A DNA stretch of 64,000 nucleotides. It comes from Chryseobacterium sp. MYb264. Lineage in GTDB: Bacteria; Bacteroidota; Bacteroidia; Flavobacteriales; Weeksellaceae. Below, piece after piece: positions 1 to 64,000 of the stretch; position 1 is the stretch's first letter, and every line of letters begins with the position of its first letter. The stretch spans positions 4,030,001-4,094,000 of the forward strand of contig NZ_CP142422.1 in the NCBI RefSeq assembly GCF_035974275.1, read 5' to 3'. The notes under the pieces were generated by a model. The model worked only from the letters and a program-made list of their open reading frames with translations, was not told the DNA's origin and did not search any database. The position numbers and the translations under genes are program-made.

Positions 1-295
1 TGAATAAATTCTGCTGTAAATCCTCTCTTATTTTGCCTAACATTTTGCCACTTTTTATATCCTAAAAATACAATTTATTGCAATTTTTTACAACGATTTT
101 TTACGAAATATAAGTGCATAAAACTGATAATCAAAATATTACTTGGTTTTTAAGGAATGACTAATTACTATGACGCTCACCTTAATTTTTCTAAACTTCT
201 TAACAGTATCTTAATGGTTTAAAATATTGGAATTATTTTAGTCATACTTCATACTGTTTATTGGTGAAAATATTCATGTAATTTGTGTTTAAATA
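1..295. other. Gene-free left edge of window
   Basis: This AT-rich stretch holds no open reading frame of credible length on either strand. Words such as the one near 270-290 ('aatttgtgttt') resemble short degenerate intergenic repeats seen elsewhere in the window, for example near 39,280. No clear promoter was found. It is probably the spacer beyond the 3' end of the glp operon. Confidence 0.5.
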
Positions 296-321
296 AGAAA
301 GCCATCCGAAATAGGATGGCT
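296..321 (-). terminator. Rho-independent terminator of the glp operon
   Basis: An 8-bp perfect stem (AGCCATCC at 300-307 with GGATGGCT at 314-321) and a 6-nt loop are followed on the minus strand by a T-rich run. It lies 18 nt past the glpF stop codon, as expected for the end of the glpD-glpK-glpF transcript. Confidence 0.85.
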
Positions 322-338
322 CTTTCATATCGTTTTTA

Positions 339-1073
339 CTAAAAGTTTAAACTTAAATGTAATAATGCGGCAAGGGCGGCTCCGATAACAGGCCCCAAAA
401 CGGGAATCCATGCATAGCCCCAGTCACTGCTTCCTTTTACTGGAAGAAGGGCATGCATAATTCTTGGTCCCAGATCACGAGCCGGATTAATTGCATATCC
501 GGTGGTTCCGCCTAAAGACAGTCCGATGGCCCAGACCAATAGAGTTACCGGCAATGCGCCTACAGTTCCCAAACCTATTTTCGCTTCCGATGCATCGTTT
601 ACATAAATGCTGGCATCCACAAAATTGAAGATGACAAATACCAACACGAAAGTTCCGATGATTTCACTGATTAAATTTGATAAAGGTTTTCTTATAGCCG
701 GACCTGTGCTGAAACAAGCGAGTTTAGCGCCTTCATCTTCTGTAATTTCAAAATGATCTTTATTAAAAAGCCATACAAGAAAAGCACCCAACATTGCCCC
801 GATCATTTCTCCAGCAATATACGTTGGAACGAGATCCCACGAAAATTTTCCTGCGAAGGCTAATCCTAATGTTACAGCGGGATTCAAATGTGCACCACTC
901 ACCGGACCGGCAACGGTTACGCCGACAAAAACGGCTAGCGCCCAGGCGGTCGTAATTACAATCCAGCCGGAATTATTTCCTTTCGTACCTTTTAAAACTA
1001 CGTTGGCCACCACGCCGTTTCCTAATAAGATCATCAGCATGGTTCCGATAAGTTCTGCTATAAATGTAGTCAT
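339..1073 (-). CDS. glpF: Glycerol uptake facilitator (MIP/aquaporin family)
   Basis: Inner-membrane channel for passive glycerol entry. The 244-aa product is a typical aquaglyceroporin with six hydrophobic segments and both NPA half-helix motifs: HLNPAVTLG near residue 62 and INPARDLGPR near residue 195. The Asp after the second NPAR motif is characteristic of glycerol facilitators rather than water-only aquaporins. It is the last gene of the operon, 23 nt after glpK, and is followed by a strong terminator. Taken-up glycerol would be trapped by the adjacent kinase. The family assignment is very secure; the glycerol preference is supported by the operon as well as the motif. Confidence 0.95.
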   Translation of the reverse strand: MTTFIAELIGTMLMILLGNGVVANVVLKGTKGNNSGWIVITTAWALAVFVGVTVAGPVSGAHLNPAVTLGLAFAGKFSWDLVPTYIAGEMIGAMLGAFLVWLFNKDHFEITEDEGAKLACFSTGPAIRKPLSNLISEIIGTFVLVFVIFNFVDASIYVNDASEAKIGLGTVGALPVTLLVWAIGLSLGGTTGYAINPARDLGPRIMHALLPVKGSSDWGYAWIPVLGPVIGAALAALLHLSLNF

Positions 1074-1096
1074 ATCTTAGTTTTTATAAGGTGAAA

Positions 1097-2593
1097 TTAA
1101 TCTTCAATCCAGCTTTGAGAACGTTGCACGGCCTTGTTCCATGTCGTTACCATTTTCTCTACTTTTTCCTGTGCGAGCTCTGGATGAAAATCTTTATCAA
1201 CAATCCATTGCGACTGGATTTCGTCAATGCTTTTCCAGTAACCGACCGCCAATCCTGCAAGATAAGCAGCTCCTAAGGCCGTTGTTTCTAATGTTTTTGG
1301 TCTTGTGATTTTAAATCCAAATAAATCGGATTGAATCTGCATTAATAAATTACTCGCCGAAGCACCGCCATCCACTCTCAATTCTAAACTTTCTCTTCCA
1401 GAATCTGCTTCCATTGCTTTCACAATATCATACACCTGAAAAGCAATACCTTCTAAAGTGGCTCTTGCGATATGTCCGTTGGTTGTTCCGCGGGTAACGC
1501 CCACAATGGTTCCTCGGGCATACTGATCCCAGTAAGGAGCGCCCAATCCCGTTAATGCAGGAACAAAATAAACGCCGCCATTATCTTCCACTGATTTTGC
1601 AAGATCATTGATTTCTTCTGCAGATCTGATGAGTTTTAAACCATCTCTCAACCACTGAATTGCTGCGCCACCGACGAAAACACTGCCTTCCAAGGCATAA
1701 TTTACTTCTCCATTAATTTTCCAGGCAACAGTTGTTAGCAGATTGTTTTTGGATAAAACAGCTTCAGTTCCGGTATTCATTAAAAGGAAACATCCGGTTC
1801 CGTAAGTATTTTTTACCATTCCCGGTTTTGTACACATTTGCCCGAATAAAGCGGCCTGCTGATCTCCCGCAATTCCCGCAATAGGAATTTTGGTTGAAAA
1901 TAGAGTAGTAGCCGTTTCACCATATACTTCGCTGCTTTGTTTTACGGTAGGCAATATATTTTTAGGAATATTAAATAAGCTTAAAAGTTCTTCATCCCAT
2001 TCTAAAGTATGAATATTTAAAAGCATTGTTCTGCTTGCATTAGAAACATCGGTGATGAACATTTTTCCGCGGGTAAGTTTCCAGATCAGCCAGGTATCGA
2101 CAGTTCCGAAACACAGTTTTCCGGCTTCGGCTTTTTCTCTTGCTCCTTCTACATTATCTAAAATCCATTTCAGTTTTGTGGCAGAAAAATAAGCATCCAA
2201 TACAAGACCTGTTTTTTCTTTAATGATTTCTGTATGTCCCTGTTCTTTTAGTTCGTCGCAATATTTAGAGGTTCTTCTGTCTTGCCAAACGATCGCATTA
2301 TAAATCGGTTCGCCCGTTTCTCTATCCCAGACAACAGTGGTTTCACGCTGATTGGTAATGCCGATGGCAGCAACTTCCAGACCTGAGATTCCGGCTTTGG
2401 CAATAATTTCTGCCGCTACGGATATCTGAGATGACCATATTTCATTCGGATCGTGTTCTACCCAGCCGGGTTTAGGAAATATTTGTTCAAAATTCTTTTG
2501 GGAAATGTATTTTATTTGCCCGTTGTGATTGAAGAGGATGGCTCGGGACGATGTAGTCCCCTGATCTAAAGCCAGAATTAATTTCTCTTTCAT
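1097..2593 (-). CDS. glpK: Glycerol kinase
   Basis: FGGY-family carbohydrate kinase that converts glycerol and ATP to sn-glycerol 3-phosphate in the cytoplasm. The 498-aa length matches the family norm. The N-terminus carries the ATP/phosphate-binding signature [11 protein letters not shown] (residues 8-18), and glycerol-kinase signatures are present, including VWQDRRT near residue 102 and [11 protein letters not shown] near residue 308. It lies 10 nt downstream of glpD and 23 nt upstream of glpF on the same strand, so the three are almost certainly co-transcribed. Regulation is probably by the divergent GlpR-like protein. No truncation or unusual residue was seen. Confidence 0.97.
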
Positions 2594-2603
2594 AAGTGTT
2601 CAT

Positions 2604-4202
2604 TTATTTAGAATGATTTGTTTTTGGAGAATAAGGAATCAGTAAATAGCCTTTTGCCAATTCTATAAATTCATTCGTTTGTTCGTTGATCCATTCTTGG
2701 GAATGTCCGTTTTCTTTTGCGATAATTGAAGCGATTTTTTCTGCACTGTCGATAGCAGCTCTCGCGTCTAAAAATAATAATCTTACGCGTCTCGCCAAAA
2801 TATCTTCGACGGTTTCTGCCATTTCGTTTCTTACTGCCCAAACAGCTTCCGCAATCGTGAAAGGATGTTCAGGATGTATTTTTTCTGCAAATTCTGAATT
2901 GCTTTGCTGTAATTTTTTAATTTCAGGAATATCCGAACCGTATACATATAAATGATGGGTTCTGTCTACGGTCTCAGGTTTCACATTTCCATGAATCGAA
3001 AGGTTTTCGGTTTTTGAAGTAGTAATTCCTAGTTTATGAACTTTCATTGCTTCGTCCACAGTATCTTCTGCCATTTTTCGGTAAGTGGTCCATTTTCCGC
3101 CGATAATTGAGATTAATCCGGTTTCAGAAGTAATCACTTTATGACTTCGGGAAACTTCTTTGGTACTTTTTGCACCATCTTTGGGAGCGGCTAACGGTCG
3201 AAGCCCTGCAAAAACCGATTTTACATCTTCTCGGGTTGGTTTTTTTGCTAAATATTGTCTAGCAGTGTTTAAAACAAATGTAATTTCATCTTCTAAGGCT
3301 CTCGGTTCAAAACTTTCATTTTCCAAAAGCGTATCCGTGGTTCCCACTAAAGCTCTGTCGTGCCAAGGAACGACAAATAAAACTCTTCCGTCCGAAGTTT
3401 TCGGAATCATAATCGCGTCATCGCTTTTTAAGAAAGATTTATCCAAAACCAAATGAATTCCCTGACTTGGCACCACAAGTTTTCCATGTTTTGGGTTATT
3501 CATATTTAATATGTCATTGGTGAAAACTCCGGTCGCGTTGATCACGACTTTCGCTTTAATTTCAAATTGCTGTTTCGAGAATTGATCTTCAGCAATTACA
3601 CCTGTGATCTTTCCGGAATCGTTTTTAATTAAATTAATAACCTTTACATAATTAACCGCAGTTCCGCCTTTTTCAATAATTGTTTGAGTTAAATTAATGG
3701 CTAGGCGGGCATCATCAAACTGTCCGTCCTGATAAACAACACCGCTGGCCAGATCTTTTTGCTCGATGGTTGGCAGTTTTTCAACTGTTTTTGCTTTGCT
3801 GATGTATTTCGTTCTGCCTAAGCTTAATTTCCCTGCAAGAAAATCATAGATCGAAAGTCCTATTTTATAATAAATTCCGCCCCACCAAGTGTAATTCGGA
3901 ATGATAAAAGACTGATTTTTTACGACATGCGCTGCATTCTTAGCCAATAAGCCTCTTTCCTTTAATGCTTCCTTAACCAGCCCAATATCGCCCTGCGCTA
4001 AATATCTTACCCCGCCGTGGACAAGCTTGGTGCTTCGGCTGGAAGTAGCTTTGGCAAAATCATGAGATTCGAGTAATAACGTTCTAAAACCTCTGCTGGT
4101 AGCGTCTAATGCCGAACCTAAACCACTGGCGCCCCCGCCAATAATTATGAAGTCCCATTCTTTTACCGTGCTGAGTTTGCTGAGTTCCAGGCTTCGTTTC
4201 AT
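2604..4202 (-). CDS. glpD: Aerobic glycerol-3-phosphate dehydrogenase
   Basis: FAD-dependent, membrane-associated enzyme that oxidises glycerol 3-phosphate to dihydroxyacetone phosphate and passes electrons to quinone. The 532-aa product has the dinucleotide-binding motif GGGASG (residues 22-27), the GlpD signature SSRSTKLVHGGVRYL near residues 54-68, and a C-terminal DAO_C-type helical domain. It is the first gene of the glp operon, which runs leftwards to glpK and glpF. A promoter with paired GTTTCGTT repeats lies directly upstream. Family and role are secure. Confidence 0.96.
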   Translation of the reverse strand: MKRSLELSKLSTVKEWDFIIIGGGASGLGSALDATSRGFRTLLLESHDFAKATSSRSTKLVHGGVRYLAQGDIGLVKEALKERGLLAKNAAHVVKNQSFIIPNYTWWGGIYYKIGLSIYDFLAGKLSLGRTKYISKAKTVEKLPTIEQKDLASGVVYQDGQFDDARLAINLTQTIIEKGGTAVNYVKVINLIKNDSGKITGVIAEDQFSKQQFEIKAKVVINATGVFTNDILNMNNPKHGKLVVPSQGIHLVLDKSFLKSDDAIMIPKTSDGRVLFVVPWHDRALVGTTDTLLENESFEPRALEDEITFVLNTARQYLAKKPTREDVKSVFAGLRPLAAPKDGAKSTKEVSRSHKVITSETGLISIIGGKWTTYRKMAEDTVDEAMKVHKLGITTSKTENLSIHGNVKPETVDRTHHLYVYGSDIPEIKKLQQSNSEFAEKIHPEHPFTIAEAVWAVRNEMAETVEDILARRVRLLFLDARAAIDSAEKIASIIAKENGHSQEWINEQTNEFIELAKGYLLIPYSPKTNHSK

Positions 4203-4205
4203 AAT

Positions 4206-4254
4206 GTTTCGTTGTGTTTCGTTTTCAAATGTATAAATTTAAAATGAAATCAAA
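4206..4254 (-). promoter_or_regulatory. glpD promoter with candidate GlpR operator
   Basis: On the minus strand, TTTG (complement of 4251-4254) is followed after 17 nt by TACATTTG (complement of 4226-4233), a good match to the Bacteroidota TTG / TAnnTTTG promoter. Just downstream of the -7 box, across the predicted start of transcription, GTTTCGTT occurs twice (4206-4213 and 4216-4223), one helical turn apart. Direct repeats at this position between glpD and a divergent DeoR/GlpR gene are what a repressor operator would look like. Operator identity is inferred. Confidence 0.6.
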
Positions 4255-4293
4255 AAGAAATTAAATGAAATTTTTAATATGAAAAAAAAGTAA

Positions 4294-4301
4294 TATTTTT
4301 G
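4294..4301 (+). promoter_or_regulatory. -7 box for glpR-like regulator
   Basis: TATTTTTG fits TAnnTTTG and lies 17 nt before the ATG of the regulator at 4318, giving a very short leader. No convincing -33 box is visible. Confidence 0.45.
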
Positions 4302-4317
4302 AAGAAATTAATTTCAC

Positions 4318-5082
4318 ATGGAAAAGTTACTGTCTAGACATCATGATATTTTAAAAGAAATCGAAAAGAAAGATCATGTTCTTGTTCAGGATTTGTGTGA
4401 AAAGTTTAATGTTTCTTCGGTGACGATCCGGAAAGACTTAAATTATCTTGAAAGTCTGGGACTGCTTTTTCGAAATCATGGCGGGGCGAGCAAGCATATT
4501 CGTTATGCATACGAAAAAAATGTGGATGAAAAGGAAAGCATCAATGTAGAAGCGAAGCAGCGAATTGCAAAGGCAGCTTTGTCTTTAATTCAGGAAAACG
4601 ACTGTATTATTCTGGCTTCCGGAACAACAATGCATTATTTGGCGAGAATGCTGGTGAACTTCGGACCGCTGACTGTGCTTACTTCTTCTTTACGCGTGGC
4701 GATCGAACTTTGTAATAATCCTAACATTAATATAATACAGTTAGGTGGGGAGGTGAGAAAAAGCTCGACTTCTATTGTGGGTTCTATTTCTGAGGGAATT
4801 CTAAAGCAGTTTTCTTGTAATAAAGTATTTCTCGGCGTGGATGGAATTGATATGGACTTTGGGATCAGTACTTCGAACGCGGCAGAGGCTCATTTAAATC
4901 AATTAATGATCGAATGTTCTGACAAGGTTGTTATTCTTGCCGACTCTTCAAAACTGAATAAAAAGGGCTTCGGAAAAATTGCTTCTTTAGACAAAATAGA
5001 TTACTTGATCACCGATCAGGAGATTTTAGAAGAAGATAAAAATAATCTTGAGGAAATTGGAGTGAGTGTAATTATTAAGTAA
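4318..5082 (+). CDS. glpR: DeoR/GlpR-family transcriptional regulator
   Basis: A 254-aa regulator with an N-terminal DeoR winged helix-turn-helix (residues about 5-60; recognition segment near VSSVTIRKDLNYLE) and a C-terminal DeoRC sugar-phosphate sensor domain (residues about 75-235, with the GTTM segment typical of the phosphate-binding loop). It is divergent from glpD with 115 bp between them, so it most likely represses the glp operon and responds to glycerol 3-phosphate, as GlpR does in other bacteria. The ligand and target are inferred from context. The symbol glpR is therefore functional shorthand. Confidence 0.88.
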   Translation: MEKLLSRHHDILKEIEKKDHVLVQDLCEKFNVSSVTIRKDLNYLESLGLLFRNHGGASKHIRYAYEKNVDEKESINVEAKQRIAKAALSLIQENDCIILASGTTMHYLARMLVNFGPLTVLTSSLRVAIELCNNPNINIIQLGGEVRKSSTSIVGSISEGILKQFSCNKVFLGVDGIDMDFGISTSNAAEAHLNQLMIECSDKVVILADSSKLNKKGFGKIASLDKIDYLITDQEILEEDKNNLEEIGVSVIIK

Positions 5083-5196
5083 AAATCAACTCATTTTTAA
5101 ATTATCTGTAATTCAAAAATATTTTCCCTGAAATTTCGCCCGAATTTTTCCAAAATCATCTAAATGATTAAAAATCAAAATATTTTGTTGTAAATA

Positions 5197-5227
5197 TTTG
5201 TCAGTTAGAAAATTATTCATACATTTG
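5197..5227 (+). promoter_or_regulatory. Promoter of the S10 ribosomal operon
   Basis: TTTG at 5197-5200, a 19-nt spacer, and TACATTTG at 5220-5227 form one of the best matches to the Bacteroidota housekeeping promoter in this window. The start of transcription is expected near 5234, giving a leader of about 100 nt before rplC. Confidence 0.8.
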
Positions 5228-5250
5228 CACACTCATTTTAGGGGCGTAGT

Positions 5251-5313
5251 ATGCCTATATCAAAAGTAGAAATTGCTTCAGACTTCCGAAAAATGGGGAT
5301 AAATAAAGGATAA
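5251..5313 (+). CDS. Possible 20-codon leader peptide before rplC
   Basis: The first ATG of the predicted S10 transcript opens a 20-codon reading frame (MPISKVEIASDFRKMGINKG) that ends 20 nt before the rplC start. It lies wholly inside the leader between the promoter at 5197-5227 and rplC. It resembles no family I recognise. It may be a translated upstream ORF, a decayed gene end, or chance. The only support is its position and uninterrupted frame. Confidence 0.25.
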   Translation: MPISKVEIASDFRKMGINKG

Positions 5314-5333
5314 ATTTTATTATAACATAAACA

Positions 5334-5957
5334 ATGTCAGGTATTATTGGTAAAAAAATCGGTATGACGTCTTTGTTTGACGAAGCTGGGAAAAATATTC
5401 CTTGTACAGTTATTCAAGCAGGTCCATGCTCGATTTTACAGGTCAGAACCTTAGAAGTTGACGGTTATTCTGCCGTTCAATTAGGTTTCGATGACAAGAG
5501 TGAGAAGAACGTTGGTAAAGCGTTAGCTGGTCATTTCAAAAAGGCTGGTTCTGCTCCTAAAGCTAAATTGGTTGAGTTCCACGACGGATTCGCTGATGCT
5601 AAAGTAGGAGAGGAAGTAAATGTTGAATTATTCATCGAAGGTGAATATGTAGACGTAACAGGTACTTCTAAAGGTAAAGGTTTCCAAGGTGTTGTGAAAA
5701 GACACGGATTTGGAGGTGTAATGCAGGCGACTCATGGTCAGCACAACAGACTTAGAGCTCCAGGTTCTATCGGTGCTGGATCAGACCCTTCAAGAGTATT
5801 CAAAGGGATGAGAATGGCTGGAAGAATGGGAGGTGAGCAGGTAACTGTTCAAAACCTTCAAGTATTAAAAGTGGATCAAGAACAAAATCTTTTAGTAGTA
5901 AAAGGTGCTGTTCCGGGAGCTAAAAATTCTTATGTAATTATCAGAAAATGGAACTAG
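5334..5957 (+). CDS. rplC: 50S ribosomal protein L3
   Basis: Early-assembling large-subunit protein whose central extension reaches the peptidyl-transferase centre. The 207 residues match the bacterial L3 length, with the conserved glycine/arginine-rich core [11 protein letters not shown] near residues 110-120 and a QATHGQHN segment. It is the first gene of the ribosomal run here; rpsJ, which usually precedes it, is absent. Its last 10 bp overlap the start of rplD, suggesting translational coupling. Confidence 0.97.
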
Positions 5958-6577
5958 TAGTATTAAATACATCAGGAAAAGAGACCGGAAGAAAAGTAAC
6001 TCTAGACGAAACAGTATTCGGAATTGAGCCAAATCAGCACGCGGTTTACTTAGAAGTTAAACAGTACCTTGCTGCACAAAGACAAGGAACTCATAAAGCA
6101 AAAGAGAGAAGCGAAATTACTGCTTCTACGAAAAAACTTAAGAAGCAAAAAGGATCTGGATCTGCTAGATATGGTGATATTAAATCTCCAACTTTCAGAG
6201 GTGGGGGTAGAGTATTCGGGCCAAAACCTAGAGACTACAGATTCAAATTGAACAAAGCTCTTAAGAGATTAGCTAAAAAATCTGTTTTATCTCAGAAATT
6301 GAGAGATAACAGCATCAAAGTATTAGAGGCTTTCAATTTCGAAACTCCTAAAACTAAAGAGTTTATCAACATCAATAACGCTTTAGGATTCGAAGGTAAA
6401 AAATCTCTTTACATCTTAGATGAGGCAAACAAGAATGTTTATTTGTCTTCAAGAAACCTACCTAAGACTAAAGTTCTTACTTACAACGAAATTAGCTCTT
6501 ATGACCTAATCAATGCAGGTGAGATCGTATTCTTAGAAGGTGCTATCGAGAAATTCCAAGAAAATTTAAAGAAATAA
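5948..6577 (+). CDS. rplD: 50S ribosomal protein L4
   Basis: Large-subunit protein lining the exit tunnel; in E. coli it also represses the S10 operon. The 209-aa product has the long internal loop with the [19 protein letters not shown] segment (about residues 69-87) that extends into the tunnel. It starts 10 bp inside the end of rplC and is followed by rplW after 3 nt. Whether L4 autoregulates here is unknown; the roughly 100-nt leader before rplC is the place to look. Confidence 0.97.
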
Positions 6578-6580
6578 GTC

Positions 6581-6871
6581 ATGTCTATTATTATTAAACC
6601 AGTTATCTCAGAAAAGGCTAATTACCTTACAGATTTAAGAGGTTCTTATTCTTTCTTAGTTGATACTAAGGCGAATAAAATCCAGATTAAAAAAGCTGTT
6701 GAAGCAGCTTACGGTGTAAAAGTAGCAGACGTTAACACAATGATTTATGCTCCGAAGGTTTCTTCAAAATACACTAAAAAAGGTCTTCAAGTAGGAAAGA
6801 CAAACAAATTGAAAAAAGCGGTAATCAAACTTGCTGAAGGTGAGGTTATCGATATTTTTGCTGTAAATTAA
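6581..6871 (+). CDS. rplW: 50S ribosomal protein L23
   Basis: Binds 23S rRNA beside the tunnel exit and docks trigger factor and SRP. The 96-aa length and the N-terminal IIKPVISEKANYL motif identify L23. It sits in canonical order between rplD and rplB, 22 nt before the latter. Confidence 0.97.
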   Translation: MSIIIKPVISEKANYLTDLRGSYSFLVDTKANKIQIKKAVEAAYGVKVADVNTMIYAPKVSSKYTKKGLQVGKTNKLKKAVIKLAEGEVIDIFAVN

Positions 6872-6893
6872 TTATTAATTATAAATAATAGTA

Positions 6894-7715
6894 ATGTCTG
6901 TTAGAAAATTAAAACCTATCACCCCGGGACAGAGATTCAGAATTGTAAATAATTTTGAGGAAATTACTACCAACAAACCAGAGAAATCTCTAACAGTTGG
7001 TATTAAAAAGTCAGGTGGACGTAACCAAACTGGTAAAATGACCATGCGTTACACCGGCGGTGGACACAAAAAGAAATACAGAATTATTGACTTCAAAAGA
7101 AACAAAGCAAACGTTGAAGCAACTGTAAAATCTGTAGAATACGATCCAAACAGAACTGCATTTATCGCTTTATTAGAGTACGCAGACGGAGAGAAGAGAT
7201 ATATCATCGCTCCAAACGGTATCAAGGTGGATCAGAAAGTAATTTCTGGTGAAAGCGTAGAACCAAATGTAGGGAACGCAATGAAGTTGAAAAACATTCC
7301 TTTAGGTACAGTAATTTCTTGTGTTGAAATGAAGCCTGGTCAAGGTGCAATTTTAGCGAGAAGTGCTGGTTCTTCAGCTCAATTAACTTCAAGAGACGGA
7401 AAATATGCAATCATTAAATTGCCTTCAGGAGAATCTAGAATGATCCTTACTGAATGTTATGCAATGATTGGATCAGTTTCTAACTCTGACCACCAGTTAA
7501 CTGTATCAGGTAAGGCTGGTAGAAGCAGATGGTTAGGTAGAAGACCAAGAACAAGAGCGGTAGTAATGAACCCAGTAGATCACCCAATGGGAGGTGGTGA
7601 AGGACGTTCTTCCGGAGGTCACCCAAGATCTAGAAACGGTAAACCGGCTAAAGGTTACAAAACTAGAAAGAAAAACAAAGTGTCTAACCGTTACATCGTA
7701 TCTAAAAGAAAATAA
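6894..7715 (+). CDS. rplB: 50S ribosomal protein L2
   Basis: Highly conserved large-subunit protein needed for subunit association and peptidyl-transferase activity. The product is 273 aa with the diagnostic C-terminal segment [20 protein letters not shown] around residues 222-241, which contains the His implicated in catalysis, and a basic tail. It is tightly packed with rpsS, 2 nt downstream. Confidence 0.98.
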
Positions 7716-7717
7716 TT

Positions 7718-7996
7718 ATGGCAAGATCACTTAAAAAAGGACCGTTCATTCATCATACTTTAGATAAGAAGGTTCAGGCAAATATAGAGGCTAATAAAAA
7801 AACAGTTATCAAAACTTGGTCTAGAGCATCAATGATTTCTCCAGACTTCGTAGGGCAAACTATTGCAGTACACAACGGGAAATCTTTTATCCCTGTTTAT
7901 GTTACAGAAAACATGGTGGGTCACAAGTTAGGCGAATTTTCTCCAACAAGATCTTTCAGAGGTCATGGTGGTAACAAAAACAAAGGAAGCAGATAA
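7718..7996 (+). CDS. rpsS: 30S ribosomal protein S19
   Basis: Small-subunit head protein that forms a complex with S13 and contacts tRNA in the A site. The 92-aa product starts [10 protein letters not shown] and ends in the conserved [14 protein letters not shown] segment. It lies in canonical order between rplB and rplV with spacers of 2 nt on each side. Confidence 0.97.
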
Positions 7997-7998
7997 TC

Positions 7999-8397
7999 AT
8001 GGGATCAAGAAAAAGAGAAAGTGCATTAGCACGTAAATTAACAAATCAAGATGTAGCGAAAGCGTTACACAATGATTGCCCGTCTTCTCCAAGAAAAATG
8101 AGATTAGTTGCTGATATCATCAGAGGAGTAGAAGTAGAAAAAGCTTTAAGCATTCTAAAATATTCTAAAAAAGATGCGGCAAACAAATTGGAGAAAGTTC
8201 TTCTTTCTGCAATGGCAAACTGGCAGACTAAAAACGAAGGTGCTGATATTGAAGAGGCAAACCTTATCGTAAAAGAAATTTTTGTAGACAGTGCAAGACA
8301 ATTGAAGAGACTAAGACCAGCTCCACAAGGTAGAGGGTACAGAATCAGAAAAAGATCAAACCACATTACACTAATCTTAGGTACAAAAGCAAATTAA
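7999..8397 (+). CDS. rplV: 50S ribosomal protein L22
   Basis: Exit-tunnel protein whose beta-hairpin, with the tip around [16 protein letters not shown] near residues 104-119, forms the tunnel constriction and is a site of macrolide-resistance changes in other bacteria. It is 132 aa with a slightly extended N-terminus ([13 protein letters not shown]) ahead of the usual first helix. It sits between rpsS and rpsC. Confidence 0.96.
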
Positions 8398-8404
8398 TCA
8401 AGGT

Positions 8405-9157
8405 ATGGGACAGAAGACAAATCCAATTGGTAACAGATTAGGTATCATCAGAGGATGGGATTCTAACTGGTTTGGTGGAAACGATTATGGAGACAGAATC
8501 GCTGAAGACTACAAAATCAGAAGATACCTTGAAGCAAGATTATCTAAAGGTGGGATTTCAAGAATTTATATTGAAAGAACATTAAAATTAGTAACAGTTA
8601 CAATTACTACTGCTAGACCGGGACTTATCATCGGTAAGGGAGGTCAGGAAGTTGATAAATTGAAAGAAGAGTTGAAGAAATTGACTAAAAAGGATATTCA
8701 GATCAACATCTTCGAAATCAAAAGACCTGAGCTTGATGCAGTATTAGTTGCAGATAGCATTGCTAAGCAAATCGAAAACAGAATCTCTTACAGAAGAGCT
8801 GTGAAGATGGCTATTGCAGGTACAATGAGAATGGGTGCAGAAGGTATCAAAGTTCAGATCTCTGGTAGATTGAACGGTGCTGAAATGGCAAGATCAGAAT
8901 CTTTCAAAGACGGAAGAATTCCTTTGTCTACTTTCAGAGCAGATATCGATTATCACATTGGTGAGGCACTTACTCAGTACGGAAAGCTAGGTGTAAAAGT
9001 TTGGATCATGAAAGGTGAAGTTTACGGAAAAAGAGAACTTTCTCCACTAGTGGGACAACAGAAAAAAGGAGGTCAGTCAGACAGAGGAAACAGAGGAGGA
9101 GACAGAGACAACAGAAGACCTAGAAAAAACAACAACAATAATAACAATAATAATTAA
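8405..9157 (+). CDS. rpsC: 30S ribosomal protein S3 with RG/poly-Asn tail
   Basis: Small-subunit head protein at the mRNA entry channel. It contains the N-terminal KH-2 domain (GKGGQEV near residues 78-84) and the C-terminal S3 domain ([17 protein letters not shown] near 138-154). At 250 aa it carries an extra tail of roughly 30 residues beyond the folded core. The tail is rich in Gly, Arg and Asp and ends in nine Asn encoded by AAC/AAT codons, so the tail length could vary by triplet slippage. It is followed by a 97-bp gap that holds a repeat element, an unusual break inside the S10 operon. Confidence 0.96.
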
Positions 9158-9247
9158 AAATTTTAGATAGAAATTTTGAATTTTAAATTACCGTTACTTT
9201 TTTAAAATAAAAAAAATCTAAAATCTAAAATCTAAAATCTAAAATTT
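9158..9247. repeat. Inverted-repeat element with AAAATCT heptamer array
   Basis: A perfect 11-bp inverted repeat (AAATTTTAGAT at 9158-9168 with its complement at 9237-9247) brackets about 68 bp. The right half is a tandem array of the heptamer AAAATCT, roughly four copies at 9213-9240. The element fills the whole gap between rpsC and rplP. It has the same plan (inverted ends, TAG-rich words, short tandem units) as the flanks of the four-helix-bundle genes at 29.5 and 56.2 kb but contains no gene. Confidence 0.7.
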
Positions 9248-9254
9248 AGAAATT

Positions 9255-9680
9255 ATGTTACAACCAAAAAGAACCAAATTCCGTAGAGTTCATAAGATGA
9301 AAATGAAGGGGAATGCCCAAAGAGGTAGTCAACTTGCTTATGGAACTTTCGGGATTAAGGCGACAGAAGGTGCTTGGATCACTGCAAGACAAATTGAAGC
9401 TGCTCGTATCGCTGCGACAAGATATATGAAGAGAGAAGGTCAACTATGGATCAAAATCTTCCCGGATAAGCCAATTACTAAAAAGCCAGCGGAAGTACGT
9501 ATGGGTAAAGGTAAAGGTGCTGTGGAATATTGGGTAGCTGTAGTAAAACCAGGTAAAATTATGTTCGAAATTGGAGGTGTTCCTTACGAGATCGCTAAGG
9601 AAGCTTTAAGACTTGCGGCACAAAAATTACCAGTAGTTACTAAATTCATCGTTGCTAACGATTTTGTTAAACCTCTTTAA
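9255..9680 (+). CDS. rplP: 50S ribosomal protein L16
   Basis: Large-subunit protein that helps position A-site tRNA. It is 141 aa and starts [11 protein letters not shown], with the conserved [19 protein letters not shown] segment near residues 77-95. It follows the repeat-bearing gap after rpsC and is separated from rpmC by 12 nt. Confidence 0.97.
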
Positions 9681-9692
9681 TCTTTGAATACA

Positions 9693-9878
9693 ATGAAAAA
9701 AGCTGATATTAAAAATTTAAGCGCGGGTGATATTCAAGCTCAATTAACTGAAGCAAAAGCTCAATATTCTAAATTGAAATTGGCTCACGCAATCAGTCCA
9801 ATTGAAAACCCGATTCAAATCAAAGATTTGAGAAAAACAATCGCTAGACTAAATACTGAGTTAACTAACAAACAATAA
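9693..9878 (+). CDS. rpmC: 50S ribosomal protein L29
   Basis: Small two-helix protein near the tunnel exit. I choose the ATG at 9693, giving 61 aa beginning MKKADIKNLS; the frame also has a TTG nine bases upstream at 9684, which is less likely. The central LKLAHAISPIENPIQIKDLRK segment, about 21 residues, is typical of L29. It is in canonical order between rplP and rpsQ. Confidence 0.95.
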   Translation: MKKADIKNLSAGDIQAQLTEAKAQYSKLKLAHAISPIENPIQIKDLRKTIARLNTELTNKQ

Positions 9879-9890
9879 TTTCATTTTACA

Positions 9891-10145
9891 ATGGATAGAA
9901 ATTTAAGAAAAGAAAGAATCGGAGTGGTTTCCAGTAATAAAATGGAAAAAACTATTGTTGTTAGCGAAACTACAAGAGTAAAGCACCCGATGTACGGTAA
10001 ATTCGTTTTGAAAACGAAAAAATATACTGCACATGACGAGAACAACGAGTGCAACGAAGGAGATACAGTTTTAATTTCTGAAACTAGACCTTTGAGCAAG
10101 AGCAAGAGATGGAGATTAGTAAGAATCATTGAAAAAGCTAAGTAA
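9891..10145 (+). CDS. rpsQ: 30S ribosomal protein S17
   Basis: Primary 16S rRNA-binding protein of OB-fold type. The 84-aa product has the KMEKTIVV and HPMYGKFV segments and the C-terminal [19 protein letters not shown] signature. It lies 12 nt after rpmC and 2 nt before rplN. Confidence 0.97.
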
Positions 10146-10147
10146 TA

Positions 10148-10516
10148 ATGTTACAAACAGAATCAAGATTAAAAGTTGCTGATAACACAGGTGCTAAAGA
10201 AGTACTAGTTATTAGAGTTCTGGGAGGAACCAGAAGAAGATATGCTTCAGTTGGTGATAAAATCGTTGTTACTATCAAGGATTCTACACCATCAGGAAAC
10301 GCTAAAAAAGGTCAGGTATCTAAAGCTGTAGTAGTAAGAACTAAAAAAGCAGTGAGAAGAAAAGATGGTTCATACATCAAATTCGAAGACAATGCTTGTG
10401 TATTACTAAATGCAGCGGGAGAAATGAGAGGAACACGTGTTTTCGGACCCGTTGCTCGTGAGTTGAGAGACAAAGAATATATGAAAATCATTTCATTAGC
10501 TCCTGAAGTACTTTAA
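10148..10516 (+). CDS. rplN: 50S ribosomal protein L14
   Basis: Large-subunit interface protein that forms an intersubunit bridge. The 122-aa product begins [18 protein letters not shown] and has the [17 protein letters not shown] segment. First gene of the canonical spc section, although no separate promoter is visible in the 2-nt gap after rpsQ. Confidence 0.98.
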
Positions 10517-10536
10517 TATTTAAAATTTTAAAAAAA

Positions 10537-10863
10537 ATGTCAAAGTTAAAAATAAAAAGAGGAGATAACGTAATCGTAACTACAGGTAAGAAAGGTCTTA
10601 AAGGTAGTACTGGTGAAGTTATTGAAGTGATCAAAAAAGAAGGAAGAGACCCTAGAGTTATCGTTGCAGGACTTAACATCGTTAAAAAACACGTTAAGCC
10701 TTCAGCTTCTAACCCTCAAGGAGGAATCACTGAGAAGGAAGCTTCTATTCATATCTCAAACGTAGCTTTAGTTGGTAAAGACGGGAAAGCTATCAAAGTA
10801 GGTTACAAAATCGAAGGAGATAAGAAAGTAAGAATCAACAAAAAAACGGGTGAAACTTTATAA
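10537..10863 (+). CDS. rplX: 50S ribosomal protein L24
   Basis: Assembly-initiator KOW-domain protein. The 108-aa product starts with the KIKRGDNVIVTTGKKGLKG KOW motif (residues 4-22) and contains a LNIVKKHVKP segment. It is preceded by a 20-nt AT-rich spacer and followed by rplE after 13 nt. Confidence 0.97.
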   Translation: MSKLKIKRGDNVIVTTGKKGLKGSTGEVIEVIKKEGRDPRVIVAGLNIVKKHVKPSASNPQGGITEKEASIHISNVALVGKDGKAIKVGYKIEGDKKVRINKKTGETL

Positions 10864-10876
10864 TTTTAAATAACAC

Positions 10877-11428
10877 ATGGAATATATAGCAAGACCCAAA
10901 AAAGCATATAAAGAAACGATTGTTCCTGCAATGATGGAAGAATTCGGATACAAATCAGTAATGCAGGTACCAAAGCTTGAGAAAATTATCTTATCTCAAG
11001 GTTTAGGAGACGCTACTGCTGATAAAAAAATCATCGATTATGCTGTAGAAGAACTTACGAACATCACTGGTCAAAAGGCAGTTGGTACTATCTCTAAGAA
11101 AGATGAAGCTGCTTTCAAATTGAGAAAAGGTATGCCTGTAGGTGCTAGAGTTACTTTAAGAGCTAACAAAATGTATGAGTTCTTAGACAGACTTACTGCT
11201 TCTGCTTTACCACGTATTAGAGATTTTTCTGGTATTAAGGCTGATGGTTTCGATGGTAGAGGTAATTATAACTTAGGTATTACTGAGCAAATTATCTTCC
11301 CTGAGATCGTGATTGACAAAGTGAAAAAAATCCAGGGGATGGACATCACTTTCGTGACAACTGCGAAAACAGATAAAGAAGCTAAAGCATTATTAACTCA
11401 CTTCGGTTTACCATTTAAAAAGAACTAA
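10877..11428 (+). CDS. rplE: 50S ribosomal protein L5
   Basis: 5S rRNA-binding protein of the central protuberance. The 183-aa product carries the conserved [11 protein letters not shown] segment near residues 85-95 and [18 protein letters not shown] near 128-145. It is in normal spc order, 3 nt upstream of rpsN. Confidence 0.98.
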
Positions 11429-11431
11429 GAA

Positions 11432-11701
11432 ATGGCTAAAGAATCAATGAAAGCGCGTGAGCGCAAAAGAGAAGCACTAGTTGCTAAATACGCTGACAAA
11501 AGAAAAGCTCTTAAAGAAGCAGGTGATTACGAAGGTTTACAAAAACTTCCAAAAAACGCTTCTCCTGTAAGATTACACAACAGATGTAAACTAACAGGTA
11601 GACCAAGAGGATACATGAGAACGTTTGGTATTTCCAGAGTAACTTTCAGAGAAATGGCAAACAACGGTCTTATCCCGGGGGTTAAGAAAGCTAGTTGGTA
11701 A
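11432..11701 (+). CDS. rpsN: 30S ribosomal protein S14, zinc-free type
   Basis: Small-subunit head protein. It is 89 aa, the long C-minus form that lacks the CxxC zinc ribbon; only one Cys occurs, in [15 protein letters not shown]. The C-terminus [18 protein letters not shown] is diagnostic. It is the last gene before a 350-bp interruption of the operon, whereas in most bacteria rpsH follows within a few bases. Confidence 0.97.
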
Positions 11702-11714
11702 GCAATAAAAATTT

Positions 11715-11755
11715 TACAGCTGACTTTTATATTTATATAAGTCAGCTGTATTTTA
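11715..11755 (+). terminator. Intra-operon terminator-like hairpin after rpsN
   Basis: A perfect 12-bp stem (11715-11726 with 11739-11750) and a 12-nt AT loop are followed by ATTTTAAT. It begins 14 nt after the rpsN stop, in the middle of the spc section. It could terminate or attenuate the upstream transcript before a fresh promoter at about 11,830. The T-run is short, so partial read-through is likely. Confidence 0.6.
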
Positions 11756-11826
11756 ATAAATAGAGTACAAAATTAAGTCGGCTTAGGGGCAGAGAAAAAA
11801 GTAAATAGTATTTAAATTTTTTTTTG

Positions 11827-11834
11827 TACTTTTG
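11827..11834 (+). promoter_or_regulatory. Internal promoter -7 box before rpsH
   Basis: TACTTTTG fits TAnnTTTG and is followed by GCAGC at the likely start of transcription. No good -33 box is present at the usual spacing. It would produce a leader of about 210 nt before rpsH. Confidence 0.5.
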
Positions 11835-11835
11835 C

Positions 11836-12051
11836 AGCCGCTCAGGAAAATTATTTTTTTCTGGGAAACTAATCTTCGTTTTAGCTATGTTTATTAGAAT
11901 AAAATGAAATTAAAAAAATCAAAGTGACAATTAAGTTGTTGAGATACTGAAGGTAAAGAGATCAGGTGAAGAAACATTCGGAGCCAATAGTCTTTAATCT
12001 TCAAGTCTTTTCAATACTGGTTGTCATTAACCAATAATTTAAAACAAAGAA
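11836..12051 (+). promoter_or_regulatory. Structured leader upstream of rpsH
   Basis: The region between the internal promoter and rpsH contains no gene but can fold. One possible hairpin pairs CAGGAAAA with TTTTTCTG around 11,844-11,872. A second pairs TGAAG and TAAAG (11948-11952, 11954-11958) with CTTTA and CTTCA (11992-11996, 11999-12003), enclosing about 33 nt. This is the kind of leader in which a ribosomal protein could bind its own mRNA. The function is inferred. Confidence 0.4.
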
Positions 12052-12450
12052 ATGGTAACAGATCCAATTTCAGATTTCCTAACTAGAGTAAGGAACGCAC
12101 AAAGCGCAGGCCACAAAGTGGTGGAAATTCCTGCATCGAAAATCAAAAAGGAGATTACTAAGATCTTATTTGATCAAGGGTATATCTTAAACTACAAGTT
12201 TGAAGATAGCGCTGTTCAAGGTACGATCAAAATCGCTTTAAAGTACGACAAACAAACTAGCAAACCGGCTATCAAGTCTATCCAAAGAGCTTCTAGACCA
12301 GGTTTGAGACAGTACAAAGGTTCAGCTGAGCTTCCAAGAGTACTAAACGGTTTGGGTATTTCTATCATCTCTACTTCTAAAGGAGTAATGACTGACAAGA
12401 AAGCTAGAGAAGAAAAAGTAGGCGGTGAAGTAATCTGCTATGTTTATTAA
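12052..12450 (+). CDS. rpsH: 30S ribosomal protein S8
   Basis: Primary 16S rRNA-binding protein of the platform; in E. coli S8 is the translational repressor of the spc operon. The 132-aa product begins MVTDPISDFLTRVRNAQ and ends with the conserved TSKGVMTDKKAREEKVGGE segment. It is unusual in being the first gene after a 350-bp gap with its own promoter-like signal and foldable leader. Confidence 0.97.
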   Translation: MVTDPISDFLTRVRNAQSAGHKVVEIPASKIKKEITKILFDQGYILNYKFEDSAVQGTIKIALKYDKQTSKPAIKSIQRASRPGLRQYKGSAELPRVLNGLGISIISTSKGVMTDKKAREEKVGGEVICYVY

Positions 12451-12467
12451 TTTTTAATCAAAGGAAA

Positions 12468-13013
12468 ATGTCAAGAATTGGTAAAGCAATTATAACAGTT
12501 CCTGCAGGAGTTACGATCACTGAAAAAGAAGGTGTAGTAACTGTAAAAGGTCCTAAAGGAGAACTTTCTCAGGAGCTTACAGCAGGGATTACTATTGAAC
12601 AAAAAGATGGAGAACTGAACGTAAACAGACCATCTGACACTAAACAACACAAAGCGCTTCACGGTTTATACAGAGCGTTGATCAATAACATGATTGTTGG
12701 TGTTAATACAGGTTTCGAAAAGAAACTAGAACTAGTAGGGGTAGGATACAGAGCTTCTCATTCAGGTCAAAAACTTGAGTTGGCTTTAGGATTCTCTCAC
12801 GGTATTGTACTAGAACTTCCAGGTGAAGTAAAAGTTGATACATTGACTGAAAAAGGTAAAAACCCAATTATTACTTTAACGTCTCACGATAACCAACTTC
12901 TGGGAATGGTTGCTGCAAAGATCAGATCTTTCAGAAAGCCTGAGCCATACAAAGGAAAAGGTGTTAAATTCGTAGGAGAAATTGTTAGACGTAAAGCTGG
13001 TAAATCTGCTTAA
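12468..13013 (+). CDS. rplF: 50S ribosomal protein L6
   Basis: Large-subunit protein near the factor-binding site, with two tandem L6 folds. The 181-aa product starts MSRIGKAIITVPAGV and carries the C-terminal signature KPEPYKGKGVKFVGE near residues 156-170. It lies 17 nt after rpsH and 15 nt before rplR. Confidence 0.98.
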   Translation: MSRIGKAIITVPAGVTITEKEGVVTVKGPKGELSQELTAGITIEQKDGELNVNRPSDTKQHKALHGLYRALINNMIVGVNTGFEKKLELVGVGYRASHSGQKLELALGFSHGIVLELPGEVKVDTLTEKGKNPIITLTSHDNQLLGMVAAKIRSFRKPEPYKGKGVKFVGEIVRRKAGKSA

Positions 13014-13028
13014 TAAATTATAAGTATT

Positions 13029-13382
13029 ATGGCATTAAGTAAAGTAGAAAAAAGAATAAGAATCAAAAGAAGAGTAAGAGGGAAAATCTCCGGATCTTCT
13101 GAATTGCCAAGATTATCTGTATACAAAAGTAATAAGGAAATTTACGCTCAGTTAATCGATGATATCAGTGGAAAAACTTTAGCTTCCGCTTCTTCAAGAG
13201 AGAAGGGGGTTGATGCTAAAGGAACTAAAACTGAAGTTTCTGTTGCTGTAGGTAAGGCTATCGCTGTGAAAGCTGCTGCTGCAGGAATCGAAAATATTGT
13301 TTTTGATAGAAACGGATTCGTATATCACGGTAGAGTTAAGGCTTTGGCTGATGGTGCGAGAGAAGGAGGACTTAAATTCTAA
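13029..13382 (+). CDS. rplR: 50S ribosomal protein L18
   Basis: 5S rRNA-binding protein of the central protuberance. At 117 aa it has the basic N-terminus ([13 protein letters not shown]), the [16 protein letters not shown] segment and the C-terminal [20 protein letters not shown] signature. Canonical position between rplF and rpsE. Confidence 0.97.
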
Positions 13383-13402
13383 TCATTTAAATTTCGGAAA
13401 AT

Positions 13403-13924
13403 ATGTTAGGACTAGATAATATAGAAAGAGTAAAACCGGGAGGATTAGAACTTAAAGATCGTCTCGTAGCTGTTAACAGAGTAACAAAAGTAACAAAAGG
13501 GGGTAGAGCTTTCGGATTTTCTGCTATTGTTGTAGTAGGAAACGAAGAAGGTATTATCGGTTTCGGATTAGGAAAATCTAAAGAGGTTGCTTCTGCAATT
13601 GCTAAAGCAGTTGAAGACGCTAAGAAAAACCTTGTTAAAGTTCCTGTAATGAACCACACTATTCCTCACCAAACTACTGCTAGATACGGTGGTGCAGATA
13701 TCTTCTTAAGACCTGCTTCTCACGGTACAGGACTTATCGCCGGAGGTGCGGTAAGAGCGGTATTGGAATCTGCTGGTATTCACGATATCCTTTCAAAATC
13801 TAAAGGATCTTCTAACCCTCACAACGTGGTGAAAGCTACTTTCAAAGCGTTATTAGACATCAGAAGACCTGAAGAAATTGCTAGAATGAGAGGAGTTTCA
13901 CTAAGTAAAGTGTTTAACGGTTAA
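13403..13924 (+). CDS. rpsE: 30S ribosomal protein S5
   Basis: Small-subunit protein at the mRNA entry and decoding region. The 173-aa product has the double-stranded-RNA-like N domain ([22 protein letters not shown] at residues 18-39, in part) and the C-terminal domain with [18 protein letters not shown]. It is in canonical order, 10 nt before rpmD. Confidence 0.97.
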
Positions 13925-13934
13925 TATATAAACA

Positions 13935-14111
13935 ATGGCAACAATCAAAGTAAAGCAAGTAAGAAGCGCTATTGGAAGAACGAAAACCCAAAAGAGAACG
14001 CTTGAAGCATTAGGATTAAAGAAACTTCACCAAGTTGTAGAACACGAAGCTACTCCTTCTATTTTAGGAATGATAGCTGCAGTTAGTCATTTACTTGAAG
14101 TTCAAAAATAA
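13935..14111 (+). CDS. rpmD: 50S ribosomal protein L30
   Basis: A 58-aa protein beginning MATIKVKQVRSAIGRTKTQK and continuing LEALGLKKLHQVVEHEAT, the standard L30 pattern of a beta strand, a basic loop and a helix. It fits exactly between rpsE (10 nt) and rplO (19 nt), where rpmD is expected. Confidence 0.95.
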   Translation: MATIKVKQVRSAIGRTKTQKRTLEALGLKKLHQVVEHEATPSILGMIAAVSHLLEVQK

Positions 14112-14130
14112 TTTTTAAAATAATTTTAAA

Positions 14131-14580
14131 ATGAATTTAAACAACATAAAACCAGCTGCAGGATCTACTTTCAATTCAAAAAGAATTGGTAGAGGTCAAG
14201 GTACTGGAAAAGGAGGTACTGCTACGAAAGGTCACAAAGGACAGAAAGCAAGAGCCGGTTACTCTCAGAAAATCGGTTTTGAAGGAGGTCAGATGCCTTT
14301 ACAAAGAAGATTACCGAAATTCGGATTCAAAAACGTAAACAGAAAAGAGTTTAGAGGGGTTAACCTGGATACGATTCAGACTTTAATTGAAAATAAATCT
14401 ATCACTGGAGATATTACAAAAGAAGTTCTTATTGAAAACGGGATAATTACTAAAAACGAATTAGTGAAAATTATGGGTAGAGGAGAATTGAAATCTGCGG
14501 TTTCTATCTCAGCTGACAAATTCACTAAATCTGCTGAAGAGCTTATCGCTAAAGCAGGTGGAAAAGCAATTACCTTATAA
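14131..14580 (+). CDS. rplO: 50S ribosomal protein L15
   Basis: Late-assembly large-subunit protein. At 149 aa it has the Gly/Lys-rich N-terminal extension (RIGRGQGTGKGGTATKGHKG near residues 20-39) and the GFEGGQMPLQRRLPKFGF signature. It is followed after 9 nt by secY, the usual arrangement. Confidence 0.97.
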   Translation: MNLNNIKPAAGSTFNSKRIGRGQGTGKGGTATKGHKGQKARAGYSQKIGFEGGQMPLQRRLPKFGFKNVNRKEFRGVNLDTIQTLIENKSITGDITKEVLIENGIITKNELVKIMGRGELKSAVSISADKFTKSAEELIAKAGGKAITL

Positions 14581-14589
14581 TAGTAACTA

Positions 14590-15969
14590 ATGAAAGAATT
14601 TATACAAACACTCAAAAATATTTGGAGTCTTAAAGAGCTTAGAGATAAAATTCTCTTTACTTTGGGAATTATCCTTGTGTATAGATTCGCATCTTATATC
14701 TCACTGCCTGCAATTAACCTTGCAGAGGTGGGAGATCTCTTAGAGCATTATAAAAATCAAGGCGGTAACAAGCAAGGAGCAGGTCTCCTTGGCTTGCTTT
14801 CGTCGTTTACGGGGGGAGCTTTCAGCCACGCTTCCGTAATGGCGTTGGGTATCATGCCTTATATTTCTGCTTCTATTATTGTTCAGTTGATGGGGATGGC
14901 TATCCCTTATCTTCAGAAGCTTCAGAAAGATGGAGAGTCAGGTAGAAATACATTGAATCAAATTACAAGATGGTTAACGATCGGAGTTTGTTTAGTACAG
15001 GCACCTTCTTATTTAACCTCTATTACTCAATTATTCTTACCATATGCTCAGTTCCAGTCTGCATACTATGTAGAGCCAAATTCTATTATGTTCTGGTTGC
15101 CAAGTATTGTAATCTTGGTGGCAGGTTCAGTATTCGCAATGTGGTTGGGTGAGAAAATCACTGACAAAGGTATCGGAAACGGTATCTCTATCCTGATTAT
15201 GGTGGGGATTCTTTCAAGATTACCTGAAGCATTCGTACAGGAAATGGCCGTGCAGAACGGAAAAGGAGGGATGGGATCAATCATGATCCTTATTGAAGTG
15301 ATATTCTGGATGTTGGTGGTTCTTTTAGCTGTAATCTTGTCGGTTGCTGTTAGAAAAATCCCGATTCAGTATGTAAGCAGAGCTCAAGCAAGAGGAGGTG
15401 TAAACAGAAATCTCATGCAGGGCGCAAGACAGTGGATTCCATTGAAAGTAAATGCTGCGGGTGTAATGCCGATTATCTTTGCTCAGGCATTGATGTTCGT
15501 ACCCGGATTATTAACCAAGTTCGATGAGTCCAATACTTTTCTTGCAGGTTTCAAGAATGTTTTTAGCTGGCAGTACAATGTATTGTTCGCGCTATTAATT
15601 ATTATCTTCTCGTTTTTCTATACTGCAATTACGATTCCGGTGAACCAAATGGCTGATGACTTGAAGAGAAACGGAGGTTTAGTACCGAAAGTAAGACCCG
15701 GTAAAGAGACCGCTGATTATTTAGATGATATTTTATCAAAAATTACCTTGCCAGGTGCAATATTTTTATCTATCTTTGCAATCCTTCCGGCAATTGTGCA
15801 TGGAACCTTTGTTCAGACAGATGCGTTCGCCCTATTTTTCGGGGGAACATCACTATTGATTATGGTGGGTGTAATTTTAGATACAGTTCAACAGATTAAT
15901 ACGTATCTGCTGAACCATCATTATGATGGCTTAATGCAGTCTAAATTATCAAGAACGACTGGATATTAA
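14590..15969 (+). CDS. secY: Protein translocase subunit SecY
   Basis: Central channel of the Sec translocon in the inner membrane. The 459-aa product has about ten hydrophobic segments, the ALGIMPYISASIIVQL signature near residues 85-100, and the basic cytoplasmic loop VRKIPIQYVSRAQARGG. It sits between rplO and infA; the map and adk genes that follow secY in many bacteria are absent here. Confidence 0.98.
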   Translation: MKEFIQTLKNIWSLKELRDKILFTLGIILVYRFASYISLPAINLAEVGDLLEHYKNQGGNKQGAGLLGLLSSFTGGAFSHASVMALGIMPYISASIIVQLMGMAIPYLQKLQKDGESGRNTLNQITRWLTIGVCLVQAPSYLTSITQLFLPYAQFQSAYYVEPNSIMFWLPSIVILVAGSVFAMWLGEKITDKGIGNGISILIMVGILSRLPEAFVQEMAVQNGKGGMGSIMILIEVIFWMLVVLLAVILSVAVRKIPIQYVSRAQARGGVNRNLMQGARQWIPLKVNAAGVMPIIFAQALMFVPGLLTKFDESNTFLAGFKNVFSWQYNVLFALLIIIFSFFYTAITIPVNQMADDLKRNGGLVPKVRPGKETADYLDDILSKITLPGAIFLSIFAILPAIVHGTFVQTDAFALFFGGTSLLIMVGVILDTVQQINTYLLNHHYDGLMQSKLSRTTGY

Positions 15970-15972
15970 TTT

Positions 15973-16188
15973 ATGGCGAAACAAAAACATATTGAACAAG
16001 ACGGCGTTATAACGGAAGCACTTTCGAACGCTCAGTTCCGTGTAGAACTAGAAAATGGGCATATTCTTATCGCTCATATTTCTGGTAAAATGCGAATGCA
16101 TTATATTAAACTTTTACCCGGAGATAAGGTAAAATTAGAAATGTCTCCTTACGATTTAACGAAAGGGAGAATTACATTTAGATATTAA
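15973..16188 (+). CDS. infA: Translation initiation factor IF-1
   Basis: OB-fold factor that occupies the ribosomal A site during initiation. The 71-aa product has the [21 protein letters not shown]-terminus, the [17 protein letters not shown] segment and the RITFRY end. It starts 3 nt after secY. Confidence 0.98.
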
Positions 16189-16197
16189 AAACAATCT

Positions 16198-16233
16198 GCC
16201 AAATGGAGCACTCGTTCCATTTGGCTATTGTTA
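16198..16233 (+). terminator. Intra-operon hairpin between infA and rpmJ
   Basis: A perfect 10-bp stem (16198-16207 with 16216-16225) with an 8-nt loop, followed by a weak T/A-rich run. It lies in the 64-nt gap between infA and rpmJ. It may be an attenuator, an RNA-processing site or a 3'-end stabiliser rather than a full terminator, because essential genes follow without an obvious new promoter. Confidence 0.5.
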
Positions 16234-16252
16234 AAAAATAAATACTATCAAA

Positions 16253-16369
16253 ATGAAAGTAAGAGCATCAATTAAAAAAAGAAGTGCTGATTGCAAAATC
16301 GTACGCAGAAAAGGTGTACTGTTCGTAATCAACAAGAAGAACCCAAAATTTAAACAAAGACAAGGCTAA
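16253..16369 (+). CDS. rpmJ: 50S ribosomal protein L36, zinc-free type
   Basis: A 38-aa basic protein beginning [20 protein letters not shown] and ending in PKFKQRQG. The zinc-binding CxxC/CxxxxxH pattern is missing (only one Cys), so this is the C-minus paralogue type. With the zinc-free S14 it suggests a ribosome with low zinc demand. It lies between infA and rpsM, its normal place. Confidence 0.95.
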
Positions 16370-16378
16370 AATTAAATT

Positions 16379-16756
16379 ATGGCGAGAATTTCAGGTATTG
16401 ATTTACCAAAAAACAAAAGAGGAGTTATCGGTTTAACTTATATTTATGGTGTTGGAAGAAGTACTTCTTCTGAAATCCTTAAGGCTGCCGGTATCAGCGA
16501 AGACAAAAAAGTCAACGAATGGAATGACGATGAATTGGCTGCAATCAGAACGTATATCTCAGAAAACGTAAAAGTAGAAGGAGAATTAAGATCTGAAGTG
16601 CAATTGAACATCAAGAGATTGATGGACATAGGATGCCAACGAGGAATACGTCACAGACTTGGATTACCTTTAAGAGGCCAGAGAACGAAGAACAACTCTA
16701 GAACTAGAAAAGGAAAGAGAAAAACTGTTGCTAACAAGAAAAAAGCTAGTAAATAA
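16379..16756 (+). CDS. rpsM: 30S ribosomal protein S13
   Basis: Small-subunit head protein that forms intersubunit bridges and contacts P-site tRNA. The 125-aa product starts [20 protein letters not shown] and has the [20 protein letters not shown] signature near residues 90-109 and a basic tail. It is the first gene of the alpha section, 12 nt before rpsK. Confidence 0.98.
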
Positions 16757-16768
16757 TCGTTAGGAATT

Positions 16769-17158
16769 ATGGCAAAACAAACTAAAGTAGTTAAGAAAAG
16801 AAAAGTAAAAGTTGAAGCTATTGGTGAAGCTCATATTCAGGCTTCTTTCAATAACATCATCATTTCTTTAACAAATAAAAACGGAGAGGTTATCTCTTGG
16901 GCTTCTGCCGGTAAAATGGGTTTCAGAGGTTCTAAAAAGAATACTCCATTTGCTGCTCAGATGGCAGCTGAAAATTGCTCTGCTGTAGCTCACGAAGCTG
17001 GTTTAAGAAGAGTAAAGGTGTTTGTGAAAGGTCCTGGTGCAGGTAGAGAATCTGCGATCAGATCTATCCACAATTCAGGAATTGAAGTTTCAGAAATCGT
17101 TGACGTGACTCCTATGCCACACAACGGATGTAGACCACCAAAAAGAAGAAGAGTTTAA
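16769..17158 (+). CDS. rpsK: 30S ribosomal protein S11
   Basis: Platform protein beside the E site. The 129-aa product carries the [20 protein letters not shown] segment and the C-terminal [18 protein letters not shown] signature. Canonical order between rpsM and rpsD. Confidence 0.98.
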
Positions 17159-17177
17159 TTTTTAGAATTTACCCATT

Positions 17178-17786
17178 ATGGCAAGATATATTGGACCTAA
17201 AACTAAGATTGCTAGAAAGTTTGGTGCTGCAATCTACGGAGATGACAAAAACTTCGAGAAGAGAAAAAACCAACCGCCAGGACAACACGGTCCTAACAAA
17301 AGAAGAGGTGCTAAAAAATCTGAATACGCAGTTCAGTTAGCTGAAAAACAAAAAGCTAAATATACTTACGGTATTTTAGAAAGACAGTTTGCTAACTTAT
17401 TCGATAAAGCACACAGAAGTAAAGGTGTAACTGGTGAAGTTCTATTGCAACTTTGCGAGTCTAGATTAGATAACGTTGTTTACAGATTAGGTTTTGCTAA
17501 AACTAGATCTGGAGCTAGACAATTGGTTTCTCACAGACACATCACTGTGAACGGAGAAATTCTTAATATCCCTTCGTATTTGGTAAAAGCTGGTGATGTA
17601 ATCGCTGTAAGAGAGAAATCTAAGTCTCTTGAAGTTGTTACTAATGCATTGGCTTCTAAAGCAAATTATGAGTGGTTACAATTCAACGATGAGAAGAAAG
17701 AGGGTACCTTCATTTCTGCTCCTGAAAGAATCCAAATCCCGGAAGACATCAAGGAGAACCTTATCGTCGAACTTTACTCTAAATAA
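17178..17786 (+). CDS. rpsD: 30S ribosomal protein S4
   Basis: Primary 16S rRNA-binding protein, and in E. coli the repressor of the alpha operon. The 202-aa product has an S4 RNA-binding domain ([20 protein letters not shown] near residues 96-115). The N-terminal zinc-binding Cys seen in some S4 proteins is absent. It is followed by rpoA after 33 nt. Confidence 0.98.
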
Positions 17787-17819
17787 TTTTTTAATCAAAT
17801 TTTTGCTCAACCCAATAAT

Positions 17820-18815
17820 ATGGCAATTTTACAATTCATAAAACCCGATAAAGTAATTTTACTTAACTCTGATGATTTTAGAGGTCAGTTCGAATTCAGA
17901 CCACTAGAACCAGGTTTCGGGCTTACAATCGGTAATGCTTTGAGAAGAGTGTTGCTTTCTTCTCTGGAAGGATACGCTATTTCATCTATCAAAATAGAAG
18001 GTGTAGAGCACGAATTTTCAACTATTCCAGGAGTAATCGAAGACGTTACCGAAATTATTCTTAACCTTAAGCAGGTAAGATTAAAAGCTACGGCAGAAAA
18101 CCAATCTAACGAGCAGGTTGTTGCTAAAGTTTCGGGACAAACGGTTATTACTGCTGGTGATTTAGGTAAATCTATCAACGGATTTGAGGTGCTAAACCCT
18201 GATTTAGTGATTTGTAACCTAAACAGTGATGTAACTTTCGAAATTACTTTCAACATTGAAAAAGGTAGAGGATATGTTCCTTCAGAACAAAATAAGTCGA
18301 ACAATGCGCCTGTAGGTACTATTGCTATCGATTCTATTTTCACGCCAATCAAGAAAGTTCAATACAGCATTGAAAATTATCGTGTAGAGCAAAAAACAGA
18401 CTACGAAAAACTTGTATTAGATATAGAGACTGATGGTTCTATCAGCCCTCAAAATGCTTTAACTGAAGCTTCTAAGATATTAATTTATCACTTCATGTTG
18501 TTCTCTGATGAGAGAATCACTCTTGAAACTGAAGCTGTAAAAGCATCTATCCAATATGACGAGGAAACTCTTCATACAAGACAACTACTTAAGTCTAAAT
18601 TAGCAGATATGGATCTTTCTGTAAGAGCCCTTAACTGTCTTAAAGCTGCTGAAGTAGAAACTCTTGGAGAATTGGTTTCTTACAGTAAGTCTGATTTGAT
18701 GAAATTCAGAAATTTTGGTAAAAAATCTTTGACAGAACTAGAAGAATTAGTGCATTCAAAAGGTCTTAACTTCGGTTTCGACGTTGCAAAATATAAATTA
18801 GACGCTGATAATTAA
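17820..18815 (+). CDS. rpoA: RNA polymerase alpha subunit
   Basis: Scaffold of RNA polymerase. The 331-aa product has an N-terminal dimerisation domain ([20 protein letters not shown] near residues 34-53) and a C-terminal DNA/activator-binding domain ([20 protein letters not shown] near 262-281) joined by a flexible linker. It lies between rpsD and rplQ, 6 nt before the latter, the normal bacterial order. Confidence 0.98.
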
Positions 18816-18821
18816 TTAATA

Positions 18822-19349
18822 ATGAGACACGGTAAAAAATTCAATCACTTAGGAAGAACAGCCTCTCACAGAAGCGCTATGCTTTCTAATATGGCTTGTT
18901 CTCTAATTGAGCATAAAAGAATCAACACTACTGTAGCTAAAGCTAAGGCTTTGAGAGTATATGTTGAGCCTCTATTAACAAAAGCAAAAGAAGATACTAC
19001 ACACAATAGAAGAATTGTTTTTTCATATCTTCAAAACAAAGAGGCAGTTACTGAATTATTCAGAACTGTAGCTCCTAAAATCGCTGAGAGAAACGGTGGT
19101 TATACAAGAATCATCAAAACAGGTTTCAGACCAGGTGATGCTGCTGATACTGCTCTTATCGAATTGGTAGACTTCAACGAGCTTTACAATCCTAATGCTG
19201 AAGAGAAGAAAACTACAAGAAGAAGCAGAAGATCTGCAACAGCTCCTAAGAAAGAGGCTGTAGTAGCTGAAGCTCCTGTAGTAGAAGAAAAAGCTGCTGA
19301 GCCAACGGCTGAAGCTGCTGATTCTACAGAGGAAAAAACTGAAGAATAA
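18822..19349 (+). CDS. rplQ: 50S ribosomal protein L17 with acidic Ala/Glu tail
   Basis: Exit-tunnel-region protein. The first 120 residues are a standard L17 ([20 protein letters not shown] at the N-terminus, [17 protein letters not shown] near 96-112). A further 50 or so residues form an Arg/Lys patch followed by an Ala/Glu/Pro-rich acidic tail, which is longer than the roughly 120-130 aa of many bacterial L17 proteins. It is the last gene of the ribosomal run, followed by a strong terminator. Confidence 0.97.
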
Positions 19350-19365
19350 TATTCATCAGATATAT

Positions 19366-19402
19366 AAAAAAAACCGTTCAGATTTCTGAGCGGTTTTTTT
19401 AT
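19366..19402. terminator. Bidirectional terminator after rplQ
   Basis: A-tract, an 11-bp stem with one G-T wobble (19371-19381 with 19386-19396), a 4-nt loop and a T-tract. It lies between the convergent rplQ and the lipoprotein gene and has the A/T runs needed to act on both strands. Confidence 0.9.
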
Positions 19403-19405
19403 GTT

Positions 19406-19828
19406 TTAGATCTTCGTTTTTACAAGCTGAATCAAATTATCTCCCTGATCGAGAATCAGGCTGTCGCCTTTCACAGTGGCCTTCATATCCATCTTTTCGT
19501 AAGTGGTTTCATTTCCTTTAGATTCCACTTTATTTAAGATGAAAGTTTTATTGTTGCTTCTTACGCTCATGGTATTTTCATCATAATTGAAAACCACCTT
19601 CACCAAATTTCCGTCTGTTGCTTTATAAACGTAATCTGTTTTTACAGATTTTTTTCCGTTTACATCCGTCGAGTAATGAATGGTGGAGTCTACCTTGCCA
19701 TTATCTGCCAAAATAGGTTCCGAACCATCAGATTTCATCACACTTTTATTTCCGCTTTCTGTTGATTTTTTACAGCTAATTACCGCCAACATTAGTATAG
19801 CGTTTAGCACTATTACAGTTTTTTTCAT
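19406..19828 (-). CDS. Small lipoprotein of unknown function
   Basis: A 140-aa protein with an N-terminal lipoprotein signal peptide (LMLAVISCKK; lipidated Cys at residue 19) followed by a Ser/Lys-rich stretch and a beta-rich region. It should sit in the cell envelope, anchored by lipid. I do not recognise a named domain in the mature part. It is monocistronic, convergent with rplQ and divergent from the GH35 gene, 67 bp away from the start used here. Confidence 0.8.
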   Translation of the reverse strand: MKKTVIVLNAILMLAVISCKKSTESGNKSVMKSDGSEPILADNGKVDSTIHYSTDVNGKKSVKTDYVYKATDGNLVKVVFNYDENTMSVRSNNKTFILNKVESKGNETTYEKMDMKATVKGDSLILDQGDNLIQLVKTKI

Positions 19829-19895
19829 GATTCTTACAGTTTGATATTTTGCTTGATTTTTATTCTTTAATTTTATGAAAATTACACCTTACAAT

Positions 19896-21752
19896 ATGAA
19901 AAAAATTATCCAAAACTTCGGTACAATTGTTTTGATTTTTTTGAGCAGCTTTTTGTTTTCACAAAATACAAATTCAAGCTTCGAAATCAAAAATAGCAGT
20001 TTTTTGTTAAACGGAAAACCATTTACCATTTATTCCGGTGAGATGCATTATCCGCGAGTTCCTCAGGAATATTGGAAACATCGTTTGCAGATGATGAAAG
20101 CCATGGGTTTGAATACCGTTGCCACCTATGTTTTCTGGAATTATCATGAAGAATCACCTGGCAAATGGAACTTCTCAGGAGAAAAAGATTTAAAAAAATT
20201 TATTAAGACCGCTCAGGAAGTTGGTTTGTATGTAATCATTCGCCCCGGACCTTACGTTTGCGCGGAATGGGAATTCGGTGGTTATCCGTGGTGGTTGCAG
20301 AAAAATAAAAACTTAGAGATCCGAACAGATAATAAAGCGTTTCTTGATGAATGTGAGAAATACATTACTCAGCTAACGAAGCAGATTGTTCCTCTTCAAA
20401 TCGATCATGGAGGCCCAATCATTATGGTTCAGGCTGAAAACGAATTTGGCTCTTACGTGGAGCAACGAAAAGAGATTTCCTTGGAGCAACATCGAAAATA
20501 CAGTTATAAAATAAAAGACATGCTTTTAAAACATGGGATTACCGTTCCTTTGTTTACTTCGGATTCAAGCTTTTATTTCGTGGGCGGTTCTATTAAGGGA
20601 GCACTTCCTACCGCAAATGGTGAAAATAATGTTGATGTTCTTAAAAAAAGCGTGGATGAATACCATGGCGGAAAAGGACCTTATATGGTGGCTGAATATT
20701 ATCCCGGCTGGCTGGATCATTGGGCGGAACCTTTTGTGAAAGTCAGCACTGAAGATGTGGTAAAGCAGTCTGAAATTTATATTAAAAATGGGGTTTCATT
20801 TAATTATTATATGATTCATGGTGGAACTAACTTCGCCTTTACGAGCGGTGCCAATTATGATAAAAATTCAGATATTCAACCTGATCTCACGAGCTACGAT
20901 TATGATGCGCCAATAAGTGAGGCGGGCTGGGCAACTCCGAAATACAATGCGTTGAGGAATATTTTTCAGAAACTGAATAATAATCAACTTCCTGAAGTGT
21001 CAAAACCTGTTAAAGTGATTAGCATTCCCGAATTTAAAATCACCAAAACGGCTTCGCTATTTGATGTTATTGAGGGAAAGAAATCGATTGTGAATAATCA
21101 ACCTGTGACTTTTGAAGATTTGAATATCGGAAGTGGCTATATTTTATATCGAAGAATATTTGAAAAAGATGAAAAAGGAAAACTAGAAATAAAAGGACTG
21201 CGGGATTATGCGACGATATACATCAATAAAGATTTCGTTGGCGAACTGAACCGAATTAATAAAAAATATGATCTTGACATTGAAATCAAGAAAGGAGATC
21301 AGCTTGATATTTTGGTGGAAAATATGGGAAGGATTAATTATGGATCGGAAATTAATCATAATTTAAAAGGGATTATCAGTCCGGTAAAAATCAATGAAAG
21401 TGAAATTTCCAGAAACTGGCAGATGTTTCCTTTGCCTTTTGATGAATTTCTTAAGCATAATTTTAAAACGAAAAATATTCCTGAAAATGTTCCGGTTATT
21501 CAGGAAGCAGAATTTATTCTGGATGAAACGGGAGATACATTTTTAGATACTCGAAATTTTGGAAAAGGAATTGTTTTTATTAACGGTAAAAATCTTGGGC
21601 GCTATTGGAAGGTTGGGCCGCAGCAGACATTGTTTGTTCCCGGAGTTTGGTTGAAAAAAGGTAAAAATGTAATTCAGATTTTCGAACAATTGAATTCTAA
21701 TGAAACGGTGAAAACAATCGATCATCCTATTTTAGACCAATTGAATAAGTAA
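19896..21752 (+). CDS. Beta-galactosidase family enzyme (GH35)
   Basis: Secreted or periplasmic exo-acting beta-galactosidase. I use the ATG at 19896 because it puts a clear signal peptide at the N-terminus (cleavage near residue 23 after FLFSQ); the frame extends seven codons upstream to 19875. The 618-aa product has the GH35 TIM barrel with WNYHEE (residues 81-86), acid/base Glu183 in AENEFGSY and nucleophile Glu267 in AEYYPGWLDHW. C-terminal beta-sandwich domains follow, including GKNLGRYWKVGPQQTLFVPG. No other polysaccharide-locus genes adjoin it. The exact substrate is unknown. Confidence 0.93.
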   Translation: MKKIIQNFGTIVLIFLSSFLFSQNTNSSFEIKNSSFLLNGKPFTIYSGEMHYPRVPQEYWKHRLQMMKAMGLNTVATYVFWNYHEESPGKWNFSGEKDLKKFIKTAQEVGLYVIIRPGPYVCAEWEFGGYPWWLQKNKNLEIRTDNKAFLDECEKYITQLTKQIVPLQIDHGGPIIMVQAENEFGSYVEQRKEISLEQHRKYSYKIKDMLLKHGITVPLFTSDSSFYFVGGSIKGALPTANGENNVDVLKKSVDEYHGGKGPYMVAEYYPGWLDHWAEPFVKVSTEDVVKQSEIYIKNGVSFNYYMIHGGTNFAFTSGANYDKNSDIQPDLTSYDYDAPISEAGWATPKYNALRNIFQKLNNNQLPEVSKPVKVISIPEFKITKTASLFDVIEGKKSIVNNQPVTFEDLNIGSGYILYRRIFEKDEKGKLEIKGLRDYATIYINKDFVGELNRINKKYDLDIEIKKGDQLDILVENMGRINYGSEINHNLKGIISPVKINESEISRNWQMFPLPFDEFLKHNFKTKNIPENVPVIQEAEFILDETGDTFLDTRNFGKGIVFINGKNLGRYWKVGPQQTLFVPGVWLKKGKNVIQIFEQLNSNETVKTIDHPILDQLNK

Positions 21753-21867
21753 AACTTGTCTTAAATTATCATTATTTTAATATTAACTAAAATTAATTAT
21801 AAATAATTCTTCATAATAATCAATTGTAAATGAAAAATTGATTAAATTTAATCAAAACTAAATTTAA

Positions 21868-21907
21868 ATAATAACCGCGAACTCAAAACGCAAGATTACA
21901 CAAAGGG
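21868..21907. repeat. One-sided remnant of a dispersed intergenic repeat
   Basis: The words 'accgcgaactcaaaacgc' and 'aagattacacaaag' look like a degenerate copy of the ACCGCAAAG/AACGCAAAG-type intergenic repeat I associate with flavobacterial genomes. It lies in the otherwise empty 207-bp gap before the receiver-domain gene. Identification is from memory of the repeat class, not a search. Confidence 0.3.
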
Positions 21908-21959
21908 GTAATTGTTTCTGCTTTGTTTTCTGTTGAAATTTGTCTTAAACAAAAAGAGC

Positions 21960-22676
21960 ATGAGTATTTCCATAGCCATAGTAGAAGACGAGAAAAACTA
22001 CAACAATGCGTTGAAGAAGGTAATTAATTACCAAAAAGACATGAAAGTGGTGGCTCAGTTTTTTGATGGGAATGATGCGCTTCATAATTTGCCAGATTTT
22101 TCTCCGGATGTTGTGATGATGGATATTCAGTTGCAGGATATGTTGGGTATTGAAATCATCGAGAAGCTGAAAAAAGATATGCCCGAAACACAATTCATCA
22201 TGTGTACAAGCTTTGAAGATGATGAGAAAATTTTCAATTCTCTAAAAGCTGGTGCGATAGGCTATCTCATTAAAGGAGAAAGCATGGATAAAATTTTGGC
22301 ATCAATTCGGGACGTCTACAACGGCGGTGAGAAGAAAAATATCAATATTATGGATTTGAAAAATATGCATGAAGCCTATCAATGTAATATTAAATCAAAA
22401 ATAGTTAGCGCAAGTACTGATATTAAAAATACTGATTATGTGAAGGTAAATGTTGAGCAATTATTTGATTATATAAAAAAAATTAAAACATATCTTCCAA
22501 AAGCAAAAAAAATGAAGTTTGAACTAACTGAGACGACCCCTGATAATAAAGCTTTTTTAAGTGATCAAATTGGATATCTTGCTTTTTTTAATAATGTTAC
22601 TGACAATAGTGGTAAAAATATTGCTGAACTCTCAGATTATAATATGAACTCCCTTTGTCCTAATCAATGTCCATAA
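21960..22676 (+). CDS. Response-regulator receiver domain fused in frame to a non-DNA-binding domain
   Basis: Residues 1-123 form a REC domain of the NarL/LuxR-type response regulators: acidic pair E9/D10, phospho-acceptor D55 in VVMMDIQLQD, Thr/Ser 83-84, and Lys105 in GYLIKG. I start at 21960 (MSISIAIVED) rather than at an upstream Met 16 codons earlier. After the usual VYNGG end of the receiver, the expected LuxR-type helix-turn-helix is absent. Instead there are about 110 residues that begin with an internal Met (residue 131, position 22350) and end NSLCPNQCP. That part looks like a complete small protein of its own, so the frame may be two joined genes. The partner kinase lies downstream. 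Regulation of transcription by this protein is doubtful. Confidence 0.85.
   Translation: MSISIAIVEDEKNYNNALKKVINYQKDMKVVAQFFDGNDALHNLPDFSPDVVMMDIQLQDMLGIEIIEKLKKDMPETQFIMCTSFEDDEKIFNSLKAGAIGYLIKGESMDKILASIRDVYNGGEKKNINIMDLKNMHEAYQCNIKSKIVSASTDIKNTDYVKVNVEQLFDYIKKIKTYLPKAKKMKFELTETTPDNKAFLSDQIGYLAFFNNVTDNSGKNIAELSDYNMNSLCPNQCP
22350..22676 (+). CDS. Possible independent 108-aa small protein (alternative start within the fusion)
   Basis: ATG at 22350 opens MDLKNMHEAY and runs in frame to the same stop. The composition turns more AT-rich here than in the receiver part. The C-terminal NSLCPNQCP and the immediate 10-bp overlap with a membrane-protein gene resemble the small-protein plus membrane-protein pairs I associate with Chryseobacterium-type genomes. 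That comparison is from memory. It is listed separately because translation could start here. Confidence 0.45.
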   Translation: MDLKNMHEAYQCNIKSKIVSASTDIKNTDYVKVNVEQLFDYIKKIKTYLPKAKKMKFELTETTPDNKAFLSDQIGYLAFFNNVTDNSGKNIAELSDYNMNSLCPNQCP

Positions 22677-23323
22677 GTAAAGTTTACGAAATTGTTGTTC
22701 TGGTATGTTTTTTATATTCGATGTATTTATGGATATTTAAATCAAAATCAAAACAGCAATTTTATTTTTTTATATATCTACTTTTAGTAATATTAGTAGA
22801 TATTATCCCTGTGCATTTTCCAAAGATTATTGGCTTTAATAGAAATATACTTTTCACAGGATATATCATTCTTTCCATAATGTATTTTGGCATTATTTAT
22901 CATCAAAATATTTCATCTAAAATTTTCAGAATTTTTAATGTTGTTTTAATAATTATTCTAGTATTTCTGAATATGTTTCAGTTTAATATTCCCAAGATGG
23001 AAAGATTAAATCTAGTTCCAATGGCTAGCTTACCGATTTTATTCATTTTCGAATCTTTGTTGTGGTATTATCATAAACTAAAAAATATAAATGAATATAA
23101 AATAACAGATGATTTTTTATTTTGGATCAGTTCAGGTTTACTGATTTGGTCTGTCTTTTTTATTTTCAGAGCAATTCCTATGTATTTTTTACAAGACAAT
23201 GATCCGAATTTATTAAGCTTTGTTATTGATGCTTTTTCAGTGGTTAATATACTTACTTATTTACTTTTCTTAATTGAGCTAATATTCATGAAAAAAAATG
23301 AAAGATCTTCCAGAAGAACTTAG
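22667..23323 (+). CDS. Polytopic membrane protein of unknown function
   Basis: A 218-aa protein with about six or seven hydrophobic helices and short basic loops (for example KSKSKQQ near residues 26-32). No named domain was recognised. It starts 10 bp inside the end of the preceding frame and ends 26 bp inside the histidine-kinase gene, so the three are translationally coupled. It could act as the sensory membrane part for the downstream kinase, or it may be a passenger of an inserted cassette. Its AT-rich composition resembles the upstream 108-aa segment rather than the kinase. Confidence 0.75.
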   Translation: MSISKVYEIVVLVCFLYSMYLWIFKSKSKQQFYFFIYLLLVILVDIIPVHFPKIIGFNRNILFTGYIILSIMYFGIIYHQNISSKIFRIFNVVLIIILVFLNMFQFNIPKMERLNLVPMASLPILFIFESLLWYYHKLKNINEYKITDDFLFWISSGLLIWSVFFIFRAIPMYFLQDNDPNLLSFVIDAFSVVNILTYLLFLIELIFMKKNERSSRRT

Positions 23324-24086
23324 AGCTACTTATTTTTTAGCAATTGTCATAATGATGTTCTTCGTTGGGTTCATCATTTTTGTCGTTCTCATGTACAATC
23401 GTAGACAATTACTTTATTTAAAAGAAAAACAGCTTCGGGAATCCGAACACCAGAATCAGCTTCTTCAAAAAGAACTTGAGAAACAGAAGTCTATTGAAAA
23501 GGAACGTGAACGTATTTCTCACGATATGCACGATGATTTAGGAGCAGGAATTTCTGCATTGAAACTTCAGGCAGAGTTTTTAAAGCAACGTCTGCAGGAT
23601 GAAGAATTCAGAACGGATATCGATGAATTGTTGAAAACTTCAGAAGAGATGAATCTTTCGATGCGGGAAATGTTGTGGAGTTTGCATTCAGGGAATGACA
23701 CTGTGGGAAGTTTTATTAATTACGCTAAAATGTATGCCGTAAACTTTCTCAAAAAAACAAAAATAAAACTTCAATTTGAAGAGGAAAATGTAGTTTCAGA
23801 TTTTCCTATTTCAACAGAATTAAGAGGGAATTTATTCTTATGTGTAAAAGAAGCACTGAACAATGCATATAAACACAGTGACTCTGTTCAACTAAATGTT
23901 TCGTTTAGACAGAATGTTGAAAAATTCTCCATTAAAATTTCAGATGACGGAATTGGAATTAATCATGAAAATAAGGAGGGTAACGGACTTCGTAACATGC
24001 ATCGCAGAATGCAGGAATGTAACGGTTCTTTGAAAATTTTACCTATAAAAAAAGGAACAGTCCTTCTTTTTGAAGTACTCTTTTGA
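23298..24086 (+). CDS. Sensor histidine kinase, HisKA_3/NarX-type
   Basis: A 262-aa kinase with one N-terminal transmembrane helix (residues about 11-33), a coiled-coil linker rich in Glu, Lys and Gln (40-72), a HisKA_3 dimerisation domain with phospho-acceptor His78 in HDDLGAGIS, and a HATPase_c domain (KEALNNAYKHS N-box, DDGIGI G1-box, GNGLRNM G2-box). It lacks an extracytoplasmic sensor domain of its own, so sensing would have to involve partner proteins. The expected partner is a NarL-type regulator, but the neighbouring receiver lacks a DNA-binding domain. Confidence 0.9.
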   Translation: MKDLPEELRATYFLAIVIMMFFVGFIIFVVLMYNRRQLLYLKEKQLRESEHQNQLLQKELEKQKSIEKERERISHDMHDDLGAGISALKLQAEFLKQRLQDEEFRTDIDELLKTSEEMNLSMREMLWSLHSGNDTVGSFINYAKMYAVNFLKKTKIKLQFEEENVVSDFPISTELRGNLFLCVKEALNNAYKHSDSVQLNVSFRQNVEKFSIKISDDGIGINHENKEGNGLRNMHRRMQECNGSLKILPIKKGTVLLFEVLF

Positions 24087-24203
24087 TTTGGTTTAAATAT
24101 TTACCAAAAAGACAAATTGACACATTTTTAAAATTAACTAAAATTTAACGTGAAAATTCCCTATAAAATAGCCTGAAATTAGGTGAAAAAGTGAAAATTT
24201 AAT

Positions 24204-25526
<1,323 letters not shown>

Positions 25527-25544
25527 TTAATTGAAATTATAAAT

Positions 25545-25579
25545 TACGGCAAGCGAAATTTTTTGTTTGCCGTATTTTA
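25545..25579 (+). terminator. Terminator after eno
   Basis: An 8-bp stem (TACGGCAA at 25545-25552 with TTGCCGTA at 25567-25574) and a short T-run, 18 nt after the eno stop and 42 nt before gltA. Confidence 0.8.
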
Positions 25580-25615
25580 TATAATGTAGTATATTTAAGA
25601 AAAAATAAATAAATA

Positions 25616-26902
25616 ATGTCAGACAACAAAGTAATATTGAATTACGCAGGTAATTCGTATGAATATCCCATCGTGGATAGTACTATCGGAGACAGAGGAA
25701 TCGATATTTCAAAATTAAGAGACCAAACAGGTTTAATCACTCTAGATTTAGGTTATAAGAACACCGGTGCTACACTTAGCGACATCACTTACTTAGACGG
25801 AGACAAAGGAGAATTATTCTATAGAGGTTATCCAATCGAGCAGATTGCTGAAAAATCTAACTTCACAGAGGTTATGTACCTTCTATTACACGGAGAATTG
25901 CCTACTCAGGATCAATTCAGCAGCTTTAACAGTAATATCAAAAAATATAACTTTGTAGCAGAGGAGATGAAAAAAATCATCGATGCTTTCCCTCGTTCTG
26001 CTCACCCAATGGGAGTTTTATCTACATTAACTTCAGCTTTAACAGCATTCAACCCTAAGGCAGTTAACGTAAACTCTAAAGAGGAAATGGATATAGCAGC
26101 CGAGTTGCTTATCGCTAAATTTGCTCATCTTGCGGCCTGGACGTACAGAAAAACCTTAGGTCTTCCGTTAAACCACGGAGATAACGGCCTAAACTATGTA
26201 GAAAACTTCTACAAAATGGCTTTCAGATTACCAAACGAAGAGTTCGAAATGAATCCTGTGGTAATTGATGCTTTAGATAAATTATTAATCCTTCACGCTG
26301 ACCACGAGCAAAACTGTTCTACTTCTACCGTAAGAATGGTAGGTTCTGCTCACACAGGTCTTTTCTCTTCTGTTTCTGCAGGTATTTCTGCGCTTTGGGG
26401 ACCACTTCACGGTGGGGCGAACCAGGCAGTAATCGAAATGCTTGAGTTAATTGAAAAAGATGGAGGAGATGTTTCTAAATACATCGCTAAGGCTAAAGAT
26501 AAAAACGATAGCTTCCGTCTAATGGGATTCGGTCACAGAGTATACAAAAACTTCGACCCGAGAGCGAAAATCATCAAGAAAGCAGCAGACGATTTGTTAG
26601 CAGCTCTTGGTATCCAGGACAAAGCACTAGATATCGCAATGCAGTTGGAAAAAGTAGCGTTGGAAGACGAGTACTTCATTGAAAGAAAATTATATCCAAA
26701 TGTAGATTTCTATTCAGGAATCATCTACAGAGCATTAGGAATTCCTACAGAAATGTTTACCGTAATGTTTGCATTAGGAAGACTTCCGGGATGGATTGCT
26801 CAGTGGAAAGAAATGAGACTGAAAGGAGACCCAATCGGTAGACCAAGACAGGTATATCAGGGGGCTCAGAAAAGAGACTACGTTGATTTGATCAACAGGT
26901 AA
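25616..26902 (+). CDS. gltA: Citrate synthase
   Basis: TCA-cycle enzyme condensing acetyl-CoA and oxaloacetate. The 428-aa length fits the hexameric Gram-negative type. Catalytic segments are visible: HADHEQNCST, WGPLHGGANQAV and GFGHRVYKNFDPRAK. It lies 89 bp after eno with a terminator between, so it probably has its own promoter, and it is followed by a strong terminator. Confidence 0.98.
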   Translation: MSDNKVILNYAGNSYEYPIVDSTIGDRGIDISKLRDQTGLITLDLGYKNTGATLSDITYLDGDKGELFYRGYPIEQIAEKSNFTEVMYLLLHGELPTQDQFSSFNSNIKKYNFVAEEMKKIIDAFPRSAHPMGVLSTLTSALTAFNPKAVNVNSKEEMDIAAELLIAKFAHLAAWTYRKTLGLPLNHGDNGLNYVENFYKMAFRLPNEEFEMNPVVIDALDKLLILHADHEQNCSTSTVRMVGSAHTGLFSSVSAGISALWGPLHGGANQAVIEMLELIEKDGGDVSKYIAKAKDKNDSFRLMGFGHRVYKNFDPRAKIIKKAADDLLAALGIQDKALDIAMQLEKVALEDEYFIERKLYPNVDFYSGIIYRALGIPTEMFTVMFALGRLPGWIAQWKEMRLKGDPIGRPRQVYQGAQKRDYVDLINR

Positions 26903-26922
26903 TCATTATATTATCATAATAG

Positions 26923-26950
26923 AATCCCAAGGCTTGCTTTGGGATTTTTT
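26923..26950 (+). terminator. Terminator after gltA
   Basis: An 8-bp perfect stem (AATCCCAA at 26923-26930 with TTGGGATT at 26939-26946) continuing into a T-run. The remaining 26951-27130 is AT-rich and shows no gene. Confidence 0.88.
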
Positions 26951-27136
26951 GTTGGAAAAAAGTATAATTTTATATGATTGCTTATTCAAGCTAAATTTTA
27001 TTAATATGAATGAAGTTATTTCTGGAATTTTTGTTTATTATTGCGATTTATACATTTTATTTAAATATTATTTACTGAATAATTTAATATTTGGTTAAAT
27101 TTTTACCGTATTTTAATTAATTGTGTGTTTTTTTTA

Positions 27137-27144
27137 TATATTTG
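27137..27144 (+). promoter_or_regulatory. -7 box for the secreted protein gene
   Basis: TATATTTG fits TAnnTTTG and ends 23 nt before the chosen ATG at 27167. Confidence 0.5.
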
Positions 27145-27166
27145 TGAGAACATAAATTTAAATCAC

Positions 27167-27990
27167 ATGGTTAAAAAATTATTTGTTGCCAAGCGAAATT
27201 ATTTTACGCTTGGCATTCTATTAATGAGCCCTTTTACTTTTGGGCAAGTAGGTATCAATATACCATCACCATCTGCAACGCTTGATGTACAGGCAAAAAA
27301 CGCGGCAAATGCACAATCTTTGGAAGGAGTAATCGCACCAAGATTATTAGGAAGTCAGCTTTCTGCTAAAACCTACACAGCAGCGCAGACAGGTGCAATC
27401 GTTTACATTACGGATGCTACGGCTACCCTCACTGGGCAAACAATTAATGTCAGTAGTGCAGGATATTATTATTTCGATGGCACTGTTTGGAAAAGAATGC
27501 TCACGACAATTGCCAATAATGGTTGGATGCTTGCAGATACAGCACTAAGCTCAAGTATTAATTCTCTTCAAACTCTCATGTTGCAGCCACAGCCGGGAGG
27601 AGGTTCTTACGAATTAGTTAATGACACCACATTAATTGTTACTATCCCCGTAAACTATACTCAAAATAAAGTTATTCTTAGATGGGATATATGGGGAAGC
27701 TCGGGTATTGCGACAGAAGGGCAGCCTGCACAGGGCAGTTTACGTTACGCGATACAACGGGAATTCGGCAGTACTGTAACTGAAATACCAAGTATAATGA
27801 TGAGTGGCTGGGCGAATGCAATTGGTGGGGTGAGACTCCCAGATGGAATGCTCCGGTAGCATATACCATAAGTAATCTTCCAGCCGGAATCTATACATTC
27901 AAGCTAAAGATACATAGAGAAGCAGAAAATAATGGTGGTGGTATTCAAGTTTGGGGAGTTCAGGGAAAAGCTGATGTATATGTAAAATAA
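27167..27990 (+). pseudogene. Frameshifted secreted surface-type protein
   Basis: The reading frame opens at 27167 with a signal peptide (cleavage near FTFGQ), then VGINIPSPSATLDVQ, a start typical of flavobacterial surface or tail-fibre-like repeat proteins, and a predicted beta-rich body with YYYFDGTVWKRM. It stops at 27859. The -1 frame immediately continues with a sensible C-terminus (WGETPRWNAPVAYTISNLPAG, in part, to KADVYVK) ending at 27990. Restoring one base in the G-rich word at about 27823-27830 would join the two into one protein of about 274 aa. A real mutation and a sequencing error cannot be told apart from the sequence alone. Confidence 0.8.
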
Positions 27991-28005
27991 AGATTTATAT
28001 AAAGT

Positions 28006-28032
28006 AAAACCTGCTTTTAAAAGCAGGTTTTT
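28006..28032. terminator. Bidirectional terminator
   Basis: A perfect palindromic stem AAAACCTGCTTTT / AAAAGCAGGTTTT (28006-28018 with 28019-28031). It lies between the frameshifted gene on the plus strand and the peptide gene on the minus strand and is suited to terminate both. Confidence 0.88.
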
Positions 28033-28040
28033 AAATTTTA

Positions 28041-28202
28041 TTAAGGGCAATGACATCTGTCGCAGGTCCAGATAAAGCAGTTTCCTGCATCGTCCCATTC
28101 ACAGCATCTTCTATTGGCATTTCCAACGCCACCTTTGATTGCTTTTTGCTCTTCTCTTCCTAATTTTTGTGCGTTTTTCAGCACGGGATTTTTCTTGTTC
28201 AT
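28041..28202 (-). CDS. GG-leader Cys-rich peptide (bacteriocin-like)
   Basis: A 53-aa peptide with a leader of about 25 residues (KLGREEQKAIKGG, residues 13-25) ending in a double-glycine site. This fits the Bacteroidota bacteriocin-type leader cleaved by peptidase-C39 transporters. The core of 28 residues contains six Cys (33, 34, 42, 47, 50, 52). No transporter or modifying enzyme is nearby, so export machinery would have to act in trans. It is too short for routine gene finding but has a clear start, leader and terminator at 28006-28032. The activity is unknown. Confidence 0.7.
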   Translation of the reverse strand: MNKKNPVLKNAQKLGREEQKAIKGGVGNANRRCCEWDDAGNCFIWTCDRCHCP

Positions 28203-28488
28203 GATTCTTGTGATTTGATTTGTTAATAGTTAAGTTTAAATTTTAGCTAAAATTTATATCACTAATATATGAATATTATTTCAATGTTAGCCAAATTTTA
28301 AATGTAAATTAATCAAAAACAATAGGTTGTATTTAAAAATATCTTTAAAATCGATGTTTTTCAGTAATTAAATTTATGAATGAAAAATAAAGAATGAGCG
28401 AACAACTGTCTAAAGTAAATTCTCTAGAAGAAAACTGCTGTTTGCAGCTAAAAAACCGTTAAAAGTTTCCCAAATAGCTCCCTTTACT
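28203..28488. other. AT-rich intergenic region without a supported gene
   Basis: This stretch separates the minus-strand peptide gene from the plus-strand deiminase-like gene and must hold the peptide's promoter, though I see no clean TAnnTTTG on the minus strand. A 22-codon frame (28394-28462, beginning MSEQLSKVN) lies just upstream of the next promoter, but nothing supports its translation. Confidence 0.45.
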
Positions 28489-28496
28489 TATATTTG
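28466..28496 (+). promoter_or_regulatory. Promoter of the deiminase-like gene
   Basis: TTTC at 28466-28469, a 19-nt spacer and TATATTTG at 28489-28496 match the Bacteroidota promoter well. The gene starts at 28516, leaving a leader of about 13 nt. Confidence 0.65.
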
Positions 28497-28515
28497 TAGC
28501 ATTGCATAAATCTTT

Positions 28516-29430
28516 ATGAAACTAAACATTAAAAATGAAACGGGTAGGCTGAGGTCGGTGGTTTTAGGCCAGCCCAATTCTATAGGAGCCGTTCCTACGC
28601 TGGAGGAAAGCTATGACGCAAAGTCGTATTACTCAATAGAAAACAATATTTATCCAAAAGAATCAGACATCATCAATGAGATGAATGCTTTCGAAGAAGT
28701 GTTGAGAAAATATGATGTGGAAGTTCTTCGTCCCGATATCATTGAGGATTATAATCAGGTTTTTGCAAGAGATGTTGCTTTTGTGATCGACGATAAAATG
28801 ATTATCTCAAATGTAATCGCAGACAGAGCCGACGAGCAGGAAGCATACAAGAAAGTTTTTGAGCAGGTGGCCTGGAGAAAGATTATCAATCTTCCGGAAA
28901 CAGCACATATTGAAGGTGGAGACGTGATTGTCTGGGACGATTTCTTATTCATCGGAACATGTTTCAGTGAAGATTACAGAAATTACAAAACGGCAAGAAC
29001 CAACGAATATGCGATTGAAATTCTGAAAGAATATTTTCCGAAGAAAAGAATTATCGATCTTGAATTAAAGAAAAACGATAAAGTTCCGTACGAAGGAATT
29101 TTGCACTTAGACTGCACATTTAACCCGATTGGTAAAGATAAATGTATCATTTACAAAGACGGTTTTGTGGATGAAAGCGATTACCGTTTGATCATTGATA
29201 TTTTTGGTGAAGAAAACTGTTTCCACGTAAACGATGAAGAAATGTTTGAAATGTTCCCGAATATTTTCTCTATTTCTCCGGAAGTTGTGGTTTCAGACAA
29301 AGCGTTCACCAGAATGAACAATCAATTGAGAAACGAATGGGGAATGACCGTGGAAGAAATTCCTTACCGGGAAATTTCCAAAATGGGAGGTTTGTTGAGA
29401 TGTTCTACGATGCCGCTTATTAGGGATTAA
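28516..29430 (+). CDS. Arginine deiminase / DDAH-superfamily hydrolase
   Basis: Guanidino-group-modifying enzyme of the amidinotransferase/arginine-deiminase fold. The 304-aa product has the catalytic layout of the family: His131-Ile-Glu133-Gly-Gly-Asp136, His197 in GILHLDC, and nucleophile Cys296 in LLRCSTMPL. Flavobacteria commonly carry this gene next to eno and gltA, as here. It may hydrolyse arginine, methylarginine or citrulline-like substrates; the sequence alone does not decide. A related hydrolase, ctlX, lies about 600 bp downstream, separated by an inverted-repeat element. Confidence 0.88.
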   Translation: MKLNIKNETGRLRSVVLGQPNSIGAVPTLEESYDAKSYYSIENNIYPKESDIINEMNAFEEVLRKYDVEVLRPDIIEDYNQVFARDVAFVIDDKMIISNVIADRADEQEAYKKVFEQVAWRKIINLPETAHIEGGDVIVWDDFLFIGTCFSEDYRNYKTARTNEYAIEILKEYFPKKRIIDLELKKNDKVPYEGILHLDCTFNPIGKDKCIIYKDGFVDESDYRLIIDIFGEENCFHVNDEEMFEMFPNIFSISPEVVVSDKAFTRMNNQLRNEWGMTVEEIPYREISKMGGLLRCSTMPLIRD

Positions 29431-29432
29431 TT

Positions 29433-30021
29433 GTGTTGGAGAGTAGGAGAGTGATAGGGTTTTAGAGTTTTTTTTGTTGGAGAATTGTAGAGTTTGAGAG
29501 TTGTGGAGTGATTTGTTGATATTTTTTCTATTTTAGTTAAAAATACACAGATGTCAACAATTAAATTTCATCAGGATTTAAAAGTTTATCAAAAATCTTT
29601 TGAAACTGCAATGATGATCTTCGAACTTTCAAAGTCTTTTCCAAAAGAGGAATTATATTCTTTAACAGATCAAATCAGAAGATCCTCACGATCTACCTCT
29701 GCAAATATCAGTGAAGCTTGGGGAAAAAGAAAATATGAAAAATCTTTTATCGCAAAACTCACCGATTCGGAAGGCGAAGCAAGAGAAACTCAGACTTGGG
29801 TACAGTTTGCTTTTGCCTGTAAATATATTAGCGAAGAACAGTTTATTAGTTTAAACAATCAATACAATCAAATAATTGGGATGTTGGTCAATATGATGAG
29901 TCAGTCACAAAGTTGGTGTACATTTTCCCCTAATAATAAGGAAGAAAAATAATTTTGCACTAAAACACTAAAACACTAAAACACTAAAACACTAAAACAC
30001 TCATACTCTCAAACCCAACAC
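29433..30021. mobile_element. Inverted-repeat element A carrying a four-helix-bundle gene
   Basis: The element fills the gap between two related hydrolase genes. Its left end reads GTGTTGG then GAGAGTAGGAG (29433-29449). The complement of its right end reads GTGTTGG (30015-30021) then GAGAGTATGAG (30000-30010). The inner right flank is an array of an 8-mer, ACTAAAAC, repeated about five times (29959-30002), whose complement GTTTTAGT resembles GGTTTTAG in the left flank. The single gene inside encodes a TIGR02436-type protein. The structure recalls rRNA intervening sequences, in which an S23-type gene lies inside a stem. Mobility is inferred. Confidence 0.6.
29551..29952 (+). CDS. Four-helix-bundle protein (S23/TIGR02436 type)
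   Basis: A 133-aa helical protein with the family core: QDLKVYQKS at the start, FPKEE near residue 30, QIRRSSRSTSANISEA near residues 42-57, and a long helical tail. Relatives are encoded in 23S rRNA intervening sequences of several bacteria and resemble the Avd protein of diversity-generating retroelements. Their molecular role is unclear. The gene sits inside inverted repeats between two citrulline/arginine-type hydrolase genes, and a divergent homologue at 56.2 kb has the same layout. The C-terminus has a short extra tail (SWCTFSPNNKEEK) compared with that copy. Confidence 0.85.
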   Translation: MSTIKFHQDLKVYQKSFETAMMIFELSKSFPKEELYSLTDQIRRSSRSTSANISEAWGKRKYEKSFIAKLTDSEGEARETQTWVQFAFACKYISEEQFISLNNQYNQIIGMLVNMMSQSQSWCTFSPNNKEEK

Positions 30022-30039
30022 CCTCTCAAATTCAAAACT

Positions 30040-30963
30040 ATGCAAACAACAGATACAGTATTAATGATAGAGCCGATTGCGTTCGGATATAATGCAGAAA
30101 CGGCGGAGAATAATTATTTTCAGGTTGAACAAAAAGGAGCTGACATTCAGTCTAAAGCGTTAGCAGAATTCAATATTTTTGTTGAAAAGTTAAGAAGCAA
30201 AGGTATCAATGTGATTACGGTAAAAGATACCATCGATCCTCATACGCCAGATTCTATTTTCCCGAATAACTGGGTGAGTTTTCACAAAGACGGAAAAGTG
30301 GTTTTATATCCGATGTTTGCGTCCAACAGAAGAGTGGAAAGAAGAGAAGATATTATCGAAACCATCAAGAATCAAGGATTTGAAGTAGAGGAAATCGATG
30401 ATTGGTCACTTCCTGAAATTCAGGGGCATTTTTTGGAAGGAACGGGAAGTATGATTTTCGATCATGATCATAAAATCGCGTACGGATCTGTTTCTTTGAG
30501 ATTGGATGAAAACCTGTTCAGAGAGTTTTGTGAAAAATATGGTTTTACACCAGTTGTTTTTCATTCTTTTCAAACGGTGGGTGAAGAAAGACTTCCGATT
30601 TATCATACGAATGTTATGATGTGCGTAGCTGATCAATTTGTTGTAATTTGCCTGAACTGTATCGATGATGAAGCTGAAAGAAGCAACGTAGTTAAAACCA
30701 TCCAAAATTCAGGAAAAGAGATCATCGAAATTTCGGAAGCACAGATGCAGCAGTTTGCAGGAAATATGCTTCAGGTTCAGAATACAGACGGTGAAAAATT
30801 TTTAGTGATGAGCCAGACTGCGTATCAGTCTTTAAACCAAGATCAGGTTTCTGCAATAGAAAAATACTGCGAAATCATCTATTCAGATTTAAATACAATA
30901 GAAGTAAATGGCGGAGGCAGTGCGCGTTGTATGCTTGCTGAGGTTTTCTTGCCGAAAAAATAG
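30040..30963 (+). CDS. ctlX: Citrulline utilization hydrolase CtlX-like
   Basis: Amidinotransferase-fold hydrolase of 307 aa resembling CtlX, which in Francisella takes part in citrulline use. Catalytic-type residues are visible: Glu133 in FLEGTGSM, His189 in IYHTNVMM and Cys297 near the C-terminus in GGGSARCMLAEVF. With the related enzyme at 28.5 kb it probably forms a small citrulline/arginine catabolic unit. It starts 19 nt after the right end of the inverted-repeat element and ends in a strong terminator. The exact substrate is inferred from the family. Confidence 0.88.
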   Translation: MQTTDTVLMIEPIAFGYNAETAENNYFQVEQKGADIQSKALAEFNIFVEKLRSKGINVITVKDTIDPHTPDSIFPNNWVSFHKDGKVVLYPMFASNRRVERREDIIETIKNQGFEVEEIDDWSLPEIQGHFLEGTGSMIFDHDHKIAYGSVSLRLDENLFREFCEKYGFTPVVFHSFQTVGEERLPIYHTNVMMCVADQFVVICLNCIDDEAERSNVVKTIQNSGKEIIEISEAQMQQFAGNMLQVQNTDGEKFLVMSQTAYQSLNQDQVSAIEKYCEIIYSDLNTIEVNGGGSARCMLAEVFLPKK

Positions 30964-31028
30964 ATTAGTGCTTTACTCTGAGTTTTATTTAAAATTTAAA
31001 ACAAAAGAGTTCGGTATCCATACATTTA

Positions 31029-31069
31029 ACCTCAACGCTCTGAAATTGGAGTGTTGAGGTCAATTTTTT
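31029..31069 (+). terminator. Terminator after ctlX
   Basis: A 12-bp stem with one wobble (31029-31040 with 31049-31060), an 8-nt loop, then a T-run. Confidence 0.88.
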
Positions 31070-31332
31070 AAGCTAGATACTCAAATTTTTGACCTAAAAG
31101 ATTAAAATTCCGACCTTATCAATCTAATTACCGAGCAAAAAACTCCGATCACTGAGCAAATGACTCTGATTGTTGAGTATTAAACTTAAATTAAGGAGGT
31201 ATTCACTTATTTTCGAGCTATTTACAGAGTAATTTTTTGGCAATCTGAATAATTATTATTAGCTTTATGAAGATCCAATGTAAACATTTGCTTTACAGAT
31301 TGGTATATTACAAATTACTAAACAAAATTATT
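31070..31332. other. Gene-free region with degenerate 21-bp repeat units
   Basis: No gene was found. At 31131-31151 and 31152-31172 two 21-bp units of pattern yGAGCAAAnnACTCyGATnn follow each other, with a partial third unit after. An AAGGAGGT word at 31193-31200 looks like a Shine-Dalgarno site but no start codon follows, and this genome does not use such sites. The region leads into the peptide gene at 31333. Confidence 0.4.
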
Positions 31333-31485
31333 ATGAAAAACGTCGTTAAATTGAATGCGAAAAAACTCAGCAGAGAACTTTTAAAGAAAATTGAAGGTGG
31401 CAGTGTTCCTATTGATGGTGGAGGTTGTAAATGGCCGGAATGTATGAACAATTTTGGAAGATGCTCCAGAATTTTTTGTATTTAA
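31333..31485 (+). CDS. GG-leader Cys-rich peptide (bacteriocin-like)
   Basis: A 50-aa peptide starting MKNVVKLNAKKLSRELLKKI and ending the leader at EGG (residues 21-23), a double-glycine processing site. The 27-residue core has four Cys (32, 37, 44, 49) and a GGG run. I place the start at 31333, not at an ATG 22 codons upstream, because the leader pattern begins here. A terminator follows 17 nt after the stop. No maturation or export gene adjoins it. Together with the peptide at 28.0 kb it suggests a dispersed peptide set served by a distant transporter. Confidence 0.68.
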   Translation: MKNVVKLNAKKLSRELLKKIEGGSVPIDGGGCKWPECMNNFGRCSRIFCI

Positions 31486-31502
31486 ATAAAATTATAGATA
31501 GC

Positions 31503-31534
31503 CGTTGCAGATTAATTTTTGCAACGTTTTTTTT
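31503..31534 (+). terminator. Terminator after the GG-leader peptide gene
   Basis: A 7-bp stem (CGTTGCA at 31503-31509 with TGCAACG at 31520-31526) followed by eight T. Confidence 0.85.
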
Positions 31535-31620
31535 ATGTCCGAATCTAAATTTTATTGATATGTTTTTGATAAAATTTGAAAAAAGAATTTTATATAAACT
31601 CTTCTTCGAAATTAACTGAT

Positions 31621-31628
31621 TAAATTTG
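31621..31628 (+). promoter_or_regulatory. -7 box for the GH43-like gene
   Basis: TAAATTTG fits TAnnTTTG and ends 17 nt before the ATG at 31646. Confidence 0.5.
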
Positions 31629-31645
31629 CCTTTAAAGTAAAAAAT

Positions 31646-33406
31646 ATGAAGATGCAGAAGTACTTTTTCTGGATAGCTATTGTGTTGGAGTTGAGTTTGC
31701 AGGCACAGCAAAAAACATTTTGTAACCCCATTAATATCGATTACGGATATACGCCGTTTGAGGTTTTTTCAAAACAAGGGAAACACCGTGCGACAGCAGA
31801 TCCTGTGATTGTCAATTTCCAAAAAAAGATGTTTTTATTTTCCACCAATCAGGAAGGATATTGGTATAGTGATGATATGCTGGACTGGAAATTTGTGAAG
31901 AGAAAATTCTTAAGAGACAAAAAATATATTCATGATCTGAATGCGCCTGCAGTTTGGGCTATGAAAGATACCTTGTATGTTTTCGGTTCAACCTGGGAAC
32001 AGGATTTTCCGATCTGGAAAAGTACAAATCCCACAAAAGACGACTGGAAAATTGCCGTTGATACCTTAAAGGTTGGTGCGTGGGATCCTGCATTTCATTA
32101 TGATGAAGATAAAAATAAATTGTATCTGTATTGGGGTTCAAGCAATGAATGGCCGTTGCTGGGAACAGAAATTAAAACTAAAACATTGCAGTCCGAAGGT
32201 TTTGTAAAGCCTATTTTAAGGTTAAAACCTGAAGATCACGGTTGGGAAAGATTTGGAGAATATAATGATAACGTTTTCCTGCAACCTTTTGTAGAAGGTG
32301 CATGGATGACGAAGCACAACGGAAAGTATTATATGCAGTACGGCGCTCCGGCAACAGAATTCAGCGGATATTCGGATGGAGTATATGTAAGCAAAGATCC
32401 TCTGGAAGGTTTTGAATATCAGCAGCACAATCCGTTTTCTTATAAGCCGGGAGGTTTTGCAAGAGGAGCGGGGCACGGTGCAACGTTTGAAGATAACTAT
32501 AAAAACTGGTGGCACGTTTCAACTATATTTATTTCCACAAAAAATAATTTTGAAAGAAGACTGGGAATCTGGCCTGCCGGATTTGATAAAGATGATGTGA
32601 TGTATTGCAATACAGCGTATGGTGATTATCCTACTTATCTTCCGCAATATGCGCAGGGAAAAGATTTCACAAAAGGATTGTTCTCCGGTTGGATGTTGCT
32701 GAATTATAATAAACCGGTTCAGGTTTCGTCAACATTGGGAGGTTATCAGCCCAACTTGGCGGTAGATGAAGATATTAAAACGTATTGGAGTGCCAAAACA
32801 GGGAATTCTGGTGAATGGTTTCAGACTGATTTAGGCGAAGTTTCAACCATTAATGCGATTCAGATCAATTATGCTGATCAAGATGTAGAGTTTATGGGGA
32901 AAACTTTAGGCAAAATGCATCAGTATAAAATTTACGGTTCCAACGATGGTAAAAAATGGAACGTAATTGTGGATAAAAGTAAAAATACAAAAGATGTTCC
33001 TCACGATTATGTAGAATTGGAAAAACCTGCAAAAGCAAGATTCCTGAAAATGGAGAATTTGAAAATGCCGACAGGGAAATTTGCATTAAGTGGTTTCAGA
33101 GTATTTGGGAAAGGAGCTGGAAATGTTCCTGCAAAAGTTCAGAATTTCGTTCCGCTGAGAGCTGATGCTAAAAAATATGGAGAAAGAAGAAGTATCTGGA
33201 TGAAGTGGCAACAAAATTCGGACGCCGATGGATATGTGATCTATTGGGGAAAATCTCCGGATAAATTGTACGGAAGTATTATGGTTTACGGTAAAAATGA
33301 ATATTATTTCACAGGAGCCGACAGAACGGATCCTTATTATTTCCAGATCGAAGCTTTCAACGCCAACGGAATTTCAGAAAGAACAGAGATTTCTAAAGCA
33401 GAGTAA
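31646..33406 (+). CDS. GH43-like glycosyl hydrolase with discoidin domain
   Basis: Secreted protein of 586 aa. It has an N-terminal signal peptide (the ATG two codons downstream, at 31652, is an equal start), then a five-bladed-propeller region resembling GH43 (residues about 25-345; repeated blades around ATADPVIV, HDLNAPAVWAM and GAWDPAFHYD). A coagulation-factor-5/8 (discoidin) module of about 140 residues follows (GGYQPNLAVDEDIKTYWSA onward), then a C-terminal fibronectin-III-like domain. It probably cleaves arabinose- or xylose-type glycans, but the target is not evident. It stands alone, with no carbohydrate-importer genes beside it. Confidence 0.82.
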   Translation: MKMQKYFFWIAIVLELSLQAQQKTFCNPINIDYGYTPFEVFSKQGKHRATADPVIVNFQKKMFLFSTNQEGYWYSDDMLDWKFVKRKFLRDKKYIHDLNAPAVWAMKDTLYVFGSTWEQDFPIWKSTNPTKDDWKIAVDTLKVGAWDPAFHYDEDKNKLYLYWGSSNEWPLLGTEIKTKTLQSEGFVKPILRLKPEDHGWERFGEYNDNVFLQPFVEGAWMTKHNGKYYMQYGAPATEFSGYSDGVYVSKDPLEGFEYQQHNPFSYKPGGFARGAGHGATFEDNYKNWWHVSTIFISTKNNFERRLGIWPAGFDKDDVMYCNTAYGDYPTYLPQYAQGKDFTKGLFSGWMLLNYNKPVQVSSTLGGYQPNLAVDEDIKTYWSAKTGNSGEWFQTDLGEVSTINAIQINYADQDVEFMGKTLGKMHQYKIYGSNDGKKWNVIVDKSKNTKDVPHDYVELEKPAKARFLKMENLKMPTGKFALSGFRVFGKGAGNVPAKVQNFVPLRADAKKYGERRSIWMKWQQNSDADGYVIYWGKSPDKLYGSIMVYGKNEYYFTGADRTDPYYFQIEAFNANGISERTEISKAE

Positions 33407-33410
33407 TTTT

Positions 33411-33540
33411 TAAGTTAAAGGTAAAAAGTAAAAGGAGCCAAGGTTGGTGAAGTCATTATTTTAAATTCAACATCAGTAGAAATTATGATGTGAAAACCTC
33501 CATCCTCAAGCTTCCTTCCTCCAGCCCATAAATTGGAGTT
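33411..33540. repeat. Degenerate GA/CT-rich intergenic repeat
   Basis: A purine-rich left part ('aaagtaaaaggagccaagg') and a pyrimidine-rich right part ('cctcaagcttccttcctcc') lie about 70 bp apart. They read like a decayed inverted pair of the GGAAG/GGAGG-type dispersed repeat. Pairing is weak. Confidence 0.35.
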
Positions 33541-33555
33541 TGTTAAAATATATTC

Positions 33556-33588
33556 AAACCCTTCAGAATTTCTGAGGGGTTTATTATT
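33556..33588 (+). terminator. Terminator-like hairpin after the GH43-like gene
   Basis: An 11-bp stem with one G-T pair (33556-33566 with 33572-33582), a 5-nt loop, then a weak T/A run. Confidence 0.7.
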
Positions 33589-33650
33589 TATTTGAAATTA
33601 TTAATAAAATTTAGCGAAATTTACCACACCAAATAAATAACTAAGCAGCC

Positions 33651-34865
33651 ATGCAAAAACTCAAATTTATAACGCTGTCTCTGGCTTTATTGTTTTCTTT
33701 AAGTTGTAAGAATAATAATGAGGCAGACGATTATCAGAACAATCTGGATAATTCAGTTAAAAACATCCATACCAATCTTCAGAAAGAATTAAATACCGAT
33801 ATTCCTTCGCTTAGCGTGTATGTGGTTTCTCCAAAAGGTACTTTTTTCAGTTCTGTGATGGGCTCCAATGGTTCTGCGGTGAACAAAAAGACGTACTTCC
33901 GATTTGCGAGTAATACCAAAAATTTTACATCAACTGCTATTTTAAAAATGATGCAGGACGGATGGCTGAACCTTGATGATAAGATCATCGCGAATATTCC
34001 GGGAACTGCTGTTCCGTATCTTCCAACAGGAGCAGATTGGGAATTCAAGTATAAAAATGATATTACGATTCGTCAATTATTGCAGCATAATGCCGGAATT
34101 TACGATCTCACCAATGATACTTCGCAATACAGTGTAGGAGGAAAAACGTATGCAGACAATAAATTGGAAACATCTCCTAATTTCCAGTTTTCGGCAGCAG
34201 ATTATGTGAAAGTGTTGGCGAGTAATAATCTTTCGTATGGTCCGCCAAACACGGTTTATCATTATTCAAATACGGGTTTTACGATTTTAAGTGAAATTAT
34301 TGCTAGGGTTTATACTCAAAAATCAGGTACAGCAAAGACATACGGTAATTATATGTATGACAAAATTGTGGGACCGTCTTCCAAAGTTCCTTTAGATATT
34401 AAGTTTCCGGAATTGGGTACAGATCAGCAATTGCCTGTTTCTTATGTTACAGGTTTCATCAAATATTCCGATCATTCTGAAATTACAGATAAGAAAAATG
34501 CAAGTGCTCATATTGGTGAAGGAAATGGAGTAGGTTCTATGGAAATGCTTTCGCAATACATCAGAAGTGTAATGAAAGGCGAAAATGTACTGAATTCGGC
34601 AAGTGTTCAGCAAATGAAAACCAGTAAAGGCCCTGCAACCACAGGAAATTACGGGCTAGGGTGTTCTTATTTTCCCGGAATTGGCTATGGACATAACGGA
34701 GCGACCGAAGGCTATCTTTCGTTAATGACTTACGACCCTGATAATGACGTTTCGATTATTATCTTACTTCCGTTTTGGGATTTGCGAAGCGATGCTAATT
34801 TTGAAAAATGTATTATGACTTTAAATACAACAGGTCTGGAAACCAAGAAAGCTTTAGGATATTAA
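33651..34865 (+). CDS. Serine hydrolase of the beta-lactamase/PBP-like family (lipoprotein)
   Basis: A 404-aa envelope lipoprotein: lipobox LFSLSCKN with Cys20, then a class-C beta-lactamase fold. Catalytic motifs are SNTK (SxxK, near residue 85), YSN in YHYSNTGF (near 204-206) and HNG in GYGHNGATEGY (near 345). Such proteins are D-amino-acid peptidases, esterases or penicillin-binding proteins rather than true resistance enzymes; the substrate is unknown. It is monocistronic with a terminator downstream. Confidence 0.88.
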   Translation: MQKLKFITLSLALLFSLSCKNNNEADDYQNNLDNSVKNIHTNLQKELNTDIPSLSVYVVSPKGTFFSSVMGSNGSAVNKKTYFRFASNTKNFTSTAILKMMQDGWLNLDDKIIANIPGTAVPYLPTGADWEFKYKNDITIRQLLQHNAGIYDLTNDTSQYSVGGKTYADNKLETSPNFQFSAADYVKVLASNNLSYGPPNTVYHYSNTGFTILSEIIARVYTQKSGTAKTYGNYMYDKIVGPSSKVPLDIKFPELGTDQQLPVSYVTGFIKYSDHSEITDKKNASAHIGEGNGVGSMEMLSQYIRSVMKGENVLNSASVQQMKTSKGPATTGNYGLGCSYFPGIGYGHNGATEGYLSLMTYDPDNDVSIIILLPFWDLRSDANFEKCIMTLNTTGLETKKALGY

Positions 34866-34870
34866 AAATC

Positions 34871-34900
34871 AAGCTCATTGAGAAATCAGTGAGCTTTTTT
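34871..34900 (+). terminator. Terminator after the serine hydrolase gene
   Basis: AAGCTCA at 34871-34877 pairs with TGAGCTT at 34890-34896 and is followed by a T-run. Confidence 0.82.
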
Positions 34901-35013
34901 ATTTTGATGATTTTTAACATAATAAAAAAGATTAAAAAAAATATATTCCCATAATAGTGAAAAAGAAAATAATCGTATACTTGCATTAATATTATAATAT
35001 CAAATAATATTTT

Positions 35014-35784
35014 ATGACACGTAAAGGAATTTTATTACTTCTATTTATTTTGAATTTTGGATATATTTTTAGCCAAAATAATACTAAAGCAGATTTGGAA
35101 GTTGTATACTACTTTAAGATTATTTCTGATTCATTAAACAGATCAAGTTTCATTGAGTCGAATATGATATTATTATGTAATAAGGAAAAATCATCTTATT
35201 TTAATCCTTCAATGGTTAAATATTTCGATTATTTGAATGAACAGGCAAAAACTATTGATAAAAATAATATTTCAACAAATAATCTTCAGTCTATACCTAA
35301 AGTTAGACATAATGTATGGAAAGATGGAAATGCAATAACAGCAACTATTCCATTAGGAATGTATTTTTACTCTTATAGAGAGCCTGAACTTGAATGGGAA
35401 CTTTTAAATGAGCACAAAGATATTCAAGAAATGAATTGTCAGCTGGCAAAAGTTCATACAGAAAATGATATTTTCTATGCTTGGTACGCTCCTTCAATAC
35501 CTTTTCAAGATGGACCGTTTAGGTTTAAAGGTTTACCAGGGCTTATACTTGAGGTGTATAATAAGAATAGGACAATTGAATTTTCTTTAGCTAGTATAAA
35601 AAATAATCCTGAAAAAAATATTGAAAAGATTCAAAAAGTTGCAACTTTTGATTTTCATGACAAGAGAGACTTTTTTAAAGCAAGAGAAAATTGGCTAGAA
35701 CACCCCTTTATTAGCATTGTAAACAAAGAAGCTCAAAAAAGAGCGATTGAAAACGCAAAAAAAACAAATGTATTTTTAGATTAA
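35014..35784 (+). CDS. GLPGLI family protein
   Basis: A 256-aa secreted protein with a signal peptide (cleavage near GYIFSQ) and the family hallmark GLPGLILEVY near residues 173-182, preceded by PFRFK. GLPGLI proteins are a Bacteroidota family of unknown role, often encoded beside TonB-dependent-receptor-like barrels, as here (the barrel gene lies on the other strand 0.6 kb away). It is followed after 28 nt by a small secreted-protein gene that probably shares its transcript. Confidence 0.88.
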   Translation: MTRKGILLLLFILNFGYIFSQNNTKADLEVVYYFKIISDSLNRSSFIESNMILLCNKEKSSYFNPSMVKYFDYLNEQAKTIDKNNISTNNLQSIPKVRHNVWKDGNAITATIPLGMYFYSYREPELEWELLNEHKDIQEMNCQLAKVHTENDIFYAWYAPSIPFQDGPFRFKGLPGLILEVYNKNRTIEFSLASIKNNPEKNIEKIQKVATFDFHDKRDFFKARENWLEHPFISIVNKEAQKRAIENAKKTNVFLD

Positions 35785-35812
35785 AATTTTTTAACAAAAA
35801 TAAGTAACAATT

Positions 35813-36094
35813 ATGAAAAAATTATTAATTATCGGAACATTAATTCTATCAGCAGTTTCCTTTGCTAAGACTGCTGAAAAAGCTTCAGTAAAAGAAGAGA
35901 AAGTATCTGAATCTAAGTTATTTCGCCCAGGAGGTTTATATGGGGTAACTTTTGGCCTTCCTTGCGGAGGTACTGTAACTGTTCATTACATTACAAATTT
36001 TGTAGAAAACACTGCAGGTTTTAATCAAGATTTAGCATGGATAGTAAATAATGCAGTAGAAGAAAACTGTGGAGCTGGTAATTCAGGTGTTTAA
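35813..36094 (+). CDS. Small secreted protein of unknown function
   Basis: A 93-aa protein with a Sec signal peptide (cleavage near SAVSFA), a Lys/Glu/Ser-rich linker, then a Gly-rich mature part with FRPGGLYGVTFGLPCGG and two Cys that could form a disulfide (CGG and ENCGAG). No family recognised. It lies 28 nt after the GLPGLI gene and ends at a bidirectional terminator. It might be a substrate or partner of the GLPGLI protein. Confidence 0.7.
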   Translation: MKKLLIIGTLILSAVSFAKTAEKASVKEEKVSESKLFRPGGLYGVTFGLPCGGTVTVHYITNFVENTAGFNQDLAWIVNNAVEENCGAGNSGV

Positions 36095-36100
36095 AAAATA

Positions 36101-36131
36101 AAAACCGCTTCATCAAAGAAGCGGTTTTATT
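36101..36131. terminator. Bidirectional terminator
   Basis: A perfect 11-bp stem (AAAACCGCTTC at 36101-36111 with GAAGCGGTTTT at 36118-36128). It separates the small secreted-protein gene from the convergent short lipoprotein gene. Confidence 0.88.
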
Positions 36132-36311
36132 TTACTGATTTTGCTTTACATTTTTAGGAATATATAAATCTAATTTCTCTTCGGAATGCTTACCGTAAGA
36201 AATATCATTTTGAAAATCGAATGAAATATTATTTTTCAAATTCAACGTTTTCTCTTTACAACCCGAAAGAAAAAGAATCAAAAACAGAAAAAGAAAAGGT
36301 AATTTTTTCAT
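36132..36311 (-). CDS. Short lipoprotein, probably a truncated alpha/beta hydrolase
   Basis: A 59-aa frame with a lipoprotein signal (LFLSGCKE, Cys18) and the short mature part ISYGKHSEEKLDLYIPKNVK, which resembles the opening strands of secreted alpha/beta hydrolases (a D-x-Y-x-P segment just before the oxyanion HGG). The frame stops there and the terminator follows directly, so the catalytic domain is missing. It may be a 5' gene remnant or a genuine small lipoprotein. It lies 76 bp downstream of the barrel gene on the same strand, beyond that gene's terminator. Confidence 0.55.
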   Translation of the reverse strand: MKKLPFLFLFLILFLSGCKEKTLNLKNNISFDFQNDISYGKHSEEKLDLYIPKNVKQNQ

Positions 36312-36324
36312 AGATAATAAAGAT

Positions 36325-36353
36325 AAAAAAACTCACCGATACATCGATGAGTT
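36325..36353 (-). terminator. Terminator of the beta-barrel gene
   Basis: An 11-bp stem (36330-36340 with 36343-36353, one wobble) followed on the minus strand by a T-run. Confidence 0.8.
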
Positions 36354-36387
36354 TGTACAAAAATAATTGAATATGAAGAATGAGATG

Positions 36388-38676
36388 TTATCTCGTTCTG
36401 TTTTTTATGGCATCGGAAGCGCCCTCAATGTCTCTTACTTTTTTCACCTTTTGGTTTCCGAAGCTGTAAGTAAGACTCACGGTTACACTTCTTCTGTACA
36501 TGTCATTTTTTACATAATTGTAATTTCCGTTGGCCTGATAATCTTCAATTTCCACAACATTGGTTCTTAGAACGTCGTTTACATTTATTGCAAACGTCCA
36601 GTCGTTCCAGTTTTTCTTGATGCTTAAATCTAAACTCATTAAGTTTTTCAACATTCCAAGCTCGATTTGCTGCTTATCAACATAGAAGAAATTAGCACCT
36701 AGAAACCAAGTTTTCTTTTTATCAAGACGTAAAGTATTGTTACTTGTAATCACCAAACTGGTAGATTTTACTTTGTTGGTATATACCAATTCTTTGCCGT
36801 CAATATCTACAAAAGTATCTCCAGTTGTTGGGTCTACAGCCAATGTTCCGTTGTTGATATTGTGTTGAAATCCTGCATTGAAATTCAATGTTAAATATTG
36901 CTTGAAGAAAGTTCTCTGAACTCCAACCATTGCAGACATTTCCTGTTTATCTCCAAAATTGGTTCTGATGTAACGAAGCATATTCTGCTCGCTTACTGTT
37001 CCATCCAAAGATTTCACATATCCCTGTAAAGGAACCTGAGTGATTTGATCTTTTACATAAGAGTGATTCAAAATCAGGAAATAAGAATTTTTATACATAT
37101 ACGTCAATTCCTGATTGTAAGTAGAAGAAGCTTTTACAAACGGATTGTTTTGTGTGTAGTTATATTCAGAAATATAGTTTCTTACCGGATTTAGTTCCCA
37201 GAAACTTGGTCTTCTCATTCTGCTTGAAAATGCATAAGAAATATTATTCTTATCATTAATAGCATAATTTAAGCTTAAATAAGGAAGTAAATTATTATAA
37301 TTTCTTTCAATTCTGCTGTATTCCGGAGAAGCGTTGTCCGAAGTTCCTAAACTATTGGTGATCTCATATCTGGCACCTACTTTTCCTGAAAATTTATCTG
37401 AAAATTTCTTTTCAAGCGTTAAATAAGCTCCGTAAATATTCTCATCGTAGATAAAATGATTAGGACTTGCTGAGTTTATCGCAACAGGAAGAGGTTTTTG
37501 ATCTTCACCTGTGAATATAGTAGTAAAGTTTTTAGTATCGTTATCTGTTTTTGTTTTGTTATAATTTCCTCCGATAGAAACCGTGAAATCATTTTTAAAT
37601 TTTTGAATATAATCCACCGTTCCCGAAAAGTTATTGATTACCTGAGGGATATTCTGAATAATTTGTTTTCCAATGGTTGAGTAATCATTAAAATCACCCG
37701 GAACTAGAGTTCTGTTATCAGAATACTGAAATCTTCTGTAATTTAAATAGGCCGCATTGGCATTCAATTTACTTCCCAAAGAATCAAGCTTAATTTCATA
37801 ATTCAAATTCACCGAGTTGTTATAATTTCTCGCATCTTCTTTGTTGCTCGTTCTTGTGTAAGTTGTCTTTTTTAGGCTTCCGTCTGTATTATATTCTGTT
37901 AAGGTATTGAAAAGATTAATGGTAGAATTGTAACTTTTATTTGCCCAAGAATTCCAAGATAGAGCTAGATTGCTTTTGTCATTTAATTGATAATCAATAT
38001 TTAAATAACCTCCGATGTTTTTATTCGGATCATCAATATCTCCTACAGACTCATTTTTAACCAAATTGGTTCCGTTTCTCAGTACATAACTTTGAGGCTG
38101 AATGTTTTCACCACCGCTCAGATTGGCACTGATTCCCAGTTTGTTTTTTCTGTAGTTCAGAGAAAAACTTGCATTGCTTGCGTTGTATTTATTCTGAGTG
38201 TTAGACATTCTCATGTTTCCGCTGGTTCCGTCGCTCATTTTTTTCTTCAGAATAATGTTGATGATTCCGTCTGAAGATTCTACCTGATATTCACTTCCCG
38301 GAACAGTAATCACTTCAATTTTCTGAATATTTTCTGCCGGTGTGTTTTTCAAAAACTGTGTTAAAGATTCCGCATCCATATTCGTTTTTCTACCGTTAAT
38401 GTAGATCAGCGCGTTATTCTTTCCTGCAATTTTCAACGTTTTATCATCCGTAGTAGAAAGTAGGGGAGTTTGTTTTAAAATATCAAAGGTTGTATTTCCT
38501 TTTGTAACTGGAGAAGCAGCAACATCATACACAAAACGGTCGCTTTGTTTTTTGAACACCTGCTTGGTTAAGGTTACACCTTCTATGCTTTGAGTTTTTA
38601 CCGAATCTGATTTTTTCTCCTGTGCAAAAGTGAATCCGCTGAAGAAAATGGCTGCTATAAGAATTTGAGTTTTCAT
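36388..38676 (-). CDS. TonB-dependent-receptor-like outer membrane beta-barrel protein
   Basis: A 762-aa outer membrane protein with a signal peptide (cleavage near FTFAQ), a plug-like N-terminal domain (residues about 45-150: VTKGNTTFDILKQTPLL, LIYINGRKTNMD, VPGSEYQVESSDGIINIILKKK) and a long OMP_b-brl_3-type barrel of about 590 residues ending RSVTVSLTYSFGN. The usual carboxypeptidase-like N-terminal repeat domain of this family is absent. It lies convergent to a GLPGLI gene, a frequent association. The ligand is unknown. Confidence 0.88.
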   Translation of the reverse strand: MKTQILIAAIFFSGFTFAQEKKSDSVKTQSIEGVTLTKQVFKKQSDRFVYDVAASPVTKGNTTFDILKQTPLLSTTDDKTLKIAGKNNALIYINGRKTNMDAESLTQFLKNTPAENIQKIEVITVPGSEYQVESSDGIINIILKKKMSDGTSGNMRMSNTQNKYNASNASFSLNYRKNKLGISANLSGGENIQPQSYVLRNGTNLVKNESVGDIDDPNKNIGGYLNIDYQLNDKSNLALSWNSWANKSYNSTINLFNTLTEYNTDGSLKKTTYTRTSNKEDARNYNNSVNLNYEIKLDSLGSKLNANAAYLNYRRFQYSDNRTLVPGDFNDYSTIGKQIIQNIPQVINNFSGTVDYIQKFKNDFTVSIGGNYNKTKTDNDTKNFTTIFTGEDQKPLPVAINSASPNHFIYDENIYGAYLTLEKKFSDKFSGKVGARYEITNSLGTSDNASPEYSRIERNYNNLLPYLSLNYAINDKNNISYAFSSRMRRPSFWELNPVRNYISEYNYTQNNPFVKASSTYNQELTYMYKNSYFLILNHSYVKDQITQVPLQGYVKSLDGTVSEQNMLRYIRTNFGDKQEMSAMVGVQRTFFKQYLTLNFNAGFQHNINNGTLAVDPTTGDTFVDIDGKELVYTNKVKSTSLVITSNNTLRLDKKKTWFLGANFFYVDKQQIELGMLKNLMSLDLSIKKNWNDWTFAINVNDVLRTNVVEIEDYQANGNYNYVKNDMYRRSVTVSLTYSFGNQKVKKVRDIEGASDAIKNRTR

Positions 38677-38740
38677 GACTGTAGTATTTAGAGTGGCTTG
38701 ATTTAATTTATTAGCTTGTATTTGTTATTATTTAACATTG

Positions 38741-38748
38741 CAAAGATA
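38741..38748 (-). promoter_or_regulatory. -7 box of the beta-barrel gene
   Basis: On the minus strand TATCTTTG fits TAnnTTTG, about 65 nt upstream of the start codon. Confidence 0.5.
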
Positions 38749-39345
38749 TATAATAAAAACAGTATTATGCAATACAAAGTACTTGAAATGTTTTTGAATT
38801 TATTTTAATCAATTGATTATCAGTGATTAAAATTTTGGTTAATTTTTCATGTATTTTGATTTTCTACAATGATAAGACAGCTATAACGTCAGTTTTATTA
38901 CAGTGAATTGAAAAAATGATGAAAAAAATATTGTTAAATTTTGAGTTTTTGAAAAATAACCGTGCTTTTTCCTGTCACAAATGCACGAATGATGCTGTTT
39001 TTCATTTTCCCTGTTCGTAGATGATCCAGGGTATTTTATGATACTTTCAAATAGTACTTTGTAGTCTTTTAAAAGTGGAACGGCTTGGTGAAGCTTAAAA
39101 CGGTCAGTTATCAAAAATCTTACTGGACTTTGCGTTGACTATAAATTTTAAAAATCAATTTGTGTCATCTGCAAAATCTGCGAGAGCAAAACATGAAATA
39201 TAAAGTCAAAAAACAAAATAAAATTCCTACAGAAAAATCAGTGAAAGAATAATTGTGGTATTTTTGAAAATATTTGTGTGATTAGTGTTTAATTAAAAAG
39301 AAAAACGCAATCCTATTTTCCTGCTTAAATCTAAATTTTTCGGAA
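38749..39345. other. Gene-poor region with decayed repeat words
   Basis: No supported gene. A 77-codon minus-strand frame at 38881-39114 has no recognisable features. Words at 38970-39000 ('cacaaatgcacgaatg'), 39163-39190 ('gtcatctgcaaaatctgc') and 39270-39295 ('ttgtgtgattagtgttt') look like decayed copies of dispersed flavobacterial intergenic repeats. This suggests a graveyard of such elements. Confidence 0.45.
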
Positions 39346-39684
39346 TTATTCTCTATCGAAACGAGCCAGTTTTTTATCAACCCAAACAGTAGCGAAAGGA
39401 AAGAATGCAGAAAGCAAAGCGAAAACAAAATCTTCATCATCCCAGGAATATATTTTTCTTGCGGGAAGACAAAGCAATAAGTAAAGAGTGAAGAAAAGCC
39501 CGTGCAGACTTCCGATCACACTGATAAAAATAATAGAATATAAGTTTTCATCATAACGAATCCAGATCATGGCAACCCCATACAATAACATACAGGAAAT
39601 GGCTTCTGCCAAACAGATTTGCTTAAACCATTTAATGATTTTTTCCTGAGAATATTTTGAGAAAAATTTGTCGATGAAATCCAT
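39346..39684 (-). CDS. DUF3817-family membrane protein
   Basis: A 112-aa integral membrane protein with three hydrophobic helices (about residues 20-42, 52-75 and 85-103). The EAISCMLLYG and GSLHGLFFTLY segments match the DUF3817 family, for which no function is established. It lies downstream of nadD on the same strand with an 83-bp gap and may share its transcript. Confidence 0.78.
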   Translation of the reverse strand: MDFIDKFFSKYSQEKIIKWFKQICLAEAISCMLLYGVAMIWIRYDENLYSIIFISVIGSLHGLFFTLYLLLCLPARKIYSWDDEDFVFALLSAFFPFATVWVDKKLARFDRE

Positions 39685-39767
39685 AATTGTCTGGTTGCAA
39701 GTTAGTAGTTGCCGGTTTGTAGTACATACTCATTTTCATTTCCGGCCTCTCATTCTTTTCCGCAAAA

Positions 39768-40352
39768 TTACTTATAAAAATTGCTTCCATCCAAATATTC
39801 AAAGACTTCTGGAGGCAACATCGGGCGCACATTCTTACTGTCTTTTATCATATTTCGGATCTCGGTTGCAGAAAGTTCAATGATCGGTGCTTTTATCAGG
39901 GAAATGTTTTCATGCTGAAGATATTCAGACTCTTTTTTCTCGCCTTCAAAAACTCTAGGATAAACAATGATGTGATGATTTTTAATCAAAAGATCTGCAT
40001 TTTTCCATTTATGGAGATTGCTGAGATTATCTTCACCCATAATTAAACTAAACGAATAGTCAGGATGTTTTTCATGAAGGTATGTTAATGTATCAATCGT
40101 ATAGCTTGGTTTAGGCAAAGAAAATTCTACGTTGGAAGCCCTCATTTGCGGATAATTTTTTACGGCAAGCTCTACCATTTCCAATCTGTTATGATCGTTG
40201 AGCAGGGATTTTTTATCTTTAAAAGGATTCTGAGGACTTACGACGAACCATAACTCGTCCATATCCGAATGTTCAAGAATATAATTGGCAAGGATCAGGT
40301 GTCCGATATGAATCGGGTTAAAAGAACCGAAAAATAATCCTATTTTTTTCAT
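39768..40352 (-). CDS. nadD: Nicotinate-nucleotide adenylyltransferase
   Basis: NAD biosynthesis: converts nicotinate mononucleotide and ATP to deamido-NAD. The 194-aa product has the nucleotidyltransferase motif FGSFNPIHIGH (residues 8-18) and the C-terminal SATEIRNMIK motif (ISSTxIR type). It follows recJ on the same strand after 33 nt. Confidence 0.95.
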   Translation of the reverse strand: MKKIGLFFGSFNPIHIGHLILANYILEHSDMDELWFVVSPQNPFKDKKSLLNDHNRLEMVELAVKNYPQMRASNVEFSLPKPSYTIDTLTYLHEKHPDYSFSLIMGEDNLSNLHKWKNADLLIKNHHIIVYPRVFEGEKKESEYLQHENISLIKAPIIELSATEIRNMIKDSKNVRPMLPPEVFEYLDGSNFYK

Positions 40353-40385
40353 AATTAATGGGGGAGTAGAGAGAAAATATTTTGT

Positions 40386-42098
40386 TTAATCTGTAAACTT
40401 CACATCCTTGATGTTCAGATAATGGGTTACATTTCCTTTCCAGTGGTTTTCTTCTATAGTAAAAGCCAAATCAAAACTTTTTGTTTTGAAGTCTTCTGAA
40501 AACTGGCCGAGTTTAAAACCTACACACTCAATATTCCGTCCTGAAAATTCCTGTTTGATATAAAATTTTAAATGATTGTTGTCTTTCCCCATTGTTTTTA
40601 CATAGCCCGATAATTTTTGGTTTTTCAAAACAAAGATAGGCTTCATATTGTGAGGTCCGAAAGGAGCCAGTTTTCGATGGAAATTGATAAACTCGCGGTT
40701 AATTTCTTCGATATCAATCTCAGAATCAATGGTGATGGAAGGTTCTTTTTGATGGTCCTTGATTTTTTCAGAAACCACACGTTCAAACTTTTCTTTAAAA
40801 GCTTCAAACTTCACCTTTTCCATGGATAGCCCTGCAGCAGCATGATGTCCGCCGAATTTTAAGAAATATTCAGAGCACAGATCCAGGGCTTCATGCACAT
40901 CAAAGTCAGAGATCGAGCGGGCGGAAGCTACCATTTCACCATTATTTCCATCGGTAAACACCAAAGTAGGCTTGTAATAGGTTTCAATCAATCTTGAAGC
41001 CACAATTCCGATTACTCCTTTGTTCCATTCTGGATGATAAACAATGGTTGAGAATTTCGTTTCCTGCTGAGATTCGATGATCTGGTTTAATGCGGACATG
41101 GTGGAATTCATATCCAGTTCACGTCTTTCATCATTGAGATTCATAATATCACTCACAATTTGATGCGCATGCTTCAGATTGTCTGAAACCATCAGCTCCA
41201 CTGCTGCTTTTCCGTGTGAAATTCTTCCTGCAGCATTAATTTTGGGAGCAATTTCAAACACAATATTTGAAATTTCAAAATGAGAAAGCTTATCTTCCGG
41301 AATCAATAATCTCAATCCCAGATTTCTTGTTTTTCTTAAGGTCTTAAGTCCCATTTTCGCCAAAACCCTGTTTTCCCCGGTCATGGAGACAATATCCGCT
41401 GCTATCGAAATGGCCAGCAAATCGGTGAGTTCAAATACTTCGGCTTCAGGAAGTTTATAAATGGTATTCAGCCCCTGACAAAGCTTAAAGCCAACTCCGC
41501 ATCCCGAAAGTTCTTTGAAGGGATATCGGCAATCACTTCTTTTTGGATCGAGAACGGCAACGGCATCAGGAATTTCATCCCCCGGTAAGTGATGGTCACA
41601 AATAATGAAGTCGATGTCCAGATTTTTAGCGTAGCTAATCATATCTAATGCTTTGATTCCACAGTCTAAAGCAATGATTAACGAAAAGCCATTTTGTTTA
41701 GCGAAATCAATACCTTCAGTGGAAATGCCATATCCTTCAGAATTCCTGTCAGGAATATAATAGTCGAGATATTTTTTCTCAACAATTTTACTAAGATAAA
41801 GGTACATTAAAGCGACAGCGGTCGTTCCGTCTACGTCGTAATCGCCGTAAACAAGTATTTTTTCTCCATTTTCAATCGCGGTGGCAATTCGCTCTACAGC
41901 TTTCTGCATATCTGCCATTAAAAAAGGATTGTGTATATCGGTAAGGTTTGGTTTGAAAAACTCTCGGGCCTTTTGATAATTGTCAATTCCTCTCAAAACG
42001 AGGAGTTTAGATTCAAAAGTTCCAAAACCAAGTGACGAACTTAATCCATCCACAACTTCCTCATCGGGTTCGGGCTTGTAAATCCATTTTTGACTCAT
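40386..42098 (-). CDS. recJ: Single-stranded-DNA-specific exonuclease RecJ
   Basis: 5'-3' exonuclease for recombination and mismatch repair. The 570-aa product has the DHH-family core with YGDYDVDGTTA (residues about 80-90), LDCGIKA, CDHHLPGDE and the DHHA1 motif GGHHAAAGL near residue 417. It is the first gene of a recJ-nadD-DUF3817 minus-strand group. The 138-bp divergent gap to the M48 protease gene should contain both promoters. Confidence 0.96.
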   Translation of the reverse strand: MSQKWIYKPEPDEEVVDGLSSSLGFGTFESKLLVLRGIDNYQKAREFFKPNLTDIHNPFLMADMQKAVERIATAIENGEKILVYGDYDVDGTTAVALMYLYLSKIVEKKYLDYYIPDRNSEGYGISTEGIDFAKQNGFSLIIALDCGIKALDMISYAKNLDIDFIICDHHLPGDEIPDAVAVLDPKRSDCRYPFKELSGCGVGFKLCQGLNTIYKLPEAEVFELTDLLAISIAADIVSMTGENRVLAKMGLKTLRKTRNLGLRLLIPEDKLSHFEISNIVFEIAPKINAAGRISHGKAAVELMVSDNLKHAHQIVSDIMNLNDERRELDMNSTMSALNQIIESQQETKFSTIVYHPEWNKGVIGIVASRLIETYYKPTLVFTDGNNGEMVASARSISDFDVHEALDLCSEYFLKFGGHHAAAGLSMEKVKFEAFKEKFERVVSEKIKDHQKEPSITIDSEIDIEEINREFINFHRKLAPFGPHNMKPIFVLKNQKLSGYVKTMGKDNNHLKFYIKQEFSGRNIECVGFKLGQFSEDFKTKSFDLAFTIEENHWKGNVTHYLNIKDVKFTD

Positions 42099-42236
42099 TT
42101 CACAAAAATAGGGAAAAAGTTTTTAAAAGCCTAAGATAAAAAATACCCTTTCAACTCATTGTTTCAAAATTTTAATTTTAAAATTATAGCTAAAATTATT
42201 ATCTTCGCGATCCAAATCAATTTTAAATATTATAGT

Positions 42237-43052
42237 ATGAAAAAAATTACTGTCTGCCTTATTCTATTAGGGGCGATGCAAGTGGTGAATGCACAAAAAA
42301 TCAATCTTGGAAAGGCTGCAAGCGTAGTTTCTAACGGCGCAAAAGCTTTATCTTTCACCAACGAAGATGCTATTAAATTATCCAAAGAATCTGTAGATTG
42401 GATGGATAAAAATAATAAAGTGGCGGGTCCTAAAGATCCTTACACTGTTCGACTGAACAAACTTTTTTCAAAACATAAATCTCAGGACGGTCTTAATCTT
42501 AATTATAAGGTTTATTTGGTAAAAGATATTAATGCCTTTGCCTGTGCTGATGGGAGTGTACGTGTATTTTCATCGTTGATGGATATTATGACGGATGATG
42601 AATTATTAGCAGTAATTGGTCATGAAATTGGTCACGTTAAAAATCAAGATACGAAAGATGCTATGAAGTCGGCTTATTTAAAAGCGGCGGCTTTGGATGC
42701 GGCTTCTTCAGCTTCAAATACTGTTGCAACTTTGAACGACAGCCAGGTTGGAAAAATGGCAAATGCTTTTTTAGATGCTTCTCACAGCAAAAAGCAGGAA
42801 TCTGAAGCAGATACGTATTCTTATGATTTTATGAAATCAAACGGATATAATGTTGTGGGTGCTTATACGGCATTTAAAAAATTAGCTTTGCTTTCTGAAG
42901 GTGGCGCGGCTCAGTCTGGATTCCAAAAGATGTTCAATTCTCACCCGGATAGCAATAAAAGGGCAGAGGCTATCAAGAAAAGAGCTGAAAAAGATGGCTT
43001 ATGGAAAGATCCGGGAACGGTTGCTTTGCCAACGGCTAAATTGACAAAATAG
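42237..43052 (+). CDS. M48-family metalloprotease
   Basis: A 271-aa secreted zinc peptidase. I start at 42237 (MKKITVCLIL) because it gives a proper signal peptide (cleavage near NAQ); the frame extends 26 codons upstream with atypical sequence. The zinc motif HEIGH is at residues 129-133 and the downstream ligand Glu lies in KKQESEADTYSYDF. It resembles the periplasmic BepA/YggG-type M48 peptidases, although without TPR repeats. A TATCTTCG box at 42200-42207 may be its promoter. A terminator follows. Confidence 0.9.
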   Translation: MKKITVCLILLGAMQVVNAQKINLGKAASVVSNGAKALSFTNEDAIKLSKESVDWMDKNNKVAGPKDPYTVRLNKLFSKHKSQDGLNLNYKVYLVKDINAFACADGSVRVFSSLMDIMTDDELLAVIGHEIGHVKNQDTKDAMKSAYLKAAALDAASSASNTVATLNDSQVGKMANAFLDASHSKKQESEADTYSYDFMKSNGYNVVGAYTAFKKLALLSEGGAAQSGFQKMFNSHPDSNKRAEAIKKRAEKDGLWKDPGTVALPTAKLTK

Positions 43053-43084
43053 TTTTAGGCTAAATAATAAATAATTGAAAATAA

Positions 43085-43117
43085 AAATTCCTCAAATCAA
43101 ATTTGAGGAATTTTTTT
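43085..43117. terminator. Bidirectional terminator
   Basis: A perfect 13-bp stem (43085-43097 with 43101-43113) flanked by A and T runs, between the convergent M48 protease and ABC-F genes. Confidence 0.92.
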
Positions 43118-43143
43118 ATGTGAATTTTAATGTTGTCTTGAGA

Positions 43144-44766
43144 TTAAGAATACATTTTTTCTCTTAATTCTTTTACTTTTTTGTCGGCAAGATATTCATC
43201 GTAAGTCATTTCTCTGTCGATGATTCCGTTTGGAGTCAACTCGATGATTCTGTTACAGACTGTTGAAAGCATTTCGTGGTCATGAGATGCCAATAAAAGA
43301 TTTCCTTTGAAGTTAGACAATGAGTTATTCAACGTTGTGATACTTTCAAGGTCTAAGTGGTTCGTAGGTTCGTCTAATAAAAGGATGTTTGCTTTCTGAA
43401 GCATCATTCTGCTGAACATACATCTCATTTTTTCACCTCCTGAAAGTACTTTACAAGATTTCAACGCTTCATCACCTGAGAAAAGCATTCTTCCTAAGAA
43501 TCCTCTTACGAATTCTTCGTGACGCTCTTCGTCATTTTTAGTGAATTGTCTCAACCAATCAACCAAGCTAAGATCTTCCTGGAAGAAATTTGTGTTGTCT
43601 AAAGGCATGTGAGATTGGTTTGTTGTAACCCCCCAAGCAACAGTTCCTTTGTCTGCTTCTACATTTCCAGCTAAAATTTCGAAAAATTCTGTGATAGCTA
43701 ATGAGTTTTTAGACAAAACAGCAACTTTATCTCCTTTTTTAAGATTTAAATCGATGTTTGAGAATAATAATTCTCCGTCTTTTGTCTTTTCTAAACCTTT
43801 AACATCTAAAATTTGATCTCCAGCTTCTCTTTCCATTTCGAAAATGATTGCCGGATATCTTCTTGAAGATGGTTTAATATCATCGATGTTTAATTTATCG
43901 ATCATTTTCTTTCTTGCAGTCGCCTGTTTAGCTTTTGCAACGTTTGAACTAAATCTCGCGATGAAATCCTGAAGTTCTTTCTTCTTTTCTTCCGCTTTTT
44001 TATTAGCCTGAGCTCTTTGTCTTGTCGCTAACTGAGAAGCCTGATACCAGAAAGAGTAGTTACCTGTGTAAAGGTTTAATTTAGCATAATCAAGGTCACC
44101 GATGTGTGTACAAACCGTATCCAAGAAGTGACGGTCGTGAGATACAACGATTACCGTGTTTTCGTAGTCTGCCAAGAAATCTTCTAACCAAGAAATTGTA
44201 TCAATATCAAGATCATTCGTAGGTTCATCCAAGATTAGTACATCTGGATTACCGAAAAGCGCCTGAGCCAATAGAACTTTTACTTTGTCCTTATTTTCAA
44301 GCTCGCTCATCATTTGCCAGTGCATATCGTCTTTAATACCAACGTTTGAAAGCATGGTTTGTGCATCAGATTCTGCAGTCCAACCACCCATTTCGTCGTA
44401 GATTAGACTTAAATCACCAGCTTTAATTCCATCTTCGTCAGAGAAGTCTTCTTTCGCATAAAGCGCGTCCATCTCTTCTTTTATCTCGAATAATTTTTTG
44501 TTACCTCTCAAAACCGCTTCAAGTACCGTAAATTGATCGTAAGCAAAGTGATCCTGCTCAAGAACTGACATTCTTTTTCCAGGTTCCAAAGATACGTGTC
44601 CTGTGGTTGGGTCTTGTTTTCCAGTCAATATTTTAAGAAATGTAGACTTTCCTGCACCATTTGCTCCGATAATCCCGTAGCAGTTTCCTTTCGTAAACAT
44701 AATGTTTACCTCGTCAAAAAGAACTCTTTTCCCGAATTGTAAAGATAAGTTAGATACTGTTAACAT
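43144..44766 (-). CDS. ABC-F protein, YkpA/YbiT subgroup, with degenerate second P-loop
   Basis: A soluble twin-ATPase protein of 540 aa; members act on the ribosome in translation control or antibiotic protection. NBD1 has a normal Walker A (GANGAGKS, residues 34-41) and Walker B (LILDEPTNDLD, 177-187), but its signature is altered, as usual in this subgroup. NBD2 keeps LSGGEKMR and LLLDEPTNHLD, yet its Walker A reads LSKNSLAITE (351-360), lacking the catalytic Lys. The interdomain linker (residues about 245-300) is basic and helical. It is divergent from smpB, another ribosome-rescue gene. Confidence 0.9.
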   Translation of the reverse strand: MLTVSNLSLQFGKRVLFDEVNIMFTKGNCYGIIGANGAGKSTFLKILTGKQDPTTGHVSLEPGKRMSVLEQDHFAYDQFTVLEAVLRGNKKLFEIKEEMDALYAKEDFSDEDGIKAGDLSLIYDEMGGWTAESDAQTMLSNVGIKDDMHWQMMSELENKDKVKVLLAQALFGNPDVLILDEPTNDLDIDTISWLEDFLADYENTVIVVSHDRHFLDTVCTHIGDLDYAKLNLYTGNYSFWYQASQLATRQRAQANKKAEEKKKELQDFIARFSSNVAKAKQATARKKMIDKLNIDDIKPSSRRYPAIIFEMEREAGDQILDVKGLEKTKDGELLFSNIDLNLKKGDKVAVLSKNSLAITEFFEILAGNVEADKGTVAWGVTTNQSHMPLDNTNFFQEDLSLVDWLRQFTKNDEERHEEFVRGFLGRMLFSGDEALKSCKVLSGGEKMRCMFSRMMLQKANILLLDEPTNHLDLESITTLNNSLSNFKGNLLLASHDHEMLSTVCNRIIELTPNGIIDREMTYDEYLADKKVKELREKMYS

Positions 44767-44786
44767 ATAGTTTTGTAAATTTGGCG

Positions 44787-44794
44787 CAAAAATA
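44787..44794 (-). promoter_or_regulatory. -7 box of the ABC-F gene
   Basis: TATTTTTG on the minus strand fits TAnnTTTG, 20 nt upstream of the start codon. Confidence 0.45.
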
Positions 44795-44884
44795 CGAAAA
44801 GAATTTGGGTATTTTGCAATAATGTAATAGTCAGGTTTTTAAATGTGGGGTATTTTTTATATATTTCATTAAAGAAATTTTACA

Positions 44885-45343
44885 ATGAAGATCGAAAAGA
44901 CAGTCAATATATTAAATAAAAGAGCAAGATTCGAGTATGAAATCCTCGAAGAATATGAAGCGGGAATGGTTTTGACGGGTACCGAGATAAAATCTTTACG
45001 CTCTTCTAAGGCATCGATCACAGAATCCTTCTGTCAGTTTATTGACGGGGAATTGTATATCATAAATATGATGATTGATGAGTACAAATTGGGAACATTT
45101 TATAATCATAAAACAAAAAGGGAACGGAAATTGCTGTTGCACAAAAAAGAATTACAGAAACTTGAAAAAAAGTTAAAAGATGCAGGAAATACGGTAATCC
45201 CTTTAAAGCTATATATCAATGACCGGGGAAAGGCTAAGGTCTTAATCGCCTTGGGAAGAGGGAAAAAGCTGTATGATAAAAGGGAGAGCATAAAAGATAG
45301 AGAAAATAAACGAAACCTGGACAGAATATTAAAGAAAAGTTAA
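44885..45343 (+). CDS. smpB: SsrA-binding protein SmpB
   Basis: Partner of tmRNA in trans-translation rescue of stalled ribosomes. The 152-aa product has the N-terminal LNKRARFEYEILEEYEAG segment, GTEIKSLRSSKASI near residues 32-45, and the C-terminal YDKRESIKDRENKR tail. No tmRNA gene is in this window. It is a single gene between ABC-F (divergent) and the OmpA-family gene. Confidence 0.96.
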   Translation: MKIEKTVNILNKRARFEYEILEEYEAGMVLTGTEIKSLRSSKASITESFCQFIDGELYIINMMIDEYKLGTFYNHKTKRERKLLLHKKELQKLEKKLKDAGNTVIPLKLYINDRGKAKVLIALGRGKKLYDKRESIKDRENKRNLDRILKKS

Positions 45344-45359
45344 AAATCATTTGAAAAAC

Positions 45360-45391
45360 TTTGTATATAAAGAAAAATTATATTTATTTTG
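45360..45391 (+). promoter_or_regulatory. Promoter of the OmpA-family gene
   Basis: TTTG at 45360-45363, a 20-nt spacer and TTATTTTG at 45384-45391, 30 nt before the start codon. Slightly off the consensus in the -7 box but correctly spaced. Confidence 0.5.
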
Positions 45392-45420
45392 CATTATCAA
45401 TTATTTAATCATTTAATTCT

Positions 45421-46923
45421 ATGAAAAATCTAAAATTAGGAATTTCAGCATTGGCACTTACTGTTGCTTCTACTGTATTCGCCCAGACTACCAACAATCC
45501 GTGGATGATCGGAGTTGGTGCTCATGCGGAGAACCATACAGCTCAGAGAAACAGCTTCGGTAATACTTTTGCTGCAAAAAATTTAACGAAGACAATGTTC
45601 AATACGAACAACTTCTCTATTACACCTCCACTATCTAAACTTACAGTTGCTAGAAACGTAGCAAAAGGTTTTGTAGTAGATTGGCAAACTTCTGTTGGTA
45701 ATGTTGCTAACAAAAGATTTGATATGGGGAAAGAATTCTTCTTAATGACAGGTCTTGGTTTACAAGTGAAGGCTGCAGGGCTTTTATGGAACGAAGAGTC
45801 TTGGTTTGATCCATATTTAAGAGTAGGTGCTAACTATTTGAGACACGATTATACTGCACTTACATTCCCGAGAACGGATGTTAATGGTGAAGTTGTAACT
45901 AACGGTGATAATGGTAACGAAAATGGAAAAGCTAACTTCTTTACAGTTTCTACTGGTGCTGGTGTAAACTTCTGGTTAACTAAAAACTTCGGTTTTGGTG
46001 TTCAGGGTGATTATGTATCAACTCCTGGAGATAAAGCTAACTATGCTAACTTCTGGCAAGCTTCAGCTTCATTGAACTTCAGATTTGGTAACAGAGATAG
46101 AGATAAGGATGGTATCTTAGATAAAGACGATTTATGTCCGGATACTCCAGGTCTACCAGAATTCCAAGGATGTCCTGATACTGACGGTGATGGAGTTCCA
46201 GATAAAGACGATCAATGTCCAGATGTTGCTGGTCCAGTTGAAAACAACGGTTGTCCTTGGCCAGATACTGACGGTGACGGTGTAATCGACAAAGATGATG
46301 CTTGTCCTACTGTTGCAGGTCCTGCTGAAAATAACGGTTGTCCTTGGCCAGATACAGATGGTGACGGTATCTTAGATAAAGATGATGCTTGTCCTACTGT
46401 TCCAGGTCTTCCAGAATACAACGGATGTCCTAAGCCAAAAGAACAAACTGCTATCGAATTAGAAGCTAAGTTTGGAAGCGTATTCTTTGATTTCAACAAA
46501 GCAACTATCAAAGCAGAATCTAAAAATGCTTTAGATGAAGCTGCTGAATTAATTAAGAAAGACGGAGGTAACTATCTATTAGAAGGTAGAACTGATGCTA
46601 AAGGTGCTGCTGCTTACAACTTGAAATTATCTAGAGAAAGAGCTGCTGCTGTGGTTGCTGCTTTAGATGCTAGAGGTGTTGATGCTAACGCGCTTAAATC
46701 TATCGGTGTAGGTGCTGCTAAAGCTACGGTTCCTGCAACTGCTTCTGATGCTGAAAGACAGGTTGATAGAAAAGTTGTTGTGAAAGCTGTTACTGATGCT
46801 GCTCAATGGAGTGCTATTCAAAAAAGAGATTATGCAGATCCAACTCCAGTAAAAGTTAAAAAAGCTACTAAAAAAGGTGGAAAAAAAGCTCCAGCTAAAA
46901 AAGTAGTTAGAAAGAAAAAATAA
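45421..46923 (+). CDS. OmpA-family protein with thrombospondin type 3 repeats
   Basis: Major outer membrane/peptidoglycan-linking protein of 500 aa. It has a signal peptide (ending FAQ, residue 22), an N-terminal eight-strand barrel (to about residue 220), four or so calcium-binding thrombospondin-3 repeats of DTDGDGVxDKDDxCP type (about 225-335), and an OmpA_C peptidoglycan-binding domain (VFFDFNKATIKAESKNAL near 356-373, with LSRERAAAV). Past that domain it has an unusual tail of about 27 residues that is almost all Lys, Ala and Val. The Ala/Gly-rich, codon-biased sequence suggests high expression. Confidence 0.93.
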   Translation: MKNLKLGISALALTVASTVFAQTTNNPWMIGVGAHAENHTAQRNSFGNTFAAKNLTKTMFNTNNFSITPPLSKLTVARNVAKGFVVDWQTSVGNVANKRFDMGKEFFLMTGLGLQVKAAGLLWNEESWFDPYLRVGANYLRHDYTALTFPRTDVNGEVVTNGDNGNENGKANFFTVSTGAGVNFWLTKNFGFGVQGDYVSTPGDKANYANFWQASASLNFRFGNRDRDKDGILDKDDLCPDTPGLPEFQGCPDTDGDGVPDKDDQCPDVAGPVENNGCPWPDTDGDGVIDKDDACPTVAGPAENNGCPWPDTDGDGILDKDDACPTVPGLPEYNGCPKPKEQTAIELEAKFGSVFFDFNKATIKAESKNALDEAAELIKKDGGNYLLEGRTDAKGAAAYNLKLSRERAAAVVAALDARGVDANALKSIGVGAAKATVPATASDAERQVDRKVVVKAVTDAAQWSAIQKRDYADPTPVKVKKATKKGGKKAPAKKVVRKKK

Positions 46924-46943
46924 TTAAATTTTTCTAAATATAA

Positions 46944-46976
46944 ATGCCTCCGGTTTTCCGGAGGTATTTTTTTTTT
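46944..46976 (+). terminator. Terminator after the OmpA-family gene
   Basis: An 8-bp GC-rich stem (GCCTCCGG with CCGGAGGT, around 46946-46965), a tetraloop of T and a long T-run. Confidence 0.92.
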
Positions 46977-47017
46977 GTATACTTTTAAGTAATTTTGTTG
47001 AAAATTTAAAAATAAAA

Positions 47018-47758
47018 ATGGGAAGAGCATTTGAATATAGAAAAGCTTCTAAAATGGCCAGATGGGACAAAATGGCCAAAACATTCTCAAAGATAGGGAA
47101 GGATATTGCCTTAGCTGTAAAAGCAGGCGGACCAGACCCTGAGTCGAATCCTGCATTGAGAAGATGTATCCAGAATGCTAAAGGAGCAAACATGCCAAAA
47201 GATAACGTGGAAAGAGCGATTAAAAAGGCAAGCGGAGCGGATGCGGAAAACTATGAAGAAATTACTTATGAAGGATATGGACAAGGTGGTGTTGCATTTT
47301 TCGTGGAATGTACCACAAATAATACCACAAGAACTGTTGCCAATGTAAGAGCGGTTTTCAATAAGTTTGACGGTAACCTTGGTAAAAATGGTGAATTGGC
47401 ATTTATCTTCGACAGAAAGGGGATTTTCACAATCGACTTAGCTCAGATTAAGATGGATTGGGATGATTTTGAAATGGAAATGATTGATGGTGGTGCTGAA
47501 GATGTAGAAAAAGATGAGGAAGAAGTAATGATCACGACTGCTTTTGAAGATTTCGGTTCTTTATCTCACAAGCTGGATGAACTTAAAATCGAAGCTAAAA
47601 GTGCAGAACTTCAGAGAATTCCAAACAATACAAAGGAAGTTACGCAAGATCAGTTTAAAGCAAATATGAAAATGCTTGAGCGTTTCGAAGAGGATGATGA
47701 TGTACAGAACGTTTATCACAACATGGAAATTACTGAAGAGCTTTTAAACTCTTTATAA
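47018..47758 (+). CDS. YebC/PmpR-family regulatory protein
   Basis: A 246-aa cytoplasmic protein of the YebC family, which contains DNA-binding regulators and factors helping ribosomes at proline stretches. The N-terminus MGRAFEYRKASKMARWDKMAK is the long-subtype start. NPALRRCIQNAKGANMPKDNVERAI (residues about 47-71) and the GELAFIFDRKG segment are conserved. It is a single gene between the OmpA terminator and a repeat-bearing gap. Confidence 0.93.
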   Translation: MGRAFEYRKASKMARWDKMAKTFSKIGKDIALAVKAGGPDPESNPALRRCIQNAKGANMPKDNVERAIKKASGADAENYEEITYEGYGQGGVAFFVECTTNNTTRTVANVRAVFNKFDGNLGKNGELAFIFDRKGIFTIDLAQIKMDWDDFEMEMIDGGAEDVEKDEEEVMITTAFEDFGSLSHKLDELKIEAKSAELQRIPNNTKEVTQDQFKANMKMLERFEEDDDVQNVYHNMEITEELLNSL

Positions 47759-47794
47759 AAAATAGGTAGCTATATGCTACAACTAAAATACTTC

Positions 47795-47866
47795 GCCGCG
47801 AATTCACGAACTTTATCAAAGAAGTTTTTTTTAGAAACTTTGGTAATTCATTCGAGTATTCGTGGC
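47795..47866. repeat. Imperfect inverted repeat of the CCACGAATTCACGAA type
   Basis: GCCGCGAATTCACGAA at 47795-47810 pairs with TTCGAGTATTCGTGGC at 47851-47866 (13 of 16 matches), with further pairing of the inner arms (CTTT/AAAG). It has the look of a dispersed flavobacterial intergenic palindrome. It occupies the gap after yebC; no gene is present in 47759-48040. Confidence 0.6.
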
Positions 47867-48040
47867 TATTTTTATGTTTACAGATTAGTATAGTAAAAAA
47901 ATAACATTCCATTCATATACAGTTTATTTTCAATTAGTTTCTTTGCATAAGAATCAATTGTGAAATCGCCATCAGTGGTAAATTGAAATACTTACAGTTA
48001 TGGCGATCACATTTGATCTTGGTAAGATAAATATCTGCAA

Positions 48041-48868
48041 ATGAAAAGAAACGTTGAATTGGTTGTCATTTCGGATGTTCATTTAGGAACTTATGGATGT
48101 AAGGCTAAAGAATTATTAAGATATCTCAATTCCATTCAGCCAAAAACATTGGTGTTGAATGGAGATATTATTGATATCTGGCAATTTAAAAAGTCTTATT
48201 TTCCTAAACCTCATTTGAAAGTAATTAAAAAGATTCTTTCACTGGCAACTAAAAATACGGATGTTTACTATATTACCGGAAATCACGACGAGATGTTCCG
48301 AAAGTTTACCGACTTCGAATTGGGTAAGCTGAAAGTCTGCAACAAGATTTGTCTGGATCTTAATCACAAGAAAACATGGATTTTTCACGGAGATGTTTTT
48401 GATGCCTCTGTTCAGCATTCAAAATGGATTGCGAAATTAGGCGGAAAAGGATACGATTTATTAATTGTAATAAATAATGTTGTAAATTGGTTTTTAGAAA
48501 AAATGGGTAAAGAGAAGTACTCATTTTCAAAAAAAATTAAAAACAACGTAAAAAAAGCAGTAAAGTATATCGGTGATTTTGAATTGACAGCTTCTGAATT
48601 GGCTATAGACAATCATTATGACTATGTGATTTGCGGACATATCCATCAGCCGCAGATTCGTGAGGTGGTCACTAAAAAAGGCTCCTGCACGTATATGAAT
48701 TCCGGAGACTGGATTGAAAATTTATCCGCCTTGGAATATCATAATAATGAATGGAAAATTTTTTATTATGATGAACATAAACATTTGCTGAAAGATGATG
48801 AAGCGGAAGAAATTCAGGATATCGATAACTCTGAGCTGCTGAAAATAGTAACCAACTTCACGAAATGA
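48041..48868 (+). CDS. UDP-2,3-diacylglucosamine diphosphatase-family metallophosphoesterase
   Basis: A 275-aa calcineurin-type phosphoesterase like LpxH, which acts in lipid A synthesis. All five metal motifs are visible: DVHLG (residues 12-16), NGDIIDIW, GNHDE, HGDVFD and CGHIHQP. It overlaps the following glycosyltransferase by 4 bp (ATGA), so the two are coupled. The pairing suggests a joint role in envelope glycolipid metabolism. Whether it is the housekeeping LpxH or a paralogue with another substrate cannot be decided here. Confidence 0.88.
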   Translation: MKRNVELVVISDVHLGTYGCKAKELLRYLNSIQPKTLVLNGDIIDIWQFKKSYFPKPHLKVIKKILSLATKNTDVYYITGNHDEMFRKFTDFELGKLKVCNKICLDLNHKKTWIFHGDVFDASVQHSKWIAKLGGKGYDLLIVINNVVNWFLEKMGKEKYSFSKKIKNNVKKAVKYIGDFELTASELAIDNHYDYVICGHIHQPQIREVVTKKGSCTYMNSGDWIENLSALEYHNNEWKIFYYDEHKHLLKDDEAEEIQDIDNSELLKIVTNFTK

Positions 48869-49836
48869 AAATCCTATACGCCTTTCAGGGAACAGGAAAT
48901 GGTCATATTGCACGAGCGCAGGAGATTATTCCGATTCTTAAAAAACATGTGTCTGTTGATACCCTTATCAGTGGCCATCAGTCGCAGTTGAAAGCTACTT
49001 TTGACCTCGATTATCAATATAAAGGTATCTCGCTGCTTTACGATAAAACAGGCGGTTTGTCCTATTGGAAAACATTTACAGAGAATAAATTTCTTGAAGC
49101 CGTCAAAAATATCAATAATTTAGATTTATCAAAATACGATCTCATCATCAATGATTATGAGCCCTTGACGGGTTGGGCTTGTAAGATGAGAAAGCTTCCG
49201 ATGATTGAACTGAGCCATCAGGCTTCCATGTTGTTTAAGGAAACGCCGAAACCTGAAAAGAAAGACTTTTTCGGAGAGATGATCTTGAAATATTATGTTC
49301 CGAGTGACCGAAAAATTGGCTTTCATTTTGAAAATTATCATCCACAAATTAAAAAACCGGTTATCAGAAAAAAAATTCGGGATTTGAATCCTGACAAGAA
49401 GGGGTATTATGTCGTTTATCTTCCCAGTTTTTCTGATGAAAATAGTATTAAAATTTTAAAGCAGATTCCGGTAGAATGGAAAGTTTTTTCAAAATATAGT
49501 AAACTTCAGTTCAAAGAAGGAAATGTTGAGATTTTTCCTATCGATGAAATTCAATATTTAAAATCGTTTGAAAATTGCGACGGAATTTTGTGTAATGCAG
49601 GCTTTGAAACCCCTGCTGAAGCGCTTTTTATGGATAAAAAACTCTTCGTTATTCCTATCCATAATCAATACGAACAGGAATGTAATGCCTGTGCCTTAGA
49701 CAAAATGGGAATTCCTAATTCTAAAATTTTAGACCTGAAAGAAATTCAGGATTGGGTAGCTTCCGACCATCATCTTCAGGTAAACTACCCAGATGATATT
49801 GAAGAAATTTTACTGAACGAGGTATTAGTTCTTTAG
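48865..49836 (+). CDS. Glycosyltransferase, GT28/GT-B type
   Basis: A 323-aa protein with the N-terminal GTGNGHIARAQE motif (residues 10-21) of MurG/UGT-like GT-B enzymes and the C-terminal donor-site pattern CNAGFETPAEALFMDKKLFVIP, in part near residues 244-265. No transmembrane helix. It starts inside the end of the phosphoesterase gene. Its last 12 bp overlap the convergent GNAT gene. The acceptor is unknown, probably a lipid or envelope glycan. Confidence 0.85.
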   Translation: MKILYAFQGTGNGHIARAQEIIPILKKHVSVDTLISGHQSQLKATFDLDYQYKGISLLYDKTGGLSYWKTFTENKFLEAVKNINNLDLSKYDLIINDYEPLTGWACKMRKLPMIELSHQASMLFKETPKPEKKDFFGEMILKYYVPSDRKIGFHFENYHPQIKKPVIRKKIRDLNPDKKGYYVVYLPSFSDENSIKILKQIPVEWKVFSKYSKLQFKEGNVEIFPIDEIQYLKSFENCDGILCNAGFETPAEALFMDKKLFVIPIHNQYEQECNACALDKMGIPNSKILDLKEIQDWVASDHHLQVNYPDDIEEILLNEVLVL

Positions 49837-50115
49837 AAAAATATCCTCAACATCATTCATTCTTGTCATCACAGCTCTTGCATAGGAACAATGTGGATAC
49901 ACTTTCCATTGGTTTTCTCGTGCAAATTTAATAGCTTCTTCAACCAAGTATTTACCCATTCCGCGACCTTCAAATTCCGGATGTACCAAAACGAAAGATA
50001 TGATAAATTTGTTCTCTTCCGGAAAAATAGTATAGGTCAATCTGCCGATTTCTTTGATTTCGTTATTCAACGTAATAACTCCGCCGTTTCCCGATTTATT
50101 ATTTTCAAATCTCAT
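49825..50115 (-). CDS. Short GNAT-family N-acetyltransferase (YjdJ-like)
   Basis: A 96-aa one-domain acetyltransferase. The core is LTYTIFPEENKFIISFVLVHPEFEGRGMGKYLVEEA, with the acetyl-CoA pyrophosphate loop EGRGMGKYL near residues 50-58, followed by KVYPHCSYA, typical of the Gcn5-related short family. The substrate is unknown. Its 3' end overlaps the glycosyltransferase gene by 12 bp. Confidence 0.85.
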   Translation of the reverse strand: MRFENNKSGNGGVITLNNEIKEIGRLTYTIFPEENKFIISFVLVHPEFEGRGMGKYLVEEAIKFARENQWKVYPHCSYARAVMTRMNDVEDIFLKN

Positions 50116-50256
50116 AATCTAAGTTTAATTAAGAATAAAAATACAAAAACCACACCGCAGTAATTTTGATGTACATCAAGAAATTTTCTAAACACTGATG
50201 GCACAAATGTTTTTCACGTGTTACACAGATTTAATTTTTATATGGCTTATCAATAG

Positions 50257-50306
50257 GAGCGGGCTTTAGCCCGTTTAAAAAAAATGAATCAAATCGGCTT
50301 TAGCCA
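50257..50306. repeat. GGCTTTAGCC palindrome pair (REP-like)
   Basis: CGGGCTTTAGCCCG at 50260-50273 and GGCTTTAGCC at 50296-50305 lie 22 bp apart, each followed by an A-rich run. This GGGCTTTAGCCC motif matches the class of short palindromes I know from Bacteroidota intergenic regions. It sits between the convergent GNAT gene and the end of the RDD gene, so it could also act as an RNA 3'-end structure. Confidence 0.65.
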
Positions 50307-50316
50307 AAAAAATCAA

Positions 50317-51069
50317 TTAATTATCTTTCCCGGTATAATAATTATAATCTTTAATCACCACTCCAATAAACTGTCTCTCTGTCATTTTTGCAGGATCAAT
50401 ATCAAGCTTTAAAATACTTTTAATTTTGTCGGAAAGTTTTCTGATCACTTGTCTGTCATCAACTCGCAGGGCTTTGGTAAAGTTATCTTTAATGATTCTC
50501 ATATCATTATCGCTCAAAGCAATAACCTGTGGGAAAGTGGGAATATAATCATCGTTAATATTTTCAAGAATGGTATGAGATATATTGATGTTGTTTTTTA
50601 ATGAAATAACTGCTGTTCCCGAGGCGATATCGCCTAAACGCTGATTGTTTTTGGAGACAATCATGGATACAAGTCCAATAATGCCGCTCATCATCAGGAT
50701 ATCAATCAGTCTGAAGATCCAACGGATCAGATAATCTCCGAAGCTCGCCTGATAGCCATCGATTTTTACCACGCGGATTTTCATTACTTTTTTTCCTGGT
50801 GTTTGTCCTTCCATCAGGCTTTCCAGAATCAGGGTATAAATATGGATTGGAAATGTGATGGCAATATAAATGGCCATTTGCGACCACTGATCAAGTCCGT
50901 TCATGATCAATCCGAGTCCCAGAAACTCAAAGCAAATGTAAAGCGTAACAATGACATACGCCACCTTGATGGCAAGATCAATAAAAAATGCCAATATTCT
51001 ATCTCCTGCACTGGCAGTGTTGAAGTTAATATTTACATTTTGTGAGGTATTAATCGCAATTTGAGACAT
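50317..51069 (-). CDS. RDD-family membrane protein
   Basis: A 250-aa membrane protein. I start at 51069 (MSQIAINTSQNV); the frame extends further upstream only through the divergent gene. The RDD motif region AGDRILAFFIDLAIK lies at residues about 18-32, followed by three or four hydrophobic helices (to about residue 165), the ESLMEGQTPGKKVMKIRVVK loop and a C-terminal cytoplasmic helical region of about 80 residues. It is divergent from the SpoIIM-like gene with only 27 bp between, an arrangement seen in MoxR/DUF58 loci. Confidence 0.85.
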   Translation of the reverse strand: MSQIAINTSQNVNINFNTASAGDRILAFFIDLAIKVAYVIVTLYICFEFLGLGLIMNGLDQWSQMAIYIAITFPIHIYTLILESLMEGQTPGKKVMKIRVVKIDGYQASFGDYLIRWIFRLIDILMMSGIIGLVSMIVSKNNQRLGDIASGTAVISLKNNINISHTILENINDDYIPTFPQVIALSDNDMRIIKDNFTKALRVDDRQVIRKLSDKIKSILKLDIDPAKMTERQFIGVVIKDYNYYTGKDN

Positions 51070-51096
51070 AATTTTTATTATTTTAGCCTTACAATT

Positions 51097-52080
51097 ATGA
51101 GAGAAGTTTATTTCATTAAACAAAATAAAGAAAAATGGTTGGGAATTGAACAGGTTATTCAAGGGAAAATTAAAAAAAATCCTGATGACCTGTCTTCGTT
51201 GTATATCAACCTTGTGAATGATCTTGCGTTTGCGCAGACCTATTACCCTAAAAGTAATACGACAGTCTATTTGAATCATTTGTCGTCTCAGATCTTCCAG
51301 AAAATTTATAAAACCAAAAGGGTAGAGCAAAACAGAGTTCTTCATTTCTTTAAAACTGAAGTTCCGATGCTGGTGTTTGAATACAGAAGATATCTGATGT
51401 ATGCGTTTTTATTTTTTATTCTTTTTACCTGCATTGGTGTACTTTCCGGGATTTATGATAAAGGTTTTGCCAATATTATTTTGGGGGAAGGTTATGTGAA
51501 TGACACCATCGATAATATCAGGAAAGGAAATGCGGTCGGGGTCTATCAAAGTGGTTCTACTTGGGGAAGTACGATCGGGATTATCTTTAACAATATCGGA
51601 GTAGGAGCCAAACTTTATATTTACGGCGTTTTTGGTGGGGTAGGAACTTTGTATGCCTTGCTTTCAAATTCTGTCATGTTAGGATCTTTTCAGTATTTTT
51701 TCTATGATTACGGAGCGTTGAAAGACAGTGCAAGAGGAATCTGGCTTCACGGAGTTTTCGAAATTTTTGCCATGGTGGTGGAAGCGATGTGTGGACTGAT
51801 CTTAGGGACTTCCATTTTATTTCCCGGAACATTTTCCCGGTTTGAATCTTTTAAAAATGGTTTCAAAAATTCATTTAAAATATTTTTAAGTACCATTCCA
51901 TTTACAATCTGTGCGGGAATCATCGAAGGGTACGTCACAAGACATGCCTTAAAAATGCCTTTAATTTTAAATCTGATCATCATCTTCGGATGCCTGGGTG
52001 TTATCGGGTTTTATTATTTTGTTTATCCTTATATTGTCAATAGAAATATTAATAGCCAAATCAATGATACAGTTTTATAA
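51097..52080 (+). CDS. SpoIIM-family membrane protein (DUF95)
   Basis: A 327-aa protein with an N-terminal cytoplasmic helical part (to about residue 100) and six or so transmembrane helices. The GSTWGSTIGIIFNNIGVGAKLY and LHGVFEIFAMVVEAMCGL segments are typical of the Stage II sporulation M family found outside spore formers, where its role is unknown. I start at 51097 (MREVYFIKQ) rather than at an upstream TTG. It is the first gene of the MoxR/DUF58 operon and overlaps the next gene by 17 bp. Confidence 0.87.
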   Translation: MREVYFIKQNKEKWLGIEQVIQGKIKKNPDDLSSLYINLVNDLAFAQTYYPKSNTTVYLNHLSSQIFQKIYKTKRVEQNRVLHFFKTEVPMLVFEYRRYLMYAFLFFILFTCIGVLSGIYDKGFANIILGEGYVNDTIDNIRKGNAVGVYQSGSTWGSTIGIIFNNIGVGAKLYIYGVFGGVGTLYALLSNSVMLGSFQYFFYDYGALKDSARGIWLHGVFEIFAMVVEAMCGLILGTSILFPGTFSRFESFKNGFKNSFKIFLSTIPFTICAGIIEGYVTRHALKMPLILNLIIIFGCLGVIGFYYFVYPYIVNRNINSQINDTVL

Positions 52081-53026
52081 AAAAAGAGATTTCGGAACTT
52101 TTATAAGTGACAGTTTCGCTTTTTTCAAATTATACGGAAAAAATTACTTTAAAAATTACCTTCTGATCAATGGCTTGCTTTTGATCTTAATGGTGACGAT
52201 TGTTATTTTTGGGTTTAAGGAATTATTCTCTACAATGTTCGGCTCTAATATGAGCGGACAGGCGAACTATCTGGATCGTTATTTTGAGGATAATTTAGGT
52301 ATGCTGATCGTTGTTGGTATTTTAACATTTGTTCTTTTTGTTATTTTAATGATCATCAATTATCTGTATCCTGTATTTTATATGAAGAGAATAGCACAGG
52401 GAAGTACAAAGGTAAAGACAGATGAAATTTTAAGTGACCTTAAAAATAATTTAGGCAGAATTGGGATTCTTTGTCTGGGCATGACATTCTTGGTTACTCC
52501 TTTGGCATTAATTGTTATTGGAATTTCATATGCGCTTATTTTGATCTTCATCGGAATCATACTTATGTTTCTCGTGTATCCTACGATTTTCAATGTCGTT
52601 ACATTTTTAATGTTTGATTATTTTAATACGCAAAGAGGATTTTTTGAAAGCTTAAGCTACGCGATGAGGTCACAGTTTTCTTATGCCAATGGGAGAGAAA
52701 AATCACCCTATTGGAAATATTGGGGAGCATGCTTAGTTATTTTCATCATCATGTACGTCATTACCACGATCTTTACGATGATCCCGATGCTGTTTTTCTA
52801 CGGATCATTGCTTACTTCTCCCTCCTCAGCTCAATATGAAGAAAACCCTTTCACCGGAACGGTCGGAATATTATTTTTTGTGATGTATGGTGTTTCCATG
52901 CTTGTGTCACTATTACTTTCCAATTTAATGTACATCAATGCAGGATTAATGTATTATGACAGCAGAACAGACCTTCACCAAAAAGTTGAACTTGCAGAAA
53001 TAGATACCATCGGAATCAATGAATAA
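52064..53026 (+). CDS. Polytopic membrane protein of the MoxR/DUF58 operon
   Basis: A 320-aa protein with about five or six transmembrane helices and no domain I can name with confidence. It resembles the 'DUF4013/YciC-like' type of integral membrane proteins in shape only. I start at 52064 (MIQFYKKRDFG), inside the end of the SpoIIM gene; the frame could extend upstream but only through that gene. It overlaps the DUF4129 gene by 8 bp, so it belongs to the operon and is probably part of the same membrane complex. Confidence 0.78.
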   Translation: MIQFYKKRDFGTFISDSFAFFKLYGKNYFKNYLLINGLLLILMVTIVIFGFKELFSTMFGSNMSGQANYLDRYFEDNLGMLIVVGILTFVLFVILMIINYLYPVFYMKRIAQGSTKVKTDEILSDLKNNLGRIGILCLGMTFLVTPLALIVIGISYALILIFIGIILMFLVYPTIFNVVTFLMFDYFNTQRGFFESLSYAMRSQFSYANGREKSPYWKYWGACLVIFIIMYVITTIFTMIPMLFFYGSLLTSPSSAQYEENPFTGTVGILFFVMYGVSMLVSLLLSNLMYINAGLMYYDSRTDLHQKVELAEIDTIGINE

Positions 53027-53813
53027 AATTCTTATTTTTTTTCTGATCTTTTTTTCTGCCGGATCTACCTTTGCACAAAATGGCTATGATGAGTCCGCTG
53101 TGGATCAATATGTTGATTCAATGACCACCGAACATTACAAAAATATGTTGCGCGCAGATTCTGTTTTGCTTAAAAAGCCGATAACAGAAAATTCAACCTA
53201 TCCGAAAAAATTCAAGGAAAATTTTAATACAAAATATAAAGACAAGGACTTTGATTATACGACAATAAAGCCAAGAGAGTCTTTTCTTCAGAAGCTTGAG
53301 CGTAAGATTGCAAAGATCATGCGGACACTTTTCGGAACGTCTGTTTTTAATACTTCTTCAGATATCGCCTGGCTGGTTGTTCGTTTGTTGGGAATTCTTC
53401 TTGTCGGTTTCCTGTTGTATGTTATCATTAAATTTTTAATGAATCAAAACGGTGGTTTTTTCTTTGGTAAAAAGAATAAAAAAGTGATAATCAGCGAGCA
53501 TGAGCTTCATGAGAATATCCATGAGATCAACTTTCCGGAAAGCATTGCTCAATTTGAAAATTCGGGAGATTACCGTTCTGCAGTCCGGTATCAGTTTTTA
53601 TTTACCCTGAAAAAATTAAGTGATAAAAAGGTCATCAACTGGAATCCTGAAAAAACAAATAAAGATTATATTTTCGAATTAAAAGTAGCTCATCTGAAGA
53701 ATGATTTTTCCAACCTTGCCTATATTTTCGATTATGTGTGGTATGGGGAATTCAAGATCGATCAGCAGAGTTATCTTAAATTTAAAAATCAGTTTCAATC
53801 TTTTCAACCGTAA
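53019..53813 (+). CDS. DUF4129 domain membrane protein
   Basis: A 264-aa protein with a signal peptide or first helix (cleavage near STFAQ), an extracytoplasmic segment of about 90 residues, one transmembrane helix (about 116-140) and a cytoplasmic DUF4129 region (residues about 180-262, with RSAVRYQFLFTLKKLSDK and YIFDYVWYGEF). DUF4129 proteins recur in MoxR/DUF58 loci and resemble the C-terminal part of transglutaminase-like membrane proteins. Overlaps the previous gene by 8 bp. Confidence 0.85.
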   Translation: MNKILIFFLIFFSAGSTFAQNGYDESAVDQYVDSMTTEHYKNMLRADSVLLKKPITENSTYPKKFKENFNTKYKDKDFDYTTIKPRESFLQKLERKIAKIMRTLFGTSVFNTSSDIAWLVVRLLGILLVGFLLYVIIKFLMNQNGGFFFGKKNKKVIISEHELHENIHEINFPESIAQFENSGDYRSAVRYQFLFTLKKLSDKKVINWNPEKTNKDYIFELKVAHLKNDFSNLAYIFDYVWYGEFKIDQQSYLKFKNQFQSFQP

Positions 53814-53827
53814 TTAAATTTTTCAAC

Positions 53828-54982
53828 ATGAATAAAACTTTCAAAATATATGCTGCAATTTTCATCATCGTTATGGTGATTCTGGCATTGCTTGAAGTTA
53901 ATAAAAAGGAGGTTGTAGATTGGCGAAAAAACTTTAATGTTACCCAAAAATCTCCTTTCGGGCTCTTTGTTTTTAATGAAGAAGTAAAAGGGCTTTTTAA
54001 GAATAAAATTATTAAAATAGATCAGTCTCCATTTGATTATTATAACGAACATCAGAAGGAAAAACACAATATTTTAGTCATTGAAAGTGATATTGACAGC
54101 GAATCCTGGTCGAAAATCTTAATTGAAGTTTCCAAAGGTTCAGATGCAATGATAATGGTTTCCGATATGCCGAAAGAAATTTCTGACAGCATCGGATATT
54201 ATGATTCCGAGATCTCATTTGAAGAACAAAATGTTTTAAAACTGACTGATAAAAAATTCCAAAATGACTTTATAAAACTGGATAAATTTCCCTCAGGCAG
54301 AGGTTTTACTTATATTAAACCCAATGTTGAAGTTTTGGGGAAAACAGTTGAAAAAAATAATCAGGATCAGGCTAATTTTATTAAAGTGAAATTCGGAAAA
54401 GGAAATGTGTATGTTCATAGCGAGCCACTTTTTATCACGAATTATTATTTATTAAAACCTGGAAATATAAAATATACGCAAGATGTTTTTTCTTATCTTG
54501 ATGATAAAGAAACGCTTTGGTTCGTTAAAGGAAAGACGAGTGAATCACGTTTTTTTATGAGGTTCATTCTTTCAAATCCAGCGTTGAAATATGCGTGGTG
54601 GGTCTTTTTAGGAGGATTGTTATTGTTTATTTTCTTTAATGCGAAACGTAAACAGCGTATTGTTCCAAAGATAGAACCGCTAAAGAATACCTCGGTAGAT
54701 TTTGTGAAAAGTATTGGGAATCTCTATCTTCAGGAAGGCGACTTTCATGATATGATGGCGAAAAAAGCACAGTATTTTCTGAATAAAGTAAGAATGGATT
54801 TGCTGATTGATACGCAAAATTTAGATGAAGAATTTGCAAAAAAGCTTCAGTTAAAAACCGGAAAACCGATCGAACTTATTCAGGAAGTGATTAACTTGAT
54901 TAAAAAAGGTCAGGATCCTTATGCGAGTGTGATGCAGGAAGATCTGGTTCGAATGAATAAAATTTTAGACGAAATCGTATAA
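53828..54982 (+). CDS. DUF4350 domain protein
   Basis: A 384-aa protein with an N-terminal membrane anchor (residues 7-22), an extracytoplasmic domain of about 220 residues resembling a GATase-like/DUF4350 fold, a second transmembrane helix (about 250-270, YAWWVFLGGLLLFIFF) and a cytoplasmic C-terminal helical region. Such proteins occur in the MoxR/DUF58 operon of Bacteroidota and Actinobacteria, with no established function. It starts 14 nt after the DUF4129 gene. Confidence 0.83.
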   Translation: MNKTFKIYAAIFIIVMVILALLEVNKKEVVDWRKNFNVTQKSPFGLFVFNEEVKGLFKNKIIKIDQSPFDYYNEHQKEKHNILVIESDIDSESWSKILIEVSKGSDAMIMVSDMPKEISDSIGYYDSEISFEEQNVLKLTDKKFQNDFIKLDKFPSGRGFTYIKPNVEVLGKTVEKNNQDQANFIKVKFGKGNVYVHSEPLFITNYYLLKPGNIKYTQDVFSYLDDKETLWFVKGKTSESRFFMRFILSNPALKYAWWVFLGGLLLFIFFNAKRKQRIVPKIEPLKNTSVDFVKSIGNLYLQEGDFHDMMAKKAQYFLNKVRMDLLIDTQNLDEEFAKKLQLKTGKPIELIQEVINLIKKGQDPYASVMQEDLVRMNKILDEIV

Positions 54983-54984
54983 TA

Positions 54985-55090
54985 ATGTAACAATATAATA
55001 ATGTAAAAATGTAACAATCTTGTTGTCATGCCGAGTAAAAGGAGTAACCCAATTGGTAAATTGTTATATTGATTCACTGTTAAATTAATA
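54985..55090. repeat. ORF-less inverted-repeat element between DUF4350 and moxR genes
   Basis: CAATATAATAAT at 54991-55002 pairs with ATTGTTATATTG at 55060-55071 (11 of 12). TGTAACAAT words recur within the left arm (54986-54994 and 55010-55018). The middle holds 'gtcatgccgagtaaaagg', which looks like a decayed GTCATGCCGAG-type dispersed repeat. It fills the whole 114-bp gap between two otherwise tightly packed operon genes. Confidence 0.55.
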
Positions 55091-55096
55091 ATTAAT

Positions 55097-56128
55097 ATGG
55101 AAAACTTTGATAACCCCAATATAGAAGATCAGAATTCTATTCAACTCAATAAGAAAGATGATGAATTTCAGTCAAGAATTGATATGATTGAACTTCGCTC
55201 GAGTTTAGAGAAAGTAAAAACTGAAATCGCAAAAGTAATTGTTGGTCAGGAAAATATGGTCGAGCATCTTTTGGCAGCACTTTTATCGAACGGACATGTT
55301 CTGATTGAAGGTGTTCCTGGAGTTGCAAAGACGATTACAGCAAAATTACTAGCGAAAACGATTGATGTAGGGTTCAGCAGAATACAGTTTACGCCAGACT
55401 TGATGCCTTCTGATATTCTGGGTACCTCAATTTTTAACGTGAAAAATTCTGAGTTTGAATTTAAAAAAGGGCCTATTTTCTCCAATTTTATTTTGATTGA
55501 TGAGATCAACAGATCACCTGCAAAAACTCAGGCTGCCTTATTTGAAGTTATGGAAGAGCGCCAGATCACGATGGATGGAATGCGATATATCATGGAAGAA
55601 CCTTTCCTGGTTGTAGCAACTCAAAACCCAATCGAGCATGAAGGAACGTACAGGCTTCCGGAAGCGCAGCTTGACCGTTTCTTGTTTAAAATAAACGTAG
55701 GTTATCCTAATCTTGAGCAGGAAATTGCCATTATCAAAAATCAACACGAAAGCAAGAAAGAGGACAAAACAGAAGTGGTGAATCGCGTGATCTCTGCACA
55801 GCAACTTAAAAGTTATCAACAATTGGTCAAGGAAATTGTTGTTGAATCTCAGTTGATGGAATATATTGCAAAAATTATCATTAATACAAGAGAAAATCAG
55901 TTCTTGTATTTAGGAGCTTCGCCAAGAGCAAGTTTAGCATTATTAACAGCATCAAAAGCTTTTGCAGCGTTAAGAGCCAGAGATTTTGTTACACCGGAAG
56001 ATATTAAAGAAGCAAGTTATGCCGTCTTAAGACACAGAGTAATCGTATCGCCGGAAAGAGAAATGGAAGGCTTAACAGCAGACGAAATTATCAGACAGAT
56101 TTTAGAGGGAATAGAAATTCCTAGATAG
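55097..56128 (+). CDS. MoxR-family AAA+ ATPase
   Basis: A 343-aa cytoplasmic AAA+ chaperone-like ATPase. It has Walker A GVPGVAKTITAK (residues about 74-85), Walker B LIDEINRSPAKTQ (about 135-147) and the QNPIEHEGTYRLPEAQLDRF sensor/arginine-finger segment. MoxR ATPases normally act with the vWA/DUF58 protein encoded next door to activate or assemble a client. Here the DUF58 gene is displaced by about 470 bp by a four-helix-bundle element. Confidence 0.92.
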   Translation: MENFDNPNIEDQNSIQLNKKDDEFQSRIDMIELRSSLEKVKTEIAKVIVGQENMVEHLLAALLSNGHVLIEGVPGVAKTITAKLLAKTIDVGFSRIQFTPDLMPSDILGTSIFNVKNSEFEFKKGPIFSNFILIDEINRSPAKTQAALFEVMEERQITMDGMRYIMEEPFLVVATQNPIEHEGTYRLPEAQLDRFLFKINVGYPNLEQEIAIIKNQHESKKEDKTEVVNRVISAQQLKSYQQLVKEIVVESQLMEYIAKIIINTRENQFLYLGASPRASLALLTASKAFAALRARDFVTPEDIKEASYAVLRHRVIVSPEREMEGLTADEIIRQILEGIEIPR

Positions 56129-56142
56129 GTAGTAGGAGTCAG

Positions 56143-56593
56143 GTAGCAGGTAAGAGGTTTTAGGTTATAGTTTGCAATTCGGTGTTTTAAAATTTTATAT
56201 ATGGCTAATTTTAAAGAACTTTTAGTTTGGCAAAAATCTATTGATTTTGTAACCGAAATCTACAGGATAACTGATACCTTTCCTAAAGATGAAACCTTTG
56301 GCTTAAGATCACAAGTAAGAAGAGCTTCGGTTTCGATTCCATCCAATATTGCGGAAGGAAATTCCAGAAGAAGCAAACCTGATTATTTGCAGTTTTTAAA
56401 AATTTCAAGAGGGAGCTGTGCAGAGGTTGAAACTCAATTAATTATTTCTAAGAACCTCAAATTTTTAAAGGAAGAAGAATATTTGAAATTAAATAATGAT
56501 ATTATCGAAATTTCGAAAATGCTAAACGGACTTATTAATTCTCTAAAATAAACGCTCACAAAAACTGCAACCTAAAAACTACGATCTGCAACC
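56143..56593. mobile_element. Inverted-repeat element B carrying a four-helix-bundle gene
   Basis: The left flank reads GGTAGCAG (56143-56150), GTTTTAGGTT (56158-56167), AGTTT (56170-56174). The complement of the right flank reads GGTTGCAG (56586-56593), GTTTTTAGGTT (56569-56579), AGTTT (56562-56566), in the same order and with the same spacing. These imperfect inverted repeats closely enclose a TIGR02436-type gene and insert it between moxR and the DUF58 gene. The plan matches element A at 29.4-30.0 kb, though the repeat sequence differs apart from the shared word GGTTTTAG. Confidence 0.62.
56201..56551 (+). CDS. Four-helix-bundle protein (S23/TIGR02436 type)
   Basis: A 116-aa helical protein with the full family pattern: KELLVWQKSIDF at residues 4-15, TFPKDETFGLRSQVRRASVSIPSNIAEG at about 27-54 (in part), then two further amphipathic helices. 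It is closer to the family consensus than the 29.5-kb copy. It lies between the moxR and DUF58 genes inside inverted repeats, which suggests it arrived as part of an insertion rather than belonging to the operon. The function of the family is not established. Confidence 0.88.
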   Translation: MANFKELLVWQKSIDFVTEIYRITDTFPKDETFGLRSQVRRASVSIPSNIAEGNSRRSKPDYLQFLKISRGSCAEVETQLIISKNLKFLKEEEYLKLNNDIIEISKMLNGLINSLK

Positions 56594-56599
56594 TAATAA

Positions 56600-57922
56600 A
56601 TGAAAAACTTATACATCAATACCCGTTTTTTTTTCGCGCTCATCGGAGTGGGGATTTTATATGTCTTTGCATTTTTCTTCCCTTTTTTGATGTGGGCAGC
56701 TCATATCGTTTTGCTGTTATGTTTTTTGGCAGCGATGGTGGATTATTTACTTTTATTTAATCAAAAGGATGCGGTTTTAGCCCAACGGATTTTACCTGAA
56801 AAATTGTCCAATGGTGACGAAAATCCGGTGAAAGTTGATGTTAAAAATAATTACGGTTTTAAGATCAATGTTAAAATTATCGATGAAATTCCGTTTCAGT
56901 TTCAGAAAAGAGATTTTGTGATTACAAAACAAATCGATTCCGGTAAGAATACGTATTTCCAATATATTTTAGAACCTAAAGAAAGAGGCGAATATAATTT
57001 CGGGAGTTTAAATGTGTACGCTGAATCACCGATTGGCTTGGTTTCCAAAAGATTCAGGTTTCAGAAGGATGCGAGTTTGGCTTCTTATCCGTCTTTTATT
57101 CATCTTCGAAAGTATGAATTGATGGCTGTTCAGAGCGAATTTCTTTTAGGCGGAATCAAGAAAATCCGCAAATTAGGTCACACGATGGAATTTGAGCAAA
57201 TCAAAGAGTATGTTCCGGGTGACGACATCAGAACCATCAACTGGAAAGCGACTTCCAAGACAAACCGCTTGATGGTAAACCAGTTTCAGGATGAAAAATC
57301 ACAACGTATTTTTATGCTGATCGATACAGGAAGAACGATGAAAATGCCTTTCAAAGGATTGAGTTTGCTGGATTATTCCATCAATGCAGCCATGGCACTT
57401 TCACATATTATTCTGAAGAAAGGCGACCGTGCCGGAATGATGACCTTCTCTAAGAAAACAGAAAATAAAATTGCGGCGGAAAACAAATCGGGACAATTGA
57501 AGAAAATTTCTGAGGCGCTTTATAATATTAATACCAATTTTTTTGAAAGTGATTTCAACAGATTGTATCAGGATGTGAAATATTCGATCAATCAGAGAAG
57601 TTTGATTTTGCTTTTTACCAATTTTGAAACATTAGATGGTTTAAACCGCCAGTTAAAATACCTTCGCGGAATTGCCAAAAACCATTTATTGGTGGTTGTT
57701 TTCTTTAAAAATGCAGAACTACAGACTTTGATTCATCAGAACCCTGAAAGTATGCAAGGGATTTATGATGAAATTATTGCTGAAAAATTTGAGTTTGAGA
57801 AAAAATTAATTATTCAGGAACTTCGCAAATACGGGATTTATACGGTGTACACACTTCCTGAAAATTTGAATATCGATGTTATCAATAAATATCTGGAGAT
57901 AAAAGCGAGAGGAATTTTATAG
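56600..57922 (+). CDS. DUF58 domain protein (vWA-like)
   Basis: A 440-aa protein with two N-terminal transmembrane helices (about residues 8-28 and 31-50), an extracellular-type beta domain, and a cytoplasmic DUF58/vWA-like domain. The domain shows VPGDDIRTINWKATSKTNRL near residues 209-228 and a metal-site-like DTGRTM (DxSxS variant) near 247. DUF58 proteins are the standard partners of MoxR ATPases. It is the last gene of the operon; seven GCAATAA heptamers follow the stop. Confidence 0.9.
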   Translation: MKNLYINTRFFFALIGVGILYVFAFFFPFLMWAAHIVLLLCFLAAMVDYLLLFNQKDAVLAQRILPEKLSNGDENPVKVDVKNNYGFKINVKIIDEIPFQFQKRDFVITKQIDSGKNTYFQYILEPKERGEYNFGSLNVYAESPIGLVSKRFRFQKDASLASYPSFIHLRKYELMAVQSEFLLGGIKKIRKLGHTMEFEQIKEYVPGDDIRTINWKATSKTNRLMVNQFQDEKSQRIFMLIDTGRTMKMPFKGLSLLDYSINAAMALSHIILKKGDRAGMMTFSKKTENKIAAENKSGQLKKISEALYNINTNFFESDFNRLYQDVKYSINQRSLILLFTNFETLDGLNRQLKYLRGIAKNHLLVVVFFKNAELQTLIHQNPESMQGIYDEIIAEKFEFEKKLIIQELRKYGIYTVYTLPENLNIDVINKYLEIKARGIL

Positions 57923-57926
57923 ATTT

Positions 57927-57975
57927 GCAATAAGCAATAAGCAATAAGCAATAAGCAATAAGCAATAAGCAATAG
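57927..57975. repeat. Seven tandem GCAATAA heptamers
   Basis: Exactly seven head-to-tail 7-bp units (49 bp; the last is GCAATAG) fill the gap between the DUF58 stop and the OsmC gene. The units contain stop codons (TAA) in some frames, so the array is non-coding. It is in the same class as the AAAATCT and ACTAAAAC arrays at 9.2 and 30.0 kb. Confidence 0.85.
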
Positions 57976-57986
57976 AAATAAATCGA

Positions 57987-58406
57987 ATGAAAATAACACT
58001 TAATAGAATCAACGATGATTTTTTGTTTGAATGTACCAATTCTCAGGGAAATTCAATTCTTTTAGATAATACTTCGCAGCCCGGAGCAAAAGGCGTTTCA
58101 CCAATGGAAAGTGTGATGATGGCAGTTGCTGGATGCAGTGGAATAGATGTGGTTTCTATTTTGAAAAAACAAAGACAGGAAATTACGGATTTCAAGGCTG
58201 AGGTAGAAGGTGAGAGAGTGCAGGTGGACGATGCAAAACCTTTTAAGGCAATTACTGTGAAATTTCTTCTGGAAGGAAATATTGATCCTAAAAAAGCTCA
58301 GAAAGCGGCTCAGTTGTCTTTCGAAAAATATTGTTCTGTTTCCAAGACTTTAGAACCGAATGTTGAAATTGGGTATGAAGTATTCGTGAACGGAGAAAAA
58401 GTGTAA
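57987..58406 (+). CDS. OsmC family protein
   Basis: A 139-aa OsmC/Ohr-superfamily protein. The central helix segment KGVSPMESVMMAVAGCSGIDVVSIL, in part at about residues 35-59, carries the first Cys. The second Cys lies in FEKYCSVSKTL near residue 115. Two Cys at these sites suggest peroxidase activity against organic hydroperoxides, although many YhfA-like members are uncharacterised. It follows the GCAATAA array and ends at a bidirectional terminator. Confidence 0.9.
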   Translation: MKITLNRINDDFLFECTNSQGNSILLDNTSQPGAKGVSPMESVMMAVAGCSGIDVVSILKKQRQEITDFKAEVEGERVQVDDAKPFKAITVKFLLEGNIDPKKAQKAAQLSFEKYCSVSKTLEPNVEIGYEVFVNGEKV

Positions 58407-58431
58407 AAAATATACTCTTATATACAAAATA

Positions 58432-58460
58432 AAATGCCGGACAATATTTGCCCGGCATTT
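58432..58460. terminator. Bidirectional terminator
   Basis: A 9-bp perfect stem (AAATGCCGG at 58432-58440 with CCGGCATTT at 58452-58460) between the convergent OsmC and T9SS-cargo genes. Confidence 0.88.
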
Positions 58461-58482
58461 CTAATTGAGTTATAATGGTTGA

Positions 58483-60165
58483 CTATCTTTTAATTACTTT
58501 CTGTGTCTGAACAGAACCGTCTTTCAGATTCAGTGATAAAATATAAACACCTGTTTTAATTCCGTCTAACTGTAATGTTGAAGAAGGATTGTCGATCACC
58601 TTCACGGTAACTCCCGAAAGGTCTGTAAGAGTAGCACGTTTTACATTTTCTGATTTTTCAATACGTAAAACATCAACAAACGGATTAGGATAAGCGATCA
58701 ATTTCTTTTCCGCTTTTACTTCACTTGTCGATAAGTTGATAGGTTCTACAGTTACAGTGACTGTCCAGGTGCCGTCATCAACTTTATTAAAGCTGGCATC
58801 ACAGCCTAATGCTTCTTCTCCCCAAACTCTCCAGGCTCTTAATTCGAAGTTTACTGCGCCTGTAAGGTCATTGGCCAATGGTAAATCCGTTCTGTTATAA
58901 GAATATGTTCCTCCGTTACCAGAACCTTCGGCTACCTCAGTTTCAGAATTTCCATTGGTCGTACAAACGAGGAAGCTTCTTTGCTCAGACATCCATGCGC
59001 CAGACTGCGTAGTCATTTTGTACGAAACATTGGTAGATTTTATTTTATATCCGGCCGGAACGTTTACCGTAAGAGCGCCCGGACAGCCCGATATCGAAGT
59101 GGTGGTTGGGTCAAGATCTGCAAAATCGGTATTAATATCACCTAAAGTGTAAGTAACAGGTATCTCACCGGTGGTGAATGAATGCATTTTCCAGAAACCT
59201 TGGCTGGATCCACAATTTGATCTTACCCAGAAATAGTAGGTTTGCCCTGTTGCCAGGTTATCAATAGTTACAGAAGTTGACCCTGCAGCTACACTTCCTG
59301 ACGGATTGGTAGTTGCAGTGGGTGCTGTAGCAGAGGTGCTGTAATAATATTGATATCCCGAAGATGGAGCACTTACAGATGCAGTCCAGTTTATCGTTCC
59401 GGATGTTGTGGTGGTGGTAGAGGTAATGTTGGTAGGCGCAGAACATGGAGAATAAGCATCTGCTGAAACCGCAAAAATATTGGGAATACTGCCTCCGGTA
59501 CTGGTTTTTGTTATGGTAAGGCTGGTGATGTTTTTAGATTGATTTGAGGGATCAATGGCTAATGGGATCTGATATAATCTTGGATTGGTATTGTTTCCTG
59601 ATTCCAGATTGTTATTGTTTAGATTGATCCTTCCAATTCCGCGGATGGCATAATTAAGCCCATCATACCAGTCAGAAATATTTAATCCGGTAAAGGTTTG
59701 GGACGTAGAATCAGAAAAGTTGACTACTGCATCCACGGTTGCGGCACCGCTTCCTCCTGTAGCCAGCAAATAAAGGCTTATCGCAGGGGTCGGAGTTGAA
59801 AAGGTAAGAGTACCGGACGGTATGGTACTGCTCAGACGAAGCGAGTTATCTCCATTGTAGGGCGCCATCTGATAGCTAAGACCGTTGGTAGTTGTTACCG
59901 CTGAGTTGACAAGCCCGTTTACAGGTAATCCGTACGTGAGTGGCGTACTGCTGGATGTCAACTGAAAATCACGGGAGATAAATACATAATTTACCCCATC
60001 CACATCAGAGGTTGTAGAGCTGGAGGCTGTTCCTACGCCATTGGCAATGACGTCAGCATTAAAACCACTTTGAATGGCGATGGGTTGATATTCCTGTGCA
60101 TTTACATTGTTGATAAACAAGCCTGACAGAAACAGACCCGCAATAGGGAATAGTTTTCCTTTCAT
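58483..60165 (-). CDS. Secreted protein with fibronectin III and T9SS type A sorting domain
   Basis: A 560-aa exported protein with a Sec signal peptide (cleavage near NNVNAQ), a large Ser/Thr/Asn-rich beta region, a fibronectin-III domain (about residues 245-335; PTNITSTTTTTSGTINWTAS to YYFWVRSNCG), a further beta domain, and a C-terminal Por/type A sorting domain (residues about 490-560) with YPNPF and a final KVIKR. It should cross the outer membrane by the type IX system and be attached to the surface or released. The function of the body is unknown. Confidence 0.88.
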   Translation of the reverse strand: MKGKLFPIAGLFLSGLFINNVNAQEYQPIAIQSGFNADVIANGVGTASSSTTSDVDGVNYVFISRDFQLTSSSTPLTYGLPVNGLVNSAVTTTNGLSYQMAPYNGDNSLRLSSTIPSGTLTFSTPTPAISLYLLATGGSGAATVDAVVNFSDSTSQTFTGLNISDWYDGLNYAIRGIGRINLNNNNLESGNNTNPRLYQIPLAIDPSNQSKNITSLTITKTSTGGSIPNIFAVSADAYSPCSAPTNITSTTTTTSGTINWTASVSAPSSGYQYYYSTSATAPTATTNPSGSVAAGSTSVTIDNLATGQTYYFWVRSNCGSSQGFWKMHSFTTGEIPVTYTLGDINTDFADLDPTTTSISGCPGALTVNVPAGYKIKSTNVSYKMTTQSGAWMSEQRSFLVCTTNGNSETEVAEGSGNGGTYSYNRTDLPLANDLTGAVNFELRAWRVWGEEALGCDASFNKVDDGTWTVTVTVEPINLSTSEVKAEKKLIAYPNPFVDVLRIEKSENVKRATLTDLSGVTVKVIDNPSSTLQLDGIKTGVYILSLNLKDGSVQTQKVIKR

Positions 60166-60365
60166 GAGATTACTTTTTAGTTTTTAGTCCGGTAAATATA
60201 GAATATTTTAATGAAAGTAATTTATTGTTTTTTGTAAATGAATATTAAATTTTGAACAGATGGGTGAAATTCGTAGTGATTTTACTTGTGTTTTTGATGA
60301 CTTGTTGTGAATGTCATACTGGGTGATGGGCGTTCAAAAAGTATTGTGAGCAGTATAAGATTGAA
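60166..60365. other. Upstream region of the T9SS-cargo gene
   Basis: AT-rich, with no gene. It must contain the promoter of the minus-strand gene, but no clean TAnnTTTG was found on that strand. A 73-codon minus-strand frame at 60314-60535 spans two hairpins and is not considered coding. Confidence 0.4.
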
Positions 60366-60383
60366 ATTAACCGAGCGGTTAAT
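60366..60383. promoter_or_regulatory. Perfect palindrome, candidate TetR-type operator
   Basis: ATTAACCG-AG-CGGTTAAT is a perfect 8+8-bp inverted repeat with a 2-bp centre, similar in style to TetR-family operators (ACCG/CGGT half-sites). It lies about 200 bp upstream of the T9SS-cargo gene, and no TetR gene is in the window. It could instead form a hairpin with a GAGC tetraloop; a T-rich stretch follows it on the plus strand. Confidence 0.35.
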
Positions 60384-60439
60384 TCTTGATTTTTTTTAAT
60401 TTTTTTTCCTTTGTGATTTTGACAATAGCAAAATCTATC

Positions 60440-60484
60440 TAAAAAAAGAGGCTGTCCAAAAATTTTACGCAGCCCTTTTTTGTT
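60440..60484 (-). terminator. Orphan terminator-like hairpin
   Basis: GGCTG at 60450-60454 pairs with CAGCC at 60470-60474, with A/T runs on both sides, but no gene ends next to it on either strand. It may be the remnant of a lost gene. The flanking 60485-60703 shows nothing recognisable. Confidence 0.45.
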
Positions 60485-60703
60485 ATTATTTTCTCTAAAA
60501 ATATTACTGACAAATGCTAATAATTTTTTATTCATGTAACATTAGATTTAATAATACTAATATATGGTTTTTAATGCGAACTGTTTTGTTTCATATGGAA
60601 TAAAATGAATGTTTAATTTAAATAATCGATTTTAATTGATAATATTTAATTTTTAAAGATGCTTTATTGATAATTTTATATTTTATCGCGGTTTGGGTTA
60701 ATA

Positions 60704-60731
60704 ATAAAAAAGCCTCTTAAAAAAAGAGGCT
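60704..60731 (-). terminator. Terminator of the GH63-like gene
   Basis: An 8-bp perfect stem (AGCCTCTT at 60711-60718 with AAGAGGCT at 60724-60731), followed on the minus strand by a T-run, just after the stop codon at 60737. Confidence 0.88.
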
Positions 60732-60736
60732 CACAT

Positions 60737-63352
60737 TTATATATTTAATCTCGGTTTCATCAATTTTGCGACCGTTGCCGTCCATCCTGTTTGATGGGAA
60801 GCACCGACCCCGCGGCCATTATCTCCATGAAAATATTCAAAGAAAGTGATATAATCTTTAAAATTTTCATCATAATTAAATTTAGCATTTCCGCCATTGA
60901 AAGGTCGTTGTCCAAATTCATCTTTTAAGAAAATAGAGCACAATCTGTTGCTGATATTATGAGCGACTTCATCAAGATTTCTCTTGTCCCCACTTCCGGT
61001 TGGCAATTCTACTTTCAGGCTGTTGCCGTAATAAAAATGAAAACGCTGTAAACTTTCAACAATCAAAAAGTTGATGGGGAACCAAATCGGTCCGCGCCAG
61101 TTGCTGTTTCCGCCAAACATGCGGCTGTCACTTTCTGCAGGCGTGTAATAAACCACATTTTCATTACCATGAACTGAAAACACAAACGGATTTTCCTCAT
61201 ACACTTTCGACATGGCACGAATTCCGTATTGACTTAAAAATTCTTTCTCGTCGAGCATTCTCGTTAATACCTTTGTTAAACGGTTTTTACGAAGAATACT
61301 CATTAAATGCTTTCTTCCGTGACCTTCCTCGTCCCAGTGCGAAACAAGTTTGGTGAGTTCCGGTTTATTTTTTAATACCCATTCCATTCTTGCCTGGAAA
61401 TTCGGCATTTTTTCCAGTAAATGATGATCTACAATTTCTACCGCAAACATTGGAATCAATCCTACAATACTTCTCAGCCTTAAAGAAACACTTTCTCCAT
61501 TTCCAAGCTGAAGCACATCATAGAAAAAACCGTCTTCTTCGTTCCAAAGACCTTCTTTTCCGTCACCCAGATTTTCCATGGCTTCGGCAATATAAAGATA
61601 ATGTTCAAAAAATTTAATTGCCATATCTTCATAAACCTGATAATACTGAGCGAGTTCCATTGCAATTCGCATCATATTTAATGCGTACATCGCCATCCAG
61701 CTTGTTCCGTCGGCTTGCTCAAGATGTTGCCCATCCTGTAAAACCGTATTTCTGTCAAATGCTCCGATATTATCGAGACCGAGGAAACCTCCGCCAAAAA
61801 TATTTTTACCGTTTTTATCTTTTCGGTTCACCCACCATGTGAAATTCAGAAGAAGTTTTTGGAAAACTTTCTCTAAAAACAGAAGGTCGGGTTTTCCGTT
61901 TTGCTTTTCATCAATTTTAAAAACCCTGAAACAAGACCAAGCGTGAACTGGCGGATTTACATCACTCAAATTCCATTCGTAAGCGGGAAGCTGCCCGTTC
62001 GGGTGCATATACCATTCCTTTGTTAATAAAAGAAGCTGTCCTTTCGCAAATTCAGCATCAATAATCGCAAACGGAACGCAGTGGAATGCCAGATCCCAGG
62101 TCGCATACCAAGGATACTCCCACTTATCGGGCATAGAAATAATATCTTTATTGTGAAGATGATTCCATTCTGTATTTCTTACATAATTGTTGAAGTCTCT
62201 CGGAGCTTCGTAATTGGGGTCACCTTTCAGCCATTTTCCAACGTTATAATGATAGAATTGTTTGTTCCAAAGTAAACCTGCAAATGCCTGTCTTTGAACA
62301 TTTCTTTCATCATCGTTGGTTACGTCATTCTGAATTTCATTATAAAATTCATTGGCTTCGTTGATTCTGTTTTTTAAAATATCATCAAACTGATAAAAAG
62401 GGTCATCTAAATCATTCGGTGATAATCTGAAATCAAAAGTTTTGGATTGTCCGGCACCAATCATATCATCCACGATGAAAGATGCTTTTGAACCATTTTT
62501 TTCAGGATTTACGGTATTGCTTCCGTAGGTAATATAATCGTTGATTCCGTCTTTATAATAGGTGTTTCCAGGATATGGAGCGCCATACAATTTGGGTGAA
62601 TTCGTTTCATTATCACAGAAAGCACTTTCCGAATTCTGAGTTCTCGAATAAAACTTTTTAATTGAAATACTATCATGGTTAATATCTATACAGCCATCGT
62701 GAGAAGCATTCGTTCGCCCTTGGTAAGTATTGTACCCCCATTTCCAGTTATTTCTGAACCAAACCGTAGGAATTACTACAATTGGCGCATCAATCTGACT
62801 TCTGTTACAAACCGTAACGCGAACTAAAATATCATTATGGTCAGCTTTCGCATATTCAATAAAAATATCGAAATATTCATCGTTGTCAAAAATTCCGGTG
62901 TCGATGATTTCGTATTCTGGTTCTTTTTTGCTTCTTCTGGCATTTTCAGCACGGATTTCATCATAAGGAAATGCATTGATAGGATATTTATACACCAGCT
63001 TCATATAGCTGTGCGTAGGCGTATTATCCAGATAATAAAAAATTTCCTTAATGTCCTCTCCGTGATTTCCCTGAGGGTTGCTGAGCCCGAAGAAACGCTC
63101 TTTTACCCTTTTATCCTTCTTGTTCCAAAAGGAAAGTGCAAAACAGAAAAGCTGCTTCACATCAGAGATTCCCGCAATGCCTTCTTCGCCCCAACGATAG
63201 GCGTAGCTTTCTGCGGTATTATGATTGGCGAAATTCCATGCGTCGCCGTTGGAACTGTAATCCTCACGTACATTTCCCCATTGTCGGTTGCTTACGTATG
63301 GTCCCCAGTTTTTCCAGTTTGTATCTTGTAATCTTTGTTTTTCGGCAATCAT
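60737..63352 (-). CDS. GH63-like glucosidase (MGH1-like family)
   Basis: An 871-aa cytoplasmic protein (no signal peptide) with the (alpha/alpha)6-barrel features of GH63/MGH1-like alpha-glucosidases. Segments include WEYPWYATWDLAFHCVPFA (Asp near 428), NFTWWVNRKDKNG, GGFLGLDNIGAFDR, WNEEDGFFYD, SNWRGPIWFPINFLIVESL and the C-terminal HQTGWTATVAKLM. Related bacterial proteins act on mannosylglycerate-, trehalose- or glucosylglycerate-type sugars. The substrate is not evident. It is monocistronic, with a candidate promoter TTG-N20-TAACTTCG on the minus strand (63372-63402). Confidence 0.85.
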   Translation of the reverse strand: MIAEKQRLQDTNWKNWGPYVSNRQWGNVREDYSSNGDAWNFANHNTAESYAYRWGEEGIAGISDVKQLFCFALSFWNKKDKRVKERFFGLSNPQGNHGEDIKEIFYYLDNTPTHSYMKLVYKYPINAFPYDEIRAENARRSKKEPEYEIIDTGIFDNDEYFDIFIEYAKADHNDILVRVTVCNRSQIDAPIVVIPTVWFRNNWKWGYNTYQGRTNASHDGCIDINHDSISIKKFYSRTQNSESAFCDNETNSPKLYGAPYPGNTYYKDGINDYITYGSNTVNPEKNGSKASFIVDDMIGAGQSKTFDFRLSPNDLDDPFYQFDDILKNRINEANEFYNEIQNDVTNDDERNVQRQAFAGLLWNKQFYHYNVGKWLKGDPNYEAPRDFNNYVRNTEWNHLHNKDIISMPDKWEYPWYATWDLAFHCVPFAIIDAEFAKGQLLLLTKEWYMHPNGQLPAYEWNLSDVNPPVHAWSCFRVFKIDEKQNGKPDLLFLEKVFQKLLLNFTWWVNRKDKNGKNIFGGGFLGLDNIGAFDRNTVLQDGQHLEQADGTSWMAMYALNMMRIAMELAQYYQVYEDMAIKFFEHYLYIAEAMENLGDGKEGLWNEEDGFFYDVLQLGNGESVSLRLRSIVGLIPMFAVEIVDHHLLEKMPNFQARMEWVLKNKPELTKLVSHWDEEGHGRKHLMSILRKNRLTKVLTRMLDEKEFLSQYGIRAMSKVYEENPFVFSVHGNENVVYYTPAESDSRMFGGNSNWRGPIWFPINFLIVESLQRFHFYYGNSLKVELPTGSGDKRNLDEVAHNISNRLCSIFLKDEFGQRPFNGGNAKFNYDENFKDYITFFEYFHGDNGRGVGASHQTGWTATVAKLMKPRLNI

Positions 63353-63505
63353 ATTTCATCAATTTTCCATACGAAGTTAGTTTTTTTGATAAAAAATTCC
63401 AACTTTACGAATCTGAAAAATAGTTAACATTGCTTTGAAAACCTTGTATTTATCTGTGTTTCTAATATTAAATTAAATTTTTATAAATATTTAAAAGAAA
63501 TGTTA

Positions 63506-63513
63506 TACCTTTG
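63506..63513 (+). promoter_or_regulatory. -7 box upstream of the SAM riboswitch
   Basis: TACCTTTG fits TAnnTTTG, placing the start of transcription near 63520, about 25 nt before the riboswitch. Confidence 0.6.
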
Positions 63514-63542
63514 CACTATTCGATCATTCAAATATTGAAAAT

Positions 63543-63646
63543 GTTATCAAGAAAGGTTGAGGGATTAGACCCTGTGAAACCTTAGCAACCCTTTGCGAAA
63601 GCGAAGAAGGTGCTACGTTCTACCAAAATTATTTTGGACAGATAAC
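63543..63646 (+). ncRNA. SAM-I (S-box) riboswitch
   Basis: A cis-acting aptamer that senses S-adenosylmethionine. P1 pairs GTTATC (63543-63548) with GATAAC (63641-63646). The conserved core AGGTTGAGGGATTAGACCC followed by GTGAAACC and AGCAACC is the hallmark S-box sequence, and GAAGGTGCTA then follows. The downstream 40 nt before the gene contains short hairpins (around CTGA...TCAG and GCCA...TGGC) that could form the expression platform, probably at the level of translation since no strong terminator is visible. Confidence 0.95.
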
Positions 63647-63685
63647 TACTGAATCTTTTTTCAGCCATTTCCTGTGGCATTTTCA

Positions 63686-64000
63686 ATGATATTATCAAAA
63701 AGTATAATAGAATTGAAAACAGAACTAAACTATATTAATCTTTCGTATCAAACAAATTCCGGTAAGGAATATCATATCTCGTTGAGCTATCAGCTTTTCG
63801 GGAAAGACTTATTTTCAGCACCCATCATTTTAGTAAATCATGCTTTAACCGGAAATTCAGACGTAGCCGGAGAAAAAGGCTGGTGGAAACAATTGATTGG
63901 TGAAAATCAGGTAATCGATACTAATAAATATACAGTTCTGTGTTTCAATATTCCCGGAAACGGATTTGATGATTTTTTAATTGATGAATACGAAGATTTC
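63686..64000 (+). CDS. metX: Homoserine O-acetyltransferase, partial (cut by window end)
   Basis: The first 105 codons of an alpha/beta-hydrolase-fold acyltransferase of the MetX type, the first committed step of methionine synthesis from homoserine. Visible features are LSYQLFG, the oxyanion segment ILVNHALTGNSD, GWWKQLIG and YTVLCFNIPGNG. The catalytic Ser-Asp-His residues lie beyond the window. The start ATG at 63686 lies 39 nt after the SAM-I riboswitch, which fits repression by S-adenosylmethionine. Confidence 0.9.
   Translation, partial: MILSKSIIELKTELNYINLSYQTNSGKEYHISLSYQLFGKDLFSAPIILVNHALTGNSDVAGEKGWWKQLIGENQVIDTNKYTVLCFNIPGNGFDDFLIDEYEDF

Follow-up and report, generated by a model that had tools for sequence, protein, structure and literature searches.

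Inverted heptad arrays around S23/IVP genes: a candidate intervening-sequence-type element between moxR and DUF58 and at other bacterial gene junctions

Between the moxR and DUF58 genes of Chryseobacterium sp. MYb264 lies a small gene for a four-helix-bundle protein of the S23/IVP type, whose left and right flanks resemble inverted versions of one another. The locus raises the question of what such a gene is doing between two protein genes, and whether its flanks belong to it. The window, by which we mean the whole 64,000-nucleotide stretch of DNA that was analysed, contains the locus and related features.

The locus between moxR and DUF58

29431..30018, plus strand: another element of this kind, element A, both arms of period 8; gene PF05635, E 2.1e-33
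54983..55096, no strand assigned: period-8 hairpin lacking an IVP, AATGTAAC-like word, in the DUF4350-moxR gap; word shared with the arms of L011
55097..56128, plus strand: moxR (AAA_3 ATPase); PF07726, E 1.6e-62
56129..56170, plus strand: left arm, six heptads in tandem, all with AG at the end; read from the sequence
56201..56551, plus strand: IVP / S23-type four-helix-bundle protein, 116 aa; PF05635, E 7.5e-44
56565..56596, minus strand: right arm, five CT-cored units at 7-nt spacing, inverse of the left; read from the sequence
56600..57922, plus strand: DUF58 gene, the next gene in the same direction; PF01882, E 8.6e-19

The IVP encoded at 56201-56551 matched the PDB relatives 2gsc (E 3.6e-26) and 2rld (E 1e-9), each of which has five chains, and the available part of PMC4990558 describes the Xanthomonas relative 2gsc as a toroidal homopentamer. 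Based on these relatives, the protein is probably a ring-forming homopentamer. PF05635 and, below its family cut-off, PF22296 were the only families matched. The median pairwise dN/dS at this site was 0.08 (20 orthologues, 177 usable pairs), and medians of 0.06-0.11 at five sites indicated purifying selection on IVPs.

The TAG stop codon of moxR directly abuts the left array, whose units in order are GTAGTAG GAGTCAG GTAGCAG GTAAGAG GTTTTAG GTTATAG (six, or seven counting the stop codon), and none of the units at this locus has a G tract of three or more. Read on the minus strand, the right arm is TTAG GTTGCAG ATCGTAG TTTTTAG GTTGCAG, an AG chain of five. Self-match at lag 7 in a 28-nt window was 0.71 for the left arm and 0.57 for the right; as the latter is under the 0.6 threshold used below, the locus falls outside the 68 loci counted there as periodic on both sides. 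The earlier note on this DNA had overlooked the 7-nt period, and had instead described three words of the left flank recurring inverted on the right in the same order and spacing. Two of these, TTTTAGGTT and AGTTT, do recur exactly, and the third, GGTAGCAG, recurs with one mismatch as GGTTGCAG.

A gapless alignment of 33 nt between the left arm and the reverse-complemented right arm scored 26, compared to a mean of 18.7 in 500 dinucleotide shuffles (p = 0.016), which upheld the proposal that the flanks are more self-complementary than shuffled sequence. By itself the arm match at this locus is moderately beyond chance, and its strength rests on the set of loci described below. In element A (left arm 29431-29471, IVP gene 29551-29952, right arm 29978-30018) the arm score was 42, which none of 500 shuffles reached. 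The region 54900-57000 gave no Rfam match at the gathering threshold, and the element lies between protein genes rather than inside a 23S rRNA gene. Neither a transposase domain nor a reverse transcriptase was detected in the six window proteins scanned, the neighbours being moxR, DUF58, DUF4350 and OsmC.

Arms, period and word across loci

Matched inverted flanks around a four-helix-bundle gene proved to be real and wider than first described. This 5.23-Mb genome has 12 PF05635 genes, and the analysis covered 121 loci from several phyla. A PF05635 gene was found in 96 of 98 genus genomes and, above the family cut-off, in 220 of 296 genomes of the phylum. We scored arms by aligning the left flank to the reverse complement of the right, with swaps between different sites as the control. 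The genus set of 91 loci (the genome's own 12 and others among the best matches) was reduced to 90 by dropping L041, which has an internal stop. In these 90 loci matched arms averaged 29.2 and the 7,026 swaps 17.0, and 7-mers shared between the flanks numbered 8.3 in inverted and 2.6 in direct orientation. The mean arm score of control genes in a sample of the MYb264 genome was 18.4 (379 genes, including the window's two IVP genes). At some sites the signal was weak, as at recJ|nadD, where 3 of 13 loci had p < 0.05.

Matched arms scored 28.7 and swapped arms 16.6 among 66 broadly sampled Bacteroidota loci, 23 of which lay above the 99th percentile of swaps. The corresponding values were 33.6 and 16.6, with 18 of 43 loci above that percentile, in a wider set from Firmicutes, Planctomycetota, Chloroflexota, candidate phyla and Bacteroidota that includes some relatives of the genus. 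Within one site, own arms matched no better than those of other genomes (p 0.48 by 7-mers, p 0.05 by alignment), and overall this comparison did not support concerted evolution between the arms of a site. At sites 4 and 6, words observed by eye differed between species on both arms.

The 121-locus set joined genus, phylum and distant bacteria. Its 37 distant loci were picked from 80, leaving out congeners and close relatives and keeping near-copies; since near-copies were kept, key counts were repeated on 103 loci after removal of proteins more than 0.8 similar. Because similarity to one protein guided the choice of distant loci and the broad loci came from the best-scoring matches, lower-scoring IVP branches are under-sampled.

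Self-match in left and right flanks peaked at lags 7 and 14, and then at 8 (18 site representatives and 37 distant loci). A periodic left arm, defined by a self-match of 60% or more over a 28-nt window and a best lag of 7 or 8, was present at 93 of 121 loci, or at 97 if periods 5-9 were counted. Both flanks reached 60% at lag 7 or 8 in 68 of the 121 IVP loci compared with 4 of 318 control genes, the latter taken from the MYb264 genome alone and including none of its 12 IVP genes. The two arms had the same period at 64 of these 68 loci when judged at 7 or 8 only, and at 62 when periods 5-9 competed. After deduplication, 58 of 103 loci were periodic on both flanks and 54 shared a period; within the MYb264 genome itself, both flanks were periodic at 5 of the 12 IVP genes.

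The commonest conserved dinucleotide was AG, found in 68 of the 93 periodic left arms, and several words of this genome lack an AG core. Polarity was mostly fixed: of the 97 periodic left arms, 81 had more G than C, and the purine fraction was 0.63 in left and 0.41 in right arms. On each strand a purine-rich array lies toward the 5' end, as expected of terminal recognition sites. A G-quadruplex was rejected as the general cause of the arrays, as many words have no G tract.

The number of units was counted as the longest strict run of AG at a spacing of 7 or 8, without preselection of loci. Left arms of exactly five units occurred at 33 of 121 loci (four units 21, six 12, one to three 44) and right arms of exactly five at 31 (four 16, six 6, one to three 61). 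The longest chain in mononucleotide shuffles (20 per flank; 2,420 left and 2,420 right) was four. Five remained a separate peak among the 103 deduplicated loci, at 24 left arms (four 17, six 12) and 21 right arms (four 13, six 5). Right-arm chains of two were about as common as five in the full set (29 of 121) and commoner after deduplication (28 of 103), so that deduplication and the right-arm background soften the peak. Five was the commonest length in the 37 distant loci (10 left, 10 right) and the 66 Bacteroidota loci (22 and 19). Representatives of the 18 genus sites lacked the peak (five units in 1 left and 2 right arms), and in the MYb264 genome AG chains of four or more occurred only at L001 and L005. 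The frequent count of five words on each side, alongside the five-membered rings of solved relatives, suggests that the arrays may be binding sites of the protein itself.

The suggestion that each protein tends toward its own repeat set was supported. Arm-word similarity rose with protein similarity (Mantel r 0.195; 93 elements, pairs below 0.8 similarity), and none of 2,000 permutations was as high. The nearest protein relative below 0.8 similarity had the same period in 84% of cases, compared to 58% when permuted. On a protein tree of 106 elements, in which many forks were unresolved and some branches long, the 7- or 8-nt label required 13 changes, the mean of shuffled labels being 26 and 0 of 500 shuffles being as low. 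Some of the rows in these tests are orthologous sites, and near-copies inflate the Mantel and tree statistics. The correlation would fit recognition by the protein, and it would also fit joint inheritance of protein and arms as a unit, which by itself would yield the covariation.

Other members of the fold family and some individual loci departed from this pattern. Heptad arms on both sides were present in none of four bAvd loci, one of which had a periodic left flank. Ten cyanobacterial plasmid loci comprised four with strong heptad inverted repeats, one with a shorter repeat and five with weak or no repeats. On a Pseudanabaena plasmid (L429), an IVP gene between cas6 and cas4 has about 14 AAAGCTA-like heptads on its left and a related array, AAAAGCC, on its right in direct rather than inverted orientation. 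One IVP of the MYb264 genome (L008, C1:2394165-2397461) is flanked by a longer repeated block, unlike the other copies, and its flanks share 37 direct and 5 inverted 7-mers.

Sites, their history and hairpins without an IVP

The 91 genus loci fall into 18 distinct sites, recognised by both flanking genes. Their representatives lie between moxR|DUF58, purC|purF, recJ|nadD, groES|groEL, carA|carB, thiolase|acyl-CoA dehydrogenase, fadB|fadA, trpE|trpG, murE|mraY, sufA|sufB, coaD|TRIC and others, the names being read from translations except for the profile-scanned moxR and DUF58. The upstream gene, the IVP and the downstream gene were all co-directional at 86 of the 104 loci that were resolved for neighbour direction (17 of 121 were not). 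Among the 154 gaps of 40-250 bp sampled from the MYb264 genome, by comparison, 95 lay between co-directional genes.

The DUF58 gene was present in 98 of 98 genus genomes, and we compared 97 moxR|DUF58 junctions after leaving out G092, in which the DUF58 frame is split; four duplicate loci stood outside the tally. The IVP was classed as intact in 25 of the junctions and as a remnant in 10. A hairpin lacking an IVP occupied 9 junctions and another gene 5; a gap of at most 10 nt was present in 4 and another short gap in 44. The intact class was assigned by coverage, and the frame was open over 105 aa or more in 24 of its 25 members. The moxR stop was TAG in all 25 genomes with an intact IVP and TAA in all four with a gap of at most 10 nt.

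The earlier note read the locus as an insertion. Relative to the four congeners with a gap of at most 10 nt it is an insert, and that much of the reading stood. A fresh insertion was not supported, since the same gene, intact or as a remnant, occupies the same site in 35 of the 97 genus genomes, MYb264 included. The earlier note had also held that outgroups with the gene at this site would speak against its reading, and Epilithonimonas (L221) and Kaistella (L224) do carry the gene there, judged by the flanks. This carriage across the genus, Epilithonimonas and Kaistella points to a long presence of the element between moxR and DUF58, through inheritance and frequent loss or through recurrent insertion or exchange. 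On the gene tree, which is poorly resolved, the distribution of intact copies required at least 20 changes, 12 of them forced by well-supported branches, and the intact label was no more clustered than expected by chance (57 of 500 shuffles as low).

Filled and unfilled states were compared by eye at moxR|DUF58, sufA|sufB, coaD|TRIC and murE|mraY. In 30 genomes each, the last three sites showed both IVP copies and hairpin-like gaps without IVP, and among these three only murE|mraY had nearly empty gaps of 10-20 nt. The A/T-rich gaps make the element ends ambiguous, so that no target duplication was resolved at the four sites. A TA duplication (TA/GG...CC/TAAAAAATG) looked possible at moxR|DUF58 and, given the ambiguous ends, is not claimed. 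The fadB|fadA site carried three dissimilar IVPs with three arm words in three genomes (L004, L165 and L186), a diversity that suggests replacement or repeated insertion.

A 464-kb sample of the MYb264 genome contained seven hairpins of period 7 or 8 that lacked an IVP, in gaps of 40-250 bp. Together with three more, they made up ten hairpins, of which five carried the word of a resident IVP, four matching L011 and one L005, each with 0 of 1,000 draws of foreign arms as good. Protein-less copies that share the repeat, as in RAYT/REP systems, are present in this genome. The hairpin at 54983-55096, next to moxR, is one that matched L011, another IVP of the same genome, with a score of 53 compared to 23.7 for foreign arms (0 of 1,000 draws). 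The advantage of own over foreign arms for random 110-mers of this genome was only 1.45. The remaining five of the ten matched no resident IVP beyond foreign arms (p 0.12-0.83). The word of the moxR|DUF58 element was best matched by the hairpin L139, which was not beyond foreign arms (p 0.12). At window positions 9158-9254 there is a period-7 hairpin without IVP, with a TTTAGAT-like word and co-directional neighbours, which matched no resident IVP beyond foreign arms.

What the arrays may be

We put at about one half the probability that these loci are a widespread intervening-sequence-type element, whose arms are candidate recognition sites of the encoded pentamer and some of whose hairpins are satellites. 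The element would consist of an S23/IVP gene and two inverted heptad or octad arrays set between co-directional genes, and it would presumably be expressed along with the flanking genes, a co-transcription that we infer from the gene order. The arrays would most likely be recognition sites of a homopentamer, with about five often AG-cored words per array and one word per subunit, the latter suggested by the coincidence of the five-unit peak with five-chain relatives. The sites could be recognised as RNA or as single-stranded or duplex DNA. By binding at both ends, the protein would define and maintain the element, some of the hairpins without IVP would be satellites using the resident protein, and past mobility may have depended on help from host enzymes. 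Against this reading stand the missing five-unit peak in the genus, the sub-threshold right arm of the moxR|DUF58 locus itself, the five of ten hairpins without a match and the weak or missing arms of five of ten cyanobacterial plasmid loci. So do the background of short chains under the five-unit peak, the six units of the left arm at moxR|DUF58, the AG core conserved in 68 of 93 periodic left arms, own arms that match no better than others within one site, co-inheritance as another source of the covariation and, as regards mobility, a transposase not seen and a target duplication not resolved.

The closest known arrangement is the intervening sequence of 23S rRNA genes, for instance in Coxiella and Leptospira, in which the same protein family lies inside a loop closed by terminal inverted repeats. 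According to the available part of PMC4990558, the Coxiella element is about 0.43-0.44 kb in length and suspected of mobility, and its terminal repeats form a 28-bp stem from which RNase III excises the S23-coding intervening sequence. In contrast to it, the moxR|DUF58-type element lies between protein genes and has arms made of arrays of 7- or 8-nt words that vary by site. The Coxiella case favours the best-surviving alternative, an unlikely one in our judgement, in which the arms matter only as a transcript stem cut by RNase III, with the protein as a passenger. When folded to minimum energy, the moxR|DUF58 element does pair its arms, and RNA duplexes of own arms were more stable than those of swapped arms (-49.0 and -35.1 kcal/mol, respectively), with 23 of 121 loci below the first percentile of swaps. 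However, the fold z-score at moxR|DUF58 was only -1.17, and a stem requires neither a 7- or 8-nt period nor a period that tracks the protein lineage. In addition, sense-strand mismatches at 85 loci comprised 93 of G.U type and 143 of A.C type; with no G.U enrichment, conservation of pairing in the transcript is not apparent. The idea that G.U pairs would reveal selection for a stem in the RNA was rejected, the sign being the opposite of that expected.

Next in order, and improbable, is a resident autoregulator: a host-adapted, non-mobile RNA-binding ring that would control its operon through the left array in the manner of TRAP. The latter is an 11-mer that binds 11 (G/U)AG repeats (PMC4027176, in its available part), and the likeness, a ring protein matched one-to-one to NAG-type repeats (11 and 11), is a resemblance in possible working. 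The IVP elements differ from TRAP in their PF05635 protein, their spacing of 7-8 nt and their arrays in inverted pairs. Such a regulator would be in keeping with the co-directional setting, the strong purifying selection on the protein and the purine-rich sense-strand arrays that precede the gene. It fits poorly with the patchy occurrence at one site (25 intact genes and 10 remnants among 97 junctions, at least 20 changes and clustering at chance level), with the differing operons, and with the differing proteins at fadB|fadA. Nor does RNA regulation explain the array on the antisense strand of the right arm.

The arms also recall intergenic heptamer repeats, which likewise are tandem 7-nt words. 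As far as its text was available, PMC4692102 describes GGGAATC repeats in Xanthomonas as abundant and often in inverted pairs (70 and 75 such pairs in two genomes), with a preference for gaps between aligned ORFs and for four units, the latter read as a G-quadruplex; the GGGGA(C/T)T heptamers of Nostoc are abundant and seldom paired. TAACTGA repeats are described in the accessible text of PMC4679880 from Beggiatoaceae, Cyanobacteria and Bacteroidetes, with S1, Csp and Csr as candidate binders. Unlike G-quadruplex heptamers, many IVP-arm words are free of G tracts, and an AG core is missing from GGGAATC. A preference for four units could come from four full heptads and a fifth core, a fence-post difference. 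The main text of neither paper contains the terms S23 or helix bundle, and the parts available give no confirmed binding partner for heptamer repeats.

The least probable alternative is that slippage and template switching at quasi-palindromes make heptad hairpins that IVP genes merely tolerate: it is favoured by arms that are degenerate tandem repeats, by the hairpin-like gaps without IVP at the same places in other species, by the seven such hairpins of the MYb264 genome and by the Xanthomonas and Nostoc heptamers, and it is opposed by the enrichment of periodic flanks at IVP genes (68 of 121, compared to 4 of 318 other genes), by the correlation of period and word with the protein, and by a single period of 7 or 8 across several phyla and a five-unit peak, neither of which is expected from slippage.

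RAYT/REP and MITE systems also combine protein-carrying copies with protein-less hairpins that bear the same repeat. The IVP elements differ from them in having no transposase domain, in a word that varies by site and in showing no resolved target duplication; the kinship to RAYT and REP proposed in the earlier note is therefore a loose analogy only, the arms being degenerate heptads rather than one fixed palindrome. Avd/bAvd proteins of diversity-generating retroelements have a homologous fold: the available part of PMC10053308 relates PF05635 (2GSC) to Avd (4DWL), and PF22296 matched the moxR|DUF58 protein below its cut-off. The moxR|DUF58 locus is unlike such a retroelement in that no reverse transcriptase was present in the scanned window proteins and that bAvd loci lack paired arms.

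Beyond the recognition of its own arms by the encoded pentamer, a broader and less probable proposal is that S23/IVP pentamers in general read heptad or octad arrays, with one word per subunit, a spacing set by the ring and a word particular to each lineage. Many intergenic heptamer arrays of Bacteroidota, Cyanobacteria and others would then be putative sites or satellites of these proteins, in a class linking 23S rRNA intervening sequences, S23 proteins and heptamer repeats. Heptamer repeats and 23S rRNA intervening sequences are known separately; no paper joining S23/IVP genes with heptamer arrays was found in a search that left subscription journals and preprints mostly or wholly outside. 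The five-fold ring, the five-word arrays and the lineage correlation would turn three open questions, namely the origin of the 23S rRNA intervening sequences (called unclear in the literature), the S23 proteins and the heptamer repeats, into a single binding experiment. If mobile, the element would make its home within core operons, groESL, carAB and the murE-mraY region among them.

Two observations concern other small genes beside such arrays. In the moxR-DUF58 gaps of G073 and G008 (L043 and L057), a different small gene, whose product is apparently a membrane protein, lies behind the left heptad arm, and in L043 it stands beside an N-terminal remnant of the IVP; arms may host other cargo. 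At L144:17035-17487, two adjoining period-8 hairpins with the word of the L011 IVP have a small ORF of 85 aa between them.
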